Shown piece by piece: positions 1 to 64,000 of a stretch of DNA of 64,000 nt. The stretch's first letter is position 1; every line of letters begins with the position of its first letter. The DNA is taken from positions 1 to 64,000 of the forward strand of contig NZ_JTEV01000003.1 of assembly GCF_000786105.1 (NCBI RefSeq). The letters run 5' to 3'. Made by a program: the position numbers and the translations under genes. This stretch comes from Bdellovibrio sp. ArHS. GTDB taxonomy: Bacteria; Bdellovibrionota; Bdellovibrionia; Bdellovibrionales; Bdellovibrionaceae. A model generated the notes under the pieces. The model saw only the letters and a list, made by a program, of their open reading frames with translations. It was not told the origin of the DNA and ran no database searches.

Positions 1-1
1 G

Positions 2-2323
2 ACAACACCAACGACGGATGGACAGATTCTTCGCTTTGATGGAACGGATTGGACGCCGAATTTTGTGTCTATGGCGGATCTTCGTTCTAAGGTGACTGGC
101 ACTCAAGCGTTGACGACAGGCTGTACAGCCGCGCAGACGTTGACGTGGATTTCTACAACGGACTCGTTGGCTTGCAGTGATATTGCCATCGACAAATCAC
201 AGGTCAGCTTCGGCTCTCAGACGGCGGGTCAGTTTTTTGCTGCACCTGCGGGCTCGGCAGGGACCCCTGTGTTTAGATCTATTGCCACTTCGGATTTGCC
301 GGCGTCTGCTGTGACTCAGTGGACGACGAATAGCACAGATATTTATTATAATACGGGTAAAGTGGGCATTGGCACGACCTCCCCGAAGACTTTGTTAGAC
401 CTTCAGACGACAACGAATCCATCACAGCCTGTGAACCTGGCTATTTACCCAACCTCAAGTCTTATTTATCCAAGCTCGAACCTTGAAGCCACTTTTACTA
501 ATTTACCTTCCGACGGGACTACGACGGGCGGTTTTAAACAAATAACTTTAAACCCATCAACCACTTTAAATTCGGCCGTGTCAGGAGACTATGTCTACGT
601 TGTCACTCCACCCACGGCGACCAGTGCAAGCAATTCCTTAACCTATGGATTGACTGCGGGTGCTCGAGATTACGCTGGTTTTACGACAACAGGAGGAGTG
701 TACGGGGCGAGTTTTTTCGGTTTTTACGCTGGTGCTGGAACTCGTAGTAGCATCGTCGGTGTCAATGGTTCTGCAATGATTCAAAACTATAATTCCACAA
801 ACCAAGCATCGACCGTATCATATCTTTATGGAGCTAATTTAATAGCTAATAACAGTTCTACGAACGGAACTGTCACTGGCGGGTTGCGCGGTATTAATTT
901 GAACACGACTAATGTCGGCACCACCGCCGCCCAGTCTGGGGTGTCGGCGACGGCAAATAATATCGGTACTGCCACAAATCAGTGGGGATTGAATGCGACT
1001 GCAACGAATTCGGGGACAATTCCAGCCGGTGGTATTCAGTACGGAGCAGATATCGCTGCCATTACAAGTAAGGCCTTGGATTTTCAAAGGGCAACGGTAT
1101 CTCGGGCTGTTAACAACTCAACCACAGGCAATATCTTATCCCAAATTGGCGGAAGCTTTTCAACGGAAAACGCGGCTGCTGGTAGCGTTGGCAGCCAGTG
1201 GGGTTCTTTAGCAGTAGCTTATAATCTCGCTAGTGGCGCTGTAACTAACAGTGTTGGTGCTGCCGGAAAAGCCCAAAATTATTCCGCCGGAACGATTGGA
1301 GAGGCCATCGGAACTCAAGGTGAAGTTTTAAATAATGACGCTGGTGGGACGATCACTTCGGCCATGGCTTTGCATGGTCAGGTTCTTCGCACGGCTGGAA
1401 CGATTACTAACGCTTATGGTTTATACCTAGGGGCCATTCGCGGAACAAACCAATGGTCTATCTATTCTGCAGATGCCACGGCGCCTAGCTACTTCGCAGC
1501 GGATGTTGGTATTGGCACAGCTACCCCGGGAGTGAAGCTTGATGTGGTCGGAGCTATACGTACTAGTGGGGCTTTAATGAGTGATAGTCGTTACCTTCAG
1601 TTTAAGAAAAATGATGGAACTTACGACAACGCCATTTACTATGATAACGGAGTGACGACGAACGATCTGGTTATCGGACGGGATTCATCTCTTCTCTATT
1701 TTAGAACTAACGGTACCATCCATCAGACGATCGATGCTGACGGTAAGGTGGGTATCAACAACATGACTCCGGCTTACCAGCTTGATGTGGGCGGTGATAT
1801 TAATGCTACGGGATGTGTGAGGGCTGGTGGCTCAACGTTGGGTGGTACTTGCGCGTCTGATTCGCGACTAAAAGAAAACATCCAATCTTTTGATTTGGGG
1901 CTTGAGGCCCTTCTGGGGATTACTCCGCACTACTTCAAATACAATGGTCTTGCAGAGGTTCCAGCAAGTCGCAGTCTTGAACTTGGTGTGATTGCCCAGG
2001 AAGTGGAAAAGACGGCACCTGAATTGATTGTGCCTAAAAAAGTGAAGTTGAATCCTGATGACAGCCAAGAGACAGAAATCAAGCAAGTAAACTACACGGC
2101 TTTTACCTACGTTTTGATCAATGCCGTCAAAGAGCTTTATCATCATTGGCTGGATGACAGTCAGAGCATTCACCGTGAGCTGGCTTCCAAAGACCAGCAG
2201 ATCCGGCTGTTAGAACAAGAAAACGTTCAGAAAACCAAAGAGCTTGAGGCAATGAAGAAAGAAAACAGCGCCATCAAATCTTGGATCTGCTCAAAAGACC
2301 CGTCAGCGGCGCTCTGTCACTGA
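2..2323 (+). CDS. Secreted fibre-like protein with C-terminal peptidase S74 chaperone domain (5' partial)
   Basis: The reading frame is open back to base 2, so the true start lies before the window; the GTG at 65 is internal. The body is Ser/Thr/Gly/Asn-rich with recurring short motifs such as VGIGTxxP, typical of phage-tail-fibre-like surface proteins. From about base 1856 the motif SDSRLKENI followed by GVIAQEVE identifies a peptidase S74 intramolecular chaperone, a family that trimerises fibres and then cleaves itself just before the Ser of SDxRLK. The last 55 residues are charged with Leu heptads, probably a coiled coil. No phage genes lie nearby, so a host surface or prey-contact protein is more likely than a prophage tail. 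Its exact role is unknown. Confidence 0.85.
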   Translation, partial: TTPTTDGQILRFDGTDWTPNFVSMADLRSKVTGTQALTTGCTAAQTLTWISTTDSLACSDIAIDKSQVSFGSQTAGQFFAAPAGSAGTPVFRSIATSDLPASAVTQWTTNSTDIYYNTGKVGIGTTSPKTLLDLQTTTNPSQPVNLAIYPTSSLIYPSSNLEATFTNLPSDGTTTGGFKQITLNPSTTLNSAVSGDYVYVVTPPTATSASNSLTYGLTAGARDYAGFTTTGGVYGASFFGFYAGAGTRSSIVGVNGSAMIQNYNSTNQASTVSYLYGANLIANNSSTNGTVTGGLRGINLNTTNVGTTAAQSGVSATANNIGTATNQWGLNATATNSGTIPAGGIQYGADIAAITSKALDFQRATVSRAVNNSTTGNILSQIGGSFSTENAAAGSVGSQWGSLAVAYNLASGAVTNSVGAAGKAQNYSAGTIGEAIGTQGEVLNNDAGGTITSAMALHGQVLRTAGTITNAYGLYLGAIRGTNQWSIYSADATAPSYFAADVGIGTATPGVKLDVVGAIRTSGALMSDSRYLQFKKNDGTYDNAIYYDNGVTTNDLVIGRDSSLLYFRTNGTIHQTIDADGKVGINNMTPAYQLDVGGDINATGCVRAGGSTLGGTCASDSRLKENIQSFDLGLEALLGITPHYFKYNGLAEVPASRSLELGVIAQEVEKTAPELIVPKKVKLNPDDSQETEIKQVNYTAFTYVLINAVKELYHHWLDDSQSIHRELASKDQQIRLLEQENVQKTKELEAMKKENSAIKSWICSKDPSAALCH

Positions 2324-2326
2324 CGG
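2300..2326. terminator. Inverted repeat at end of S74 gene, weak terminator candidate
   Basis: CCGTCAG and CTGACGG form a perfect 7-bp stem with a 13-nt loop; the stop codon of the S74 gene lies in the 3' arm. There is no T-tract, so a role as terminator is only possible. It lies between two convergent genes. Confidence 0.3.
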
Positions 2327-2340
2327 ACTCAAAGAAATCG

Positions 2341-3183
2341 TTAGGACTTGGCGCAAAGAAACACTTCGTGCACGCAGTCTCCTCGGTCATCCTGATATTG
2401 ATCAAGAACGCCGAAAATGGCCTCGCGTAGTTTATCTTTGAACTCCGCCAGTTGATGTGAAGGTATCGAGAACGCCGTATAAAAAACAAAGTTTCTGGGA
2501 TCTAAGGCGATCTCATGGGCTTCGGTGCGAATCTGCGAACACATTGTTCGGGTAAGATCCACCATGCTCGCCGGGCTTGAAATTTTCGGAAAATCAATTT
2601 GGTGAGACGGGGCATAATATCGGTCGTCCTTGAATGTGGCAGCGCCTTCTTGAATTAGAATCTGCAACATCTCCTGAGCAACATCAGGAGTCAACTTTGC
2701 GCGAGCCGCCACTTCCGAAAGACTGGCTCCTTCATCCACCGCGCCTAAGCTTGCGAAAACTCGGAAGAGCATGGGTTTGGAAATAAATCGCTGGGGATCT
2801 TTGATTTGCGAAAGAGCTTCATTTCTGCGGATGATTGAGTTTTTCGTCGCGAGGATTTTTGCTTCGATCTCTTCGCCTGATAGTTTCGGATTGAGTAACT
2901 CTGGTTGGGATTTGGCGGCCAATAAAGAGAATATTTCTAAGTAAGGCTTCGGCAGCTTTAAAGCTGTTCTAATTTGCGAAAGACTTTCGCGCGAAAGCCC
3001 CTTTCTTCCCGCTAAGTATTCCGATAGAAAGCTGCGCGAAGAAAAACCAGCACGTCGAGAAAAATCCGCGACGTTGACCTTGCCACGTTTTTTATAGCGG
3101 ACATCTAAAGCATGCTTTAAAAATGTTTGGGCGTCTGAAGCCTCAAGAAGGTCTAAATAAATCATTTCATCCGTTTTTAGCAT
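2341..3183 (-). CDS. TIGR02147/DUF4423 family protein, probable regulator
   Basis: The 280-residue protein matches the pattern of the TIGR02147 family, abundant in Bdellovibrio and Fibrobacter: an N-terminal helix-turn-helix-like region (about residues 10-80, with NVADFSRRAGFSSRSFLSEY and a KGLSRESL stretch) followed by a winged-helix-like C-terminal half with VAARAKLTPDVAQEMLQILI. There is no signal peptide or membrane segment. A DNA-binding role is inferred from these helices. It starts directly after the stop codon of the upstream secreted-protein gene with no gap, so the two are co-transcribed; this pairing of a secreted protein with a TIGR02147 protein suggests, but does not prove, that it controls its neighbour. 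Confidence 0.8.
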   Translation of the reverse strand: MLKTDEMIYLDLLEASDAQTFLKHALDVRYKKRGKVNVADFSRRAGFSSRSFLSEYLAGRKGLSRESLSQIRTALKLPKPYLEIFSLLAAKSQPELLNPKLSGEEIEAKILATKNSIIRRNEALSQIKDPQRFISKPMLFRVFASLGAVDEGASLSEVAARAKLTPDVAQEMLQILIQEGAATFKDDRYYAPSHQIDFPKISSPASMVDLTRTMCSQIRTEAHEIALDPRNFVFYTAFSIPSHQLAEFKDKLREAIFGVLDQYQDDRGDCVHEVFLCAKS

Positions 3184-3639
3184 TTAGTTTCCCACTGAGA
3201 TTCGAGGTTGAGGTTGAGAGATGCGATCGTAGACAAGAAGCCCATTGGTATAACAACTGAGATCGAGTTGGAGAGACGAAGATTTTTCGTCGACCCAAGT
3301 TAGAAGGCCGCGATCCATGCGGGCCCCGTCATACGTCACTGTAAGACGGAGTGTTTTTTTACCATTTTCATAATTTTTACTGTCTTGAAGCTTCGTTTCG
3401 TACACGAAGGATTCTCGAATTAAATGACTGGTTTGTGTGATGTCGTCATGTATGACCAGCGCTAGTAAATAGCCGGAGCCATTTTTGAAAGGAATAAGTC
3501 CTAGTTCGTACCATGGGTTCCCGACTTCTTGTTCGCATGAGAGAACAGTATTCAGAGAAACAGGCGCAGGAGGCTGGGCTTGTACACTCAATGAAAGTAG
3601 CAAAAATATTATACCTGTAGCGAACGATTTTATATTCAT
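3184..3639 (-). CDS. Small secreted protein of unknown function
   Basis: The ATG at 3639 is chosen because GAGAGG stands 5-8 bases upstream and because it gives a clean signal peptide (MNIKSFATGIIFLLLSLSVQA, then QPPAP). A longer frame to 3693 would bury the signal peptide. The mature part, about 130 residues, has two Cys (SCEQEVGN and LSCYTNG) that could form a disulfide and is predicted to be mainly beta-structured. No family was recognised. It is the first gene of a two-gene unit with the TIGR02147 regulator, whose ATG touches this gene's stop codon. Periplasmic location is inferred. Confidence 0.75.
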   Translation of the reverse strand: MNIKSFATGIIFLLLSLSVQAQPPAPVSLNTVLSCEQEVGNPWYELGLIPFKNGSGYLLALVIHDDITQTSHLIRESFVYETKLQDSKNYENGKKTLRLTVTYDGARMDRGLLTWVDEKSSSLQLDLSCYTNGLLVYDRISQPQPRISVGN

Positions 3640-4007
3640 ACGACCTCTCGGATTTGGTTGAAGAAATTTATTCTTAGATGAGGCCATTTGCACCCGATAA
3701 TTGCAGTTTCTACATGTAGAAGAGACGCATTAGATCTCTTGGCGAACACATTTTTAGTATTCGAAAAATTCTTATTGATAGATCGGGACTGAGGGGCGCT
3801 TCGCATAGATCCCCAAGAAAAACGCCGACCAAAAAAGAACATGAATAATCATTGTATTCCAGATCTCTTGGTGAACTGGATACGCTTTGATTCTTTGAAA
3901 AGACTTGCTCGGATTTTTAAAAAAACACCACAATATTATGACGGCACATATCAACAACCTTCGTTCGAATATTTTTTCGCGATCCATAAACAAAGAGAGA
4001 CAATTCA
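3640..4007. other. Intergenic stretch with a doubtful small membrane ORF
   Basis: Between the secreted-protein gene and the KH gene, both transcribed outward, 368 bases hold no convincing gene. The only candidate is a minus-strand ORF from 3987 to 3772 (about 71 residues, MDREKIFERR start) with two hydrophobic stretches, LLICAVIILWCFF and MIIHVLFWSAFFLGI. It has no clear ribosome binding site. The region must contain the divergent promoters of both neighbours. Confidence 0.35.
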
Positions 4008-4364
4008 ATGAGTGAAGTTAAACCGCATATTGTCAGAAGAACAAAGACAATTGACGAAGTACCTAAAAGTTTTCAGGGAAACCTTCCTAAAGAGCAGGTC
4101 GTAGAAGATCTCAAAAACCGAATCGAAGGTCTGTTAAAGATGATCGTCGAAGATTCAAACGATGTCGGAATTTCTGTCGTACAGGGAGAGCGTACCACCG
4201 TATTTGCGGTTTCCTGTCAAAGACACAATATCGCAAGAATCTTGGGTCGAAAGGGTAAGACGATTGATGCCATCCGAACTTTGGTGACATCAGTCACGGG
4301 GCGCTACGGATTTAGAGCCGTCGTTGAAGTACCTTATTTTGAAGAAGTTAAAATATCTGAGTAA
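4008..4364 (+). CDS. khpA: KH-domain RNA-binding protein (KhpA-like)
   Basis: The protein has 118 residues. Its C-terminal half is a type II KH domain with the GxxG loop G-R-K-G at about residues 80-83 followed by TIDAIRTLV, as in KhpA (YlqC) proteins that bind RNA with KhpB. Typical KhpA has about 75-80 residues, so an N-terminal extension of about 35 basic/acidic residues is present here. A GAGAGA ribosome site lies just upstream of the ATG. It stands alone on the plus strand instead of beside rpsP/rimM as in many bacteria. Function in RNA regulation is inferred from the family. Confidence 0.8.
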   Translation: MSEVKPHIVRRTKTIDEVPKSFQGNLPKEQVVEDLKNRIEGLLKMIVEDSNDVGISVVQGERTTVFAVSCQRHNIARILGRKGKTIDAIRTLVTSVTGRYGFRAVVEVPYFEEVKISE

Positions 4365-4368
4365 ATGG

Positions 4369-4396
4369 GATCCCGTCGCAGACGACGGGATCTTCT
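4369..4396. terminator. Bidirectional terminator between khpA and alaS
   Basis: GATCCCGTCG and CGACGGGATC form a perfect 10-bp stem with a CAGA loop, followed by TTCTT on the plus strand. It lies 4 bases after the KH gene stop and before the end of alaS on the other strand, so it can serve both. Confidence 0.7.
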
Positions 4397-4409
4397 TGAA
4401 ATATAATGT

Positions 4410-7136
4410 CTAGACACCCAACAGGGATTTTACTTTATCAAAGGCCTGAGAGATATTGCCCCTGTTTGGAGCAGCCCCTTGTGCAAAGTCAGGACGACCT
4501 CCACCTTTACCTCCCATGATGGCCGCGACTTCTTTCAAGAGGTCTCCGGCTTTTGTTTCGGTCGTGATCTCTTTAGAGACGCTCACAATAATGGGATTCG
4601 ATCCTTCGCCTTGTCCAACCACGACGACGACACCGTTTTGAATTTTATTTTTCAAATGGTCTGTCACTTCAGCTAAAACCTGGCGATCGTCGAGAGCTAG
4701 ATCCGCCAAAACAAGTTTTGCAGAAGCGCCGGCTTTCGTTTTAAAGGTCAAAGCTTTCGCGGCAAGATCGTCAACGTTGACTTGGCCACCCTGAAGCTTC
4801 TTCATTTCCTTTTCCATAAACTTGATTTGTTCTTTTAGCGTCTCCACGCGATGAGCCAGCGTCGCTGTCTCGCCCGTGGCTTCAAGATGCTTCAAGTAAT
4901 GCGGGCTTTTTTGGAAACCTGCCGCAGACAGCGCCTCGTCCAGATGGGCAACAGCATTCATCGCATAACGAACGGCTCCATCCCCGGTGATAGCTTCTAC
5001 TCGACGAACTCCGGCACTGACGCCCGCTTCAGAAACGATTTTAAATAAACGGATTTGCGCTGTGTTCTGCACATGCGTACCACCGCAAAGTTCACAGGAA
5101 AAATCACCCATTGTAAGAACGCGGACTTTGTCGCCGTACTTTTCACCGAAGAGAGCCATCGCCCCTTTGGCTTGGGCTTCTTTCGGAGACATGACCTCCA
5201 CCTTCACGTCATTAGCCATGGCGATCTGTTCATTCACCAGATCTTCGATCTGGCGAATTTCTTCCGAAGACAAAGGTTTGTTGTGAGTGAAGTCGAAGCG
5301 AGTTTTTTGAGAGTCCACCAACGAACCGGCTTGCGTGACATGCGAACCCAGAACTTTACGAAGTGCAGAGTGCAGCAAGTGAGTCGCCGAATGGTTGCTC
5401 ATAGTGTTACGGCGTTCGAAAGGATTTACGATAGTGTCAACGGCTTGCCCCAATTTAAATTCACCGTGTTCCACTTCGACGTGGTGAAGAACAATGTCGT
5501 CAGTTTTTGTCGTGTTCACAACTTTTGCGCGTGAACCCTTTTTGTCCATGATGTAACCGATATCACCGACTTGGCCGCCGCCTTCACCATAGAAGGACGT
5601 CTCGTCAGTGATAATCACACCGTGGTCGCCCTCTTTCAAAGAGGTCACGACTTCCTGTCCATTGGAAAGAGCCGTGATGCTGCCGCCACCTGCGAAATCA
5701 GCATAGCCCGTGAATTTAACGGCTTTCCCCGTGGCCACATAATCTTTTGCAAACTTGATCAAATGCTGTTCATCAGCGCCCAAGGCCTTTCCTTTCCAGG
5801 AGGCTTTGGATTTTGCTCGATTGGCTTCCATTTCCTTTTCGAAAGCCGCTTCGTTGACCTCTATGCCTTGCTCATTCGCAATCACGCGAGTCAAATCGGC
5901 GGGGAACCCGTAGGTGTCGTACATTCTGAAAACCACTTCGCCTGAAAGTTCTTTGGCGCCTTGGTTTTTTGCTTTGGCGATTTCATCCATCAGGATATTG
6001 GTGCCATTGTCCAAGGTGCTGATGAAGCGGTCTTCTTCGTCACGGATAGTATTCAAGATATGATCACGACGAGCACTGAGTTCCGGGTAAACAGCACTCA
6101 TGCTTTCAATCAGTGCTTCGGCCATCGCCGGTAGGAAAGATTGGTCCGCAGAGAGCTTACGACCATAACGAATCGCCCGTCTCATAATACGGCGAAGAAC
6201 GTAACCGCGGCCTTCGTTGGAAGGCAAAGCGCCGTCCGCAATAAGGAAGGACGTCGAGCGGCAATGATCCGCTAACACCCGCAATGCCGATGTTTTTTCC
6301 AAGGCCATTTTATCTTTCGCTAAAACTTCTTTGTCCGTGATGTATTCAAGGTTGCCGATTTTGCAAGCGCGCTCGATCATCGGCATGAACAAATCTGTAT
6401 CGTAGTTGTTGAACTTGCCTTGCATGGCCGCCACAACACGTTCAAGACCTGAACCCGTATCAACAGATGGTTTGGGCAGTGGAGTCAGTGTTCCTGGAGG
6501 ATTTTCAAAGTATTGCATGAACACTAGATTCCAGATTTCTACGAAACGGTCTTCACCGGCCGCAATCCCTTTGTAAGGATCGGCAATAGTCCCGGCTTTA
6601 GGACCGTGATCGTAAAAGATTTCGGTACAAGGACCGCAAGGGCCGGTATCGCCCATTTTCCAGAAGTTATCCGCATCAAAACGGAAAATGCGGTCTTGGG
6701 GGATGCCTTCTTGCTTATGCCAGATCTCTGCGGCTTCGTCGTCAGAGATATGCACAGTTACGTAAAGTTTTTCTTTAGGGATGTTCAATTCTTTAGTCAA
6801 AAATTCCCAGGCAAAATGAATGGCGTCTTTCTTGAAGTAATCACCGAAGGAAAAATTTCCCAGCATTTCAAAGAAGGTGTGGTGGCGGGCGGTGAAACCG
6901 ACATTTTCCAGGTCGTTGTGTTTACCACCGGCACGCACACACTTCTGCACAGTGACCGCGCGCGAGTAGTCGCGCTTTTCCAAACCTAAAAAAGTATTTT
7001 TAAACTGGTTCATCCCGGCATTCGCGAAAAGCAAAGTGGGATCGTTTTCAGGAATCAACGAAGAAGAGCCGACGTGAGTATGACCCTTTTTCTTGAAGTA
7101 TTCGACAAAGGCGTTGCGGATCTCAGAGCTTTTCAT
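4410..7136 (-). CDS. alaS: Alanyl-tRNA synthetase
   Basis: The 908-residue protein charges tRNA-Ala and edits mischarged tRNA. The N-terminal class II catalytic core is visible (FANAGMNQFKNTFLG, HTFFEMLGNFSFGDYF, GSGLERV), followed by the editing domain with the zinc motifs HSATHLLH and CELCGGTH, then a coiled-coil and C-Ala domain ending in GGGRPDFAQGA. Length is close to the family norm (E. coli 876). The ATG lies inside the 3' end of recX (14-base overlap), so it is the last gene of the unit metallophosphoesterase-recX-alaS and is probably translationally coupled. Confidence 0.98.
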   Translation of the reverse strand: MKSSEIRNAFVEYFKKKGHTHVGSSSLIPENDPTLLFANAGMNQFKNTFLGLEKRDYSRAVTVQKCVRAGGKHNDLENVGFTARHHTFFEMLGNFSFGDYFKKDAIHFAWEFLTKELNIPKEKLYVTVHISDDEAAEIWHKQEGIPQDRIFRFDADNFWKMGDTGPCGPCTEIFYDHGPKAGTIADPYKGIAAGEDRFVEIWNLVFMQYFENPPGTLTPLPKPSVDTGSGLERVVAAMQGKFNNYDTDLFMPMIERACKIGNLEYITDKEVLAKDKMALEKTSALRVLADHCRSTSFLIADGALPSNEGRGYVLRRIMRRAIRYGRKLSADQSFLPAMAEALIESMSAVYPELSARRDHILNTIRDEEDRFISTLDNGTNILMDEIAKAKNQGAKELSGEVVFRMYDTYGFPADLTRVIANEQGIEVNEAAFEKEMEANRAKSKASWKGKALGADEQHLIKFAKDYVATGKAVKFTGYADFAGGGSITALSNGQEVVTSLKEGDHGVIITDETSFYGEGGGQVGDIGYIMDKKGSRAKVVNTTKTDDIVLHHVEVEHGEFKLGQAVDTIVNPFERRNTMSNHSATHLLHSALRKVLGSHVTQAGSLVDSQKTRFDFTHNKPLSSEEIRQIEDLVNEQIAMANDVKVEVMSPKEAQAKGAMALFGEKYGDKVRVLTMGDFSCELCGGTHVQNTAQIRLFKIVSEAGVSAGVRRVEAITGDGAVRYAMNAVAHLDEALSAAGFQKSPHYLKHLEATGETATLAHRVETLKEQIKFMEKEMKKLQGGQVNVDDLAAKALTFKTKAGASAKLVLADLALDDRQVLAEVTDHLKNKIQNGVVVVVGQGEGSNPIIVSVSKEITTETKAGDLLKEVAAIMGGKGGGRPDFAQGAAPNRGNISQAFDKVKSLLGV

Positions 7137-7587
7137 AAATAACCTTTCTTACGGTCTCGGAATCAAATCCCCTCGCGGCTAAGAAGCGGCCCACGCGGGC
7201 TTTTTCTTCGCGGGAAAATTGAAAATCTTCATCATATTTATTTTTGACAATGGCAAGAGCCTTTTCAAGCTCCAAGTCTCGATCAGTGGGAACCGATGGC
7301 AAACCTTTTTCACGAAGGTAGTTGTTGATATAGTGAATGCCTTTGTTACGCCGATGAAGCATGTCTGCCAGACGGCCCGCAAGATCAGCGGGATCGCCGA
7401 TCCAGTTTTGGTCTTTCGCGAAGTCGATAGCTTCATCAATGATCTCGCCCAGGGAATCTTCATCCGAAAACTTTTCGCGCAGTTTTGTGCGCAGCTCTTT
7501 TTCGGAATGATCCCGGCGGGCAATCAAGTCCATGACTTTCTTCTTGGCGGCCAGACGGGTTTTTTGGGGATCTTTCTCTCGAGACAT
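7123..7587 (-). CDS. recX: RecX-family regulatory protein
   Basis: The 154-residue protein shows the RecX layout of three-helix repeats: a LIARRDHSEKELRTKL first repeat, IDEAIDFAKDQNWIGD, and RVGRFLAARGFDSETVRKV at the end. RecX binds RecA filaments and limits their activity. Here the gene is about 5 kb from recA and on the other strand, overlapping alaS by 14 bases; a recX-alaS link also exists in other bacteria. Eleven bases separate it from the metallophosphoesterase stop upstream, so it belongs to that unit. Confidence 0.88.
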   Translation of the reverse strand: MSREKDPQKTRLAAKKKVMDLIARRDHSEKELRTKLREKFSDEDSLGEIIDEAIDFAKDQNWIGDPADLAGRLADMLHRRNKGIHYINNYLREKGLPSVPTDRDLELEKALAIVKNKYDEDFQFSREEKARVGRFLAARGFDSETVRKVIYEKL

Positions 7588-7598
7588 GTCAGAGATTA

Positions 7599-8753
7599 TT
7601 ACTCTGTTTTGGGCTCCTTGCGAAGTACAATTTCGGTCAGTTCACAATATGTGCCCAGGCGAAGTCGGGGGCCCCAATAGCCCGTACCCTGATTGACATA
7701 GAGCTGCATATTTCCGATGCGATAAAGACCCTTTGCATACTTCTCGAAAAAGACGATCAGCCAGTTCCAAGGGAAGAATTGGCCGCCGTGGGTGTGACCC
7801 GATAGCTGTAGGTCTACTCCTAAAGACTGGACCTTGGGGGCTAACGAGGGTTGGTGCGACAGAAGGACTTTAAAACTCTCTGCAGAGAATTGATTTTGCA
7901 CCCGCGCCAAGTCAGGTCCTTCTTCCCGGAAGTGCAAGGCTGCCGGGTCGGGAACACCCGCCATCTGGAGGGTGGAAGAACCGATCGGAATGTTCTTAAC
8001 GTTGTTAATAAGAACCTGGAAGCCTAGATCCCGAAAGGCCTGCAAACCCTTTTGCGGGTTCCAATAGTATTCATGATTGCCCGGAACGTAATAAATTCCG
8101 TGCGGGGCCTGAAGATCCTGAAGCATCTTAAACTCAGCTTCGTGCTTTTCCACGAAACTGTCTAGAATGTCGCCCGTAAAAACAATCAGGTCGGGCTTCA
8201 GCTGCAAAGCCTGTCGGACCAGCTTTTTTACAAAGGACGGGGACAGGCTGGGGCTGATATGTAAGTCGGTGATGTGTAAAATCCGCAGACCTTCCAGATC
8301 CGCGTGAAGATTTTTAAAATAAACGGGAACTTTTTTAAGGCGTGGTCCCACTTGAATCACAGCATTTCCGAATATTAAGAACACCAAGGGAAGCCCTAGC
8401 ATCGCAAAAGTGGCTTGCGAGCTGTAAAGGTTTTCAAACTGAGTGGGCATCACCCACTTTTCCACAAAGGCAAACACGTCACGCAGGATAACAAGACTGA
8501 CCAGGAAATTGATATAGGCCATGACCGTCAAGGAACCGTCCAAAAGACGGTCTCGCCAGGGGCGGTGATCCAGATTCTTTTCCTTCCAAAAGAACAGAAA
8601 TGTTCCGATGACCAGGGCAAACAAGAAAGCCAAAAGCAATACAATGCCGACGGTGCCCACCCAGGTGAAGTCTGTAAAGCGCGTCAATTGGTGAGAAACA
8701 TAAATGAAAATTAAGAGAATAAATGAACTGGCGAGAGTGCGAAATAAACCCAT
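7599..8753 (-). CDS. Membrane-anchored metallophosphoesterase (YkuE/YaeI-like)
   Basis: The first about 130 residues contain roughly four hydrophobic membrane segments. After residue about 160 follows a calcineurin-like phosphoesterase domain with all metal-site blocks: ITDLHISPS, VFTGDILDS, VPGNHEYYW, LLSHQPS and LSGHTHGGQ. YkuE/YaeI-type enzymes act on phospholipid-linked phosphates at the membrane; the actual substrate cannot be read from the sequence. It is the first gene of the unit leading into recX and alaS. The ATG at 8753 has only a weak ribosome site, but the membrane segment starts directly after it. Confidence 0.85.
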   Translation of the reverse strand: MGLFRTLASSFILLIFIYVSHQLTRFTDFTWVGTVGIVLLLAFLFALVIGTFLFFWKEKNLDHRPWRDRLLDGSLTVMAYINFLVSLVILRDVFAFVEKWVMPTQFENLYSSQATFAMLGLPLVFLIFGNAVIQVGPRLKKVPVYFKNLHADLEGLRILHITDLHISPSLSPSFVKKLVRQALQLKPDLIVFTGDILDSFVEKHEAEFKMLQDLQAPHGIYYVPGNHEYYWNPQKGLQAFRDLGFQVLINNVKNIPIGSSTLQMAGVPDPAALHFREEGPDLARVQNQFSAESFKVLLSHQPSLAPKVQSLGVDLQLSGHTHGGQFFPWNWLIVFFEKYAKGLYRIGNMQLYVNQGTGYWGPRLRLGTYCELTEIVLRKEPKTE

Positions 8754-8861
8754 ACGAAGTCATACCATGCGGCCTTGATTTTGCACAGTCCAATGTAAAA
8801 ACACACGAAGGCTTCCTGTGGAAAGAATGCTAAATTAAGAAAAGGCGCACGGGGAGGTCTT

Positions 8862-10553
8862 ATGAGTTTCCGCAGCGAATTCGAACAGGCGAGGGATTTT
8901 TTGATTTTACACCGTTCTGACTATGACCACGCCTACTCACATTTCGAGTGGCCGCGTCTGGACGAGTTCAATTGGGCCCTTGATTACTTTGATCCCATGG
9001 CGGAAGGCAATGCGAACACCGCGCTCTGGATTGTCGACGAAAATGGAGCCGAACAAAAGCTGAGTTTTGCGGAGCTTTCTGAACGCTCTAATAAAGTCGC
9101 GAACTTTTTGCGGCGCCAAGGGATTCAAAAAGGTGACTCTCTATTTCTGTTGATTGAAAACGAGACCTCTTTGTGGGAGCTCATGTTAGGGGCCATGAAG
9201 TTGGGTGCGGTCATTGTCCCCAACAGTCCATTGCTTTCGCAAAAAGAACTGTCTGATCGTCTGAGTCGCGAACAAATTAAAGTCATTGCGACCACGAAAA
9301 AGCATGTCGACAAGTTTTCGGTTTCGAGTGCAAGCATTCTATCTTTGATCGTGGATGGCGAAGCCGAAGGGTGGCGATCCCTTTCAGAGTGTCAAAGTGA
9401 AAGCTCTGATTTTGAGGCTTCGGATCGGACCAAATCCAGCGACCCGCTGTTTCGCTATTTCACCTCATCCAACACCGTAAAACCTCGCATCGTCGAACAC
9501 AGCTATGGTGGGTTTCCCGTGGGACATCTGTCTACGATGTATTGGATGGGACTTCGTCCGGGTGATGTGCATTTCGGTGTGAACTCGGCGGGCTGGGCGA
9601 TGCATGACTGGAACAATTTTGTCGTTCCTTGGAATGCAGAAGCTACGATATTTATCTATAAACAGGAACGCTTCAATGCAAAAACCGTCTTGGATATTCT
9701 CTCTGAATATCCCATCACGACATTTTGTGCTCCGCCCACAGTCTGGCGATTGCTTTTGCAAGAGGACATGGCCTCTTATGAAGTTCAGTTAAGAGAAGCC
9801 TTAAGTACGGGCGAAGCCCTAAGTGCGGAAGTCATCTCTAAAGTCCACAAGGCTTGGAATATCTTTGTCCGTGATGGCTATGGCCAGACAGAGACGCCCG
9901 CTTTAATCGGCATCCCTCCTGAAGAAAAGAATGCATTTGGAACGATGGGCAAAGCCTTGCCGGGATTTCGTATTGCACTTCTTGATGAGAAGAAAAATGT
10001 CGTTGATGCTGGGGAAGTTTGCGTCAGTTTGCAGAACGATCCCGTCGGTTTGGCGGGTGGCGGCGCCAACGGTGATGCAGACTACTTTCACACCGGAGAT
10101 CTGGCTTATCACGACGATGGGAACAATTTTTCGTTTTCAGATCGGGTGGATGGTTTGTTTAAGTCGTCAGACTATCGCATTAGCCCCTTTGAACTGGAGT
10201 TTGTCTTGAAGGAATTCCCGGCGATTCGAGAGGCCGTTGTTATTCCCAGCCCGGACCCAATTCGCGATTGCGTGCCCAAGGCCTTAGTGTCATTGATAAA
10301 AGGTGTCGAGCCTACCAAAGAACTGGCTTTGGATATTATGAACTTTGCCCGGATGCGACTTTCGCCGTTTAAAAGAATTCGTCGTGTTGAGTTCGCCGAA
10401 ATTGCCAAGAACACGCAAGGTGAGGTTCTGCGCGCCGAGCTTATCGCGCGTGAACGAGACAAGGTTCACACTGGCGAGAAATCTCCTTACGAATTTTGGG
10501 AAGAAGATGCGAAGATCAGTCTGCCAGAGACCTGGGCTCAGGAACTTCCTTAG
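8862..10553 (+). CDS. Acyl-CoA synthetase-like (MACS-type) protein with altered active site
   Basis: The 563-residue protein has the ANL adenylating-enzyme fold, closest in feel to medium-chain acyl-CoA synthetases (DYFD start, GDVHFGVNSAGWAMHDWNN, DGYGQTET, DYRISPFELE). A strong GGGGAGG ribosome site precedes the ATG. Two key motifs are off: the phosphate-binding loop at residues 201-209 reads TSSNTVKPR instead of TSGTTGxPK, and the C-terminal adenylation lysine of the usual GK(I/V) motif is Glu at residue 521 (QGEVLRAEL). The protein is full length, so this is not simple decay. It may bind an acyl group or nucleotide without normal catalysis, or have a changed reaction. A single isolated gene; no partner identified. 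Confidence 0.8.
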   Translation: MSFRSEFEQARDFLILHRSDYDHAYSHFEWPRLDEFNWALDYFDPMAEGNANTALWIVDENGAEQKLSFAELSERSNKVANFLRRQGIQKGDSLFLLIENETSLWELMLGAMKLGAVIVPNSPLLSQKELSDRLSREQIKVIATTKKHVDKFSVSSASILSLIVDGEAEGWRSLSECQSESSDFEASDRTKSSDPLFRYFTSSNTVKPRIVEHSYGGFPVGHLSTMYWMGLRPGDVHFGVNSAGWAMHDWNNFVVPWNAEATIFIYKQERFNAKTVLDILSEYPITTFCAPPTVWRLLLQEDMASYEVQLREALSTGEALSAEVISKVHKAWNIFVRDGYGQTETPALIGIPPEEKNAFGTMGKALPGFRIALLDEKKNVVDAGEVCVSLQNDPVGLAGGGANGDADYFHTGDLAYHDDGNNFSFSDRVDGLFKSSDYRISPFELEFVLKEFPAIREAVVIPSPDPIRDCVPKALVSLIKGVEPTKELALDIMNFARMRLSPFKRIRRVEFAEIAKNTQGEVLRAELIARERDKVHTGEKSPYEFWEEDAKISLPETWAQELP

Positions 10554-10619
10554 TCGTCTAAAGATTGTTTATTTTTATAACTGTATTGTAAGAAGTGTCT
10601 TTGTTAAGATTCTGCTAAG

Positions 10620-11420
10620 ATGTTCCTTGTGAAAAACTTGTTTTTGATTACATTTTGCGTAACCCTTTGTCAGCTTGCACAAGCGGACACGAAGGTTTGT
10701 GAGCGACGTTACAAAGTCACTGTCAACAATCAGGCTCCTTCTTTTGTGCCCGATGTGCAAAACGGTGGGCGAGGACTTTCTTTTGATTTGATCAAGGCCA
10801 TCGAATCGCGCATGGGCTGTACGATGACGCTAAATCCTGTTGAATTGCCGCGCGCCTTCGAGGATCTGAAAAATTCACGAACGGATATTTTTGCATTCGG
10901 AACGTCAGACGAAGAATGGTCTAAATACGGTCGTTTCATTCCTCTGTATAAGGCGGCACGTTTGATGGTAGTAAACAACGTCGTCTATGATCCCAAAAAA
11001 TCAATGCAGGATTACTTGAAAGATCCCAGAGTGAAATTTGCGGATCAAACGGGCGGGCGTTTTTTCTATCTGCCGGAAGAGTCAGAAAGTCTGGAAAAGC
11101 AGCGCCGGGTGATTCGCAGTCCTCGTCCCGAGCATCTATTTGATTTCTTGAAAGAGGGACGGGCGCAGGCGATGTTTTCATCCGCCGTCTTTAATAAATA
11201 TTTTGTTGAAACGAAGAACATGCAAAACAAGGTGTCCTTCATTCGTGATCCCAAAAATAAAATTGCGATCGGAATCTACGTTTCCAAACGTCGTGTTTCG
11301 CCTTCTGAATTTCAGGAGCTTCAGCGAATTATCAAGGATCTTCAATTAGAAGGAACCTTCCGTAATATCGTTTCTCGTTATGTCTATCCAGAGGATCTGT
11401 CTCACTACGAAGATCTCTAA
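10620..11420 (+). CDS. Periplasmic solute-binding protein, family 3 type
   Basis: The 266-residue protein begins with a signal peptide (MFLVKNLFLITFCVTLCQLAQA, cleavage before DTKVC) and continues as an SBP_bac_3-like fold: APSFVPDVQNGGRGLSFDLIKAIESRMGC, then a domain crossover near FADQTGGRFFY and a return GIYVSKRRVSPSEFQELQRII. Such proteins bind amino acids or other small polar ligands. No permease or ATPase genes are nearby; many Bdellovibrio proteins of this type are orphans and may be sensors or act with distant transporters. Ligand unknown. Confidence 0.78.
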   Translation: MFLVKNLFLITFCVTLCQLAQADTKVCERRYKVTVNNQAPSFVPDVQNGGRGLSFDLIKAIESRMGCTMTLNPVELPRAFEDLKNSRTDIFAFGTSDEEWSKYGRFIPLYKAARLMVVNNVVYDPKKSMQDYLKDPRVKFADQTGGRFFYLPEESESLEKQRRVIRSPRPEHLFDFLKEGRAQAMFSSAVFNKYFVETKNMQNKVSFIRDPKNKIAIGIYVSKRRVSPSEFQELQRIIKDLQLEGTFRNIVSRYVYPEDLSHYEDL

Positions 11421-11493
11421 GGGGCCTCCCGGTCGCGACCAGGGAATCCGCCTGCATTCGCGTGACGCCGTTCATTTTGCTTTGCAATAAAAA

Positions 11494-11997
11494 ATGGGAC
11501 AGCGTAGTTCTCAAATCATGCGTGGATTCTTGAAACAATTGGCGATTCTTTTTGGTGTTGGGCGTTTTCCCAAAGGCCCAGGAACAGTGGCGACATTAGC
11601 GACTATTCCTCTGGTAATTTTGCTGTGGAAAACGGGGCCTCTGGTCTATATGGCGGCCATTGTTTTGCTGCTCCCTGTCGGAATTGCCGCCTGCGAGGTT
11701 TATGAGCAGGATCAAGGGGGCCACGATCACAAAGAGATCGTAATTGATGAAGTTTTAGGTTTTTTGATTACCATGGTCTGGCTTCCTTTGACATGGCAGG
11801 CCATTTTAATCGGTTTTGCTCTGTTTAGATTACTGGACATTACAAAGCCTTTATTCATAGGATATTTAGATAGGAAGATCCAAGGAGGTCTTGGGGTGAT
11901 GGTGGACGATGTGGCCGCGGGGATAATTGCGAGTCTCATCATGCAAGTTCTCTACACTCAAACCAACTGGTTGGGCTCGCAGGTTTTGGTGCCATAA
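11494..11997 (+). CDS. pgpA: Phosphatidylglycerophosphatase A
   Basis: The 167-residue membrane protein shows the PgpA signature: FGVGRFPKGPGTVATLATIPL near the N terminus, then KEIVIDEVLGFLITM and MVDDVAAGIIASLIM with the acidic metal-binding residues. It dephosphorylates phosphatidylglycerophosphate to phosphatidylglycerol in the inner membrane. Neither the ATG at 11494 nor the one at 11518 has a clear ribosome site; 11518 would remove eight polar residues. It is followed after 2 bases by the CinA-type gene, so the two are co-transcribed. Confidence 0.92.
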   Translation: MGQRSSQIMRGFLKQLAILFGVGRFPKGPGTVATLATIPLVILLWKTGPLVYMAAIVLLLPVGIAACEVYEQDQGGHDHKEIVIDEVLGFLITMVWLPLTWQAILIGFALFRLLDITKPLFIGYLDRKIQGGLGVMVDDVAAGIIASLIMQVLYTQTNWLGSQVLVP

Positions 11998-11999
11998 CA

Positions 12000-12500
12000 A
12001 TGTCGCTAAATTCCGAAAAGCTCCAAGAACTCATTCGATCCCTTCGCGACCAAAAACTCACAGTGGGTTTTGCGGAAAGTTGTACTGGAGGTGCACTTTC
12101 AGCTTTTTTAACAGAGCAGCCTGGCGTATCCGACATCTTTTTAGGCTCTGTGGTTTCTTACTCTAACGAGGCGAAGGAGGATCTTCTGGGGGTCCGTCGA
12201 GACACTCTCATGCAAGAGGGTGCGGTGAGCGAAGCGGTCGCTCGTCAAATGGCGCACGGAGTGCGTCGACAGCTTAAAACTGATTGGTCTGTGGCAATCA
12301 CAGGTATTGCCGGTCCGAGTGGTGGAACACCCACGAAGCCGGTAGGGACTGTGTGCTTTGCTATCTCTGGACCTGGATTTGAAGACTCACGAAGACAGTT
12401 GTTTTTGGGAGATCGCAAAGCCATCCAGAATGCATCCGTCGACTATTCAGTAAACTGGCTGTGTGAAGTGCTCAGCACTTCTTTGAAATCTCGACAATAA
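12000..12500 (+). CDS. pncC: CinA-family nicotinamide-nucleotide amidohydrolase (PncC-type)
   Basis: The 166-residue protein consists only of the CinA C-terminal domain: GFAESCTGGALSAFLT with the conserved Ser-Cys, GSVVSYSNEAKEDLLGV, EGAVSEAVARQMA and ITGIAGPSGGTPTKPVGTV. This domain hydrolyses nicotinamide mononucleotide to nicotinate mononucleotide in NAD recycling. The N-terminal MoaB-like domain of full CinA is absent, as in E. coli PncC. It sits between pgpA and recA, a known cinA-recA neighbourhood in many bacteria. Confidence 0.92.
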   Translation: MSLNSEKLQELIRSLRDQKLTVGFAESCTGGALSAFLTEQPGVSDIFLGSVVSYSNEAKEDLLGVRRDTLMQEGAVSEAVARQMAHGVRRQLKTDWSVAITGIAGPSGGTPTKPVGTVCFAISGPGFEDSRRQLFLGDRKAIQNASVDYSVNWLCEVLSTSLKSRQ

Positions 12501-12534
12501 AACGGCCTCGGCCAGAACATTTAACATTAAAGAG

Positions 12535-12552
12535 TCGTAGCTGGTGCTACGA
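12535..12552 (+). promoter_or_regulatory. Hairpin in the recA leader next to its ribosome binding site
   Basis: TCGTAGC and GCTACGA form a perfect 7-bp stem with a TGGT loop, ending where the GAGAGG ribosome site of recA begins. It is too short and lacks a T-tract for a terminator. It may stabilise the message or affect recA translation; alternatively it is a small dyad for a DNA-binding protein. Confidence 0.5.
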
Positions 12553-12566
12553 GAGAGGAACAACAG

Positions 12567-13697
12567 ATGGCAAACGCTTCTGTAGACAGCAAAGTGAACA
12601 ACGAGAAATCTAAAGCTTTGGAGCTAGCAGTTTCTGCTATCGAAAAGCAATTCGGTAAAGGTTCGATCATGCGCTTGGGCGCAAATGAGTCTTTAGTGAA
12701 AGATGTGGAAGCAATCAGCACGGGTGCTTTGAGCTTGGACATCGCTTTGGGTATCGGTGGTCTTCCCAAAGGTCGTATCGTGGAAATCTACGGTCCAGAG
12801 GCTTCTGGTAAAACAACTCTTTGCTTGTCCGTGATCGCTCAAGCTCAGAAAAAAGGCGGCGTTGTCGCTTTCGTGGATGCGGAACATGCATTGGACATTA
12901 ACTATGCTCGTAAATTGGGTGTCAACACGGAAGATCTTTTGATTTCCCAACCAGACACCGGTGAACAAGCTTTGGAAATCACAGAGACTCTAGTTCGCTC
13001 TGGCGCGATCGACGTCTTGGTTGTCGACTCCGTAGCGGCGTTGGTTCCTCGTGCAGAGATCGAAGGCGAGATGGGTGATTCTCACGTTGGTCTTCAAGCT
13101 CGTTTGATGTCGCAAGCTCTTCGTAAGTTGACAGCGGCGATCAACCGTTCAAACACTCTTGTTATCTTCATCAACCAAATCCGTATGAAGATCGGTGTGA
13201 TGTTCGGGAACCCTGAAACAACAACCGGTGGTAACGCATTGAAATTCTATTCTTCAGTTCGTTTGGATGTACGCCGCGTGGGCGCTATTAAAAATGGCGA
13301 AGATGTTGTTGGTAACCGTACGGCGGTTAAAGTAGTGAAAAACAAGATGGCGCCTCCGTTTACAAAAACAGAATTCGACCTTATGTATGGCGATGGTATC
13401 TCTGAAGAAGGCGATATCTTGGATTTGGCAGTGACTGCGAACATGGTTGAAAAGTCAGGTGCGTGGTTCTCTTACAACGGCGAGCGCATGGGACAAGGCC
13501 GTGACCAAGCTAAGAATTTCTTGAAAGAACATCCTGAATACATGACGGAGCTTCGCAACAAGATTTTGGCGGCGAATGGTATCGGTAAACTTTTGATGGA
13601 CGCCAACAATCCTGAAAATGCAGAGCACTTGAAAGAAGAGGCTCCGGCGGAAGCAGAAGAGTCTGCGCCAAAGAAAGCCAAAAAGGGCAAACACTAG
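12567..13697 (+). CDS. recA: Recombinase RecA
   Basis: The 376-residue protein has all RecA hallmarks: [15 protein letters not shown], Walker [10 protein letters not shown] at about residues 72-80, [20 protein letters not shown], the [14 protein letters not shown] loop region and [22 protein letters not shown] (loop L2). The C-terminal tail is extended with Glu-rich then Lys-rich residues ([20 protein letters not shown]), longer and more charged than in E. coli. It catalyses strand exchange and activates LexA. No copy of the reported Bdellovibrio LexA motif TTACN3GTAA was seen upstream. A strong terminator follows. Confidence 0.99.
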
Positions 13698-13710
13698 TTT
13701 TTTAAAATGA

Positions 13711-13740
13711 AAAGCCCCGCGAAACCGCGGGGCTTTTTTT
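13711..13740. terminator. Rho-independent terminator after recA
   Basis: AAAGCCCCGCG and CCGCGGGGCTTT form a long GC-rich stem with an AAA-type loop, followed by a run of seven T. The flanking A-run on the other side allows function for the convergent chemoreceptor gene as well. Confidence 0.9.
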
Positions 13741-13764
13741 ATCGTCATCACTTCGATTGAATTT

Positions 13765-15210
13765 TTAAGCGGCCTTATTTCCCTCAATGAGCGTTCGCAG
13801 ATCCAATATCAAAGCATCAACCGCTTCTGTTTTATTATTCAGATCGTCCGCAATAGACGACATCTCTTCCGAGGCCTTGCTATTGCTTTGTGATGTCGAA
13901 TCCAGATTCACTAAAGCACTACTGACCTGCTGAATGCCGGCTTTTTGTTCGACAGCAGACGAGGCTATATCCTGATTAATACCTGAAACTTGTTCGATAT
14001 TTTCAGAAATTGTTTTCAGGACATCACGGCTGAGCTCAGCTTTCGTTGCGCCTTCTTGAATGTAGGTCACGCTTTGGGAAATCAATTCGGAAATTTCTTT
14101 GGCCGAGATAGAACTTCGTTGCGCCAAAGAGCGAACGGCTTCCGCCACCACCGCAAATCCACGACCGGCCTCACCAGCGCGAGCGGCTTCAACGGCGGCG
14201 TTCAAGGCGAGCAAATTCGTCTGAAACGAAATGTCTTCGATGATGTTGATGATATCCTGCATTTTTTTGGAACTTTCACTGATCTTCTCCATAGAAGCCA
14301 TAAGTTGTGCGATGGCTTCTGAACCATCTTCAGCAGAGCGTTTCGAGTTTTCAGAGGCGACCTTGGCTTGTTGCGCGCGCTCTGCGCTGTTTTTTACAAT
14401 GGATTCGATCTCGGTCATTGAAGCTGTACTTTCCTCCACCATAGCGGCCGCTTTGCTGGATCCGCCATGAACGGTTTTACTGGCTTCAGTCAGTGCCGAA
14501 GAAGCTTTGTGAACCTCTTGCGAATTTTCGGCTAAAGCATCACAAATACTTTTAACTGTTTTTGATATCGAGATGGAAGCGAAGAAAGAAACAGCCCCGG
14601 CAAGAAGGATCGACACTATGGCAAAAATACTCACAGAGGCTTTTGATTTATCCTCTGCCGTATGCGCCAGGGTTGAAGAGCGTTCTGCATAATCGAGCTG
14701 ATGCTGGGTTTCTTTCAAAAGGGGTTGATAGACTTTTTCCGCCTTTACGGCGCAGATATTCCGAATCATGTTTACGATCTTTTGTTCGTTGGCCTGAAAG
14801 TCTTGAGTCAGCATAAAAACTTCGGAGCCAAAATCTTTAAATTCATTCCAGCCTTTGATGAAATCTTGATAGCTGGGCCGTTGGCTGGCAGAGGGATCAA
14901 TTTGAGTATAGGCCTTAATGCGCGACTCAAAATGCTCGATCTGTCTTTTTGATTCCTCAACATACTTTTGAACGTCTGCGGTTGTGTTTCCGGCAAGCCC
15001 GATGCTGCGCACATGGATACGCAGTTCACGAATTGTCGAGCGAAGCTCGGCAAGTTCCCTTAACGAAGGCAGGTTTTCATCGACAACGACGCTGTATTCA
15101 GAACTCACTTCATTCAGGAAGTAAAAACCAATGACACCACTTGTGGCGGATAACAAAGCAACGAATAAACCCATGACCGTCAGCTTTAACTTGAGGCTCC
15201 AAGATTTCAT
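13765..15210 (-). CDS. Methyl-accepting chemotaxis protein
   Basis: The 481-residue receptor has an N-terminal membrane segment (about residues 9-33), a periplasmic helical sensor region resembling the four-helix-bundle MCP type (about 35-190), a second membrane segment near 195-220 (FAIVSILLAGAVSFFASISIS) and a long cytoplasmic signalling coiled coil. The signalling hairpin is intact: ISFQTNLLALNAAVEAARAGEAGRGFAVVAEAVRSLAQRS. It senses a periplasmic signal and passes it to CheA/CheW; the ligand is unknown. No C-terminal CheR-binding pentapeptide is present. Single-gene unit, convergent with recA. Confidence 0.95.
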   Translation of the reverse strand: MKSWSLKLKLTVMGLFVALLSATSGVIGFYFLNEVSSEYSVVVDENLPSLRELAELRSTIRELRIHVRSIGLAGNTTADVQKYVEESKRQIEHFESRIKAYTQIDPSASQRPSYQDFIKGWNEFKDFGSEVFMLTQDFQANEQKIVNMIRNICAVKAEKVYQPLLKETQHQLDYAERSSTLAHTAEDKSKASVSIFAIVSILLAGAVSFFASISISKTVKSICDALAENSQEVHKASSALTEASKTVHGGSSKAAAMVEESTASMTEIESIVKNSAERAQQAKVASENSKRSAEDGSEAIAQLMASMEKISESSKKMQDIINIIEDISFQTNLLALNAAVEAARAGEAGRGFAVVAEAVRSLAQRSSISAKEISELISQSVTYIQEGATKAELSRDVLKTISENIEQVSGINQDIASSAVEQKAGIQQVSSALVNLDSTSQSNSKASEEMSSIADDLNNKTEAVDALILDLRTLIEGNKAA

Positions 15211-15446
15211 ATGCGTATACTCCAGTTGTTAAAGGTTCTTGATAGGCAGATCGGTCTTGAGTCCCGAAAGATTAAGAGGAAAGAATCACAAAAATTAAAC
15301 TTCGCATTTTTTTAGACCTGTACACGGTCGACATTGTTGGACATGAGGGAAACACACCTCACATATGTGTGATATCGAGGGGATTTTTGAAGGTCCCCGT
15401 AGTATCTGAAATTTTCACTGCACTTGCGGAGTCAATAAATAAAAAA

Positions 15447-16052
15447 TTATTTTGATGGTTTGTAAGGTTGTCTTTTCGCCTCGGCCCAATCCTTTTCGTC
15501 AAAGCCAGCGAGCCAGTCTTCATAACCTTCTTCCTTCATTTTTTCCAAAGGTATGAATTTAAGAGAGCCTGAGTTAATACAATAGCGCAAACCTTCTTCC
15601 CCGGGGCCATCATCAAAGATATGACCTAAGTGAGAATCCGCACGCATTGAGCGAACCTCTGTGCGAATCATGCCGTGAGAAAAATCTTTTTTTTCTTTCA
15701 CAGTGCTTTTATTTAGTGGTTTGCTGAAGCTAGGCCAACCCGTGCCCGAGTCAAATTTGTCCTTAGAAGAAAAAAGTGGTTCTTTGGAGATGACGTCGAC
15801 ATAAATGCCGGGATGGTGATTATTCCAGTAGGCGTTTCTAAATGGAGCTTCTGTGGCATTTCGTTTTGTGATCTCGTACTGTTCGGGGCTTAAAAGTTTT
15901 TTTAGCTCGGCATCATCTTGGGGAAAGGCACAGGTTTCCGGATTGTATTTATCGGTCTTCACAGATTTCTCCTTGGCGACGATTTCTTTTTTTGCCCAGC
16001 CTGGCCCGCTCATAGACAGACTCAACAGCACGGCTAAAGTGAGTGTTCTCAT
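15447..16052 (-). CDS. msrB: Peptide-methionine (R)-S-oxide reductase, exported
   Basis: The ATG at 16052 is chosen because TTGGAGGTTT lies seven bases upstream; it gives a signal peptide ([20 protein letters not shown]). The mature domain is Msr[45 protein letters not shown] and the catalytic Cys in [10 protein letters not shown]. It repairs oxidised methionine in proteins, here in the periplasm. The CxxC zinc pairs of many MsrB are not present. It is not fused to MsrA. A Met-rich secreted protein elsewhere in the window could be a substrate, but that is speculation. Confidence 0.93.
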
Positions 16053-16152
16053 ACAGAAAACCTCCAACAAATATTGTAAAACCTATTTTGGGTTTTCTCA
16101 ATAGCCTGCGCGAGAGAAGAATGTGAGGCGCCAGGCACGGAAGGAATATATG

Positions 16153-16173
16153 AGCCGGGATTTGTTCCCGGCT
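16153..16173 (-). terminator. Hairpin after the VOC gene, likely terminator
   Basis: AGCCGGGA and TCCCGGCT form a perfect 8-bp stem around a 5-nt loop in the gap between the VOC gene and msrB. The following minus-strand sequence is AT-rich without a clean T-run. Confidence 0.5.
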
Positions 16174-16205
16174 TCTGCGGATTGACAGGAAATAGAAAGA
16201 ACTTT

Positions 16206-16634
16206 TTAAAAAGTGATTTTCACAGAGTCCGCGGATTTTTTAGCGGGTCCATGATACACGGCTTCGATGTTGTTCCCATCGGGATCAAGGACAAAGGCTG
16301 CGTAGTAACCCGGATGGTAAGGTCTGTCACCCGGAGCGCCATGGTCTTTTCCACCAGCCTCCACAGCGGCTTTATAAAAACTTTGAACTGCTTCTTTATT
16401 CTGAGCTTGAAACGCCAAGTGCACTCGCCCAGTCAGAGTTCCTGCCGAGGCGGGGCTCTTCACGTCTGAAATGAACAGCTCATCGACCCAGAAGAACCCG
16501 GGGCCTTCACCGCCAAGAGGGATGCTCAAGGCTTTGCAAACGGCCAGGTAGAATTTTTTGCTGGCGTCCAGATCTTTAACGACCAACTGAATGTGATCGA
16601 TCAGGCGGCCACGGTGTAGTTCATTTGTTTCCAT
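16206..16634 (-). CDS. VOC (glyoxalase/dioxygenase fold) family protein
   Basis: The 142-residue single-domain protein has the vicinal oxygen chelate pattern: LIDHIQLVVKDLDASKKFYLAVCKAL at the N terminus, VHLAFQAQNKEAVQSFYKAAVEAGG in the middle and YYAAFVLDPDGNNIEAVYH at the end, with His and Glu placed as metal ligands. Members act as glyoxalases, dioxygenases or resistance proteins; the substrate cannot be assigned. It follows ggt by 12 bases on the same strand and is probably co-transcribed with it. Confidence 0.85.
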   Translation of the reverse strand: METNELHRGRLIDHIQLVVKDLDASKKFYLAVCKALSIPLGGEGPGFFWVDELFISDVKSPASAGTLTGRVHLAFQAQNKEAVQSFYKAAVEAGGKDHGAPGDRPYHPGYYAAFVLDPDGNNIEAVYHGPAKKSADSVKITF

Positions 16635-16646
16635 ATGCTCTCCTTT

Positions 16647-18365
16647 TTATTTTGCGATACTGGTCCCGATGTCACGGGGGTCGGCGACTCCGTGAAGAGT
16701 GTCTCGTTCATTTGCCACGGCCATCACGTTACATGGGATGGATTCCATTTTAATCTCGTAGCCCATCTTTTCCAGTTTTGCGACCACATCGGCGCCGGGG
16801 CCCGGGGGCTCGATGTACAAAACGTCAGGTTGCCACTGATGGTGATAGCGTAGCATGGCAATGGAATCATACAGGGAGGTTTTAAATTCAACGTAGTTCA
16901 GGATCGTCTGCGCCACACAACTGATAATACGTGTTCCGCCGGGAGCCCCCACGGCAAGAATGGGTTTTTTGTTATGCAAAAGTATCGTCGGCGACATACT
17001 GCTTAAAGGAGTTTTTTGCGGGGCGATGGCGTTCGGTTTGCCACCAATGGCGCCAAACAGATTTGAACCGCCTTCTTGGGCCGAAAAATCGTCCATCTCG
17101 TTGTTAAGAACGACCCCGGTCCCCGGAGCGACAATGGCAGCTCCCATCCAGCCATTGATGGTTTGAGTGGTGCTGATCGCATTGCCATCGGCGTCCATCA
17201 AGGCCAAGTGAGTGGTTTCAGTGGATTCGTAGCCAGGCGGTTTGCCTGCACTCACTTCAGAGGCTTTTCGGGCTTTATCTAGGGAAACTTCGGCACGACG
17301 ATTTCGTACATAGTCTTCGGAAATCAGGCCTTCGACAGGGACTTTAACGAAATCGGGATCGCCCAAATATTTTGCCCGATCGGCAAAAGAGGACTGGAGT
17401 GCGGAGGCCGCCAGATGGATGGCTTTGGCGGAAAGGGGACCCGTTTTTTTCAATTGATCGTTTTCTAAAAACTCAAGGAACTGAATGACGTGAACGCCAC
17501 CAGAGCTCGGTGGAGGCATCGACACGACGTCATATTTTTGAAACTTTCCATGAACCGGCTTGCGCCATTTTACCTGATAGCTATCAAAGTCTTTTTGGGT
17601 GATAAGACCTTTCCGCTCTTTCGAAATCTTGAAAATAGAATTCGCCACGGTTCCTTTGTAAAAACCATTTTTACCATGTTTGACGATAAGACGAAGTGTT
17701 TTAGCCAAATCTTTTTGAATCAAGATCGTTCCCAGGGCAGGGACTTTCCCCTCGGCAGTAAGAAAAATTCTTTTTGCTTCAGTGTCCCGTGCAAGAACGT
17801 CGGCGCGGTTTTCCAAAGCGCGATGAAACTCGGGATAAATTGGAAATCCCTTTTCCGCGAGGTCAATTGCAGGTTGCATCACTTTTTCCAGAGGCAAAGA
17901 TCCAAAGCGCTGATGAATTTCCAATAAGCCAGCCACCATTCCCGGGACCGCAACGGCTAAGATTCCGTTCTGCGATTTGTCTGGGTCGGCTTGACCGTTT
18001 TTACCGATGTACATGTTCTTAGTGGCTTTCAATGGTGCACGTTCTCTAAAATCAATGGCGTAAGTTTCACCGGTTTTAGCTTCGTGAAAAAGCATGAAGC
18101 CGCCACCACCAATACCGGTCGATTGAGGCCGTTCAACGGCAACGGTGAAGGACGCCGCAACGGCCGCATCGACAATATTTCCATTTTCGGCGAAGATTTT
18201 TTCCGCTGCTTCTGAAGAGAAGCGTCCCTGGGTCGCGACGGCATATCGCGATCCGTAAGCTTGTGCGGTTTCGCGATCCACGCGTTCTTTATCTGTGCGA
18301 ATGACTTTGTTCTGACAACTTAAAAGACCGAGGGTAAGAAAAAGGACGAGTGTTTTTTGTTTCAT
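16647..18365 (-). CDS. ggt: Gamma-glutamyltranspeptidase, lipoprotein
   Basis: The ATG at 18365 has AAGGAAG upstream; a TTG two codons earlier is less likely. The N terminus MKQKTLVLFLTLGLLSC is a lipoprotein signal with lipobox LLSC, so the enzyme is membrane-anchored in the periplasm or on the outer membrane. The 572-residue proenzyme has the GGT layout, with autocleavage expected before the nucleophile Thr in STETTHLALMDADGNAIS and the substrate loop SSMSPTILLHN and GAPGGTRII. It transfers or hydrolyses gamma-glutamyl groups, for example from glutathione released by prey. Co-transcribed with the VOC gene. Confidence 0.95.
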   Translation of the reverse strand: MKQKTLVLFLTLGLLSCQNKVIRTDKERVDRETAQAYGSRYAVATQGRFSSEAAEKIFAENGNIVDAAVAASFTVAVERPQSTGIGGGGFMLFHEAKTGETYAIDFRERAPLKATKNMYIGKNGQADPDKSQNGILAVAVPGMVAGLLEIHQRFGSLPLEKVMQPAIDLAEKGFPIYPEFHRALENRADVLARDTEAKRIFLTAEGKVPALGTILIQKDLAKTLRLIVKHGKNGFYKGTVANSIFKISKERKGLITQKDFDSYQVKWRKPVHGKFQKYDVVSMPPPSSGGVHVIQFLEFLENDQLKKTGPLSAKAIHLAASALQSSFADRAKYLGDPDFVKVPVEGLISEDYVRNRRAEVSLDKARKASEVSAGKPPGYESTETTHLALMDADGNAISTTQTINGWMGAAIVAPGTGVVLNNEMDDFSAQEGGSNLFGAIGGKPNAIAPQKTPLSSMSPTILLHNKKPILAVGAPGGTRIISCVAQTILNYVEFKTSLYDSIAMLRYHHQWQPDVLYIEPPGPGADVVAKLEKMGYEIKMESIPCNVMAVANERDTLHGVADPRDIGTSIAK

Positions 18366-18405
18366 GCGCAACTTCCTTGGTGCAAAAGGCTTTTGCGCAA
18401 AAACG

Positions 18406-19023
18406 TCAGGAATGCAAATAGGACTTCAGTCTTTGGCAAAAGGAGTTCAAAGCTTCCGAGTACTCTCCCAAGTCTTTGACGATAATATCGGCGAAACTTT
18501 TGGAAGGTTCAACAAATTCATTGTGCATCGGACGCACCTGAAGTTCAAACTGCTTTTTAACTCCGTCAGGTGTGCGACCGCGATGATGAACATCGCGGTG
18601 CAGGCGTCTTTGAAAACGCAACGCTTCGGGAGTATCAAAGAAGACGGCTTCATTGAGCTCGGCGCGCACTAGATCCGAATGCAGAATAAGAATGCCATCG
18701 ACCAAGACGATTTTGGTGGGGCTTTTGATCAACGTTTCGGAGCTGCGGGTGTGCGTAACAAAATCATAAAGGGGCACTTCGATGTTACGCCCCTCTTTAA
18801 GTTGGCGCAGACCCTGCGCAAGAAGAGAAAAATCAAGACTGTTGGGATGGTCGAAATTAACTGATCCACCATCGCCATCGAAGCGGGCGGATTGGTCAAT
18901 GTAGTAGTTGTCTTGATAAAGAATCATGCAATTGTCTTCGCCCAACTGCTTTTGCAGCTCCAAAGCAAAGTGAGTTTTTCCTGATCCGCTGCCACCGGCT
19001 ACGCCGATAATATAAACACTCAT
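18406..19023 (-). CDS. udk: Uridine kinase
   Basis: The 205-residue P-loop kinase starts MSVYIIGVAGGSGSGKTHFA with the Walker A GGSGSGKT; QDNYYID, NFDHPNSLDFSLL, VPLYDFVTHTR and VDGILILHSDLV match Udk. It phosphorylates uridine and cytidine to UMP and CMP. It lies 8 bases downstream of upp at the end of the mmsA-URC1-URC4-upp-udk operon, so it gives the operon a second route to UMP, from nucleosides in addition to free uracil. Confidence 0.93.
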   Translation of the reverse strand: MSVYIIGVAGGSGSGKTHFALELQKQLGEDNCMILYQDNYYIDQSARFDGDGGSVNFDHPNSLDFSLLAQGLRQLKEGRNIEVPLYDFVTHTRSSETLIKSPTKIVLVDGILILHSDLVRAELNEAVFFDTPEALRFQRRLHRDVHHRGRTPDGVKKQFELQVRPMHNEFVEPSKSFADIIVKDLGEYSEALNSFCQRLKSYLHS

Positions 19024-19031
19024 GCATGGTC

Positions 19032-19664
19032 CTATTTCGTTTGAAACAATCGATCTCCAGCGTCGCCCAAGCCTGGTACCAGATATCCCATGTCGTTGAC
19101 TTGTTCTTCGATGTTCAAGGTATAAATCTCGACATCCGGATGAAAGTGTAAAATTCTGTCCAAGCCCTGTTGGCTGGCCAGAATGCTTAAAACCTTCACT
19201 TTGCCGACACCGTAGTTCTTTAATCTATCTATAGCTGCCACAATTGTATCCGCTGTGGCAATTAAAGGATCACAAAGTATAATTTCTTTATTCTGTACGT
19301 CCTGAGGAAGCTTAAAATAGTACTCGACGGTGTTCTGAATAAATTTATCGCGATAGATGCCGATAAAGCCCGTGGAAGCCCGGGGGATCATTGAAAGGAC
19401 CGCATCCAGCATTCCGTTTCCTGCGCGCATAATCGACACGACCACGGGCGGCTGGATGATTCTTTCCGCAGTGGTTTTGGCGATGGGAGTTTCGATAGGC
19501 ACGGATTCCAGATGTTTCCAGTCGCGCATGGCTTCGTAAACTAAAATTTTCGAAATCTCTTTTACGATCTCGCGAAACTCGTGGGAATAGGTGTCCTTGT
19601 CGCGCAGATAGCCCAACTTGTGTTTTAATAAGGGGTGTTCGATGATTTTTACTTGTTTATGCAT
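19032..19664 (-). CDS. upp: Uracil phosphoribosyltransferase
   Basis: The 210-residue enzyme converts uracil and PRPP to UMP. Visible signatures are VKIIEHPLLKHKLGYLRDKDT, PVVVSIMRAGNGMLD, YYFKLPQDV, CDPLIATADTIVAAIDRLKNYG (the PRPP motif) and GLGDAGDRLFQTK. In the fungal URC pathway a UPRT (URC6) is the entry enzyme of uracil breakdown; here the gene sits directly after URC4 (12 bases) in one operon, so the same role is likely in addition to salvage. Confidence 0.95.
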   Translation of the reverse strand: MHKQVKIIEHPLLKHKLGYLRDKDTYSHEFREIVKEISKILVYEAMRDWKHLESVPIETPIAKTTAERIIQPPVVVSIMRAGNGMLDAVLSMIPRASTGFIGIYRDKFIQNTVEYYFKLPQDVQNKEIILCDPLIATADTIVAAIDRLKNYGVGKVKVLSILASQQGLDRILHFHPDVEIYTLNIEEQVNDMGYLVPGLGDAGDRLFQTK

Positions 19665-19676
19665 ATAGAGCCTCCA

Positions 19677-20891
19677 TTAAAAAACCGTTCCGTCACTTTC
19701 GATTTGCAAGGGGGGCGATTGGTCTTTGCGCAGAGAACCCGCTGCTTTTCTGCCGGCCCACCAGGTGCCTCCTTCAAGGACCTTCGCTAAAGGAAAATCC
19801 TGACTGGATTTCTTTAATTTTTTGCGAACCTCAGCGCCGATACGATCAAGCAGAGAGATTGTCAGTCCCCGCCATTCAATCACCACTTCAGAGTCAGGAC
19901 GGAGAGGGCGGTTTTGCAGTTCTGTGTCTTTCAACGTGATAAGGCCCAAATCCAAAAGCAAGCCCCCGTTACGGTATTCAGCCAGGCCTGTCAGTTGTTC
20001 CACTTCCTGAACCTCAAAACCCGCTTCTAGCAAAGGCTCCATTAACGAATAACTCATCCACTGAGACAACTTGTGAAATGCCGCCAATCCGCCCGAGATT
20101 TTACTGTAAGACCAGATATCACCGAGGTTCGTAGTGCCAATCCGTACACGGCCGGGCCAAATCTCTCCTAAACCGTCCAAAACTGCGCGCAGCACTTGGG
20201 GGCCGGTCACGGTGTATCCGTACCGATTCAGAAGATAGTCGACCAGACCACCGGGACGTTCTCCGGGAAAAAGGTCCTTCTTGCTTAAAAGAACTTCTCC
20301 CAAGTTTTTCAGTAGTGACAGGCGGCCTTCAACGCCGATCAGGGGATTTTCCGCGGTAACCTGAAAAGCAGAACGTAAAGTTTTTTCTGAAAGACTTCTT
20401 AGTCCTAGCGAGTCCACTTGCAAAGGGTTGGTGCGGTGACTGGAAAGATGTCCCTGCATAAAAAGATAGAAGCTGGCCACAGCCAAACCCTCAGAACGGG
20501 ACAGCTTTTGCCCCGTATTTCGTTCTTCGTAAGACCAGAGGTCGCCGGCGCCTGCATCCAGCAAAACTGAGGTGATGACGAGATCGAATTTAGTACGGGC
20601 GATTGCCAATGCGTCTTTTTCAGAGAGCTTCGCATCCAGGATCTTAATGCGATCGACGTTACCGACGCGAAAGTGTCCCCAACGTGAATGAAAAGGAATG
20701 TCTAAGGTGGGATATTTATCGCGAATCACTTCAAGCACGTAGTTGACCACGGTATCCATTTCCTCTGGGTGATAGACGAAATTCGTTTTTCCTGCGATGG
20801 TCAGTTGCAGAATTTCCTCAGCACTTTTGCGAATCGCTGAAGGAGACAAAAGAAAATCCAGATCTTTTTCAGAGTAGGAATGGTTATTCAT
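19677..20891 (-). CDS. URC4/Urg3 (DUF1688) family protein, uracil catabolism
   Basis: The ATG at 20891 is supported by GGGAGA eight bases upstream and overlaps the URC1 stop by 8 bases; an earlier in-frame start is less likely. The 404-residue protein matches the DUF1688 family (SPSAIRKSAEEIL, TVVNYVLEVIRDKYP, IPFHSRWGHFRVG, GEIWPGRVRIGTTNLGDIW, FHKLSQWMSYSLMEPL). In Lachancea kluyveri URC4 is required for uracil breakdown by the URC route; its exact chemistry is not settled to my knowledge. The operon neighbours URC1, UPRT and MmsA strongly support this role. Confidence 0.9.
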   Translation of the reverse strand: MNNHSYSEKDLDFLLSPSAIRKSAEEILQLTIAGKTNFVYHPEEMDTVVNYVLEVIRDKYPTLDIPFHSRWGHFRVGNVDRIKILDAKLSEKDALAIARTKFDLVITSVLLDAGAGDLWSYEERNTGQKLSRSEGLAVASFYLFMQGHLSSHRTNPLQVDSLGLRSLSEKTLRSAFQVTAENPLIGVEGRLSLLKNLGEVLLSKKDLFPGERPGGLVDYLLNRYGYTVTGPQVLRAVLDGLGEIWPGRVRIGTTNLGDIWSYSKISGGLAAFHKLSQWMSYSLMEPLLEAGFEVQEVEQLTGLAEYRNGGLLLDLGLITLKDTELQNRPLRPDSEVVIEWRGLTISLLDRIGAEVRKKLKKSSQDFPLAKVLEGGTWWAGRKAAGSLRKDQSPPLQIESDGTVF

Positions 20892-22155
20892 CGATGGGTC
20901 TCCCAATAACGTGTTTTAACTCTTCCGTTGATTTTTTTGTGCCTGCGTCGAAATAGCCTTTGGCTTTTTTTGCTTCGATTTCCACTTGTGCATCGGGAGG
21001 AATCAGATGCGGCGGTATACTGATGCGATTGATAACGTCGATACCGCTGTTTACGATGGCGTCGTACTTCATATTACTCATGGAATGCAAATTGTGAATT
21101 TTAGTAATGCCAAAGAAATGCAGAATGTCGGGCATGAATTCTTGGAAGCGGGCATCTTCGACCCCTGCGACACATTCGGTCCGATGAAAATATGTCGCCG
21201 CAGAGTCGCCGCCTTGCTGGCGCTTACGGGCATTGTAGACAAGAAATTTTGTAACTTCTCCTAAAGCCCTTCCTTCTTTGCGATAATACGCGATAAGGCC
21301 GACACCGCCCCTTTGCGCCGTGCGGGCGGCATCCTCAATTCCATAGATAAGGTAGGGGCGGCAGGTGCAAATATCCGAGCCAAAAACATCAGAGCCGTTG
21401 CACTCGTCGTGCACGCGGCAAGTAAGTTCGATGTCGGGTTTGGCTAGATTCTGAGGGTCTCCGAAAATGTAGACAGTGGTGTTTCCAATCGGCGGCAGCA
21501 TCACTTTTAGATCGGGACGAGTGACTAATTCCGGAAACATGCCGCCCGTTTCCTGGAACAGAATTTTTCTAAGGAAACCTTCTTCCACATTAAGACGTTG
21601 GGCAATTCCGGGTAAATACCAAACCGGCTCGAAAGCGACCTTTGTGATCTTAATGTCTTTGTTCTCTTTGATGATTTTTCCGTCGATGTGAAGTCGTCCT
21701 GCGGCGATGGCTTCAGTAATCTCAGGAATTTGCAGATGGGCTTGTGTGACGGCCACAGTCGGGCGGATATCATAACCCTGGTTAAAGTATTCCTGAAAAT
21801 GGCGAGGAACATCGAAGCCCCAAGGATCGATGGAAACTATTTTTTGCGGATCAAACCACGAGGGATAGGGACCAAGAGAAACCGGGCTTTCCGTGTTATG
21901 CAGATCCGGTCGGTGTAAAGTGGAATACTTACCCTGAGCAATCGAAAGTGCGCGATAAACGGTGTAGCTTCCACTGTGCGTACCGATGGCATTGCGCTTT
22001 TTAGTATCGGTCAAAGAGGCAATGACCGGACCGCGCTCGATGGCGGAACGTGCGCCCCACTTCAGGGGTGGGCTGCCTTTAAAAATCTGGCTTGAGTGTG
22101 ATGTCAGAACGACGTGTGATGATCTCTTTATTTCGGTCCCGGTTATGACATCCAT
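20884..22155 (-). CDS. GTP cyclohydrolase II-like protein, URC1 type (uracil catabolism)
   Basis: The ATG at 22155 has a perfect AGGAGG site and overlaps mmsA by 13 bases. The 423-residue protein is longer than RibA (about 200) because of an N-terminal extension of about 170 residues, as in URC1. The cyclohydrolase half keeps the zinc cysteines in the C-x10-C-x-C spacing (VHDECNGSDVFGSDICTC), the GGVGLIAYYRKEGRALGE block and a C-terminal NNxGIDV-like NSGIDVINRI. No ribB or other riboflavin genes are nearby. In the URC pathway URC1 is proposed to open the pyrimidine ring. Context points to uracil degradation, not riboflavin synthesis. Confidence 0.88.
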   Translation of the reverse strand: MDVITGTEIKRSSHVVLTSHSSQIFKGSPPLKWGARSAIERGPVIASLTDTKKRNAIGTHSGSYTVYRALSIAQGKYSTLHRPDLHNTESPVSLGPYPSWFDPQKIVSIDPWGFDVPRHFQEYFNQGYDIRPTVAVTQAHLQIPEITEAIAAGRLHIDGKIIKENKDIKITKVAFEPVWYLPGIAQRLNVEEGFLRKILFQETGGMFPELVTRPDLKVMLPPIGNTTVYIFGDPQNLAKPDIELTCRVHDECNGSDVFGSDICTCRPYLIYGIEDAARTAQRGGVGLIAYYRKEGRALGEVTKFLVYNARKRQQGGDSAATYFHRTECVAGVEDARFQEFMPDILHFFGITKIHNLHSMSNMKYDAIVNSGIDVINRISIPPHLIPPDAQVEIEAKKAKGYFDAGTKKSTEELKHVIGRPIDE

Positions 22156-23618
22156 GTGGTGTCCTCCTGCTTTTCCCATTTGACGGTTACTTTTTTTACG
22201 TTCGACCAAAAATCCAAAGAGTGATGGCCCGTGATATCGCCATGCCCGAATTTTGAGGCATTAACTCCGCCAAAAGAAAAGGGCTCGCGGGGAACGGGGA
22301 CACCGACATTCACGCCCACCATGCCGGTCGAGGCCATTCGCACCACTTTTTCGGCCAAGCTTCCGCTGGACGTGAACACAGAACACGCGTTTCCATATTC
22401 GACCGTGTTTTCAATTCGCATGGCTTCAGAGATATCCTTGCAGCGAAGGATGCTTAAAACCGGTCCGAACAGCTCAATTTTGGCTATCTCACTGTGCGGA
22501 GAGACGTTGTCGATTATTGTGGGACCGATCCAATGTCCCTCTTCAAAGCCTAGAGGGGGTTTGATTTTGCGACCATCCAAAAGAATTTTAGCGCCTTCGA
22601 GTTCAGCTTTTTTTATGGCTTTATTTAAAAACTCAACTTGCCCGCGAGTGATGATAGCTCCCATATCCTTGCCGAGCTCTAAAGAACGGGCTCGTTCGAT
22701 AATTTTTTGAATGTGTTGATCGACGTCACCGACGGCTAAAAGAACCGCCGCAGCCATGCATCGCTGACCCGCGCAGCCGGTGAACGAGTCACTGATCGCC
22801 AAACCGGCCAATTCAGGATGAGCATCAGGCAAAAGAACAATGTGATTCTTCGCCCCACCCAGGGCCAGAACTCTTTTCCCCAGTCGTGTGCCCCGTTCGT
22901 AAATGGCTTGTGCGATTTTTGTAGAGCCCACGAAAGCGACGGCTTTGACGGAAGGATGATCGACGATGGCTTCGACAGTTTCTTTTCCACCCTGCAGAAC
23001 TTGTAGCAGCCCCGAAGGCAGTCCCGCTTCTTGAAAAGCGGCTGCTATTTTTAGGGAAGTCAGCGGGGTTTTTTCTGAAGGTTTCCAAATATAGGCATTA
23101 CCCAAGATGAGGGCGATGGGCATCGTCCACAGGGGAACCATCGCTGGGAAGTTGAAGGGGGTGATGCTGGCAACGATTCCTAAGGGTTCCCGGCGGTATT
23201 CGCAACTGACCCCTCGTGAAACTTCGACCTTGCCGCCAAGATCCAGATTTTGAACAGCGGTGGCGAACTCCAAGACCTCGATTCCCTTTAGAAGTCCCGC
23301 TTTACCTTCGGCAAAGCTTTTGCCGGATTCGGCACTCTTTAGATGGGCGATTTCATCCAGGTCCCGCAGCAGAATGTGCCGCAGGTTGAACATGACTTTG
23401 GATCTTTCTTTGATGGGAATGTCAGCCCAGGTTTTTTGCGCTTTTGCTGCGGCGACAATGGCAAGCTCCACATCTTCGTGATTGGAATGATGAAACTCGC
23501 CGATTTTTTTTCCGCTGTAGGGACTGATAATTTCGCTTTTGAAGCCCGAAGCTTTTTGAAATTTGCCAGAGACAAAATTTCTGCAATCAATGACATAGTC
23601 AGGAACTTGTACAATCAT
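22143..23618 (-). CDS. mmsA: CoA-acylating malonate/methylmalonate-semialdehyde dehydrogenase
   Basis: The 491-residue aldehyde dehydrogenase matches MmsA: GVSCEYRREPLGIVASITPFNFPAMVPLWTMPIAL, WKPSEKTPLTS, FVGSTKIAQAIYERG, and the catalytic Cys in SFTGCAGQRCMA. It oxidises malonate semialdehyde to acetyl-CoA and CO2 with NAD and CoA. AAAGGAAAC precedes the ATG. It is the first gene of the URC operon and is read as the step that channels the C3 product of uracil breakdown to acetyl-CoA, in place of the reductase that makes 3-hydroxypropionate in yeast. This role is inferred from position. Confidence 0.9.
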   Translation of the reverse strand: MIVQVPDYVIDCRNFVSGKFQKASGFKSEIISPYSGKKIGEFHHSNHEDVELAIVAAAKAQKTWADIPIKERSKVMFNLRHILLRDLDEIAHLKSAESGKSFAEGKAGLLKGIEVLEFATAVQNLDLGGKVEVSRGVSCEYRREPLGIVASITPFNFPAMVPLWTMPIALILGNAYIWKPSEKTPLTSLKIAAAFQEAGLPSGLLQVLQGGKETVEAIVDHPSVKAVAFVGSTKIAQAIYERGTRLGKRVLALGGAKNHIVLLPDAHPELAGLAISDSFTGCAGQRCMAAAVLLAVGDVDQHIQKIIERARSLELGKDMGAIITRGQVEFLNKAIKKAELEGAKILLDGRKIKPPLGFEEGHWIGPTIIDNVSPHSEIAKIELFGPVLSILRCKDISEAMRIENTVEYGNACSVFTSSGSLAEKVVRMASTGMVGVNVGVPVPREPFSFGGVNASKFGHGDITGHHSLDFWSNVKKVTVKWEKQEDTTWMS

Positions 23619-23747
23619 TCTTGTTTCCTTTGCCGATGCAATAAAAGCCAGAATGATTGTTCAACGACTTGTGGATGCCAAATTAAAAGGGTGTATTCTT
23701 TTTTTTAACAATGTAATGCGAAGAATTCGTCCGCACTTCTTAAGGGA

Positions 23748-24233
23748 CTATTTAATCGCAGCCTTAATGTCCTCAGTCAGATTTTTGGGTTCTTCTTGGG
23801 GCGGATAACGCTTGAGGATCTTCCCATCCTTGCCAATCAGAAATTTCGTGAAATTCCACTTGATCATTTCGGTTCCCAGAAATCCCGGTGCGGACTCTTT
23901 CATCCACTTGTAAAGTGGATCAGCGTTATCACCGTTCACGTCAATCTTGGCCATGACTGGAAATTTCACGTTATAGGTGAGGCTGCAAAATTGTTGGATG
24001 TCTGAATCGCTGCCGGGTTCTTGCGCGCCAAACTGATTGCAGGGAAAGCCAAGAACAGTGAAACCCTGATCTTTGAATTTTTCATAGAGTTCTTCAAGGC
24101 CTGCATATTGCGGTGTGAAGCCGCATTTACTAGCGACATTCACGACAAGAACCGCTTGTCCTTTATACTTGTCCAGTGGGACGTCGCTGCCATCAGCCGC
24201 TTTAACGGTGAATGAGTGTAAGGTTTTTTCCAT
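23748..24233 (-). CDS. Glutathione peroxidase-family thiol peroxidase
   Basis: The 161-residue protein shows the GPx family blocks: VVNVASKCGFTPQY with the peroxidatic Cys (no selenocysteine), VLGFPCNQFGAQEPGS with the Gln and second Cys, and MIKWNFTKFLIGKDG with Trp and Asn of the tetrad. Non-selenium GPx proteins of this kind normally use thioredoxin to reduce hydroperoxides. There is no signal peptide, so it is cytoplasmic. GGAGTG lies upstream of the ATG. Single-gene unit with divergent neighbour. Confidence 0.93.
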   Translation of the reverse strand: MEKTLHSFTVKAADGSDVPLDKYKGQAVLVVNVASKCGFTPQYAGLEELYEKFKDQGFTVLGFPCNQFGAQEPGSDSDIQQFCSLTYNVKFPVMAKIDVNGDNADPLYKWMKESAPGFLGTEMIKWNFTKFLIGKDGKILKRYPPQEEPKNLTEDIKAAIK

Positions 24234-24337
24234 TTGTTCACTCCTTAACTGAAATTTTGAATTACTATTGTGTCATGTATTCTCAGCCTGAAACAAACAG
24301 AATCATATAAAGCCATTAATTGCCTGTCGAGACAAAT

Positions 24338-24345
24338 GCCGATAA
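24338..24345 (+). promoter_or_regulatory. Sigma-28-like -10 element upstream of the first secreted paralog
   Basis: GCCGATAA is a perfect match to the FliA -10 consensus, 53 bases before the ATG at 24398; a second near copy ACCGATAA lies at 24383-24390. The -35 region at the usual distance matches poorly, so the promoter is only tentative. Confidence 0.35.
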
Positions 24346-24397
24346 AAACTTGCGAACTTCTCTTTATATTACAGAAGTGTGCACCGATAATGAAACC

Positions 24398-25879
24398 ATG
24401 GGGAATTGGTATTTCTGGATCTTCTTCATAACTGTGATTTCTTTGCCTCAGGCACATAGTGCGGAACCTTTTTTGGGTTGTGAGTACTATTGTGCTGCCA
24501 AGTATACTGTGGGCAGTAGAGGCTGGGATAATTGCATTGTGCAAACACAGACCGAAGGTTATTGCGGGAAACGTCCCGGCAGTTCGACGCCGTCGAGTAC
24601 GCAGACCAGGCAGCCTCCTGATCAAAATAGCGGACAGAATCAAAATAACCAAAATCAAAACCAAAATCAGAATCAGCAAAGCCAGTGTTACACTCAGTAT
24701 GAGAGTCTGCTTCAACAGTGCAACACACAAATTGAAGACACGTCTTATACCTGCGACGAAAAAAATGATTCAGGTATGAATAATGTGGCGACCACGGCCT
24801 CCCAGTTGGCGCTCATGATGGGGCAACAGACTGCCGCCAGTGTGCAGGCCGCCTGCTCCAGAATGGGGGACCTATCGCAAGCGGCGAGTGGGGCCTTGGC
24901 TGCTTATCGTCTGACGTGCAGTGAATCGATGAAAACGTGTCGTACGACCTGTGATGCGGCCGTTGAGTATGTGCGCGCAAATCAAAGCTGTTTTCCAAGC
25001 AATTCCAGCAATCAGTTAAATGCTGTGAATGCCTTATCTCAGGCGCAATCGCGTCGGGATAGATGCGATAACTTCGAAAGCAAAATGAATGAAGCGCAGC
25101 AGGCGATCCAAAACTATGGCGCCACGTCTGCCAATGCTTCGCAATGTGCGGAACAAAATAAAGGCGAAGTTTCAAATGTACCCGACTTCTGTAAATCGAC
25201 GCCGAACTATCCGGGATGTAATCCTGCAGCGCCCGTGGATTGTACCAAACCGGATTTAGCCACCACGAACAAAGTTTGTATATGTACTAAAAATCCCTTG
25301 GATCCCGCTTGCTTCGCGCAGCAAAAAAATTCCGACGGCAGGGTCGTGGGTAACATGATTGATTCCTCCAGTCGTTTGGCAAATAAAGCGGGCGATGATT
25401 TGGGCGGTGATCTTCCCGGACTTCCCGGTATCGAACAGGGCCAACTTCCTTCGGGAGGCTACGGTGATGCCGTTGACGGATCACAAGGCGGTATGGGGGG
25501 CACTTTGGGATCAGGAGGAGATGGCGGCGGTGGAAGCTATTCTGGTTTAAATGGAAGTGGTCAGGCCAGTGACGAAGCTTCTATGAATGTGAATGGCGGA
25601 TATTACGGCAGCGGTGGTGCTCGCGGTTTCGGTTCCGGTGGTGCTGAAGGTGAAGGCCGAGGCGTCGCAGGTCTGGGCCAATCCGCTGCAGCTGCAGGTA
25701 ACGCCGCAAAGGGAGGCCCAGATCTTCGTCAATTCTTGCCGGGCGGAAAATTTGATCCGCGTCTGCGAGGAATTGCGGGAGCCGCCGGGCCTGATGGGAT
25801 TACGGGACCTCACTCAAACATTTGGCATAAGATTCAGAACAGATATAAGGTGGTGACGCCTTCCTTATTGCCATATTGA
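24398..25879 (+). CDS. Secreted Cys/Gly-rich protein, paralog 1
   Basis: The ATG at 24398 gives a signal peptide (MGNWYFWIFFITVISLPQAHSA); a longer frame upstream would hide it. The 493-residue protein has an N-terminal Cys-rich part, a short Gln/Asn-rich linker, then a helical domain with conserved Cys (DTSYTCDEKNDSGM, SQLALMMGQQT, AAYRLTC), a Gly/Ser-rich low-complexity region and a conserved tail (GPDLRQFLPGG, GITGPHSNIW, KIQNRYKV). It is clearly a tandem paralog of the next gene. No known family was recognised. Function unknown; export to periplasm or surface is inferred. Disulfides are likely from the many paired Cys. Confidence 0.8.
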   Translation: MGNWYFWIFFITVISLPQAHSAEPFLGCEYYCAAKYTVGSRGWDNCIVQTQTEGYCGKRPGSSTPSSTQTRQPPDQNSGQNQNNQNQNQNQNQQSQCYTQYESLLQQCNTQIEDTSYTCDEKNDSGMNNVATTASQLALMMGQQTAASVQAACSRMGDLSQAASGALAAYRLTCSESMKTCRTTCDAAVEYVRANQSCFPSNSSNQLNAVNALSQAQSRRDRCDNFESKMNEAQQAIQNYGATSANASQCAEQNKGEVSNVPDFCKSTPNYPGCNPAAPVDCTKPDLATTNKVCICTKNPLDPACFAQQKNSDGRVVGNMIDSSSRLANKAGDDLGGDLPGLPGIEQGQLPSGGYGDAVDGSQGGMGGTLGSGGDGGGGSYSGLNGSGQASDEASMNVNGGYYGSGGARGFGSGGAEGEGRGVAGLGQSAAAAGNAAKGGPDLRQFLPGGKFDPRLRGIAGAAGPDGITGPHSNIWHKIQNRYKVVTPSLLPY

Positions 25880-25911
25880 GACGTTTTATTTTGAGATAGT
25901 TTATACTTTTG

Positions 25912-25951
25912 TAAAGTTGTTGGTCCATAGAACCGATAAATGGTTCTATGG
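25912..25951 (+). promoter_or_regulatory. Sigma-28-like promoter overlapping a 10-bp palindrome before paralog 2
   Basis: TAAAGTTG at 25912-25919 matches the FliA -35 consensus in 7 of 8 bases; ACCGATAA at 25932-25939 matches the -10 in 7 of 8; the spacer is 12 instead of 11. CCATAGAACC (25925-25934) and GGTTCTATGG (25942-25951) form a perfect inverted repeat around the -10, with the ATG at 25948 in the 3' arm. Transcription would start almost at the ATG, giving a leaderless or near-leaderless message. Confidence 0.5.
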
Positions 25952-27468
25952 GAATGAAGTTTTTTGTCGCCTTTTTTTCTTTCTCCTTCCTTTTTTTGGG
26001 AGCTTCCTCATCTTCATGGGCTGGTGAAGCCTGTGGCTCGATGACCTGTCGAGAAGGCCATTTCTGCGAACGAAAGACAGACCCTCTCACTCGCAAGATG
26101 ACGGAAACTTGTAAGCAAGATCCCAATTTTGTGGGACCCACCGCGGGAACTGCGGCGACACCGATGGAGCAATGTCAAAGAACCTGTCAGGCTCCGAAGC
26201 AATGCTACGCGGATAACAACGAGCGTACCAGCTATTCTTGCCGAGAACCCAATGGAACTCCTGCCGCGAATAATGGCCCGAGCTGTGAGCAACAGTATCA
26301 GCAACTTATGCAAGCATGCTCTTCACAACTTGAAGATACTTCCTATACATGCGATGAAAAAAACGATTCCGGAATGGCGGAAGTGACCGATACGGCGTCA
26401 CAGTTGGCGCTCATGATGGGGCAGCAAACCTCGGCGAGCATTCAAGCCGCATGTTCCAGAATGGCGGGGCTGACTCAAGCAGCGAATGCGGCGGTGGCGG
26501 CTTATCGCCTCACTTGCAGCAATTCGATTTCAAGTTGTAAGTCTGCGTGCAGTGCTGCTAAGACCTACGCGGAACAACAGGCACATTGTTTGGTTGCAGC
26601 AAACCCTGGTGCGAACTATACGGCGATTATTTCACGGGCGGACAGTGAACTGAAGCGTTGTGATAATTTTCAAAATAAAGTCAACGAAGCCAATCAGGCG
26701 ATTGCGAATTTTGGCGCGACATCAGCCAACGCTTCTCAGTGCGCGGCCTTGAATGCCGGGGATGAAACACCGACCCCGCAATTCTGTGCCGCAAATCCCA
26801 CGCATGTCAGTTGTTTAGCCCAGCAAAATGTGGACTGTACGAATCCGACGGTTGCTGCCAGCAATAAAGTTTGTATCTGTCAGAAGAATCCTTTAGACCC
26901 CGCTTGTGTCACGGCTCAAAAAGCAGGCGACTCAGGTGTGGTGACAGGGATGATTGATTCTTCTTCGCGTCTGGCGGCGAAAGCAGGCGGTGATGCCTTA
27001 GGCGGAGATCTTCCAGGCCTACCAGGTTTTGAACATGGGCAACTTCCTTCGGGTGGCGGTCAGGCGATTGATGGGTCCCAAGGTGGATCCGGCGGCTCTT
27101 TAGGCGGCGGTGGCGGTTCCGGCGGTGGATCTTACGGTTCCGCAGGTGGCGGAGCTTCTGGTGACGACAACGGAGCCAACGTGAATGGTGGCTTTTATGG
27201 CGGCGGCGGTGGAAGTCGCTCTTACGCAGGCGGTGGCGACTCCGGCGGCGGCGGACCTGCGGGAGCTTCTCGTGGCGGCGCGGGCAATGGAGCTCCCTCT
27301 GCGAATGGCCCTGATTTAAGAAAGTTTTTACCGGGCGGTCAATTCGATCCGAAACTGCGCGGAGTGGCAGGCGCCGCGGGTCCCGACGGGATCACCGGGC
27401 CTCACTCGAACATTTGGCTGAAGATTCAAAATCGCTACAAAGTGATGGTGCCATCACTTCTTCCATAG
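25948..27468 (+). CDS. Secreted Cys/Gly-rich protein, paralog 2
   Basis: The 506-residue protein begins with a signal peptide (MGMKFFVAFFSFSFLFLGASSSSWA); ATG 25948 or the ATG two codons later (25954) may be used. It repeats the plan of paralog 1: Cys-rich N terminus, DTSYTCDEKNDSGM, SQLALMMGQQT, several Cys pairs, a KVCICQKNPLDPAC block, a very Gly-rich region and the tail GPDLRKFLPGG, GITGPHSNIW, KIQNRYKV, ending PSLLP. Conservation is strongest in the helical Cys domain and the tail, while the Gly-rich part drifts. No known family recognised. Probably from a tandem duplication; export inferred. Confidence 0.8.
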   Translation: MGMKFFVAFFSFSFLFLGASSSSWAGEACGSMTCREGHFCERKTDPLTRKMTETCKQDPNFVGPTAGTAATPMEQCQRTCQAPKQCYADNNERTSYSCREPNGTPAANNGPSCEQQYQQLMQACSSQLEDTSYTCDEKNDSGMAEVTDTASQLALMMGQQTSASIQAACSRMAGLTQAANAAVAAYRLTCSNSISSCKSACSAAKTYAEQQAHCLVAANPGANYTAIISRADSELKRCDNFQNKVNEANQAIANFGATSANASQCAALNAGDETPTPQFCAANPTHVSCLAQQNVDCTNPTVAASNKVCICQKNPLDPACVTAQKAGDSGVVTGMIDSSSRLAAKAGGDALGGDLPGLPGFEHGQLPSGGGQAIDGSQGGSGGSLGGGGGSGGGSYGSAGGGASGDDNGANVNGGFYGGGGGSRSYAGGGDSGGGGPAGASRGGAGNGAPSANGPDLRKFLPGGQFDPKLRGVAGAAGPDGITGPHSNIWLKIQNRYKVMVPSLLP

Positions 27469-27469
27469 A

Positions 27470-27495
27470 AGGCAAGGACCCTAATGTCTTTGCCT
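27470..27495. terminator. Hairpin between paralog 2 and lysC
   Basis: AGGCAAGGAC and GTCTTTGCCT pair over 10 positions with one G-T wobble around a short loop, in the 25-base gap between these convergent genes; it includes the lysC stop codon. No long T-run follows. Confidence 0.5.
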
Positions 27496-28681
27496 AGATG
27501 AGTTGATGCAGGCTTTCGATAACTTGTTTTCTCAGTGGTGCATCCACTAAAACCGTGACACTCATCGCGCCCATCATCAGCTTGCGAGTTTCTAATTTTT
27601 TATCTGACAAAACATTCAAAACTTTTTGTGTGATTTCCGGTGATGTTGCGCCTGTGCAGGTCAAAGTCACTGTGGAAAAATCTGTGGGTAGCAAAGTGAA
27701 CTGAGCATGATTTTGCAGTTCTTTTTTAATGGCAGTGATAATTTCAGAAGGGCCGGTCAAGAGCATTTCTGTTTTATCCAGATTCATTTCACAATGAAGA
27801 AGCTGAGGAAAAGGAATCTGCTTTTCATCAAACAGAACCTGCAGATCTTTCAGGGCTTTAGCAGGATTTTTTTCCTTGCTTAAGATTCCGACGACCGTTT
27901 CATGAGAGTTCAAAGAAAGGGCTTTGCAGGATTCAAACATATTCAATCCTTTTTTTACAAGTGTTCCATCTGAAGTTTTATTAGAGGCCGGACCGATGTA
28001 CAAAGTGACATCGCGAAGTTTAGCCAGTTCGACAGAGCGGTAATGCAGAACTTTTGCACCCCAAAATGTCATATCCATCAGTTGATCATAGCTCAACTCT
28101 TGAATCGGCTTGGCGGACTTTACGACATTGGGGTCGGCCGTGAACACGGCAGGAACGTCTTTAAGAATTTCGCAGCGTTCTGCCTTAAAGGCCGCCGCCA
28201 TCGCTACTGCCGAAGTGTCTGAACCACCGCGCCCTAAAGTAGTGATTTCTTTAGTCTGAGGAGACACGCCCTGAAAGCCTGCCAGGATCACAACCTTGTC
28301 CGTCTTTAAAGACTCTTCCACGCGCATGGGTTTTACATCTTTAATAAAGGCATTGACGTGCGAGTCATCGGTAAAAATACCTGCTTGGCTGCCGGTGAAA
28401 CTGATCGCAGGACATCCTAAATCGTTAAGTGCCATGCTCATCAGCGACATACTGATTCTTTCGCCCACTGTGAGCAACATGTCCATTTCACGGCGTTGCG
28501 GGTGAGAAGACACCTGGTTTGCGAGATCAATCAGCGAGTTCGTGGTTTTACCCATGGCACTGACGACGACGATCAAAGAATTTTCTTTGGATTGGGCAGC
28601 CACGCGAGCAGCCACTGCTTTGATTTTCTCAGGATCTGCTAAAGTAGCGCCGCCATATTTTTGAACAATCAGAGGTTTCAT
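27494..28681 (-). CDS. lysC: Aspartate kinase
   Basis: The 395-residue enzyme phosphorylates aspartate, the first step to lysine, diaminopimelate, threonine and methionine. Visible blocks are VQKYGGATLADPEKI (KYGG variant of KFGG), VVVSAMGKTTNSL, LGRGGSDTSAVAMAAAF and EILKDVPAVFTADPNVV. After residue about 260 follow ACT-type regulatory domains (SHETVVGILSKEKNPAKALKDL and LTCTGATSPEITQKVLNVL), so allosteric control is expected. It is monofunctional. Its ATG overlaps the lytic transglycosylase stop by 4 bases, so the two form a unit. Confidence 0.94.
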   Translation of the reverse strand: MKPLIVQKYGGATLADPEKIKAVAARVAAQSKENSLIVVVSAMGKTTNSLIDLANQVSSHPQRREMDMLLTVGERISMSLMSMALNDLGCPAISFTGSQAGIFTDDSHVNAFIKDVKPMRVEESLKTDKVVILAGFQGVSPQTKEITTLGRGGSDTSAVAMAAAFKAERCEILKDVPAVFTADPNVVKSAKPIQELSYDQLMDMTFWGAKVLHYRSVELAKLRDVTLYIGPASNKTSDGTLVKKGLNMFESCKALSLNSHETVVGILSKEKNPAKALKDLQVLFDEKQIPFPQLLHCEMNLDKTEMLLTGPSEIITAIKKELQNHAQFTLLPTDFSTVTLTCTGATSPEITQKVLNVLSDKKLETRKLMMGAMSVTVLVDAPLRKQVIESLHQLI

Positions 28682-29646
28682 TCCAATGCAACTTTCCGAC
28701 TAAACTGGTGCACGTAAGAGGAAACAAGCTGTCCTGCCCCTTTGGGAACTCGGATAAAATGCTTCTCGACCTGACGAGGAATGTAACCCAGATACAGTTC
28801 GGCGTTCAAATCTTTTAATGACTTTCTGGTGACGCTCAGATGGTCGGCCAAGGCATCCAAGTCTGTGCCTCCTGGCACAAGGACGACTTCATATTCCAAC
28901 GGGTCCATCTTTTCCAAATCTCGGAATCCATAAAGATTCGGCGCTTTGGCAATTAACATGGCCGCAAGAATTTTGGGGACATACTCTTGTGTTTCAGCGG
29001 GCAACGCATTCAGTTTAATGAGCGTCCAGTAGTCTTTCGTGCCATATTTTTTTATGCGATTGCGAAGGCCATTTTCGCCCATGTTATAGCTGGCCGCCAC
29101 AAGGTACCACGAGCCAAATTCCTGATGCAGGTCCGTGAGGTAACGGATCGCTGCCAGAGTGCTCTTCTTAAGATCGCGTCGTTCATCCAACCACCATGTT
29201 TTGCTAAGGCCGTAGCGAGTGCCCGTGCTTTCAATGAACTGCCAAGGCCCGACGGCATCGGCGTGACTGATGGCATTGGGAGCAAATCCACTTTCGATCA
29301 TCACCATGTAAGCCAAGTCCAAGGGAAGTCCGGCTTTTTTTAATTCGGTTTGAATGAAGGGCATGTATTTGTAGGAGCGTTGAAGCCATTCACGAAACCA
29401 CTTACTTCCGCGAGGCCCTTGATAGTAAGCCACCCACTTGCTGACTTTTTTGTTATAAGTGACCGGCAAATCAAAAATCAGATTGTCCGATTGGACATGC
29501 GTGGAACGTGAGGTGAGTGCCTTTAATTTCTCTTTTAAGGTCAATGCGGGTGCAGGGAGCGCAGCCACGGCCGGCGTTTCCGCCTGGGCAAAGGGAACTA
29601 AGAATAGAGAAAAAAGAACTGCTGACCACGTGCTCATAAAGTTCAT
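28678..29646 (-). CDS. MltD-like membrane/periplasmic lytic transglycosylase
   Basis: The ATG at 29646 gives a signal peptide (MNFMSTWSAVLFSLFLVPFAQA). The 322-residue protein has an SLT domain with catalytic Glu in YMVMIESGFAPNAISHADAVGPWQFIESTGTRYGL, then YNMGENGLRNRI as in MltD, and a single LysM-like C-terminal region (LADHLSVTRKSLKDLNAELYLG). It cleaves the glycan strand of peptidoglycan to 1,6-anhydro ends. It lies upstream of lysC, overlapping by 4 bases, and divergent from the flagellar cluster, so a role in opening the wall for the flagellum or in prey-wall processing is possible but not shown. Confidence 0.9.
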   Translation of the reverse strand: MNFMSTWSAVLFSLFLVPFAQAETPAVAALPAPALTLKEKLKALTSRSTHVQSDNLIFDLPVTYNKKVSKWVAYYQGPRGSKWFREWLQRSYKYMPFIQTELKKAGLPLDLAYMVMIESGFAPNAISHADAVGPWQFIESTGTRYGLSKTWWLDERRDLKKSTLAAIRYLTDLHQEFGSWYLVAASYNMGENGLRNRIKKYGTKDYWTLIKLNALPAETQEYVPKILAAMLIAKAPNLYGFRDLEKMDPLEYEVVLVPGGTDLDALADHLSVTRKSLKDLNAELYLGYIPRQVEKHFIRVPKGAGQLVSSYVHQFSRKVALE

Positions 29647-29859
29647 TATGAAGCCGATTCTTTGACACTGTCGACAAAGAACTGACAACTCTTCGGTGCC
29701 ATCGACAAAGGTCAATGCTCGGTCAGATCCAAAAAAACTTGAGTCCAAGATTTTCTTTTACGACAAAGGTCGGGGATGGAAATCATTTCCCAGACGAAGA
29801 TCCGTCCTGTCAAAACATGGCACACGCCTTGCTGCTCAACAAGGTGTGGAGGAGTGTTC

Positions 29860-30678
29860 ATGAGTGTAAAAGGGGTCTATACCGCTCTGAGTGGAGCGAT
29901 CGCGCAAAGTACAAAGCTAGATACCATCGCCAATAATCTGGCGAATGTGAACACGCCCGCGTTCAAACGCGATCAACAGCTTTTTCAGGAATATCTGACC
30001 GCCAATGAAAAACCTCCCGAAACAACGCAAATTCCCCGCGATGTCGCTTCCATCGAAAGCTTTTACAATATGCAAGGCGGAGACAAAAGTTATGTCGATG
30101 CCAAAGGAACCTTCACTGATTTCTCGCAAGGTGGTTTAAAACACACCGGCAATCCGATGGATCTTGCGATTGATGGAAAGGGCTTCTTTGAAGTCGCGAC
30201 TCCGGGTGGAGTGAGGCTGACTCGTGCGGGAAATTTCACTTTGGATGGAAATGGACAGTTGGTCACTAAAGAAGGTTTTCCCGTATTGCGTGGTGGAGAA
30301 CCCGGTGCGGACCCGGCTTCTCGGGTGATTCGTTTGCAGGGCACAGGTTTGCCTCTGTCTATCAACGATAATGGAGACGTTTTCGAAGGTGCTGAAAATA
30401 TCGGACGCCTTTCTTTGGTGAACGTCAATAATCCGGATTCGCTGCAAAAGATGGGAAGCTCTCTTTATTCTTTTAAGCCCAACATGGCGCCCGAATTAAC
30501 GAATGTGAATAATCCCAGTCTAAAACAAGGTTTTTTAGAGGCCTCTAACGTCAATATTGTTCAAGAAATGACGGATATGATCTCTACCAATCGTGTTTTT
30601 GAAAGTACCCAGAAGGCGATCACGGCCTACGATCAGATGGCTGATAAGATGGTCAACGTGGTAGGAAAAACAAACTAG
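29860..30678 (+). CDS. flgF: Flagellar rod protein FlgF
   Basis: The ATG at 29860 has GGAGGAG six bases upstream; the frame before it is non-homologous. The 272-residue protein starts MSVKGVYTALSGAIAQSTKLDTIANNLANVNTPAFKRD, the flagellar rod/hook signature, and ends EMTDMISTNRVFESTQKAITAYDQMADKMVNVVG. It forms the proximal rod with FlgB, FlgC and FlgG and is exported by the flagellar apparatus without a cleaved signal. First gene of the flagellar unit, followed by flgG after 60 bases. Confidence 0.93.
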   Translation: MSVKGVYTALSGAIAQSTKLDTIANNLANVNTPAFKRDQQLFQEYLTANEKPPETTQIPRDVASIESFYNMQGGDKSYVDAKGTFTDFSQGGLKHTGNPMDLAIDGKGFFEVATPGGVRLTRAGNFTLDGNGQLVTKEGFPVLRGGEPGADPASRVIRLQGTGLPLSINDNGDVFEGAENIGRLSLVNVNNPDSLQKMGSSLYSFKPNMAPELTNVNNPSLKQGFLEASNVNIVQEMTDMISTNRVFESTQKAITAYDQMADKMVNVVGKTN

Positions 30679-30738
30679 TCAGTAGGACCGGTTTGCAGTG
30701 ACGAGTTTTAAATAAGCAGTTAATGGAAGGATTCTTTA

Positions 30739-31524
30739 ATGCTTAAAAGTTTAAATACAGCAGCGACAGGTATGGCGGCCCAGCAGACAAATATGGACGT
30801 CATTTCAAATAACATCGCCAACGTTTCAACGAACGGGTTTAAAAAGTCTCGCGCTGAATTTGAAGATCTGATGTACCAAACTCAGAAAGAGCCCGGTGCT
30901 CAGACGGGAATGAATGCCTATTCACCCAACGGTGTGCAGGTCGGCTTGGGTGTTCGCACCGCGGGTATTCAGAAAAACTTTGAAGGTGGCAATGCGGCTG
31001 TCACCAAGAATCCTTTAGACATCCAAATTGAAGGCTCTGGCTTCTTTCAAATTCTGACTCCGGATGGCCAAATCGGTTACACTCGTGACGGAGCCTTCCA
31101 AAAAGATCCGAACGGTCGTGTCGTTGATAAAAATGGAAACCTTCTTCAGCCGGAAATCACAGTGCCACCCGATATCGCCGGTTTGGAAATCGCACCCAGC
31201 GGAGAAGTCCGCGTTATTCAGGGCTTGAGTTCCGCACCTCAAACAATTGGTCAAATTGATATTGTCAATTTCGTCAACCCCGCAGGTCTGAAAGCGATGG
31301 GGAAAAATGTCTTCATGCCAAGTCCCGCCAGCGGTCAACCCGTGATTTCTCGTCCCGGTCTGAATGGAACGGGCTACTTGGCGCAAGGACAGCTTGAAAC
31401 TAGTAACGTCAATATAGCTGAAGAAATGGTGAATATGATCACGGCGCAACGCGCTTTTGAAACAAACTCTAAAGTTATTCAGGCCTCGGATCAAATGCTT
31501 CAATCTGTGAATAACATGAGATAA
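30739..31524 (+). CDS. flgG: Flagellar distal rod protein FlgG
   Basis: The 261-residue protein has the expected length for FlgG and starts LNTAATGMAAQQTNMDVISNNIANVSTNGFKKSRAEFEDL, then SPNGVQVGLGVRTAGIQKNFEGGN and ends EEMVNMITAQRAFETNSKVIQASDQMLQ. It builds the distal rod that passes the P and L rings. GGAAGG precedes the ATG. flgA starts 3 bases after its stop, so translation is likely coupled. Confidence 0.96.
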   Translation: MLKSLNTAATGMAAQQTNMDVISNNIANVSTNGFKKSRAEFEDLMYQTQKEPGAQTGMNAYSPNGVQVGLGVRTAGIQKNFEGGNAAVTKNPLDIQIEGSGFFQILTPDGQIGYTRDGAFQKDPNGRVVDKNGNLLQPEITVPPDIAGLEIAPSGEVRVIQGLSSAPQTIGQIDIVNFVNPAGLKAMGKNVFMPSPASGQPVISRPGLNGTGYLAQGQLETSNVNIAEEMVNMITAQRAFETNSKVIQASDQMLQSVNNMR

Positions 31525-31527
31525 TTG

Positions 31528-32460
31528 ATGAAGAAGTTTCTGTCTTTTGTTCTTTTGCTGGTGAGTTCGCAGTCTTTCGCAAGACCGGAAATCACTATTC
31601 CCGCAAGTGTTGAGATTTCTCAACGCGAACTTTTGCGTTTAAGTGATATTGCCACCGTTTCCGGAGGCACACCCGAGCTTCTATCCTTTATCGAAAGTGT
31701 GGTGATTCGTGAAGATGCGCGCGAACTTTTGCTTTCTCAAAAGCTGCCCTCTTCCGAAATTCTGACTAAAGTGCGCGAGGCGATGAAAAGTCAGGCCGGC
31801 CTTCGCACCTTGAATCCCGCTTACAAAATTCCTTCTGAAGTCAAAGTGGCCTTCGCAGCAACGCCAATTTCTCGCGAAGAAATTCAAAGAAAAGTTCTGA
31901 ATCATCTTCAGGTTCGTTGCAACGAATGTGAGTATAAGGTGAGTATTCAAAGCACACCGGCCCCGGCGCAGAAACAATGGGATCTCGATTTTACGCAGTT
32001 AACGGGCAAAGGGGGCTTCCTTTTGCCACTGCGCGACGGCGATCAGCGCCAATTAAAATGGATTTCTGGAACAATTCGCGTGTCCCAATTAACCCCGGTG
32101 GCTTCGCGTTTGATCTTACAGGGAGAGAGAGTGCAACAGGAAGACGTGCACATGGTGATGACCGATGTGACGTTTGCCAAAGACAATGCACTTCGCCTGG
32201 CTGACATCCAAGGACAGTTGGCGGCGAGATCTCTTCCCGTCGGTACGGCTATTTGGTCGACCGATCTCAAACGTGAACCGGCAGCTAAGAAGGGACAAAT
32301 TGTCAAAGCTTTGCTTGGCGATGAGGGATTTGAAATCTCCGTCAACATGCAGGCTGAGGACAATGGCTTTGTTGGGGATCTCATTAAAGTTAAAAACTTG
32401 GATAATCAAAAAGTTCTCTCAGGTGTAGTGATTGAAAAAGGTGTGGTGAAGTTGCAATGA
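31528..32460 (+). CDS. flgA: Flagellar P-ring assembly chaperone FlgA
   Basis: The ATG at 31528 follows the flgG stop directly; a TTG one codon earlier is possible. It gives a signal peptide (MKKFLSFVLLLVSSQSFA). The 310-residue protein carries an SAF/FlgA C-terminal domain (LILQGERVQQEDVHMVMTDV, ARSLPVGTAIWSTDL, KGQIVKALLGDEGFEISVNMQAEDNGFVGDLIKVKN). It chaperones FlgI in the periplasm. It is longer than E. coli FlgA (219) by an N-terminal region. It overlaps flgH by 4 bases. Confidence 0.9.
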   Translation: MKKFLSFVLLLVSSQSFARPEITIPASVEISQRELLRLSDIATVSGGTPELLSFIESVVIREDARELLLSQKLPSSEILTKVREAMKSQAGLRTLNPAYKIPSEVKVAFAATPISREEIQRKVLNHLQVRCNECEYKVSIQSTPAPAQKQWDLDFTQLTGKGGFLLPLRDGDQRQLKWISGTIRVSQLTPVASRLILQGERVQQEDVHMVMTDVTFAKDNALRLADIQGQLAARSLPVGTAIWSTDLKREPAAKKGQIVKALLGDEGFEISVNMQAEDNGFVGDLIKVKNLDNQKVLSGVVIEKGVVKLQ

Positions 32461-33221
32461 GACTTAAATCTTTCTTCGTGACGATTTCTTCTTTGGTAGC
32501 TCTGACGTTGTTCACAGGTTGTGCGACGATGAACGATCTTTTGGCCTCATTGGATACGCCTAAAGAAAATCCACCTTTAGAAAAGATCAATACGGCCGCG
32601 CGCTACTCAGACACTCAGAACCTGGGTGTGCCGACAGATCGTCAATACAAACGCATGACTCGCAATCGCATGGAAGAAGAGTCGGATCTGGGCGCCAATG
32701 CCGGTTCCACGTGGGTGATGGAAGGCCAAGGGGCTTATCTTTTTGCTCAGAACAAAATGCGTCGCGAAGGCGATCTTTTGAATGTGAAATTGGACGGGCC
32801 GGCTTTGAAACAGGTCGAAACAAAAGTTTCCGTGATCAAAAAACTTTTAAAGCAGCTTGAAGAACAGCAGCAGCAGCAAAGTCTGAACAACTCTTTGGCG
32901 GCAAACGGGACTGAGGCGTCACGTGCTCCGGCGTCAGCAGAAGCCAAAAAGCCGGAAGCGGCCAAGCCCGAGGAAAAAGAAGACAAGGATGCATTGGCGG
33001 ATGTGCAAAACATTCCTACCCGTATTGTCGAAAAACTGGCTGATGGCAATTACCGCATTAAAGGTCAGCAGCCATTCATGATTGGTAAACGCGAATACAA
33101 AGTCATCGTGACCGGCTTAATTCGTCCGGAAGATTTCAATGATCAAGGTATCGTCTCTGATAAACTTCTTGATCCACAATACGATGTGGTCAGCATCAGA
33201 AGGAACGCACGCAATGAATAA
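32457..33221 (+). CDS. flgH: Flagellar L-ring lipoprotein FlgH
   Basis: The 254-residue protein starts with a lipoprotein signal ending in the lipobox LFTGC at residue 22, and has DLGANAGSTWVMEGQGAYLFAQNKMRREGDLL and the C-terminal block RIVEKLADGNYRIKGQQPFMIGKREYKVIVTGLIRPEDFN. It forms the outer-membrane L ring. Between the two conserved halves lies an inserted Gln- and Ala/Glu/Lys-rich linker (about residues 125-185) that enteric FlgH lacks. ATGA overlap with flgA and 8-base overlap with flgI. Confidence 0.93.
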   Translation: MRLKSFFVTISSLVALTLFTGCATMNDLLASLDTPKENPPLEKINTAARYSDTQNLGVPTDRQYKRMTRNRMEEESDLGANAGSTWVMEGQGAYLFAQNKMRREGDLLNVKLDGPALKQVETKVSVIKKLLKQLEEQQQQQSLNNSLAANGTEASRAPASAEAKKPEAAKPEEKEDKDALADVQNIPTRIVEKLADGNYRIKGQQPFMIGKREYKVIVTGLIRPEDFNDQGIVSDKLLDPQYDVVSIRRNARNE

Positions 33222-34221
33222 ACTATTTAGTGTAATCGCACTCACAGCCTTTTTTGTGATGGTGGCTTTTGAGGCCGCGAATGCCGCTCGTTTGAAAGAC
33301 ATCGCCAGCATTCGCGGTGTGCGGGAAAATCAACTTTTGGGTTACGGTATCGTGGTCGGCCTTAAAGGCACAGGTGATGGCAAAAATGAATTTATGAGCA
33401 AGAGCATGGTGCGCATGCTGGATAAACTGGGAATGAAGTTGGATTCCCCTGAGTTCGCAAGTAAAAACGTGGCGGCGGTGATCATCACCGGAACCATGCC
33501 AGCGTTCGGTAAAGCGGGAAATCCGATTGATGTGACAGTCAGTGCGATTGGTGAGGCCTCTTCGCTTCAAGGCGGTACGTTGTTGCAAGCTCCTTTGCGC
33601 GCAGCCAACGAACAAGTTTACGCCGTGGCCCAGGGAAGTATCATCATCGGTGGAGATGGAAAAGATCAGCACTTAACCTCTGGAAGAATTCCCAACGGCG
33701 CGACGATCGAGCGCGATATGACCGCGGATTTTGCTTCTCGCAAAATGTATCGGCTGACCTTGATCAATCCTGATTTTACGACGGCAGCCCGGGCTGTTTT
33801 GACGATCAATAAAGAATTGGGCGGCCATTATGCCTCTGCCAAGGATTCTGGAACCATTGATATTATCACCCCTTTTGCCTATGAAAATCGCGGTGTGGAG
33901 TTGTTGGCGACAATTGAATCTATCGATATCAATCCCGACATGAAAGCGCGTGTTGTCGTGAATGAAAAAACCGGCACGATTGTGATCGGTGACAAAGTGA
34001 AGATTTCGAAAGTGGCTATTTCTCACGGTTCACTGTCAGTGAAAGTGGGCGATGGCAAAAAAGGCAGCGAAGAAAAAGTCGCTGTTTTAGAAAGTGGTGT
34101 CAGTGTTGGGGAGCTTGTGCAGGCACTAAACAAATTAGGTGTCTCGCCGAAGGACCTAATAACTATACTTCAGTCCATAAAATCAGCTGGAGCTTTGCAC
34201 GGGGAACTCGAAGTATTATGA
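33214..34221 (+). CDS. flgI: Flagellar P-ring protein FlgI
   Basis: The ATG at 33214 has AAGGAA upstream and overlaps the flgH stop. The 335-residue protein has a signal peptide (MNKLFSVIALTAFFVMVAFEAANA) and the FlgI core ARLKDIASIRGVRENQLLGYGIVVGLKGTGD, DVTVSAIGEASSLQGGTLL, and GTIVIGDKVKISKVAISHG, ending VGELVQALNKLGVSPKDLITILQSIKSAGALHGELEV. It forms the periplasmic P ring around the rod. Last clearly annotated gene before a gap of about 540 bases. Confidence 0.96.
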   Translation: MNKLFSVIALTAFFVMVAFEAANAARLKDIASIRGVRENQLLGYGIVVGLKGTGDGKNEFMSKSMVRMLDKLGMKLDSPEFASKNVAAVIITGTMPAFGKAGNPIDVTVSAIGEASSLQGGTLLQAPLRAANEQVYAVAQGSIIIGGDGKDQHLTSGRIPNGATIERDMTADFASRKMYRLTLINPDFTTAARAVLTINKELGGHYASAKDSGTIDIITPFAYENRGVELLATIESIDINPDMKARVVVNEKTGTIVIGDKVKISKVAISHGSLSVKVGDGKKGSEEKVAVLESGVSVGELVQALNKLGVSPKDLITILQSIKSAGALHGELEVL

Positions 34222-34757
34222 AATTTGTGTTTCGAAATGACACACTATGCAATAGAATTAATTTTATAGTTTCAGACACATGGACGTGTTTGAAACGCGG
34301 GGAGGGTGAGGAAGAGATCGCGAACCATGGAAGGTCAAGAGTCAAAAGTTTCTCGCAGGAAACAGAAGCAATAGGTCAGCAGGCACCAAGGATTGGTGAA
34401 CACGAGCCGAAGCTACACTCTAAGAATCAATTGCAGGATGCATATGATTCTCCGACTCTAACTCCCCTTTTTTCTCTTTCTTCAAAGGACATCGTTGCGT
34501 TGGACTCTGTAAGTAGTGGGTTGCTGAAACCTGCTGCTGCGGACAGTCCTCGCGCTTGGAGATTTTCTTGGCTTTGATGTCGGGTCATTCTTTTTCTTTA
34601 TATTTCTATTGCCGACGTTTGTTGGCGCTGCGGAACTTGTGTCAGGGTTCTGCAATCCACCACTCTCGAATCCCAACGACGCGCTCACTTGTTGAAAGTG
34701 AAATGGGTGCTAGAGGGGAAATCAGTTCTTCTGGTTTTCTTAGAGTGGGAGCTTCGT
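34222..34757 (+). other. Gap between flgI and flgJ with a doubtful coupled ORF
   Basis: A 119-residue frame from the ATG at 34218 to 34577 overlaps the flgI stop as ATGA, which would suit translational coupling. The product is polar, without domain, signal peptide or membrane segment, and its composition looks like chance translation. The rest of the gap shows no gene. FlgJ starts at 34758 with its own ribosome site. A promoter or leader for the flgJ-flgM part may lie here. Confidence 0.35.
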
Positions 34758-35480
34758 ATGAGTGATGCTGCTGGTGGCGCGGGAAACTTTAAGGCTTTGG
34801 GGTCGAAGTTTCTTTCTCGGCCGGCGCCTAAGTCCCCAGAGCAGAAACTGCGAGAAGTTTCTGATATGTATGAGAAGCACTTTCTTCGCGAGATGACGAA
34901 AGCGATGCGTTCGACGATTCAAGAAGGTGGTTTCATTCAGACTTCGCATGCGGAAAAAATTTTTCTCGAGCAATTAGATGACCACTATGTTGAAAAATGG
35001 GGTGAGCGCGGTGGTGTGGGTCTTTCCGATATGATTTACAATCAGCTCGTCGAGAAATTTGGTGTGATGATGGGAATTAAGGCGCAGGTCTATAAGCCAC
35101 AAGGGCCTCTCCCTCTTGACACGAAATCTTTCGCGGCTCGTCCGTTTCAGCATCCTGGCAAAAAACAAGCGGTCTCATATCGCATTGACAATATGCAAGG
35201 CCCACAAGGTGCAGACAAGGCTCCTGAAGCCGTCAAAGCCCCATGGGACGGGGTTTTGCTGGGGAAGAAGACTTTAGCGGATGACCAAACAATGATTGAG
35301 ATTGAGCACGACAATGGTCTTAAAAGCCAAATGGTTTTTAAGGGTGGAGTGTCTAAAGTTTCGACAGGAGAAAAACTGCAAGCTGGCGACACCCTTGGGT
35401 TTTTAAGTCCCGAGGCGAAGTCCCTCTACTGGACCGTAGAGAAGGGTGTGGAACCTGGACCAGAAACTGTCTCAGAATGA
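34758..35480 (+). CDS. flgJ: FlgJ rod-binding protein with degenerate M23-like C-terminal domain
   Basis: The ATG at 34758 has GGGAG six bases upstream. Residues about 30-102 are a rod-binding domain (LREVSDMYEKHFLREMTKAMRST, GLSDMIYNQLVEKFG), the rod-capping part of FlgJ. In E. coli the second half is a glucosaminidase; here residues about 160-230 look like a LytM/M23 beta-fold (APWDGVLLGKK, MIEIEHDNGLKSQMVF, TGEKLQAGDTLGFLS) but the HxH zinc motif is replaced by LYWTV, so it should not cleave. It may bind wall or recruit another hydrolase. flgM follows after 78 bases. Confidence 0.85.
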   Translation: MSDAAGGAGNFKALGSKFLSRPAPKSPEQKLREVSDMYEKHFLREMTKAMRSTIQEGGFIQTSHAEKIFLEQLDDHYVEKWGERGGVGLSDMIYNQLVEKFGVMMGIKAQVYKPQGPLPLDTKSFAARPFQHPGKKQAVSYRIDNMQGPQGADKAPEAVKAPWDGVLLGKKTLADDQTMIEIEHDNGLKSQMVFKGGVSKVSTGEKLQAGDTLGFLSPEAKSLYWTVEKGVEPGPETVSE

Positions 35481-35481
35481 T

Positions 35482-35510
35482 TTGGTGTAACTGTCCCATT
35501 GTGATACTAT
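35482..35510 (+). promoter_or_regulatory. Candidate sigma-70 promoter with extended -10 before flgM
   Basis: TTGGTG at 35482-35487, a 17-bp spacer and TACTAT at 35505-35510 preceded by TGA (extended -10) lie directly after the flgJ stop and about 50 bases before the flgM ATG. It would let flgM be made apart from the upstream rod and ring genes. An 18-base hairpin (GAGTGT/ACACTC, 35523-35540) sits in the resulting leader. Confidence 0.4.
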
Positions 35511-35558
35511 GAAAAGAACAAAGAGTGTATTCTAACACTCGAAAGCAGGAGGCCTTCA

Positions 35559-35888
35559 ATGAAGATCACGCACAACAAAGTTGGACAGAATTTGAATCTG
35601 ACAGATTCTTCTCGCTCTAACAAAGCGGACGGTATTAAAAATAATTCCGCTGGTGCGCCGACAGCAAAAGCAGATGCTTTGACTGCGTCGACTCTGGGCG
35701 AATCTTCTCGTGTTGAGCTTTCTCCACGTGCACAAGAAGCAAAAAGAATCAAAGAACTTGCGATGTCGGCTCCTGATGTTGACGAAGCCAAAGTTGCTAA
35801 ATTCAGAAAACTGATCGACGACGGCAAATACAACATTGATGCAAAAGCGATCGCCGACAAGATGGTCGACGAACACTTGGAATTCTAG
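35559..35888 (+). CDS. flgM: Anti-sigma-28 factor FlgM
   Basis: The 109-residue protein is Ser/Ala/Asn-rich at the N terminus and ends in the FlgM signature SSRVELSPRAQEAKRIKELAMSAPDVDEAKVAKFRKLIDDGKYNIDAKAIADKMVDEHLEF. FlgM binds sigma-28 (FliA) until the hook-basal body is complete and FlgM is secreted. AGGAGG precedes the ATG. It is followed by flgN, flgK and flgL, which fits checkpoint control of late flagellar genes, including the sigma-28-like promoter seen before csrA. Confidence 0.9.
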   Translation: MKITHNKVGQNLNLTDSSRSNKADGIKNNSAGAPTAKADALTASTLGESSRVELSPRAQEAKRIKELAMSAPDVDEAKVAKFRKLIDDGKYNIDAKAIADKMVDEHLEF

Positions 35889-35951
35889 TCCGCGGCAGCG
35901 GACCGAGCCGAGGCCATAAGGTCGAAGCTAAAGAAAATCTCACCGCCCTGG
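35888..35951 (+). repeat. Hairpins in the flgM-flgN gap
   Basis: GTCCGC/GCGGAC forms a 6-bp stem starting at the last base of the flgM stop (35888-35903); CCGCC/GGCGG forms a second small stem near 35943-35954. Between them lies GAGCCGAGGCCATAAGGTCG, related to the text in the next two gaps. No T-runs, so not classical terminators. Confidence 0.45.
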
Positions 35952-35970
35952 CGGCATCAAGGATGATGAA

Positions 35971-36492
35971 ATGATGGACGCAACAGTAGAAAGAGCGTTT
36001 CAAAAGTTAGAAGCAAATCTCGAAGAACTCACCAAGATCTATCGTTCTCTTCTCGATATCGTACGTAAAGAAAAAGACCTTCTTCTGCAAGCGGATCGCG
36101 ATGCTTTGGATGAAAGCAATAAGCTTAAGGAAGAGTTGCTTTTTAAGCTACGCGCCCAAGATGCTTTGCGTGCTCGTTATGCGATGGATCTTGCAACGAT
36201 GGTTGGAGCCGATGTTGAAAATCCGCGTTTGTTGGAGCTTGCGCAGAAACTTGCCGGCACTCCCGCGGCAGATCGTCTTCGCACACAGCATGCAGCCTTG
36301 GATATGCTGATCAAAAGAATTACAGACATCAACAAAGATAACGAAGAGTATGCTAAAACCGCATTGCAAACCTTAAATGGAGCTTTGGGGGAAATTAAAG
36401 AAACTCTTTCCGGTAAAAAAACTTACAGTGGAAAAGGCCAGTACAAACAAGGCCCTCAAGTTGCCGGAAATTTTGTAAGTAAAGAAGCTTAA
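35971..36492 (+). CDS. flgN: Flagellar chaperone FlgN-like protein
   Basis: The 173-residue protein is nearly all helical (MDATVERAFQKLEANLEELTKIYRSLLDIVRKEKDLLLQADRDALDESNKLKEELLFKLRAQDALR), matching the FlgN family of export chaperones for FlgK and FlgL. The C terminus is basic and polar (GKKTYSGKGQYKQGP). Position between flgM and flgK-flgL supports this. AAGGATGA precedes the ATG. Sequence identity across FlgN proteins is low, so context carries much of the call. Confidence 0.82.
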   Translation: MMDATVERAFQKLEANLEELTKIYRSLLDIVRKEKDLLLQADRDALDESNKLKEELLFKLRAQDALRARYAMDLATMVGADVENPRLLELAQKLAGTPAADRLRTQHAALDMLIKRITDINKDNEEYAKTALQTLNGALGEIKETLSGKKTYSGKGQYKQGPQVAGNFVSKEA

Positions 36493-36567
36493 GGCCGTAA
36501 GGTCACAGAGCGGAGCGCAGAAGGCGCGAAGCTGAAGTAATAACGACCCACCGAAGATGAGGATAGG

Positions 36568-37974
36568 ATGTCTAAAATCTCGGCTATGATGGATACGGGT
36601 AAGCGCTCGCTGATGAACTCTCAGACGGCCTTACAAACGGTCGGTCATAACATCGCCAATAAATCAACCGAAGGCTTTTCACGCCAGCGTGTTGAGCTTA
36701 TGTCGAATCAGCCTATCGGTGAGGGCAATCTGCAAATCGGCATGGGGGCCCGTGCCGGTGTCGTTACTCGAGTTAACAATCCCTGGTTAGAAAAACAAAT
36801 CCAAAAAGAAGGCATGAGTATGGGTTATCAAGACTCACGTGCCGATGCCTTGAGTCGCGTCGAACAAATCTACAATGAGCAGAACAACAAAGGCCTCAAT
36901 CAATACATGACGGACTTCTTCAATTCGTTTCGCGAACTTTCCAATAATCCGGAAAGCTTGGCTTCCCGAACCTTGGTGCGTGAATCTGCCGTCGCGATGT
37001 CGAAAGATTTCGGTCGTGTGGTCGGGCAATTGAAAGCGGTGCAGGAAGACTTGGATGGTCAGGTAAAGACCACAGTGAACGAGATCAATCAGTTGACGAA
37101 GGAAATCGCTCAGTTGAATGAAAAAATTCAAATGATCGAAGTGCAGAAGACCCCTGCCAATGATGAGCGGGATCGTCGTGACCTTGTTCTTAAAAAGTTA
37201 GGCGAAAAGATCGATATTTCCTGGGCCGAAGGCAAAGACGGTATGGTCACTGTCACTGCGGGACGCACAGGCATTCTTGTCTCTGGTATCGGCTCTTCAG
37301 AACTAAAAGCGGAACAGACTGGCGCTCGTGACCGTGTCGAAGTTTTCTTTGTCGGGACAGGTTCTCCGGCCAATATCACTGATCAGATTACCGGCGGCCG
37401 TATCGGCGGCGCTTTGGAAGTCCGTGACCGGGTCATCGAAGACCTTTTAAATCATGTCGACAACATGGCTTACACCTTAGCTAAAGAAGTCAACAAAGCC
37501 CATATCGAAGGTTTTGATAAAAACGGTCGTCCTGGTGTTTTGTTCTTTGAAATGCCAGAAGCGACAAAGGGAGCTGCATCGGTTATCGGAGTTAATAAAA
37601 CAATCTTTAACGATGTTGGCAGAATCGCGGCCGGAGCCCAGTCGGGCGCGACCGGCGACAATACTGTTGCGAATCTGATCTCGTCATTACAACACCGCCA
37701 AGTTATGGATGGTGGAACATCGACTTTGGATGACTACTACAATACTCAAGTAGGCCAGATCGGTGCCGTCGTGCAACGGGCGATAAAATCTCAAGAGTCA
37801 CAAAAGAACGTCATGAATCAGCTGACAAACATTCGTGAAAGCATCAGCGGTGTCTCTTTGGATGAAGAAACCACAAAGATGATTGAGTTTCAAAAAACTT
37901 ACGATGCCTCCGCCCGTTTGATTAAAACAGCGGATGAAATGTTCGATACAGTATTGAACTTAAAGAGGTTATAA
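36568..37974 (+). CDS. flgK: Flagellar hook-associated protein 1 FlgK
   Basis: The 468-residue protein starts with the rod/hook signature MMDTGKRSLMNSQTALQTVGHNIANKSTEGFSRQRVEL, has the coiled region NEINQLTKEIAQLNEKIQ and the C-terminal DEETTKMIEFQKTYDASARLIKTADEMFDTVLNLKRL typical of FlgK. It joins hook and filament. Length is near the short end of the family (E. coli 547). GATAGGATG precedes the ATG. Co-transcribed with flgL after 109 bases that hold a duplicated repeat. Confidence 0.95.
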   Translation: MSKISAMMDTGKRSLMNSQTALQTVGHNIANKSTEGFSRQRVELMSNQPIGEGNLQIGMGARAGVVTRVNNPWLEKQIQKEGMSMGYQDSRADALSRVEQIYNEQNNKGLNQYMTDFFNSFRELSNNPESLASRTLVRESAVAMSKDFGRVVGQLKAVQEDLDGQVKTTVNEINQLTKEIAQLNEKIQMIEVQKTPANDERDRRDLVLKKLGEKIDISWAEGKDGMVTVTAGRTGILVSGIGSSELKAEQTGARDRVEVFFVGTGSPANITDQITGGRIGGALEVRDRVIEDLLNHVDNMAYTLAKEVNKAHIEGFDKNGRPGVLFFEMPEATKGAASVIGVNKTIFNDVGRIAAGAQSGATGDNTVANLISSLQHRQVMDGGTSTLDDYYNTQVGQIGAVVQRAIKSQESQKNVMNQLTNIRESISGVSLDEETTKMIEFQKTYDASARLIKTADEMFDTVLNLKRL

Positions 37975-37986
37975 CGCGCGCTAGCC

Positions 37987-38064
37987 GCAGAGTGAAGGCC
38001 CTAGGCCGTAACTGAAGCCGGGCGGAAGCCCGCAGAGTGAAGGCCCCTAGGCCGTAACTGAAGC
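37987..38064 (+). repeat. Tandem duplicated 32/33-bp intergenic repeat between flgK and flgL
   Basis: Two copies of GCAGAGTGAAGGCC(C)CTAGGCCGTAACTGAAGC lie at 37987-38018 and 38032-38064 and differ by one extra C. Between them CGGGC/GCCCG with a GGAA loop forms a perfect hairpin (38019-38032). Related words (GGCCGTAAGGTC, GCGAAGCTGAAG) occur in the flgN-flgK gap. Function unknown. Confidence 0.6.
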
Positions 38065-38083
38065 AGAAGGATAGAAAGAGCTA

Positions 38084-39166
38084 ATGAGAATTGCAGATAA
38101 GATGGCTTTTAATCAAGTAAACCAAAATCTGACGAAGAATCGTTCAGATATGGCCGACTTGCAAAATCAGGCTGCAACTCAAAAACGCATTAACAAACCT
38201 TCTGATGATCCTTTGGCGTCAGCGCGGGTCCTTGCCGCTCGTACTGAAGAGCGTGGCAATTCCCAGTTTATTAAGAACATCAATAATGCTCGTTCTTTCC
38301 TGGAGTTTTCAGATCAATCTTTAGGAGAGCTTTCTGAAATCCTGGTCCGCGCAAAGGAATTGGCTATCAGTCAGTCCAATGATGCCAGTGGAAATGAAGA
38401 AACTCGTCTGGTGACGGCGTCGGAAATTGAACAGATTTATAATCAGGCTGTGCAAATCGGAAATCGCAAGTTGGGTGAGCGCTATGTCTTTGGCGGTTAT
38501 AAAACTCAGACGATGCCATTTAATCAAGCCGGGGAATACTTTGGTGACGATGGGGATATGAAAATCCAAACTCACAAGGATTCCTTTGTTGCCATGAATA
38601 TTCCGGGCAGCAAGGTCTTTTTGGGGCGTGGCTTAGGCGCGGACGGTATAGTTCGTGCTCGCTATGAGGCTCCGACAAGTGTGGAGCAGTTGAAGCAGTT
38701 TCAAAGGGAAGAAAAAGAACGTGAAGAGCTTAACCGTCAGGTTGACGAAAACTACGTTGAAACCCGCGGTCCTGCTTCAGAGCGCCGTTCAACCCGCTAT
38801 GATAAGCAAGATCCGGTGACGGGTGGTGGGGGAACGAATATATTCTCGACCATTAAGGACCTTGAGATATCCTTGCGCACGAATGATAAGCAAGGCGTTC
38901 AGTCCGCCTTGGATACCCTGGATCAGGCGATTTCTCAGGTGGTTTTGTCTCGTTCAGAGGTTGGGTCCAGAATCATGGCAGTGAACAATACCATGGATTC
39001 CCTGCAAAAAGCCGTGGTGGACAATAAAGTGGCAGCTTCCCAGCTTGAGGACGCTGACGCATTCCAGGTCATTTCAGATATTAATAAGACCGATAGCACC
39101 CTTAAAGCGACCCTCGAAACGTCGGGAAAGCTTATTCAACCAAGCCTTCTTGACTTTCTAAGATAA
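38084..39166 (+). CDS. flgL: Flagellar hook-associated protein 3 FlgL
   Basis: The 360-residue flagellin-like protein starts MRIADKMAFNQVNQNLTKNRSDMADLQNQAATQKRINKPSDDPLASARVL, the FlgL/flagellin N-terminal coiled coil, and ends with VISDINKTDSTLKATLETSGKLIQPSLLDFL. A charged central stretch (QFQREEKEREELNRQVDEN) is an insertion. It caps the hook junction on the filament side together with FlgK. AGAAGGATAGAAAG lies upstream. Followed by csrA with its own promoter. Confidence 0.93.
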   Translation: MRIADKMAFNQVNQNLTKNRSDMADLQNQAATQKRINKPSDDPLASARVLAARTEERGNSQFIKNINNARSFLEFSDQSLGELSEILVRAKELAISQSNDASGNEETRLVTASEIEQIYNQAVQIGNRKLGERYVFGGYKTQTMPFNQAGEYFGDDGDMKIQTHKDSFVAMNIPGSKVFLGRGLGADGIVRARYEAPTSVEQLKQFQREEKEREELNRQVDENYVETRGPASERRSTRYDKQDPVTGGGGTNIFSTIKDLEISLRTNDKQGVQSALDTLDQAISQVVLSRSEVGSRIMAVNNTMDSLQKAVVDNKVAASQLEDADAFQVISDINKTDSTLKATLETSGKLIQPSLLDFLR

Positions 39167-39176
39167 AAATAATACC

Positions 39177-39203
39177 TACAGTTCCGCTTAAAACTACCGA
39201 TAA
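39177..39203 (+). promoter_or_regulatory. Sigma-28 (FliA) promoter of csrA
   Basis: TACAGTTC at 39177-39184, an 11-bp spacer and ACCGATAA at 39196-39203 match the FliA consensus TAAAGTTT-N11-GCCGATAA in 6 of 8 and 7 of 8 positions with the exact spacing. It lies after the flgL stop and puts transcription start about 17 bases before the csrA ATG. Confidence 0.7.
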
Positions 39204-39226
39204 CGACTGCAGCAAAAGGAGTTGTC

Positions 39227-39454
39227 ATGCTGGTTCTCACACGGAAGTTGGGTGAAAGCATCGCTATCGATGACCACATCAAAATCAGAGTAGTTCAAAT
39301 CAAAGGTAAACAGGTTCGTTTAGGCATTGAAGCGCCTAAAGACACCAAAATTCACCGTGAAGAAGTCTACGTAGCTATTCAGGAACAAAACCAGCAGTCC
39401 GCAAGCGTCCCCGCGGATAAGACGCGCAGTGTTGCCAAACTCCTAAAGCCTTAG
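39227..39454 (+). CDS. csrA: Carbon storage regulator CsrA
   Basis: The 75-residue protein starts MLVLTRKLGESIAIDDHIKIRVVQIKGKQVRLGIEAPKDTKIHREEVY, the full CsrA RNA-binding fold, with a short polar C-terminal extension. CsrA binds GGA in mRNA leaders and controls translation; FliW antagonises it during flagellum assembly. AAAAGGAG precedes the ATG. The sigma-28 promoter directly upstream and fliW downstream tie it to late flagellar regulation. Confidence 0.97.
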   Translation: MLVLTRKLGESIAIDDHIKIRVVQIKGKQVRLGIEAPKDTKIHREEVYVAIQEQNQQSASVPADKTRSVAKLLKP

Positions 39455-39463
39455 TCATCTTAA

Positions 39464-39495
39464 GACCCGCTCCCAGCGCGCTGAAGAAGCGGGTC
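39464..39495 (+). terminator. Nested inverted repeat between csrA and fliW
   Basis: GACCCGCT and AGCGGGTC form a perfect 8-bp stem enclosing the palindrome CAGCGCGCTG, ten bases after the csrA stop. No T-run follows, so it may be an attenuator or processing site; fliW may depend on it or on a separate promoter in the 163-base gap. Confidence 0.45.
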
Positions 39496-39617
39496 GTCAA
39501 ATGCTCTAAATTTTAATTGAGTCTCCCTAGATTTAGGTCCAGATTTATAGATGTATTCACCATCATACCGTCTTGGTGTGTCTAAATTATGGATGAATGC
39601 GTTTTCCGGGAGGATGA

Positions 39618-40145
39618 ATGATCATTTCGACATCGCGCTTCGGCCAAGTTGAGCTGAAACAGGAAGATGTTCTGACGTTTCCAGAAGGCCTATTGGGTTT
39701 TGGGGATCTACGTAAGTTCGCTCTTCTTGATGATCCAAATGACGAAATCTTTGCCTGGTTGCAAAGCTGCGAAGCGCCGCAAATCGCTTTCCCAGTTTTA
39801 GAGCCTGAGTTGTTTGCTCCTCAATACAAAGCCACCTTGACGAAAAGTGATATGGAAGCTTTGAAGTTGTCGGCGCAAGAAAAAGCTCGCTACTTCTCTA
39901 TCGTGACTATTCCTGACGACCCTACACAAATGACGGCGAATTTAAAAGCGCCTGTCGTCGTCAACGTCGAGGCGCGCACAGCTCGTCAATGCGTTCTTCA
40001 AGATAATAACTTGGCAATCCGAGAGCCTATCTTTACTAAACTTCAGCAGCGCGTGGTGCAAAATCCTGCGGTAGCGATCAAGAACCAGTCTTCGGGTATT
40101 GATGTTGCGACGAAATTGAATGTCGTGAAAGAAGTGGGCTTATAA
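39618..40145 (+). CDS. fliW: Flagellar assembly factor FliW, CsrA antagonist
   Basis: The 175-residue protein matches FliW: TSRFGQVELKQEDVLTFPEGLLGFGDLRKFALLDDPNDEIFAWLQSCEAPQIAFPVLEP, then YFSIVTIPDDPTQMTANLKAPVVVN and the tail ARTARQCVLQDNNLAIREPIF. FliW binds flagellin and CsrA in turn and thus couples filament assembly to flagellin translation. GGGAGGATGA overlaps the ribosome site and contains GGA, so CsrA control of fliW itself is possible. A clear terminator follows. Confidence 0.96.
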   Translation: MIISTSRFGQVELKQEDVLTFPEGLLGFGDLRKFALLDDPNDEIFAWLQSCEAPQIAFPVLEPELFAPQYKATLTKSDMEALKLSAQEKARYFSIVTIPDDPTQMTANLKAPVVVNVEARTARQCVLQDNNLAIREPIFTKLQQRVVQNPAVAIKNQSSGIDVATKLNVVKEVGL

Positions 40146-40165
40146 ACCCTGTTCGAAATGAAGAA

Positions 40166-40201
40166 TAAAAAAAGGCTTGGGAGACCAAGCCTTTTTTATT
40201 T
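40166..40201 (+). terminator. Rho-independent terminator after fliW
   Basis: AAAAAAAGGCTTGG and CCAAGCCTTTTTT form a stem with a GAGA loop and a T-run, 20 bases after the fliW stop. It ends the flagellar unit; the A-run also permits function for the opposing rmuC gene. Confidence 0.9.
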
Positions 40202-40260
40202 TTAAAAAATGGAAAGCGACTTTTGATCGTGGCCCCTGGGCTGTCAAATGCTTCTGTCCC

Positions 40261-41484
40261 TTAAGCATTCTCTAGTTGAGGCAAAGATTTTTCAGTCTTT
40301 GCGCCCAAGCGTTTAAGGTCCTCGACCTGATCAATCAAATTACCGCGGCCTTCAGAAACTTTCTTAATAACATCCTCATGCGCTTTTTGGGCGGCAGACA
40401 GTTTTTCGCCTAAGTTTTGAAGATCCTTTAAAAGACCTGCGAACTTTTCGTATAGAAGACCGCCGCGCTTAGCGATTTCAAGCGCATTTTTTTCCTGACG
40501 ATCCTGTTTCCACAAAGCAGCCACGGTTCTGAGGGTTGCTAGCAATGTCGTTGGACTTACGATAGCCACATTTCTTTCCCAGGCATATTGGAAAAGTTCT
40601 GGCTTCAGCTTAAACGCCAAGGCGAAGGCTGGCTCTAAAGGCATAAACAAAATCACGAAGTCCGGTGAAATCAGTTTGTCGGCGGCGTGATACTTTTTCT
40701 CCGACAGACCATCGATATGTTTTTTCAAAGACTCGACATGAAGTTTTCCAGCGCGTTCCAGATCTTCCGGAGTTTCCGCAGAAGAATATTGCTCATAGGC
40801 GATCAATGTCATTTTCGAGTCGACAATCAAATGTTTTTCGTCGGGCAGACTGACGATCACATCGGGGCGAAGAATCTGGCCGTCCTCACCACGCAAATCC
40901 AAGTCCGTGCCTTGTATGATGTACTCTTCGCCTTTACGTAGGCCCGAACGTTCCAAAATATTTTCCAGAATCAGTTCGCCCCAGTTTCCCTGCGTTTTCA
41001 CTTCGCCTTTTAAAGCTTTGGTCAGATTCTGTGTTTCTGCCGACATGACTTTGTTCAGTTCCATCAATTTTGTCAGCTCACCGCGAAGCATGCCGCGTTC
41101 CGAACGCTCCGTCGAATAAGTTTCTTCCACTTTCTTTTCGAAGTCTTTGATACGCTCTTTCAGGGGTTCCAAAACAGAAGCAATATTCTTGTGATTTTGA
41201 TCGGTGAACTTCGCCGACTTTTCTTCGAAGATTTTCTGAGCAACAACTTCAAACTGGGTATTCATTCTTTCGGCCAAAGCTTCTTGCTGTTTGCGGGCTT
41301 CGATCATCAACGATTTCTGTTCCGAAAGGCTTTGTGAAAGAAGGTCGTTTTTCATTTGCAAAGCTTGCACATCGGCCAGCAATTGGGCTTTTTCAGAGGT
41401 CGCTTGAGCTTTCAATTTGAAATAGACGATAAGCCCGGCAATAAGAGCTCCCGCAATAAAAGACAGAATGGCAAAAAGATTCAT
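40261..41484 (-). CDS. rmuC: DNA recombination protein RmuC
   Basis: The ATG at 41484 has GGAGG upstream; a longer frame exists but lacks support. The 407-residue protein has one N-terminal membrane segment (MNLFAILSFIAGALIAGLIVYF), a coiled coil to about residue 125, and the RmuC nuclease-like core (GNWGELILENILERSGLRKGEEY, LRPDVIVSLPDEKHLIVDSKMTLIAYEQY, VPxEPAF-like MPLEPAFALAF, SPTTLLATLRTVA). RmuC limits inversions at inverted repeats and is membrane-anchored. Single gene, convergent with fliW. Confidence 0.95.
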   Translation of the reverse strand: MNLFAILSFIAGALIAGLIVYFKLKAQATSEKAQLLADVQALQMKNDLLSQSLSEQKSLMIEARKQQEALAERMNTQFEVVAQKIFEEKSAKFTDQNHKNIASVLEPLKERIKDFEKKVEETYSTERSERGMLRGELTKLMELNKVMSAETQNLTKALKGEVKTQGNWGELILENILERSGLRKGEEYIIQGTDLDLRGEDGQILRPDVIVSLPDEKHLIVDSKMTLIAYEQYSSAETPEDLERAGKLHVESLKKHIDGLSEKKYHAADKLISPDFVILFMPLEPAFALAFKLKPELFQYAWERNVAIVSPTTLLATLRTVAALWKQDRQEKNALEIAKRGGLLYEKFAGLLKDLQNLGEKLSAAQKAHEDVIKKVSEGRGNLIDQVEDLKRLGAKTEKSLPQLENA

Positions 41485-41627
41485 GGAAAGACCTCCGACG
41501 GTTTCTTTTTGCACTTAGAATTTGCGTTGGTCATCAGAAAAAGTTCTGATAGAAAAGGATTGAAATTCAGAGCGCTTATAAATGGCTAAGGCCCTGCTAC
41601 ATAAGCGTTCCAACTCACAATGGTGCA

Positions 41628-42527
41628 ATGCAAAATATGGCTTCTTCTGCAATTCAACTCAAAAGTATTCTTCTGGCGTTTCGACCAAAAACTCTGACGG
41701 CGGCCTTGGTTCCTTGTTTGGCCGGAACCGCTTTGGTTCGCGCCATTGGACTTTCCTGGGATGGCTGGGTTTTATTCTACGCCTTGGCAGCCTCTTTCCT
41801 TATTCAAATCGGCACCAACCTCGTGAACGATGCCGTTGATTTCAAAAAAGGTGCGGATACGGAAAAACGCATCGGACCTCAGCGCATCACTCAGGCGGGA
41901 ATTTTGACGGCGGGTCAGGTGATGGCCTTGGGTTCTTTGTGTTTTCTTTTGGCGGTGCTGTGTGGAATTCCGTTGGTGATGAAAGGCGGCTGGGTGATTG
42001 TCGCGATTGGCGTCGCCTCCGTTTTAATGGGTTATTCCTATACGGCGGGTCCTTTTCCTTTGGCCTATCTTGGCCTGGGGGACCTGTTTGTGATTCTCTT
42101 CTTCGGCCTTTTGGCGGTGACGGGGATCGTATTTTTAAATACCGGCGAGTGGCTGCAAGAAGCTTTTGTTTTGGGGCTGCAGATTGGCCTTCATGCGACG
42201 GTCCTAATTGCCATCAACAATCTTCGTGACCATAGTGGCGACGCCCTGGTGAATAAAAAAACTTTGGCCGTTCGTTTCGGGGTGAAGTTTTCTCGCTATG
42301 AAATTGCGACTTTGTGCTTTCTCCCTTTCGTACTCAATCTTTATTGGTGGTTTGAAGGATATAAAATTCCGGCCGTGCTTTCGCTCTTCGCCGTTCCTTT
42401 GGCGATCAAGATCACAAAAAATGTTTTCTCTACCCAGCCCAGTCCCGCATATAATCGTTTCTTGGGGCAAGCAGCGGGTTTGCATTTGGTATTCGGTCTT
42501 CTTCTGGCGATAGGATTTGCATTTTGA
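41628..42527 (+). CDS. menA: 1,4-dihydroxy-2-naphthoate polyprenyltransferase MenA
   Basis: The 299-residue polytopic UbiA-family enzyme has both Mg-binding motifs intact: NLVNDAVDFKKGADTEKRIGPQR near residue 65 and AINNLRDHSGDALVNKKTLAVRFG near residue 200. It attaches the polyprenyl chain to DHNA in menaquinone synthesis at the inner membrane. About eight hydrophobic segments are visible. It overlaps menC as TTGA by 4 bases. First gene of a men operon. Confidence 0.94.
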   Translation: MQNMASSAIQLKSILLAFRPKTLTAALVPCLAGTALVRAIGLSWDGWVLFYALAASFLIQIGTNLVNDAVDFKKGADTEKRIGPQRITQAGILTAGQVMALGSLCFLLAVLCGIPLVMKGGWVIVAIGVASVLMGYSYTAGPFPLAYLGLGDLFVILFFGLLAVTGIVFLNTGEWLQEAFVLGLQIGLHATVLIAINNLRDHSGDALVNKKTLAVRFGVKFSRYEIATLCFLPFVLNLYWWFEGYKIPAVLSLFAVPLAIKITKNVFSTQPSPAYNRFLGQAAGLHLVFGLLLAIGFAF

Positions 42528-43516
42528 TTCAAATTTCATACAGCCCTTATTCTTTGAAACCCGTGCAGGCACTTAATGCCGTGGCGGGGGCATCACCCCG
42601 CGAAGGGGTTTTGCTAAAGATCGAATGGGATGATGGAATGAAGGGCTACGCGGATCTGCATCCTTGGCCTGAATTGGGTGACTTGAGCCTGGAAGAGCAG
42701 ATGTCAGAACTGCGCCGCGGACGCATGTCGCCACAAATTGAGCAAAGTTTTTGGTTGGCTCGCCGGGATGCTTTGGCTCGGCATGAAAAGAAAAGTCTTT
42801 TTGATGGGACAGAGAAGCTTAAAAATAATTTTCTTCTTACAAACTTTAATTCTCTTAAGCCCGGTTTTTTAGACGAGCTCAAAAGGGACGGATACACGTC
42901 TTTGAAAATAAAAGTCGGAAGGAATCTGCAAGAGGAAGCGGATGTGCTGACTCATGTGGCGGCCGCTGGGCTGAAAATTCGTCTAGATTTTAATGCGGTC
43001 GCAACCTGGCAGATCTTTGAACGATTCATGCGCAGCCTTCCTACGACGGTAAAGCCATCTATTGAGTACGTCGAAGATCCCTTTCCGTTCGACGTGACTT
43101 CCTGGAACGAAGCCAAGAAGCTTGTGAAAATAGCGATCGACAATCAGTATGACAAAGTCCCCTGGCAGATTTTGCGGACGGCCCCCTTTGATGTCATCGT
43201 TATTAAACCGGCAAAAATGGACGTGGATAAGGCCATTGAGCGTTGTCGGCAGTGGAATCTAAAAGCGACAGTGACAAGCTATATGGATCATGCGGTCGGT
43301 GTGGCACATGCCGCGGCCGTTGCCATGGAACTCAAAAAAAAGCATGGCGAGATGATCCTGGAAGCGGGTTGTTTAACTCATCGTCATTACAACATGGATT
43401 CGTTTTCAGCCGAAATAAATACGCAGGGACCGTATCTTTTGAGAATCAAAGGGCATGGTGTGGGTTTTGACAAACTTCTAAAGGAACTGCCGTGGCATCA
43501 GCTCAAGAGAAATTAG
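42524..43516 (+). CDS. menC: o-Succinylbenzoate synthase MenC
   Basis: Start is TTG within the TTGA overlap with menA. The 330-residue protein is an enolase-superfamily enzyme with the catalytic KxK (SLKIKVGRN) and metal ligands in RLDFNAVATW, EYVEDPFPFD and KIAIDNQYD, then VIVIKPAKMD with the second Lys. It dehydrates SHCHC to o-succinylbenzoate. Weakly conserved overall, but the motifs plus position between menA and menE support MenC rather than another enolase-like enzyme. menE overlaps it by 25 bases. Confidence 0.88.
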   Translation: MIQISYSPYSLKPVQALNAVAGASPREGVLLKIEWDDGMKGYADLHPWPELGDLSLEEQMSELRRGRMSPQIEQSFWLARRDALARHEKKSLFDGTEKLKNNFLLTNFNSLKPGFLDELKRDGYTSLKIKVGRNLQEEADVLTHVAAAGLKIRLDFNAVATWQIFERFMRSLPTTVKPSIEYVEDPFPFDVTSWNEAKKLVKIAIDNQYDKVPWQILRTAPFDVIVIKPAKMDVDKAIERCRQWNLKATVTSYMDHAVGVAHAAAVAMELKKKHGEMILEAGCLTHRHYNMDSFSAEINTQGPYLLRIKGHGVGFDKLLKELPWHQLKRN

Positions 43517-44652
43517 ATCTCTTTTCCACGGCGAATGAAATTCTTCTGAACCCTCGTCTACCGCGCGAAGATTACGAGGCTCTTTACGCTTTAGCGGAAA
43601 ATGTGCAAAAAGAAAAACAGCTTCAAGGACATGTGTGGTTAGCGACATCCGGTTCGACGGCAGAGTCGGCGGCGCGAACGAAGCTGGTCGCGCTTTCCAA
43701 AAAAGCTCTTCTTAGTTCTGCGGAAGCCGTGAATCAGCATTTGCAAAGCACATCAAACGACGTGTGGACTCAGGTTTTGCCTCATTTCCATGTTGGCGGG
43801 TTGGGCATCGAAGTGCGTGCCGAACTTGCGGGCGCACGGGTTGTTTCGGCTTTAAAAGACGGTCGTTGGGACACGGATCATTTTTATAAGATCCTTTTTC
43901 AAGAACGCTGCACACTTTCGGCTTTGGTTCCCACTCAAGTTTATGATTTGGTGGCTCGCTCTTTGCCGGCACCGCCGTTGATACGCGCGATCGTCGTTGG
44001 TGGGGGGGCCTTTGAAGTGGAGCTTTTTAAAAAAGCCCGCGCTTTGGGGTGGCCCGTCCTACCCAGTTATGGAATGACCGAGACGGCCTCCCAAATTGCG
44101 ACGGCTCGTTTGCAGTCCCTTACAGAATCTGACTTTCCTGAGATGGTTCTTCTTTCCCATGCCCAGGCACGGAAAAATGAAGATGGATTCTTACAGGTGC
44201 AGGCAACATCGTTGTTCACTTGCTATGCGCAAAACTCCGCGCAACAAGCTCGCTGGTGGGACCCTAAAGTTGATGGGTGGTTCACCACGGAGGATCGGGG
44301 TGAAGTTATTCAAGGGGCTTTGCATATTCAGGGCCGCAGTAAGGACTATATAAAAATCGGCGGCGAGGGGACTAATGTCGCACACTTGCGGTCTATACTC
44401 GAAAATTGTGCGCTGTCGGTAAGTCCGGATTTTCCTTTAAAAATGACATTGCTGGATATGCCATCTGAAAGATTAGGCAGTGAAATTCATATTGTCAGTC
44501 TGCTTTCCCAGGAAGAAACTGAAAACATAGTGAAAATCTTCTCTGAAAAAGTGCTTCCATTCGAAAAACCGCGTAAGATCCATTATGCGAAAGAAATCCC
44601 GCGCAGCGATTTAGGCAAGATTTTGTGGGCGCAATTAAGGAATTCATTATGA
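43492..44652 (+). CDS. menE: o-Succinylbenzoate-CoA ligase MenE
   Basis: Start is GTG at 43492 inside menC. The 386-residue ANL enzyme has a short phosphate loop LATSGSTAESAARTK, LPHFHVGGLGIEVRAELAGARVV, LPSYGMTETASQIATA, GWFTTEDRGEV, GRSKDYIKIGGEGTN and retains the catalytic Lys in IPRSDLGKILWAQL. It activates o-succinylbenzoate to its CoA ester. It is shorter than E. coli MenE (451). The stop overlaps the ferredoxin-like gene as ATGA. Confidence 0.9.
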   Translation: MASAQEKLDLFSTANEILLNPRLPREDYEALYALAENVQKEKQLQGHVWLATSGSTAESAARTKLVALSKKALLSSAEAVNQHLQSTSNDVWTQVLPHFHVGGLGIEVRAELAGARVVSALKDGRWDTDHFYKILFQERCTLSALVPTQVYDLVARSLPAPPLIRAIVVGGGAFEVELFKKARALGWPVLPSYGMTETASQIATARLQSLTESDFPEMVLLSHAQARKNEDGFLQVQATSLFTCYAQNSAQQARWWDPKVDGWFTTEDRGEVIQGALHIQGRSKDYIKIGGEGTNVAHLRSILENCALSVSPDFPLKMTLLDMPSERLGSEIHIVSLLSQEETENIVKIFSEKVLPFEKPRKIHYAKEIPRSDLGKILWAQLRNSL

Positions 44653-44972
44653 TTAAAAAAGAAGACAATCCGTGGTCCAAAGGCATCGTGCTAGTATGTA
44701 CGAAATGTCACAAAGCTATCAGTTCTAAAAATTTGCGCGAAGAAGGCAATGCCGGAGAAAACTTAAAAACATTTTTGAAGAAGTCTTTCAAAGAAAGCGG
44801 CGAGCTTTCCAAAATACGGATCGTGACATCCAGTTGCTTGGATGTCTGCATCGATGAGCTTCAAGCGCTGACGTACGCCAGCGTCGATGGTCAAACGGAA
44901 ACTTTCACGGTCCACCCAGAGGAGGACCGTGAAGAATTGCTTAATATTTTACGAAAGAAAATTAAGGACTAA
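44649..44972 (+). CDS. 2Fe-2S ferredoxin-like (thioredoxin-fold) protein
   Basis: The ATG at 44649 overlaps the menE stop as ATGA. The 107-residue protein has four Cys in the pattern of thioredoxin-like 2Fe-2S ferredoxins: GIVLVCTKCHKAIS near the N terminus and VTSSCLDVCIDELQAL in the middle. A redox role next to menaquinone genes is likely by position, for example electron delivery to a partner oxidoreductase, but no partner is known. Its 3' end overlaps the convergent lipoprotein gene by 11 bases. Confidence 0.75.
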   Translation: MIKKEDNPWSKGIVLVCTKCHKAISSKNLREEGNAGENLKTFLKKSFKESGELSKIRIVTSSCLDVCIDELQALTYASVDGQTETFTVHPEEDREELLNILRKKIKD

Positions 44973-46866
44973 AGTAGCCGGTGAGGTTGGTGTAGTAGAA
45001 GCCTGGCATTGCTACACTGAGAGTCAACGACGTTCCGCCCGGGATGGTCTGTTTGGAAATATAGAAAATGCCAGAGTCACTGCCTGCCGGAATTATGACG
45101 GACGGTGAACTTAAGATCGAGCATGCGGCATCCGCATAAAGACGATTGTTGACGCCATCACCAAAGTTCACGTCAATAGGAATGGTCAGGCTTGCTGCCG
45201 AAGATACCGGATTGGAAGTTTCATCCTTGCGTGTAACAAGAACCGGAACGCAACTGGGTGCTACGGCCAAATCCCATAGATCGCTTTGTGGTTGCAGAGT
45301 GATGCGATTGGCGATCGTCTTCACTCTTAATTCTGTACTGTTCGATGCCAAGCCGCTCAGTTTGAAATGATAGGTGCCGTCGCTTGCGGTGGCTTTAAAG
45401 TAGACGATCGTCGAATCGGCCCCAGAAGGGATCGTCGCCTGCGTGGCCTCATACCCGGCGTAACATCCCGAATGTGCGTAAAATGTACCTACCGAAGCCT
45501 CCAAAGTCGCAAGGCTTATAATCGTGTTGCTGCTTGCGGGTAGACGAGTCCCGTTTTCATTCATGACCACCACTTGAAAAGACTGACAGGAGTATCGATT
45601 CACATCGCGAGGTCCCCAGATATCGGTCTTGGTGATAGTTGTTTTATTGGTGAGATCCACCTTCATGTTGTACGGAGCAAAGTCGTAAGTATACGCACTG
45701 CCGGTGCCGGTCGAAATTGAGATGTTGAACGATTTATAAGAGTCCGTTTCCGATGCAGATTGGTATTTCAAATAGGCCGTAAATTCACCTGAGTCTACCA
45801 GGTTCATCGTCGTTGCTTCCGAAGAACAGGAAGCATCGGTATAGAATTTTGCCTTCGAATCGGAGCTGGCTAAATTGATCACCCCACCTGAGTTTGAAGA
45901 CACGGCAGATCGATCATAATTGTTGGCACGCATCTTAATCGGATAACAGAGGTCTTTATAGATTTGATAGCGATGATCTTCCAGGGAAATCCAGCGCGTG
46001 TTTGCCGAGCTTGAGTCGCGCATGACCACAGAATAAGGAGTGGAGCTTGGTGTGAGTGCCGAAGTATTGATGACTTTGAAACTCATGTTTCCAGACTTCG
46101 CGGTGGTGGGAAAGCGATAGATGATGTCGATGCCATCTTGACCTGCGGGAATACTGAAAGACGTTTGCCCGGCGGTTCCAGCGACATCATTTTCACAATC
46201 CTGATAAGTCGCATAGGCGGCGATGGGAGCCGCCACAGATTGATAAGTTTTTTGCACTGAAAAAGTGACGGCTGCCGAATGGGAAGTTCGATATCCTTGT
46301 GAGTTGGTCAGGTACACCCGCAGATAATCGCACTGTCCCGAGCCTGCATATCCAGCCGGCCAGGTTTTCTCGATATTCACGGTGGCGGCAGAGCCTCCGC
46401 CTTGTTTGGGGTCTTGTAAAACGAGAATGGCGGTGTCGCCGATGGCCGTTTCACCTTTTATATAAATGTAGTCGACGTCGGTTCCACTGCTTCCGGCCGT
46501 AATGCCCCAAATATTTTCAAGATCATTTTTAGTCAAATAAAGATCGAAAGATCCATCCGAACAATCCCGATCGTTGGTAATTCCGGTCAAGGATGTTCCT
46601 GTTGTATCGGGAATCGAGGGCGGTTGATGCCATGCTGTTTTGTCGAAGCTAAGTAAGACGTTGCCAACGCGAGTGTCACAACTTCCTTGAATGCGCACAT
46701 AGTTTTGGACATCGAAGTCCTGATCAAACGGACTCGATCCCTTCAAAGAAGGGGCGGGAAGTTTTTTTCCTAGTGACGCCACTTCTAATTCGGGACTTTT
46801 GCAACTTGTTAACAAGATCGCAGAAAGGAATAAAACACAGGCATATTTAGAGGTTACGTTCTTCAT
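44962..46866 (-). CDS. Modular Cys-containing lipoprotein of unknown function
   Basis: The 634-residue protein has a lipoprotein signal (CVLFLSAILLTSC) and is otherwise beta-rich with at least five degenerate modules of about 100-130 residues. Each has a Cys near Asp/Tyr, then a (I/V)PAGxD-like loop and an aromatic strand: DCENDVAG with SIPAGQDGIDIIY, YTDASCSS with DSGEFTAYLKY, YAHSGCYAGYE with TIPSGADSTIVYF, YADAACSI with IIPAGSDSGIFYI, and an earlier RDCSDGSFDLY module. Probably tandem immunoglobulin-like domains on the outer membrane surface. No known family recognised. Convergent with and overlapping the ferredoxin-like gene by 11 bases. Confidence 0.78.
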   Translation of the reverse strand: MKNVTSKYACVLFLSAILLTSCKSPELEVASLGKKLPAPSLKGSSPFDQDFDVQNYVRIQGSCDTRVGNVLLSFDKTAWHQPPSIPDTTGTSLTGITNDRDCSDGSFDLYLTKNDLENIWGITAGSSGTDVDYIYIKGETAIGDTAILVLQDPKQGGGSAATVNIEKTWPAGYAGSGQCDYLRVYLTNSQGYRTSHSAAVTFSVQKTYQSVAAPIAAYATYQDCENDVAGTAGQTSFSIPAGQDGIDIIYRFPTTAKSGNMSFKVINTSALTPSSTPYSVVMRDSSSANTRWISLEDHRYQIYKDLCYPIKMRANNYDRSAVSSNSGGVINLASSDSKAKFYTDASCSSEATTMNLVDSGEFTAYLKYQSASETDSYKSFNISISTGTGSAYTYDFAPYNMKVDLTNKTTITKTDIWGPRDVNRYSCQSFQVVVMNENGTRLPASSNTIISLATLEASVGTFYAHSGCYAGYEATQATIPSGADSTIVYFKATASDGTYHFKLSGLASNSTELRVKTIANRITLQPQSDLWDLAVAPSCVPVLVTRKDETSNPVSSAASLTIPIDVNFGDGVNNRLYADAACSILSSPSVIIPAGSDSGIFYISKQTIPGGTSLTLSVAMPGFYYTNLTGYFSP

Positions 46867-46969
46867 GAGTATCTCTTCGACAAAGGACGGGGTATCCTAA
46901 AGCTTCAGAATGAGATTCTTCGAAGAACTAACTTTCTTGTAAAAAAAGTGAATCAGGATGAAACGGTTG

Positions 46970-46999
46970 GAAAAAAAGAGTGGGTTATTTTCCCCACCC
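46970..46999 (-). terminator. Terminator of the YkgJ-type gene
   Basis: On the minus strand GGGTGGG and CCCACTC pair over 7 positions (one G-U) around an 8-nt loop, followed by a run of seven T. The stem includes the end of the YkgJ-type gene. Confidence 0.7.
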
Positions 47000-47440
47000 T
47001 TTCTCACTTTTTATTTGCTCACGCAGTTGCGCTTCGATGCGGTCACCAGAAACCAGCTCGCCACGGCCGACGCCAGGACAGAAAGCTTTGACATCCTTGG
47101 CCCAGGCTTTGGCATTCATGACTTCAGGCCAAAAAGGCCAAGTACGGCATTGAGTGGGACGTGCTTCATAGGCACCGCAGCTTTTTCCCTTAAGAAACAT
47201 GCAGTCCGGGTTCTTGGGATCTTCTTTCAAGTGCCAGATACCGCCACTGCGGGCACAGTATTTTTTCGTAAACTCGCTGACCCGCATATCGAAATGTTTA
47301 GCAAAGCGTTTGCGATCCTCAAGGCTTAAAAAAACGTAGCCGTATTCACCGTGTGACGTGCAGCACTTGCCCGAGCCTGTGCATTCAAAACGCACGCCCT
47401 TGCGCCACCACTCATCGCCTGTAAATTTAAACTCTTCCAT
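46985..47440 (-). CDS. YkgJ-family cysteine-cluster protein
   Basis: The 151-residue protein has the YkgJ/Fe-S cluster pattern: VRFECTGSGKCCTSHGEYGYVFLSLEDRKRFAKHF, a Cys in KKYCARS, CMFLKGKSCGAYEARPTQCRTWPFWPE. The eight or so Cys probably bind a metal or Fe-S cluster. Function in the family is not well known. AAAGG lies before the ATG, 4 bases after the thioesterase stop, so these two form a unit. Confidence 0.85.
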   Translation of the reverse strand: MEEFKFTGDEWWRKGVRFECTGSGKCCTSHGEYGYVFLSLEDRKRFAKHFDMRVSEFTKKYCARSGGIWHLKEDPKNPDCMFLKGKSCGAYEARPTQCRTWPFWPEVMNAKAWAKDVKAFCPGVGRGELVSGDRIEAQLREQIKSEKGWGK

Positions 47441-47444
47441 CGTT

Positions 47445-47867
47445 TTAACCTTTCACAGCTTCCAGATAGGGCTCAAGACGAGATTTCATTTCCACAGTCA
47501 GAGGCGCTTTCTGTTTCGTCTTGCCATCGACCACAGAATGCACCATTTGAACCACGGCATTCTTTTTGCCGTTTTGAGAGAAAACATACTTCATTTTAAA
47601 AGAGGTTTCACCAAAACTCGCGACCGTGACAGCGATGTCGTAGGTTTGCCCAGGAAAAAAAGGAGATAAAAAGTCAGATTCAGTATGGCGGATGGGAATA
47701 ATCAGGTCGCGCTGTCCGAACCACCCTTGATAGGTATAACCCGCAGCCTGGATAAACTCTTCGAATGCGTCATGCGCAAAGCCGAAAATATTCCCGAAAA
47801 ACATGATTCCAGCAGGATCGGCTTCCTTGAAGGTCAGGGTCTTTTTGGTGTGAAAGATTTTATTCAT
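47445..47867 (-). CDS. Hotdog-fold acyl-CoA thioesterase, candidate DHNA-CoA thioesterase
   Basis: The 140-residue protein belongs to the 4-hydroxybenzoyl-CoA thioesterase type of hotdog enzymes: TLTFKEADPAGIMFFGNIFGFAHDAFEEF with the catalytic Asp in DPAGI, and GQTYDIAVTVASFGETSFKMKYVF. Cyanobacterial and other DHNA-CoA thioesterases (MenI) of this type act in phylloquinone/menaquinone synthesis. The nearby menA, menC and menE genes make MenI plausible, but a general YbgC-like role cannot be excluded. Co-transcribed with the YkgJ-type gene. Confidence 0.8.
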   Translation of the reverse strand: MNKIFHTKKTLTFKEADPAGIMFFGNIFGFAHDAFEEFIQAAGYTYQGWFGQRDLIIPIRHTESDFLSPFFPGQTYDIAVTVASFGETSFKMKYVFSQNGKKNAVVQMVHSVVDGKTKQKAPLTVEMKSRLEPYLEAVKG

Positions 47868-47958
47868 AATGTCTCGAACTTTAAGGCCGGAGAGCCCTTG
47901 ACAGCAAGCAGATAAATCGCCAAGTTATCGGCTTACGACCCACCTTTAGGAGTTCAAA

Positions 47959-48915
47959 TTGCAGCGAAGTGTCATTGATCTTAAAGTCTATGATCCAAAG
48001 GATTTTCCGGCTTATTTGCCGAAGCTGAATAAGCTTTACGAGGATCTCTTCGCTGGCGGAAAAGGGTTCCGCGCAAAACTCATTCGCATGATGAGTTCTA
48101 ACCTGTCTTTGGATGCCAAAGCGGAACTTCTTTTGGCACAGACAATCGAGTTTATTCATAACGCCTCTTTGCTTCATGATGACCTTATCGATCGCTCGCA
48201 TCTTCGTCGTGGCAAAACGGCTGCGTGGCTGAAGTACACTCCCGAGTACGCTGTTTTGGCGGGCGACTATCTTTTGGCGCGCGTGATGGTCAACCTTTCC
48301 GGTCATGGCAATATCCAGCTTGTGCAATACACAGCCGAAGTCATTTCTGATCTTTTAGAAGGGGAGTGGCTTCAAGACTCTGTGGTGGGCGACTTCTTTG
48401 TCACTCTTGAGCAATTGGATCGCATTCACAATTTAAAGACGGCCAGTTTGTTTAAATGGTGTATCCGTGCGCCCTTCATCGCGCAGGAAAGATACGACGT
48501 GGAATTGCATCGCGTCCTTGAGGAAATGGGAACCTTGTTAGGTCAACTCTTCCAGCGCAGCGATGACTTATTGGATTATGATATTCGCAATGATGAAGGC
48601 AAAGCCATTTTGGGCGATCTTAAATCCGGATATCTAAATTCCTTCGGCGCGTTCGTATCGCAAGGGCGTTCTCGTCAAGAGATCGACACATTGGTGAAAA
48701 GTAAAAATCTGGAAGAGTTCTACGCCAGCATCGGCGGCAAAGCTCAATTCGATCAAAAACTTTTGGCTTTCGATGAAATGAACAAAGGTCTTATCCAGAT
48801 GTACAATCATCACCTTGAGCGTTTGAAGACCTTTTTGCAGCCCGGGGAAGAAGGCTTGATCGAGCAACTTCGACCTTTGACGGAAATTCTTTATTGGAGA
48901 AGGAAGCCTTCGTGA
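47959..48915 (+). CDS. Polyprenyl diphosphate synthase
   Basis: Start is TTG with TAGGAG upstream. The 318-residue protein has the trans-prenyltransferase motifs: GGKGFRAKLIRM, first Asp-rich motif LLHDDLIDRSHLRRGK, LAGDYLLARV, and second motif QRSDDLLDYD followed by GKAILGDLKSGYLN. It builds the long isoprenoid chain, most likely for the menaquinone side chain attached by MenA. Chain length cannot be read safely. It overlaps the next UbiA-family gene as GTGA. Confidence 0.9.
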   Translation: MQRSVIDLKVYDPKDFPAYLPKLNKLYEDLFAGGKGFRAKLIRMMSSNLSLDAKAELLLAQTIEFIHNASLLHDDLIDRSHLRRGKTAAWLKYTPEYAVLAGDYLLARVMVNLSGHGNIQLVQYTAEVISDLLEGEWLQDSVVGDFFVTLEQLDRIHNLKTASLFKWCIRAPFIAQERYDVELHRVLEEMGTLLGQLFQRSDDLLDYDIRNDEGKAILGDLKSGYLNSFGAFVSQGRSRQEIDTLVKSKNLEEFYASIGGKAQFDQKLLAFDEMNKGLIQMYNHHLERLKTFLQPGEEGLIEQLRPLTEILYWRRKPS

Positions 48916-49979
48916 GTGAACTGATCACGCTTTCAAAAAATTCTCCGGAATTTGAATCGTACTTGTTAGGCACATTCTCTAAAGAACAAAGAGCTTTGCC
49001 GGTACAGACACTTAACGTGAATTCTGCCTCTGAAACAGTGACTTTTCGTGTTCTTCCTCTTGCGAGTATTCAGAAGCCTTCCTGGTTGATCGTGCTATTG
49101 CAGACTTTCAAGGCTCGCAGTTTTCTGTTGATTTTAGCGCCGTTGTTTTTGGTGCTTACAAAAAACATTGTATTTCGCACTGTCGTAGACCCCATCACCA
49201 CAATTATCGCTACCGTCGGGGTGATTCTGGCTTTCATCGCGGTGAACTTGCGCAATGATTATATGGATCACATGAAGGGTGTGGACCGCGTTCTGGAAAG
49301 AAGTGGCAGTCGCTCGATTCAAAACGGATGGGTCACGGCCGCTCAGGTTAAAAGCTATTCGACAGTTTTATTGACCCTTGCGATTCTGTGCGCGCTTCCC
49401 ATCATCTTTGCTTTCCCGGAAGTGGCCGGAGTGATTTTCCTTAGTCTGGTCGTGGGATTGTGGGCGCAGTTTAAAAAACAAAACTCTTTCAAATATCAGA
49501 TTGGTGGAGAATTTGCTCTGTTCCTGATGTTGGGTCCCTTGTTAACGGTCGGCTATCAGTTGGCCATGGGGGCGGGTTTTGACTGGGAAAGTGTGTGGCT
49601 AGGCTGTGTGTGGGGTTGGTTGGTTCTCTTCGTAGTTCAGCTTAAAAATTTCATGAACATTTTTGCCAGTGCCCAAGCTGGATTTACCAATACTGTGAAC
49701 TGGCTGGGCTTTGATAAAAGCCGTCGCCTATTGGCGATTTGGTGGTTTCTTTTTTTAGGCTTCAACTTTCTTTTTCATATGAGTTACGGCGGCTTTTATT
49801 GGGGGTTCTATCTTTCCCTGGTTTTGCTTTTACTTTCAGTTAGTTTTATCTATCGGTTAAAAAATATTTCCAGTCCTGTCGGGAGTGAGCTTCGGTCAGT
49901 CTTTAAAGCGGGTTTTAGACTTTTCCTTGTCACCATAGGCTTGTGGGTTTTTGAATGTCTGTGGTATCTGGGAGCTTAA
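48912..49979 (+). CDS. Second UbiA-family membrane protein with degenerate second motif
   Basis: GTG at 48912 overlaps the polyprenyl synthase stop; GAAGGAAG lies upstream. The 355-residue protein is polytopic with about eight membrane segments after a 55-residue soluble start. The first metal motif is intact (VNLRNDYMDHMKGVD at about 111-125), but the second, LRDHSGD in MenA, is here LKNFMNIFASAQAG (about 244-257), without the Asp pair. It may be a MenA/UbiA paralog with altered or no transferase activity. Position after a polyprenyl synthase suggests a link to isoprenoid lipid. The 3' end overlaps rsmJ. Confidence 0.75.
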   Translation: MSELITLSKNSPEFESYLLGTFSKEQRALPVQTLNVNSASETVTFRVLPLASIQKPSWLIVLLQTFKARSFLLILAPLFLVLTKNIVFRTVVDPITTIIATVGVILAFIAVNLRNDYMDHMKGVDRVLERSGSRSIQNGWVTAAQVKSYSTVLLTLAILCALPIIFAFPEVAGVIFLSLVVGLWAQFKKQNSFKYQIGGEFALFLMLGPLLTVGYQLAMGAGFDWESVWLGCVWGWLVLFVVQLKNFMNIFASAQAGFTNTVNWLGFDKSRRLLAIWWFLFLGFNFLFHMSYGGFYWGFYLSLVLLLLSVSFIYRLKNISSPVGSELRSVFKAGFRLFLVTIGLWVFECLWYLGA

Positions 49980-50713
49980 AGGCGTCACGCCTCTGTATTA
50001 TATCGTCAGAAGCGGCCACGGAAAAAGCCTCGCGCTGGGCCACTTTTTTAAATTGTCCGATAAATCCCCCGAACCCCGAAGAATTCTTTTTTCACCTGTT
50101 CATTGAAAATGAGCGCGTTTATGTGCGCGATCAGGAGCGTCGTTTGCTTGAAATTGATTTTGATAAAAATCATCTCGACTATGAACGCAAAGGACATCGC
50201 GGAAAGAATGAACTTATCGCCAAAGCTTTAGGTATTGCCAAGGGCTGCCATAAAATCTTAGATCTGTCAGTGGGGCTTGCCGTCGACAGTGTGTTTTTAA
50301 CTCAGTTGGGCTTTCAAGTGACTGGTGTGGAACGATCCCCTGTTCTTTATGCCCTTTTGCAAGAGGCGTTCGAAAAAACTCAGAAAGAGTCACTGCGAAC
50401 GTACCAGCTTTATTATTCTGACAGTCTGAATTTTCTTAAGGAAAAAAAAGGGCAGCTCGACATCGACAGCATTTATTTTGATCCGATGTATCCGCATAAA
50501 AAGAAGTCGGCTTTGCCCAAACAAGAGATGGTCGTGTTTCGCGATCTGGTCGGACACGATGAGGATGCGGCAGAGGTTCTTAAGGAAGCTTTGACCTGGC
50601 CAGTGCAGAGAGTTGTGGTGAAGCGCCCATTGCACGCTGAACAGTTACTGCCAGGCGTCCGTCACGCCTATGAAGGAAAGGTGGTCCGCTATGATACTTA
50701 TGTGGTTGGGTAG
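49955..50713 (+). CDS. rsmJ: 16S rRNA (guanine-1516-N2)-methyltransferase RsmJ-like
   Basis: The 252-residue SAM-dependent methyltransferase shows the SAM-site block ILDLSVGLAVDSVFLTQLGFQVTGVERSP and the RsmJ-specific IYFDPMYPHKKKSALPKQEMVVFRDLVGHDEDA, then RVVVKRPLHAEQLL. In E. coli RsmJ methylates G1516 of 16S rRNA. The ATG at 49955 overlaps the UbiA-family gene by 25 bases. An upstream-lying hypothetical use in quinone methylation (as MenG/UbiE) is not supported by the motifs. Confidence 0.87.
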   Translation: MSVVSGSLKASRLCIISSEAATEKASRWATFLNCPINPPNPEEFFFHLFIENERVYVRDQERRLLEIDFDKNHLDYERKGHRGKNELIAKALGIAKGCHKILDLSVGLAVDSVFLTQLGFQVTGVERSPVLYALLQEAFEKTQKESLRTYQLYYSDSLNFLKEKKGQLDIDSIYFDPMYPHKKKSALPKQEMVVFRDLVGHDEDAAEVLKEALTWPVQRVVVKRPLHAEQLLPGVRHAYEGKVVRYDTYVVG

Positions 50714-51851
50714 TTTTTTTCTGGTGATGTACGGAATGGCAGAATCACAGAAGCAACTGTCGACACTTTTCTTTTCGCTGCATAAAAAAGTTTTGAATCT
50801 TGGGGTGGAAACCGGTCTGGTCAAAATGTTCATAAGATGCGCTGACGTCGTGATTTTTGAAGCGTCCCCGCAGCGCTCTCTTTACACCGGAATGGCTTTG
50901 TACAATTTGCGGATTCTGGGATTGGCACCTGCGGCCTTGATCATGAGCATGAGCACTTTAGGGGTGTGGTGGGTCGCGCTTTTAGGAATTCTTTTTTTAG
51001 GTTTTAGCGGTTACTTCATTTTAGGCTTCTGTGTCTTAGGGTTGTTTGTTTTTGGTTCTAGCGCCAGAACCAAAACTCTTCTTCAATTTGCTTTTAACAT
51101 TGGAATCTTTTTGATTGGCGGGGAAAGCATGATCAAAAATTCCACCGTGTTGCAGTCTCTTTTGGGACAAAGTGATCTGGCGTTCTTTCTGGCGGACGGG
51201 CGCTTTCCTGCCGTGTTCACTTTGCTGATCGCCAGCGTGCTTTTGACTCTGGTCGTGAAGGTTGAGTTTTGGTCTTTCGTGTTGGGGTTAAGCCTGCTCT
51301 TGACCAGCACGGTGTCTTTCAATGGTGTGCTAGGGATGATCGTCGGAGAAAGAATCGGGCGGATGATTCTATTTTGGTGGCACACTCGTTCACTCAATCA
51401 GGATTGTCAGCGTATTGGTAAGCAACTTTCGCTTGTCTCCATTTTTGGGGTGCTTATCGGCTTCTGGCTGGCCGGAGAAGCGCGCAATCTTTTCTACTTT
51501 GATTTTTCCGGTGACTTGGCATCCTTCCAGGATAGAAGCCTGCAACTGATGGGGCTTTTTTTATTGGTTCTTGTGTGTCAGTTTTTGGCGCAAATGCTTT
51601 GGGGTCATTTCGGCAGTCGGGTGAAAGTGGGCGAACTTCAAGAGGCCCGTTATTTTTCTCCGATGTGGAGCGAGCGCGAGTATTTGTCAGCCGCCGCCAT
51701 GTCCTGGGCGAAAGAAAAAGTGCAAAAACGACTCAGTGAAATCCGCTACCACCTGCAAGGATTGGGAAGTCTTAAGGAAGGACAAGTGCCGGAACACCTG
51801 CAAAGTCGCCTGAAGGATGAAGAACAACAGTTGGCCCGACTCATTCTTTAA
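50691..51851 (+). CDS. Polytopic membrane protein, weakly Na/Pi-cotransporter-like
   Basis: The ATG at 50691 has AAAGGTGG upstream and overlaps the rsmJ stop. The 386-residue protein has about eight or nine membrane segments and a polar helical C terminus of about 60 residues (AKEKVQKRLSEIRYHLQGLG). The start MWLGSFFLVMYGMAESQKQL and the later SFNGVLGMIVGERIG recall NptA-type Na/phosphate transporters, but the QSSS motifs are absent. It is probably a diverged relative. Substrate unknown. Confidence 0.6.
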   Translation: MILMWLGSFFLVMYGMAESQKQLSTLFFSLHKKVLNLGVETGLVKMFIRCADVVIFEASPQRSLYTGMALYNLRILGLAPAALIMSMSTLGVWWVALLGILFLGFSGYFILGFCVLGLFVFGSSARTKTLLQFAFNIGIFLIGGESMIKNSTVLQSLLGQSDLAFFLADGRFPAVFTLLIASVLLTLVVKVEFWSFVLGLSLLLTSTVSFNGVLGMIVGERIGRMILFWWHTRSLNQDCQRIGKQLSLVSIFGVLIGFWLAGEARNLFYFDFSGDLASFQDRSLQLMGLFLLVLVCQFLAQMLWGHFGSRVKVGELQEARYFSPMWSEREYLSAAAMSWAKEKVQKRLSEIRYHLQGLGSLKEGQVPEHLQSRLKDEEQQLARLIL

Positions 51852-51917
51852 CTCGACCAAAGGCCGTGAAAACTGATATGGGTGACACCTCAGGATGTCC
51901 TCCTTACAATATTTTTC

Positions 51918-52808
51918 ATGGCTAACGAGACTGATTATAAAGAGCGTATTTCCGAACTAGAGCATGAACTCGCAGTGAAAGATGGCGAGCTTCATCGTTA
52001 TCGTCTGGAGCTTTCGAAGGCCAACACGGCTCTGGAAAAGCTCATCACGCAGATCAGTCAGGAACTGAAGTTGGCCCAGACTTTACAAAAGTTTCTTTCT
52101 CCGACCGACCTGCCCAATGTGCAGGGCTTCGAGTTCAGTACCAAATTTCTTCCCGGCACCCGCTCGGGCGGTGACTACTTCGATATTTTCGAGCACGAAG
52201 ACAAACTCAAGTTTGGTATTCTGATTTCTAGCGCCAGTGGTTATTCGCTGTCTTCCTTATTGCTTTCTGTGATCATCAAAATCTCGTCGCAAATGGAAGC
52301 CCGTCGCGGGCTGGAGGCGCATAAAGTCGTTGCTCTTTTGGCCAAAGAGATCGTGCCGCACATCTTGAATGAGGATAAGGCCAGCGTCTTTTATGGTGTC
52401 GTAGATCGCCGCAACTACGAGATGCAATACTGTTCCGTAGGGATTATAGACGGATTCTTGCAGGTCTATGGCCAGGATAGCTTAGTTGAGCTATTGCCGA
52501 CCGGGCCCAGTCTGGCTAAAGATTTTAACACAGAGCCTCAAAGTCGGACTGTGCAGCTGAATCCGCGAGATCGCGTGGTGATCGCTACCGAAGGTCTAAA
52601 AAATTCGCAAAACTCTTTGGGCGTGAATTGGGGCGGGCATGGTTTGGCAGAGGCTATTGGTCGAGCCCCCAAACAAGGCGTGCACGAACTGCGTAATGAG
52701 ATTTTGTTCTCGAACGAAAAATATACCGGCAAAACCGATCCTATCCGCGACCAAACTTTGATCGTCACGGAAGTGAAAGACAAGGTCATCAAACTCGCGA
52801 AGACATAA
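51918..52808 (+). CDS. SpoIIE/PP2C-like phosphatase domain protein, degenerate
   Basis: The ATG at 51918 is preferred over a GTG at 51882, although neither has a strong ribosome site. The 296-residue protein begins with a coiled coil (about residues 8-60) and continues as a SpoIIE-type phosphatase: RSGGDYFDIF at 82-91 is intact, but the DVSGHG motif is SASGYS (105-110) and the last motif is RDQTLIVTEV. Loss of the metal-binding Asp suggests weak or no catalysis, possibly a binding or scaffold role in a RsbU-like switch. Kinase or anti-anti-sigma partners are not adjacent. Confidence 0.75.
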   Translation: MANETDYKERISELEHELAVKDGELHRYRLELSKANTALEKLITQISQELKLAQTLQKFLSPTDLPNVQGFEFSTKFLPGTRSGGDYFDIFEHEDKLKFGILISSASGYSLSSLLLSVIIKISSQMEARRGLEAHKVVALLAKEIVPHILNEDKASVFYGVVDRRNYEMQYCSVGIIDGFLQVYGQDSLVELLPTGPSLAKDFNTEPQSRTVQLNPRDRVVIATEGLKNSQNSLGVNWGGHGLAEAIGRAPKQGVHELRNEILFSNEKYTGKTDPIRDQTLIVTEVKDKVIKLAKT

Positions 52809-52962
52809 GATCCCTGATCTGCGATGGTTTTTATGAAAAAGGCTCTTCTCTGGGGCTGTCATTTTATGGAATGATAACTCCATTTTGATGGTTCTTCGTC
52901 GGGGCCCAAATCGTTTTCAACAAAGAGTTTATGAGACTTTGGATGTGTAAGTCCGTGACTTG

Positions 52963-52990
52963 TTGTTGAATTTCTTGTTATGAGTACAAT
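52963..52990 (+). promoter_or_regulatory. Candidate sigma-70 promoter of gltA
   Basis: TTGTTG at 52963-52968, a 16-bp spacer and TACAAT at 52985-52990 lie about 30 bases before the gltA ATG at 53022. Confidence 0.45.
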
Positions 52991-53021
52991 GTTTAAGTGA
53001 AAAGTCAGAAAGGAAACTACA

Positions 53022-54161
53022 ATGGCTGAAGTAAATATCTACGAAGGCGCCTTAGATAAGGGTTTGGAAGGCGTTGTCGCTTGTACGACGAAAGTATCTT
53101 TTATCGTCGGTGATTCTCTTAATTTCCGTGGTTACACAATTGACGATCTGGCGGAAAATTCAACTTTTGAGGAAGTAACTTACCTTCTTTGGAATGATAA
53201 AATGCCTAATGCGAAAGAGCTTGAGACTTTTTCTGCAACACTTCACAAAGAAATGGCATTGAGCCCCGAGTTTATTAAAGTTCTAAAAGCGATCCCAACC
53301 AATGTTCATCCTATGGGTTGGTTGCGCACAGCGGTTTCATTGATGGCTCACTGGGATGCAGATGCCAATGACAACTCTCCAGAAGCGAATCTTCGTAAAT
53401 CGGTTCGTTTGACTGCAAAAATGGGAACTTTGCTTTGCGCTTTTGATGCTATTCGCAAAGGGCAAGAGCCGGTTCAACCCAAGGCGGATAAGTCTATCGC
53501 TTGGAACATGATGTACATGCTTGGTGGTGGTAAAGAGCCTAATGCTGAGCACGTGAAGGTGATGGACACTTGTTTGATCCTTCATGCCGACCACGAGTTG
53601 AATTGCTCTGCATTTGCAACTCGCGTAACGGCGTCTTCTTTGTCAGATCTTCATTCTGCGATTGTTTCTGCGATCGGGGCGTTGAAGGGACCTCTGCACG
53701 GTGGTGCCAACGAACAAGTGATCTTGATGCTTCAGAAAATCGGCACCATGGATAAGGCGCAACAATTTGTAAAAGACGCTTTGCAAGCCAAAGAAAAAGT
53801 GATGGGTATCGGTCACCGCGTTTATAAAAATGGGGACCCTCGTGCGCGTATCTTGCGTGGCATGTCTGACAAATTGACCAAAGCGGCTGGCATTCACCAC
53901 ATGTACGAAATGTCGACATTGATTGACGACACTATGTACAAAGAAAAAGGTTTGATGCCGAATGTGGACTTCTATTCAGCGACTGTTTACTTCTCTATGG
54001 GTATTCCGACAGATCTGTTCACACCGATCTTTGCGGCATCTCGTATTTCTGGTTGGTGCGCTCATGCGTTTGAACAATACGCAAACAACCGCATCTATCG
54101 TCCTCGTGGTAAATGGGCCGGAAAAGAAGGCCTTAAATGGGTTCCTGCAGCGCAAAGATAA
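53022..54161 (+). CDS. gltA: Citrate synthase
   Basis: The 379-residue enzyme condenses oxaloacetate and acetyl-CoA. Visible blocks are GLEGVVACTTKVSFI, LILHADHELNCSAFATRVTASSLSDLHSAIVSAIGALKGPLHGGANEQVI, VMGIGHRVYKNGDPRARIL and the end FAASRISGWCAHAFEQYANNRIYRPR. The active-site His/Asp set (HADHE, LHGG, GIGHRVY) is present. It is of the shorter Gram-positive/archaeal-like citrate synthase type. AAAGGAAAC precedes the ATG. Single gene with its own promoter and terminator; it receives acetyl-CoA that the URC-MmsA route would supply. Confidence 0.96.
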   Translation: MAEVNIYEGALDKGLEGVVACTTKVSFIVGDSLNFRGYTIDDLAENSTFEEVTYLLWNDKMPNAKELETFSATLHKEMALSPEFIKVLKAIPTNVHPMGWLRTAVSLMAHWDADANDNSPEANLRKSVRLTAKMGTLLCAFDAIRKGQEPVQPKADKSIAWNMMYMLGGGKEPNAEHVKVMDTCLILHADHELNCSAFATRVTASSLSDLHSAIVSAIGALKGPLHGGANEQVILMLQKIGTMDKAQQFVKDALQAKEKVMGIGHRVYKNGDPRARILRGMSDKLTKAAGIHHMYEMSTLIDDTMYKEKGLMPNVDFYSATVYFSMGIPTDLFTPIFAASRISGWCAHAFEQYANNRIYRPRGKWAGKEGLKWVPAAQR

Positions 54162-54188
54162 TTTATTGAACTTTAAATTTTCATTCGC

Positions 54189-54219
54189 AAAGAGGAGACA
54201 TTTGTCTCCTCTTTTTTTT
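54189..54219 (+). terminator. Rho-independent terminator after gltA
   Basis: AAGAGGAGACA and TGTCTCCTCTT form a perfect stem around a minimal loop, followed by a run of T, about 28 bases after the gltA stop. Confidence 0.9.
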
Positions 54220-54337
54220 GTACTTCTGCAGACTATTTTTTTTTCGAAATATATGCGTCCCTAGCCCACTCAAAGCTGCCCAAAAACCTCAAATCGGAAC
54301 AGAATTTAGCTAAATGATGGAACCTGAGGGGGAGGCT

Positions 54338-55864
54338 ATGAAATTGATTCTAATCGCTTTTCTTCACACGTTGCTATTGATGGGGACGCAGGCAAAAGCC
54401 CAATTTACGCAGGCCGCGCGTGCCGACTACCTGAACGTTATTGATGAGCTCGATTTAGGCGACATGCGAAACACGATGCTCAATGTTGGCAATGAGGGTT
54501 TAAATCCGAATCGCTATTGGACGACCGGGATGGAGCAAGCCTGGAAAGCCGGTGGCTACTGGGATGCTAATCTGAAACGGCAAGCCAATGAAAATTTTCT
54601 GCTGCTTCTGGAAGACATGAATGGCGGCGTTGTCGACCCGGGTACGATGGGTTCTGACGTGAAAATGACAAAAAAGTCCTTCGTCAGCGACAAACAGCTG
54701 CGCGTCTTGATGTACACGCACGGTTTGCGCTCTCAGCCTTTATTGATGAGCTTTTCTTCTCAATCGGCTCCTTACATTGCGCTCAAAGAAGCTCTTCGTC
54801 GAATCACTTCTTATTGTAACAACGGCCTTTGGGGAAGTTTACCACCACCGTCTAAAAAGGTGGAATTAGGTGGCAGTGATCCGGCTATTCCCGCCTGGAA
54901 AGAGCGTCTGCGCTTGTTGGGTTACAAAGTGACCAGTGTGGATCAGACTTTCGATACGCAGATGATGACCGCTATCAATGATATTCAATGGCTCAATAAA
55001 GTTGTTCCCGATGGCTCGATCACGGCAACGGGAAGCACTTACAAATATCTTAATACGGGTTGTGTGGAACGGGCTCGCCAAATTCGTCTAGACATGGAAA
55101 AGCTGCGTTGGTTTCCGCAAACCTTTGAAGATCGTTATATTTATGTGAACTTGGCGATGACTCAGTTCAATCTTATCGACAAGCAGTCGGGCACAAGTAT
55201 GAACTTTCGCACCATCAACGGCCGCACCGCACGCCCGTCGCCAACGATGAAGGACAAAATCGTGTACATTGTGATCAACCCCTATTGGGTGGTTCCGCCC
55301 ACGATCTTCCGCGAAGACAAGATGGAGGATTTAAAAGGCTTAAGCCCTTCGCAAATCACCGAATATTTTGACAGCCATAACTATGAACTTTGGAATAGCA
55401 CCTTCACAAAACGGGTGGACCCTTCGACGGTGGATTGGAACTCGCTCGATCCTAACTCGGACAACTTGTTTTATATTCGTCAGCGACCTCATTTGGGAAA
55501 TGCTCTGGGGGTTTTGAAGTTTATGATGACGAATCCCTATGCGATTTATTTGCACGACACCAATCAGCGGGAGCTTTTCGCTGATGGACAACGGCAATTG
55601 AGCTCCGGCTGCATTCGTCTGGAACAACCTGTAGAGCTGGCCGAATATCTTTTAAAAGGGACTAACTGGAATCGTGGCGCTATCGAGTCGGCGATGGCAA
55701 AACCCGGCGAGGTCATGGAAAACGACACCAGGGTCAATTTGCAGAAACCCATCCCGGTCTATCTTGTGTTTCAAACTTCAAGTATGAACTCAGATGGTGT
55801 GATCCGATTCTCTGAAGATACTTACCGTCAAGGAGCTCGGCTTCTTCAGCGCGGAGCTTTTTGA
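54338..55864 (+). CDS. Exported L,D-transpeptidase, YcbB-like
   Basis: The ATG at 54338 has GGGGGAGG upstream and a signal peptide (MKLILIAFLHTLLLMGTQAKA). The 508-residue protein has a peptidoglycan-binding-like region (PAWKERLRLLGYKV) and a C-terminal YkuD domain with the catalytic His and Cys in IYLHDTNQREL and QLSSGCIRLEQPVEL. It forms 3-3 crosslinks or exchanges D-amino acids at the tetrapeptide. In Bdellovibrio two such enzymes are reported to strengthen the wall of the invaded prey; whether this gene is one of them cannot be told here. Single gene. Confidence 0.92.
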   Translation: MKLILIAFLHTLLLMGTQAKAQFTQAARADYLNVIDELDLGDMRNTMLNVGNEGLNPNRYWTTGMEQAWKAGGYWDANLKRQANENFLLLLEDMNGGVVDPGTMGSDVKMTKKSFVSDKQLRVLMYTHGLRSQPLLMSFSSQSAPYIALKEALRRITSYCNNGLWGSLPPPSKKVELGGSDPAIPAWKERLRLLGYKVTSVDQTFDTQMMTAINDIQWLNKVVPDGSITATGSTYKYLNTGCVERARQIRLDMEKLRWFPQTFEDRYIYVNLAMTQFNLIDKQSGTSMNFRTINGRTARPSPTMKDKIVYIVINPYWVVPPTIFREDKMEDLKGLSPSQITEYFDSHNYELWNSTFTKRVDPSTVDWNSLDPNSDNLFYIRQRPHLGNALGVLKFMMTNPYAIYLHDTNQRELFADGQRQLSSGCIRLEQPVELAEYLLKGTNWNRGAIESAMAKPGEVMENDTRVNLQKPIPVYLVFQTSSMNSDGVIRFSEDTYRQGARLLQRGAF

Positions 55865-55874
55865 TCGAAACTTT

Positions 55875-57650
55875 TTATCGGCTGGACGGAATGAGGGTTG
55901 ATGTTGTTCCTGTGGTACCGATCACACTTCCAGGAAGAGGAGTCAGGACCGAGCCAGTTGTCCCCAAGGATGTGATGCCAATGGAACTAGTTGATCCCAG
56001 ATAGCTGGTTCCATATCCGCCATATTGAATTTGCTGAATGCGGTACATGAGATTGTACATTTCCTGCTGCAAAGACGAAACGGCCTGATATTTTTGCATG
56101 GCTTGGGATTGGTATTGTTGCTGGTATTGCATCTGCATCTGATATTGTTGCATCTGCAGTTGCATCATTTGCTGCTGATATTGCATCGACGTTGAGTCAT
56201 ACCCCATCATTGAGCCCATGCCCATCATGTTGCCATAGCCCGTCATATTACCCATTCCCATCATTCCGCTCATCGGGTAACCACTCATCATATTTCCATA
56301 GCCGGTCATTCCACCCATTCCCAGTATTCCACCAAGACCCATCATTGAGCCCATACCCATCATGTTTCCCATACCCATCATGTTTCCCATACCCATCATG
56401 TTGCCCATGCCCATCATGTTGCCCATACCCATCATGTTGCCCATACCCATCATGTTGCCGTAGCCGCCGCCCATGCCGTAGCCGGCCATGCCCCAGGGGC
56501 CCATGCCGCCGTTGAAAATTCCTCCGCCCATGGTGTTGCCCATCATGCCTGTGGGGTAACCAAAGGCCCCGCTCATTCCCATCGACCCGTACAAACTTCC
56601 GGTGCCGTAAGCACCCATCATTCCCATCGGACCATTCATGTTTCCGGTCCCACCGATACCGCTGCCGCAACCGAAAGTACCTTGGCCTGTACCGCCCCCC
56701 AAAGCTCCATAAATTCCCGCGGCAAGATAGGGAAAACCATAGCTCCAACTTGGATAACTTTGTGTTGGCCAGCCGATGTTGGAATTGTATTCCGCAACCA
56801 TTTTATTGCTTTGGTATCCCGCGTACGTTGCCAACAATCCGGTTCCAACATTGGCAATGACATTGGCCCAATCTGTTTGCGGTTTTTGATATTGATAGCC
56901 CCCATTGCCTTGTTGCATGCATTCGACACAAATGCCGCCCTCGGTTTGCGCGGTCATACGTTCGCGCTGTTCTTCCAGGGCATTTTGTTTGGCGTCTTTC
57001 AAATCTTCTTTCGAACGTTCGAGTGTGGCTTCTAAATTTTCGATCTCTCGCTGAAGTTTTTGTGATTTGGCGTAAGACTTTCTGTAGTCATTCAAACCTT
57101 TTTTACATGAATTGGCGTCAGCGCGACCACCTTCACTGGATTTGAAACGTGGGTTGGAGCATATCGACGCACTGACAGAGCCCGCCTTTCCAGGATCACA
57201 ATACTGTTTCCACTCGGAAATCGTGAACCCGTGAACCGGCGTCATGGCTGTTCCTGGAAGGACCTCCGCCCCTTGTTGTCCCTGGGCTGAGATTTCGCTT
57301 TCGTCCTGTAAACCTTTGTATTCATAACACTGTCGTGAGTTTTCAATATGTTCAAAAACGAACTGAGCATAGTCGTCGGAAACGGTTTTCTCGATATCAG
57401 CTTTATGTCTTTCAGACTCTCGATCCAGCTTTTTCTTCTCGGACTTTTTTGTTTTCAGTTGTTGTTGCGCTTCCGCGATGGCGGTCTGAATTTCTTTGGT
57501 GGCATCGTCCTGGTTGGTGGCACCATTGCCTGCGCGAGTTTGGTAGGAGCAGCCTTGCATACCTCCCCACATGCCCGTACCCCACATGGATTGCGCCCAT
57601 AACGTCGTCGGGAGAAAAGTCAAAAGTACGAAAATTAACTTGCCAAGCAT
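55875..57650 (-). CDS. Secreted coiled-coil protein with Met/Gly hexapeptide repeats
   Basis: The 591-residue protein begins with a signal peptide (MLGKLIFVLLTFLPTTLWA). Residues about 40-230 form a charged coiled coil with several Cys (KLDRESERHKADIEKTV, ENLEATLERSKEDLKDAKQN, CVECMQQG). The middle is Gly/Met/Tyr-rich and contains six exact copies of GNMMGM followed by GSMMGL, then a Gln/Met/Tyr-rich stretch (QYQQQMMQLQMQQ). No known domain recognised. Its N-terminal plan resembles the two Cys/Gly-rich secreted proteins at 24.4-27.5 kb. Possible roles are surface fibre or metal (copper) binding through Met; neither is shown. Confidence 0.8.
   Translation of the reverse strand: MLGKLIFVLLTFLPTTLWAQSMWGTGMWGGMQGCSYQTRAGNGATNQDDATKEIQTAIAEAQQQLKTKKSEKKKLDRESERHKADIEKTVSDDYAQFVFEHIENSRQCYEYKGLQDESEISAQGQQGAEVLPGTAMTPVHGFTISEWKQYCDPGKAGSVSASICSNPRFKSSEGGRADANSCKKGLNDYRKSYAKSQKLQREIENLEATLERSKEDLKDAKQNALEEQRERMTAQTEGGICVECMQQGNGGYQYQKPQTDWANVIANVGTGLLATYAGYQSNKMVAEYNSNIGWPTQSYPSWSYGFPYLAAGIYGALGGGTGQGTFGCGSGIGGTGNMNGPMGMMGAYGTGSLYGSMGMSGAFGYPTGMMGNTMGGGIFNGGMGPWGMAGYGMGGGYGNMMGMGNMMGMGNMMGMGNMMGMGNMMGMGNMMGMGSMMGLGGILGMGGMTGYGNMMSGYPMSGMMGMGNMTGYGNMMGMGSMMGYDSTSMQYQQQMMQLQMQQYQMQMQYQQQYQSQAMQKYQAVSSLQQEMYNLMYRIQQIQYGGYGTSYLGSTSSIGITSLGTTGSVLTPLPGSVIGTTGTTSTLIPSSR
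56350..56457 (-). repeat. Six tandem 18-bp repeats coding for GNMMGM
   Basis: Six 18-bp units of the form CCCATACCCATCATGTTT/G lie end to end (108 bp), with few base changes between them. They encode the six identical GNMMGM hexapeptides of the gene on the minus strand. Copy number is likely to vary between strains. Confidence 0.85.
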
Positions 57651-57706
57651 AAGACCACCTTGTTCGTGATCTTAGGTTAACGAAGAAGTGTGGAGCGAAT
57701 GTGGAG

Positions 57707-59113
57707 CTAGGACCTGGCGAATGAAAATGAGACTTTTGCGCCTAGAATGCGGTGATCTGCCATCTGGTTTTCCGCAGAAAGTTCACCCTCGTGCAGTTGG
57801 GCGATTTCTTTCATGATGACAGAACCAATACCGACGGAAATACGTTGGCTTTCGTCGGCCCCCGAGATCACCGTGCGACTGGATTTTTTGTGACCGAATG
57901 CCGCCAGACCTTCTTTGCTGAATCCTGGCCCGTCATCCAGAAGATTCAGGCGAAGAACCGCGCCGTGCTGGATCAACTCGATTGTTACTTTGGACTTAGC
58001 AAAAGAGGCGGAATTTTCAAATGCATTTCGCAGCAGCCGGTCCAATAGACGAGAAGAACCTTTTATTTCAAAATTTTCGCCGGACTTGTGAAGTTCAAAT
58101 TGATGACTTGGATAGCGCTGTTTAAAAATCGTTATTTGGTCGCGCACACGGGCATCAAGATTCACTACTTCGGCACTCATTGAATATCTTGGTTCGGTGA
58201 TTTGTGCCAAAAAAAGCAGATCCTCAACTAACTTTCCAAAGTATTCCACCTCTGAAAAACTCAGCGATAGAACCTCTTGTCTTTTATCCTCTGAAAGCTG
58301 GTGATTGGCGGTCTGTAAGGTTTCAAGAAAGGAACGCAACGAGGTCAGCGGCGTTCTTAAATCGTGAGCCAAATCCTGCAGTAACTCGCGACGGCTACGA
58401 TCCGCTTTCCGCAATTGCTCGACCATGTTTTCTAAATCTCCCGCCATTTGATTGAAGGCATCGGTTAATTGGGCCAATTCATCAAATTTGCGTGCAGGCA
58501 GACGGGCGGAAAGGTTTCCTTCCCTGAGGGAATTCAAAACTTGCAGCGCCTCGATCGAACGTTCTTGATATTTTGAAAATTGATAGAGAAGAGCGATGCC
58601 GATGGATAAAATAATACAAGCCACCAGCACGATCAAAGTGACTATTGGTCCCATGGGCGGTTTGTCTTGGGGGTGGCCCATTTTGGTATATAAAAATACA
58701 CCTTCTTTATTTGTCACAGAGACAAAGTCAGGAGGAGGCCCAGGCATGCGTCGCGCTTCTGAAGGTCCTAAAGAAACCGAAAGGTCTTTGTGCAGGTCTC
58801 GCCTTTGTTGGGAACTTAAGGGGACAGGAAGAACTCTTTTGCCTGTTGTTAAACTTATACCGTCGGCATTAATTAAGTCGTGTGGCTCAAGGTCATTTTT
58901 TTGAGCGAAGTCGTTCAGTCGGGGAAGAGCTTTAAATGGATCTTTATCATAGGCATCCAGAAGAGCCCGGTTCATTCCTGCTGGCCGCAAAAACATCCGG
59001 TCGCGTTCGAAGCTTGTCAGAATCCATGAACTGGCGAAAGCCACCATCACGAAGACTAAAATGATCGAAACAAAAATAAAAAAGTTCTTACGAAAAAGGG
59101 GCTTAGTTATCAT
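57707..59113 (-). CDS. Sensor histidine kinase
   Basis: The 468-residue kinase has two membrane segments (about residues 12-33 and 160-180) flanking a periplasmic sensor, a HAMP domain (LREGNLSARLPARKFDELAQLTDAFNQMA), the H-box with the phosphorylated His in LLQDLAHDLRTPLTSLRSF, the N-box RNAFENSAS and G-boxes DDGPGFS and VGIGSVIM. Its gene overlaps the response regulator by 4 bases, so the two act as a pair. The stimulus is unknown; neighbours are a secreted Met/Gly protein and an L,D-transpeptidase, so envelope state is one candidate. Confidence 0.94.
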   Translation of the reverse strand: MITKPLFRKNFFIFVSIILVFVMVAFASSWILTSFERDRMFLRPAGMNRALLDAYDKDPFKALPRLNDFAQKNDLEPHDLINADGISLTTGKRVLPVPLSSQQRRDLHKDLSVSLGPSEARRMPGPPPDFVSVTNKEGVFLYTKMGHPQDKPPMGPIVTLIVLVACIILSIGIALLYQFSKYQERSIEALQVLNSLREGNLSARLPARKFDELAQLTDAFNQMAGDLENMVEQLRKADRSRRELLQDLAHDLRTPLTSLRSFLETLQTANHQLSEDKRQEVLSLSFSEVEYFGKLVEDLLFLAQITEPRYSMSAEVVNLDARVRDQITIFKQRYPSHQFELHKSGENFEIKGSSRLLDRLLRNAFENSASFAKSKVTIELIQHGAVLRLNLLDDGPGFSKEGLAAFGHKKSSRTVISGADESQRISVGIGSVIMKEIAQLHEGELSAENQMADHRILGAKVSFSFARS

Positions 59114-59787
59114 ACAGCTTTCTCAAGCCGGTATCCCTGTCCATAGACCGAATTAATTTTGACACCTTTGACGCCATTTTGAGTCAGCTTTGAGCGAATG
59201 TGACTGATGTGTGAGTCGACGGTGCGATCATAAATTTCATCACCCGAGGCCAGGCGACCAATGAGTTGCTCTCGCGTGACGATCGTTTCAGGTTGTTCAA
59301 AGAATGTCGTAAGAATTTCGAATTCACGACGATTCAGACTGATCAAAGAATCTCCATATTTGAGCACTTGCTGATTTTTGATCAAGGTTACTCCGTTGAA
59401 GCGAACAAGATCTAATTTCGCTTTGGTATCAGAAAGTTGATTGCGGATGCGGACGCTGAGCTCCTTTTGGCTAAAAGGCTTTCGGACGTAGTCGTTGGCA
59501 CCTTCCTCAAAACCCCGCACAACACTTTCTTCGTCAGTTCGGGCGGTTAAAAAGATCACAGGGGTATGGAGTTTTTCTGCCCGCAACCATTGACAAAAAT
59601 CGTAGCCGTTGCCGTCCGGCAGGTTGACATCGAGAATGAAGAGGTCTGGTGGCGAAGTCATGGCCGTTCTTTTTTTGGCCTCGCCCAGATTTTGTGCCCA
59701 TTCCACTTTGTAAGCTTGAAGTTCCAGTTGCAGTTGGATTGCTTTTCCAAGAATAGGATCGTCTTCTAAAAGAAATATCGTTGTCAT
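59110..59787 (-). CDS. OmpR/PhoB-type response regulator
   Basis: The 225-residue regulator has a receiver domain (FLLEDDPILGKAIQLQLELQAY, phospho-Asp in FILDVNLPDGNGYDF, Thr/Lys in FLTARTDEE and YVRKPFSQKEL) and a winged-helix DNA-binding domain (LNRREFEILTTFFEQPETIVTREQLIGRLA, VDSHISHIRSKL, VYGQGYRLEK). It is transcribed first, followed by its kinase with a 4-base overlap. Targets are not known; the next minus-strand gene downstream, the Met/Gly-repeat protein, is separate by about 55 bases. Confidence 0.95.
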   Translation of the reverse strand: MTTIFLLEDDPILGKAIQLQLELQAYKVEWAQNLGEAKKRTAMTSPPDLFILDVNLPDGNGYDFCQWLRAEKLHTPVIFLTARTDEESVVRGFEEGANDYVRKPFSQKELSVRIRNQLSDTKAKLDLVRFNGVTLIKNQQVLKYGDSLISLNRREFEILTTFFEQPETIVTREQLIGRLASGDEIYDRTVDSHISHIRSKLTQNGVKGVKINSVYGQGYRLEKAV

Positions 59788-59908
59788 ATTGATAGCCTAC
59801 CATGTCAATAGAGTGAACTCATGACTTATTCTCTACGGCAAATGTTGAAGAATCGTGGAAGTCTGGTCTAATGTCTCAGTACAGAACGTCGCTGACAGGA
59901 GATTCGAT

Positions 59909-60310
59909 ATGCCCTCAATTTTTACTAAAATTATTCAAGGTGAGCTTCCTTCCTACAAGATTTACGAAGACGACCAAATTCTTTCTTTCTTGGCGCTGGA
60001 TCAGGTGAACTTGGGTCATACGTTGGTGATTTGCAAAGAGGAAATCAATCATTGGACCGAAGTTCCGGCGGAAACCTATTCTCATCTACATCAGGTTTCG
60101 CAAAAAATTGGCAAGGCTATTTTGAAGGCATCAGGAGCCCCTCGCGTCGGTCAGATGGTAGCCGGTTTTGAGGTGCCTCACTATCACTTGCATTTAATTC
60201 CAGCTTGGTCGATTCCGGATTTAGACTTTAAACGTGCGAAACGTCGTTCCGACGAAGAGATGAAGCAGATTCAAGCGGCCATTATCACCCATCTTGACGA
60301 AATGAAGTAA
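59909..60310 (+). CDS. HIT-family (histidine triad) protein
   Basis: The ATG at 59909 has AGGAGA upstream; an earlier in-frame codon would add a non-homologous stretch. The 133-residue protein starts MPSIFTKIIQGELPSYKIYEDDQILSFLAL and carries the triad HYHLHLIPAW. HIT proteins hydrolyse nucleoside phosphoramidates or dinucleoside polyphosphates such as Ap4A. Followed after 4 bases by the DUF1653 gene. Confidence 0.92.
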   Translation: MPSIFTKIIQGELPSYKIYEDDQILSFLALDQVNLGHTLVICKEEINHWTEVPAETYSHLHQVSQKIGKAILKASGAPRVGQMVAGFEVPHYHLHLIPAWSIPDLDFKRAKRRSDEEMKQIQAAIITHLDEMK

Positions 60311-60314
60311 AGCG

Positions 60315-60557
60315 ATGACAGAACAGAATAAATACCAAGATATTATTCCCGGCGCCATTTACCAGCACTATAAAGGAAAACAGTATCGCGTGATTGGGGT
60401 CGGCAAACACAGCGAAAGTTTGGAGGATGTCGTATTGTACGAAGCTCTTTATGACAATCCACTCGGCCGATTGTGGTGTCGTCCCGCCGTCATGTGGTCA
60501 GAGATCGTCGAGGTTGGTGGCGAGAAAGTTCCACGCTTTAAGTTCCTATTTAAGTAA
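60315..60557 (+). CDS. DUF1653 family protein
   Basis: The 80-residue protein matches DUF1653: IIPGAIYQHYKGKQYRVIGVGKHSESLEDVVLYEALYDNPLGRLWCRPAVMWSEIVEV. The family is a small beta-barrel-like domain of unknown function, often found near HIT or unrelated housekeeping genes. It follows the HIT gene by 4 bases and is likely co-transcribed. Confidence 0.9.
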   Translation: MTEQNKYQDIIPGAIYQHYKGKQYRVIGVGKHSESLEDVVLYEALYDNPLGRLWCRPAVMWSEIVEVGGEKVPRFKFLFK

Positions 60558-60656
60558 TAAATTCAGGGCGTTCCACCATCTCCGGTGGATCTTATCATTA
60601 AGTTTTCAGTTGGATATCAGGTCGTTCTCACTTGGAAACAAAATTGGGTCGCTCTT

Positions 60657-60706
60657 TTGACCTTTACATGCTGCTTCTCTAAAACCGGATCCTCACGGAG
60701 AAGCAG
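60657..60706 (+). promoter_or_regulatory. Promoter and 9-bp inverted repeat before the porin gene
   Basis: TTGACC (60657-60662), a 17-bp spacer and TAAAAC (60680-60685) form a sigma-70-like promoter. CTGCTTCTC (60671-60679) and GAGAAGCAG (60698-60706) are a perfect 9-bp inverted repeat flanking the -10; the second arm contains the ribosome site GGAGAAG. With this start site the repeat acts at the DNA level as an operator; with a start further upstream it would hide the ribosome site in RNA. Confidence 0.55.
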
Positions 60707-60711
60707 TATTC

Positions 60712-62088
60712 ATGAAACGCTTGTTACTATCAATTTTTGTATTTTCTAGTATCGCAAACGCCCAAGACTCAACCGGGGCAGCGACCGCCACAACCGCAAC
60801 TCCGACGGCCGAGATTCAAGCTCCCGCCACTTCATCTGTGACGACACAGGCGTTAACTGAGGACGAGGACGACGAAGAGCACGAGGCTGCGGTTTCTACG
60901 TCAATAGCAAAAGCTTCTGATGAAAAGACTTATCCTAAGTTCGAGTTCAAATCTTATGGCTACATGGTATTTGGACAGCGCGAGACTTTTAAAACTGTGC
61001 AAAATCTGACGCCGATCACTCGTCGTGAAATGGACCTGGCAGAAATCGCTTTTGAAGGAGAGTACATTCTTTCAGAAAGTTCCAAAATCGAATTCGAAAT
61101 TGAAATCGAACACGGGGGCGTCGGGACAGTGATCGAATTTGACCCTTTTGAAGAGTTCGGCGAGTTCGAACAAGAAATCGAAAAGGGCGGTGAAGTCGTC
61201 CTGCCTGAGCTTTATTATAAAAAAACCTGGAAAAAGACCGACACTGCTTTACGCGTGGGTAAGTTCCCTCTGTTTATCGCCTTGGGCTCCGTACAAACAA
61301 AGCCTCATATGTACGCATCCATTCTGGCTTCTGACCTTGAAGCTCGTATGATTCCTTTGAACTGGACTGAGATGGGCGTACAAGTCGAACAGAAATTTTC
61401 TGATTTCACAGCACGTCTTGGAATTGTCAGCGGGTTGAACTCTGAGTTCTTCCGCACCTACAACTGGATTGGGGGCGGTTACCAACGTCACTTTGAAACG
61501 AACAACGCTGACGATTTGGCCACCTTAGCCAGTCTTGAGTGGGGCAGTGTCGCCAAAGGAAAAGGTTTTGCTCTTTCTTACTATGCGGGAAACACAACGG
61601 GAAATCGCTATAAAGTCGACAAACTTAAAGAGGACGCGGAAGTGACTCTGTGGACTTTGATGGGTGGTTATAAAATCGGAGGCTTCGGTTTCAGCGGTGA
61701 AATGATTCAAGGTACTTTGGAAAACTCCAATCTGGTTTCTGCGGCGAATGCGACTTTAGGTGGTTTGGCTAAACCGAAATCTTTTGCTCCTTTGGGACAC
61801 AAGGCGCGTTTGGAATCGCTGCAAGTTTATTATGATTTTGCTTCGATTCGACTGACACCTTTCCTGAAGTGGGAACATGTAAACACCTTTGACGAGGTCG
61901 AAGGCAATATCAATAAAAACCCACGCTACGAAGTCACTCGCAATTCGGGTGGTTTGATGTGGTTTTTTGACACGGGCGCCTTCTTAAAAGCGCAGTACGC
62001 AACGGAAGTGACCGAGCTTGACGGTCTGCCCGAGACTTATCAAGCAAACATTGCATTTGGATTTGATATAGACAGTTTTAACAAATAA
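60712..62088 (+). CDS. Outer-membrane porin-like protein
   Basis: The 458-residue protein has a signal peptide (MKRLLLSIFVFSSIANA), a Thr/Ala-rich then very acidic linker (EDEDDEEHEAAV), and a beta-barrel-like body with alternating aromatic strands (FEFKSYGYMVFGQRETF, EIAFEGEYILSESSKIEFEIEIEHG, ALRVGKFPLFIALGS, LKAQYATEVTEL). It resembles phosphate-selective or iron-regulated porin-like OM proteins. It is followed after 12 bases by imelysin and DUF1111 genes, so it may admit iron or a related substrate. Family assignment is tentative. Confidence 0.72.
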   Translation: MKRLLLSIFVFSSIANAQDSTGAATATTATPTAEIQAPATSSVTTQALTEDEDDEEHEAAVSTSIAKASDEKTYPKFEFKSYGYMVFGQRETFKTVQNLTPITRREMDLAEIAFEGEYILSESSKIEFEIEIEHGGVGTVIEFDPFEEFGEFEQEIEKGGEVVLPELYYKKTWKKTDTALRVGKFPLFIALGSVQTKPHMYASILASDLEARMIPLNWTEMGVQVEQKFSDFTARLGIVSGLNSEFFRTYNWIGGGYQRHFETNNADDLATLASLEWGSVAKGKGFALSYYAGNTTGNRYKVDKLKEDAEVTLWTLMGGYKIGGFGFSGEMIQGTLENSNLVSAANATLGGLAKPKSFAPLGHKARLESLQVYYDFASIRLTPFLKWEHVNTFDEVEGNINKNPRYEVTRNSGGLMWFFDTGAFLKAQYATEVTELDGLPETYQANIAFGFDIDSFNK

Positions 62089-62100
62089 GGAGACAAGCTC

Positions 62101-63186
62101 ATGAAAGCTTTGAAACTCATGGCAGCAGCTTTGACCTTCGTTGGTGCGATGGCGCAAGCGGCGACGAATCAGGAAATCATCAATCACGTTTCTTATAATG
62201 TGATTCTTGCGACCTATAATGATCTGGCTTCACAGGCCGCAAAGTTGAATGTGGCTGTGAATGCTTTGGCAGCAAACCCTACCGAGGCAAATCTAGCAAC
62301 GGCCCAAGAGGCTTGGCGTGCGACACGTGTGCCCTGGGAAAGTTCAGAAGCTTTCTTGTTCGGGCCCGTGGACTCTTTAGGTATTGATCCTTTGTTAGAT
62401 ACTTGGCCTTTGAATATCCTGGATCTTGATTCTGTTTTGAAATCCAACCGCACGATCACTACTGATTTTGTCCGTGCACTGGGAACCAACCTTCAAGGCT
62501 TCCATACTATTGAATATCTTTTATTCGGTGATGGTAAATCTGCCAATACGAAGCCGGTAGGCGCATTGACGGCGAAACAGTTCGAATACTTAAAAGCGAC
62601 ATCGGCTTTGTTGACTGAGCACGCGGCTTATCTGGCTAGCGCATGGACAAAGAACTATGATCCCGAAAATCCATCAGCTCCTGGCTATGTAACAGTGATC
62701 AGTCAGCCGGGATTTGACAATCCCTTCTATTCTTCCGACCGTGCGGTGATGGAAGAGTTTGTTCAAGGTATGATGGGTATTCTGGACGAAGTCGCGAACG
62801 GCAAAATGTCGGATCCGATGGGTGCAGATATCAACTCGGCGAACATGGCATTGGTAGAGTCTCCGTTTTCCTGGAATTCATTGAATGATTTCACGAATAA
62901 CATCCGTTCCGTTTACAGCATTTACACAGGTCACTACAGAAGCTCTAAAGGCCCTGGTATTAAGGCGCTGGTAGAAAGAGTGGATGCAGGTCTGGCAAAT
63001 CGTGTTGAAAATGAAATCTTGAATTGCATGCAGTTGATTCAGGCGATTCGCCCAACTGGCGGCGGTGATTTCGGTCAAGCGATCTTTACTCATGAAGGTC
63101 GCGCGCGCGCGCAAAAAGCAATCGATGCGTTGAATGCTCTGCACGCGACAATGGAAAACGAAGTTCTGCCAACACTTGATATGTAA
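62101..63186 (+). CDS. Imelysin-family periplasmic protein
   Basis: The 361-residue protein has a signal peptide (MKALKLMAAALTFVGAMAQA) and the imelysin/M75 pattern: QEAWRATRVPWESSEAFLFGPVDSLGIDPLLDTWP and the GxHxxE motif in GFHTIEYLLFGDG. Imelysin proteins (EfeO/IrpA/IcmP-like) are linked to iron uptake; a peptidase activity was proposed but the family is mainly considered metal binding. Together with a porin and a di-haem DUF1111 protein it forms a typical imelysin gene neighbourhood. Confidence 0.92.
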   Translation: MKALKLMAAALTFVGAMAQAATNQEIINHVSYNVILATYNDLASQAAKLNVAVNALAANPTEANLATAQEAWRATRVPWESSEAFLFGPVDSLGIDPLLDTWPLNILDLDSVLKSNRTITTDFVRALGTNLQGFHTIEYLLFGDGKSANTKPVGALTAKQFEYLKATSALLTEHAAYLASAWTKNYDPENPSAPGYVTVISQPGFDNPFYSSDRAVMEEFVQGMMGILDEVANGKMSDPMGADINSANMALVESPFSWNSLNDFTNNIRSVYSIYTGHYRSSKGPGIKALVERVDAGLANRVENEILNCMQLIQAIRPTGGGDFGQAIFTHEGRARAQKAIDALNALHATMENEVLPTLDM

Positions 63187-63197
63187 TGGAGATTCTC

Positions 63198-64000
63198 ATG
63201 AAAGCCTGGATTGTTCTTTCTGCTTTTAATATCATCGTCGGAGGCATGGCTCATGCGGCTTCCGGAATCGATATGGATTATGTTCATGCAATAAAATCCG
63301 GTGGTGATACGACAATCATGATAAGAGGAGAATCCATCCGGGCTTTTCGCAATCCTGCAGCGAATCTCACTGAAGAAGAAATCGCACGTCATCTGACCGG
63401 CGATGCTCTTTTTGAACGAAATTTTTCCGACGACGCCGGTCGTTTTGATCACGGTCTTGGGCCGGTCTTCAATAATACAAGCTGTAATGCCTGCCACTCT
63501 AAGGATGGTCGCGGCGCTTTGCCGGTCCTTATGCCCGGACAAGAATGGGTTCAGCTTCGTCAAAATGAATCAGTTTTTTTGCGGATTAGTATCGAAGATG
63601 GCAGCCAACGTCCTAAGACAGCCGAGACTCATTGGGGAGCCCCCGTGCCGGTGCCCGGTTTTTCTGATCAACTTTTTCATCTAGGCTCTATGGGGGTTCG
63701 TAAAGATCTGCCTGGCGTGGGACAAGCCCAGGTTTGGATGAAGTATGATAAAAGTGTATTTACTTATCCCGATGGAACTTCGGTACAACTGCGTAAGCCG
63801 GTTTTTAAAATCACCGATGCCTACGATGAATATTTCGACTCTGTGACCGGCGAAGTGAAAAGTCGTCTGTACGAAAAAGATGTCAAAACCAGTCCGCGCA
63901 TGGGTACTCCTATGATCGGCTTGGGACTTTTGGAAGCAATCCGTGAATCCGATATCCTGGCTTTGGCGGCCCGGGATCTTTCTGCAGAAGGCGTGAAAGG
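63198..64000 (+). CDS. Di-haem oxidoreductase (DUF1111), 3' partial
   Basis: The ATG at 63198 has GGAG upstream; the frame is open to the window end (267 codons seen). A signal peptide (MKAWIVLSAFNIIVGGMAHA) is followed by FNNTSCNACHSKDGRG, a CxxCH haem-binding site, and by PFS-like SPRMGTPMIGLGLLEAI. This matches DUF1111 thiol-oxidoreductase/di-haem cytochromes; the second haem site would lie beyond the window. Such proteins often follow imelysin genes and may oxidise or reduce iron in the periplasm. Confidence 0.88.
   Translation, partial: MKAWIVLSAFNIIVGGMAHAASGIDMDYVHAIKSGGDTTIMIRGESIRAFRNPAANLTEEEIARHLTGDALFERNFSDDAGRFDHGLGPVFNNTSCNACHSKDGRGALPVLMPGQEWVQLRQNESVFLRISIEDGSQRPKTAETHWGAPVPVPGFSDQLFHLGSMGVRKDLPGVGQAQVWMKYDKSVFTYPDGTSVQLRKPVFKITDAYDEYFDSVTGEVKSRLYEKDVKTSPRMGTPMIGLGLLEAIRESDILALAARDLSAEGVK

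Follow-up and report, generated by a model that had tools for sequence, protein, structure and literature searches.

A tail-bearing gene pair of Bdellovibrio: a new family of probably exported proteins with a possible link to Tad-type prey contact

Introduction

PEP-CTERM, GlyGly-CTERM, Myxo-CTERM and type IX CTD signals are conserved C-terminal modules that secreted proteins carry behind a low-complexity linker, and the NCBIfam library holds models for them. How Bdellovibrio recognises and grips its prey is an open question. In one Tn-seq study, Bdellovibrio is described as attaching 'through an unknown mechanism', and Bd0150 is listed only as hypothetical (PMC6561027). Myxococcus, also a predator, has several paralogous sets of the Tad-pilus tip proteins KilL/KilM/KilN, which include a TadG-type minor pilin; the authors of that study predicted a tip complex in Bdellovibrio as well (PMC12075869). 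The TAD operon of Bdellovibrio is under FliA control, and flp1, flp2 and flp4 are required for predation and dispensable for attachment (PMC5430801). At the hit locus, the gene for the RHS protein Bd0109 shares a transcript with type IVb pilus genes, and Bd0109 itself binds Bd0108 (PMC3818213).

Here a pair of neighbouring genes in Bdellovibrio sp. ArHS is compared with these systems. The window is the whole stretch analysed, 64,000 nucleotides of contig NZ_JTEV01000003.1. To an initial annotation of the pair, made from the sequence alone, the present analysis adds a TadG operon, attack-phase promoters, a second tail protein and published predation phenotypes.

Results

Two paralogs with a variable middle and a nearly fixed tail

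Both genes lie on the forward strand and run from ATG to stop: gene 1 at 24398..25879 (493 aa) and gene 2 at 25948..27468 (506 aa). Their products are 61% identical over 398 aa (BLASTP, E 3e-131), which confirms the tandem paralogs proposed initially. Each protein consists of a hydrophobic signal-like N-terminus, a variable Cys-containing N-terminal part, a helical head, a Cys segment, a Gly-rich linker and a tail of about 52 aa. By alignment and model, the helical Cys head (residues 97-253) and the Cys segment (254-307) of gene 1 span 24686..25318, followed by a Gly-rich linker predicted to be disordered (308-440; 25319..25717) and the tail (441-493; 25718..25876). The same evidence places the head (113-270) and Cys segment (271-322) of gene 2 at 26284..26913, its linker, likewise predicted to be disordered, at 26914..27309 (323-454) and its tail at 27310..27465 (455-506). 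The DTSYTCDEKNDSGM and SQLALMMGQQT blocks noted earlier are identical in both proteins. In contrast, the signal peptide that the two had been said to share is not a common element: the N-terminal regions are unalignable, the alignment begins at residues 97 and 113, and each protein merely has a signal-like hydrophobic stretch, which in gene 1 has no Lys or Arg in front of it.

Identity between the two proteins is 87% in the tail, 60% in the head, 50% in the Cys segment and 59% in the Gly region. Against close orthologues, dN of the window genes is 0.03-0.06 in the tail, 0.06-0.14 in the head and 0.19-0.33 in the linker, in agreement with the drifting Gly-rich middle and near-fixed tail first described; the N-terminal part of gene 2 reaches 0.24. 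Because of saturation in many dS values, the comparison relies on dN. Fourteen Cys residues are invariant in 17 aligned family proteins. Both window proteins carry this head set together with a Cys segment of the form C..NP..PGC...DC..P..A..NKVCIC..NP.DP.C, and the set is reduced in the operon copies described below. Four-Cys N-terminal modules occur in 10 of 33 rows from the flagellar and U loci (in four rows no head boundary was found) and are thus no general feature.

The family matches no characterised protein

Pfam, NCBIfam and PDB sequence searches recovered no characterised family, as the initial annotation had surmised. Pfam and NCBIfam scans of the window proteins gave only matches under the curated cut-offs, among them DUF885 (E 0.0012 for protein 1 and 0.31 for protein 2), which was rejected. 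At E up to 1, neither a TadE/TadF/TadG pilin domain (PF13400, PF07811) nor, in the NCBIfam scan, a curated C-terminal sorting model was found in the two proteins. A 17-row profile searched against PDB sequences returned a single match (E 0.83), taken as chance, and an Rfam scan of the window gave 0 matches at the gathering threshold.

The monomer models have a mean pLDDT of 58.0 and a pTM of 0.36 for gene 1, and 60.3 and 0.35 for gene 2. The head helices are the confident part of both, bearing out the predicted Cys-rich helical domain, and the tail is predicted to be disordered, with low confidence throughout apart from one short helix around NIWxKIQNRYK. In a Foldseek search of the gene 2 model against the PDB, 0 of 261 matches reached E up to 0.001. 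VIA-align of the same model gave generic helical bundles with a best Z of 11.4; it warns that helical matches under Z roughly 13 may reflect a common arrangement only, and kinship was rejected, also for the alpha-pore-toxin rows. The tail-bearing proteins are best described as a new, unnamed family, probably exported, of predatory Bdellovibrio-type bacteria.

The tail recurs across the order in two main settings

Other proteins with the tail, on whose existence the original proposal depended, were found by profile search across Bdellovibrionota genomes. The profile detects four genes in the own genome: the window pair (E 1.0e-32 and 2.4e-32, both also rows of the profile) and single genes on contigs 13 and 19. 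Of 240 genomes sampled from the phylum, 70 have the tail, comprising 37/37 of the family, 22/36 of the remaining genomes in the order and, with weak matches only, 11 genomes beyond it; the 18 genomes of the genus in this sample hold 2 to 10 copies each. Because both gene position and tail recur across many genomes, the pair and its tail are not a chance arrangement.

Gene maps show two settings. In the window setting, one to four tandem copies lie beside lysC, a lytic transglycosylase gene and the flgF operon, and a glutathione peroxidase gene frequently flanks them on the opposite side. In the operon setting, a TadG-like gene, whose product matches the minor pilin domain PF13400 (E 1.9e-8), is followed by a tail gene and then by a second secreted gene. 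A quick LG+G4 tree, in which several branches are long and some forks weak, unites flagellar-locus, U-locus and some dispersed copies on one branch (SH-aLRT 97); the operon copies, T_L127 excepted, are separate from it. Tandem copies from one genome often cluster together, indicating duplication by lineage. The operon copy is the ancestral-looking member of the family. Recent gene conversion was considered for the window tails and rejected as needless, because each orthologue in two relatives retains its own tail type.

Short remnant tail genes at L090:9983-10303 and G017:C1:1336470-1336565 are signs of gene turnover; in one remnant the linker is gone and a portion of the Cys region is fused to the tail. 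A tail protein was also seen on a contig assigned to a Streptomyces griseus MAG (L099), probably a binning error.

A differently built neighbour carries a related tail

The second secreted protein of the operon (Bd0150-type) has a body unlike that of the tail family and a related tail. In a set of 983 ORFs, its tail profile ranks members of the tail family ahead of all unrelated proteins, and the Bd0149-type and Bd0150-type tail profiles align with each other (P 5e-7). Since this differently built neighbour also carries the tail, the tail acts as a module. The secreted-type family put forward at the outset and a head-linker-tail layout are likewise supported. Bd0150-type proteins occur in 71/240 genomes, all within the order (71/73 there), and TadG-like proteins in 218/240.

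In Bdellovibrionales the tail measures about 55 aa and contains a short motif, S/N-I/L-F/W-xx-I-xx-R-Y, that was searched as a regular expression. Counts over fetched loci refer to sites mostly selected for carrying a tail gene; contig loci duplicate several of the G-numbered genomes, so counts were de-duplicated, and near-copies remain. The motif lies in the last 70 residues of 109/126 tail-profile proteins and 3/1083 others (99/116 and 3/1031 with duplicates removed), figures that serve as support and not as an independent test because the expression postdates sight of the family and the loci were picked for tail genes. All three motif-bearing proteins outside the profile are partners of tail proteins. 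Outside the order, one locus (L121) encodes a TadG-like protein, a tail protein and a small secreted protein whose C-terminal end bears a related motif. Three others (L120:4110-8338, L123:7904-13643 and L125:3634-7199) each encode two large secreted proteins that both end in the short motif; the two genes are direct neighbours in L120 and L125 and are separated by one gene in L123, and there is no TadG-like gene in the stretch fetched around any of these pairs.

FliA-like promoters lie close to the start codons

By sequence, a FliA-type promoter is present upstream of both window genes. That of gene 1 (24358..24390, forward strand) combines a weak -35 (ctttat) with an exact -10, CCGATAA at 24384-24390, 7 bases before the ATG. 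That of gene 2 (25912..25939, forward strand) is an exact TAAAG-N16-CCGATAA, 8 bases before the ATG; this pattern occurs 6 times in the 3.54-Mb genome and the reversed pattern 0 times. Counting CCGATAA-like boxes with up to one mismatch, 5-13 bases before an in-frame ATG or GTG, a FliA-like -10 was found for 39/78 tail genes and for 35/828 other ORFs, a control that includes one truncated family member (L092) omitted from the Fisher test (34/827) and from the de-duplicated counts. The latter are 33/56 for non-operon copies, 5/19 for operon-type copies and 32/782 for other ORFs. In many copies the -10 box ends 5-9 bases before the start, and such boxes also precede a few unrelated genes; in the window the stretches from the box up to the start codon are 24384-24397 and 25933-25947. 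The short spacing from -10 to start suggests that genes of the window type would give leaderless attack-phase mRNAs.

The operon corresponds to Bd0148-Bd0150 of HD100

By sequence anchors, the operon of B. bacteriovorus HD100 maps to Bd0148 (TadG-like), Bd0149 (tail gene) and Bd0150 (second tail protein). Four anchors lead to this assignment. Worked out by hand, the Bd0108 breakpoint (base 97,050, PMC11323537) maps to the same codon in L082, give or take about three bases. NamZ, encoded after the operon on the opposite strand, fits the 'Bd0152 muramidase' (PMC11656739). The Bd0149 substitution G256V (c.767G>T) requires GGN at codon 256, which is GGT in the tail gene; counted from the first Met, neither the TadG-like nor the second secreted gene has GGN there. 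Finally, the best close-upstream FliA-like site among the operon genes is that of the tail gene, which fits Pbd0149. An earlier count by eye from Bd0119 had placed the tail gene at about Bd0146 and was replaced by these anchors. NamZ was also considered as the gene of G256V, given a Gly256 (GGC) from its first Met, and rejected: it matches Bd0152 and lacks a good FliA-like site. For the flagellar-locus trio of HD100 we infer numbers of about Bd0525-Bd0527, counting back from FlgF (Bd0530); supplementary tables aside, a literature search on flagellar-locus genes, Bd0523-Bd0528 included, found no Bdellovibrio paper.

Published phenotypes are available for the operon genes. The transposon mutant Bd0150::tn belongs to class I, in which attachment, killing and rounding of prey are all absent, and the Bd0470 TadC mutant has the same phenotype; Bd0150 is not among the five complemented mutants (PMC6561027). 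Polarity is unlikely because Bd0150 is the last gene before one on the opposite strand. The promoter Pbd0149 contains a FliA motif and is robustly active in attack phase (PMC12622784). Bd0149 G256V is common to two prey-independent biofilm formers, alongside other mutations, and the authors of that study attribute the type II and biofilm phenotype to bd0149 and bd2152 (PMC11323537). Attachment is retained in the flp1/2/4 mutants and lost in the Bd0150 mutant; Bd0150 may thus function independently of the flp pilus.

Discussion

The reading that we favour, with a probability of roughly 0.45, is that the family provides attack-phase secreted heads that dock through a common tail to a Tad-type prey-contact apparatus, the window genes being duplicated heads. 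The window genes would encode proteins of the attack phase, each with a disulfide-rich helical head, a flexible Gly-rich arm and the conserved tail, that are exported to the cell surface. The tail would serve as a docking or assembly motif for a common partner in the Tad-type (type IVb) apparatus. The likeliest partner is the TadG-like minor pilin whose gene accompanies the ancestral members, or an element at the site where it exits. Docking of this kind would apply to proteins of both the Bd0149 and the Bd0150 type, with Bd0150 forming part of a core required for holding on to prey. Tandem copies at the flagellar locus, which differ in their N-terminal Cys regions, could then be interchangeable heads adapting contact to different prey. 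The conserved order of TadG-like, tail and second secreted gene argues for this reading, as do the related tail of the second protein, the enrichment of the short motif in tail-profile proteins, the Bd0150 phenotype, the attack-phase activity of Pbd0149, the FliA-like boxes of the non-operon copies and the tandem duplication by lineage. Against it count the attachment results, which differ between studies, the position of the window copies, which adjoin flagellar and not Tad genes, the 218 of 240 genomes with TadG-like proteins compared with only 70 that have the tail, and the scarcity of close-in FliA-like sites among the operon copies.

In the strongest rival, the tail would be a general C-terminal signal by which Bdellovibrionota export proteins or sort them to the envelope, served by a machine other than Tad, and the heads would do various jobs. 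Tail proteins away from Tad genes, at the U locus, the flagellar locus and dispersed sites, would be expected under such a signal, as would the motif pairs of L120, L123 and L125 that have no TadG neighbour. However, an operon found throughout the order links both tail types to a TadG-like gene, and the five tail proteins found in the own genome are few for a general signal, so that this explanation appears somewhat unlikely.

The operon, the disulfide-rich helical head, the signal-like N-terminus and the flexible arm would suit periplasmic assembly factors, chaperones or a scaffold for minor pilins, that are not exposed at the surface. Lineage-specific tandem duplication and N-terminal parts that vary in length and Cys content are more typical of exposed proteins, and we regard such a helper role as improbable. 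Still less credence is given to accessory proteins of the flagellar sheath or motor. The family-wide position beside the flgF operon (flgFGAHI) and the FliA-like promoters point in that direction, but FliA drives the Tad operon too (PMC5430801), and the mutant of the related Bd0150 has an attachment defect (PMC6561027). The operon, U-locus and dispersed copies do not lie near flagellar genes, and because these copies sit elsewhere a flagellar role was rejected as the main reading.

If docking to a Tad-type apparatus is correct, one proposed system would join the attachment gene Bd0150, the mutated Bd0149, a family of tandem genes and Pbd0149, a promoter with strong activity in attack phase, and the tail proteins may contribute to the predator's grip on its prey. 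The common tail offers a single testable handle on this proposed system. A broader proposition, that Bdellovibrionota rely on the C-terminal motif to fit exchangeable secreted heads into a Tad-type machine for prey contact and that the multiplied heads, the two of the window among them, are the prey-recognition proteins long sought, is quite doubtful at present.

Comparison with known systems

Like the established C-terminal sorting signals, the window proteins have a conserved C-terminal module after a low-complexity linker. Unlike those signals, their tail has no NCBIfam match and lacks a hydrophobic helix followed by a basic end, and no partner peptidase was identified.

The hit locus (PMC3818213) resembles the tail operon in placing secreted proteins, Bd0108 and Bd0109, beside Tad genes; in contrast to this shared setting, no sequence kinship with the tail family was seen, Bd0109 being an RHS/DUF6531 protein. 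At L006:2884-8034 (own contig 13), L064 and L075, a Bd0109-like RHS/DUF6531 gene and the small secreted gene U4687 are found in the vicinity of a tail gene, in L006 and L075 together with genes for trypsin-like proteases. The Bd0109 relative near the contig-13 tail gene is 29% identical in its best segment, and U4687 was rejected as a Bd0108 counterpart for want of similarity; loci of this type are possible second hit-like loci. Elsewhere in the own genome, a cluster at L149:1517-3410 (contig 10), away from tail genes, resembles by eye a Flp pilin with TadE-like minor pilins. A Flp pilin search of this genome gave 3 matches, none over the cut-off, and the Flp_Fap match of L149 is below it. HD100, again by eye, has a second Tad cluster.

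The Myxococcus Kil tips (PMC12075869) offer the parallel of a predator with several paralogous sets that include a TadG-type minor pilin. The window proteins differ from them in having signal-like N-termini and no TadE/G pilin domain, and in sharing a C-terminal tail in place of the pilin helix.
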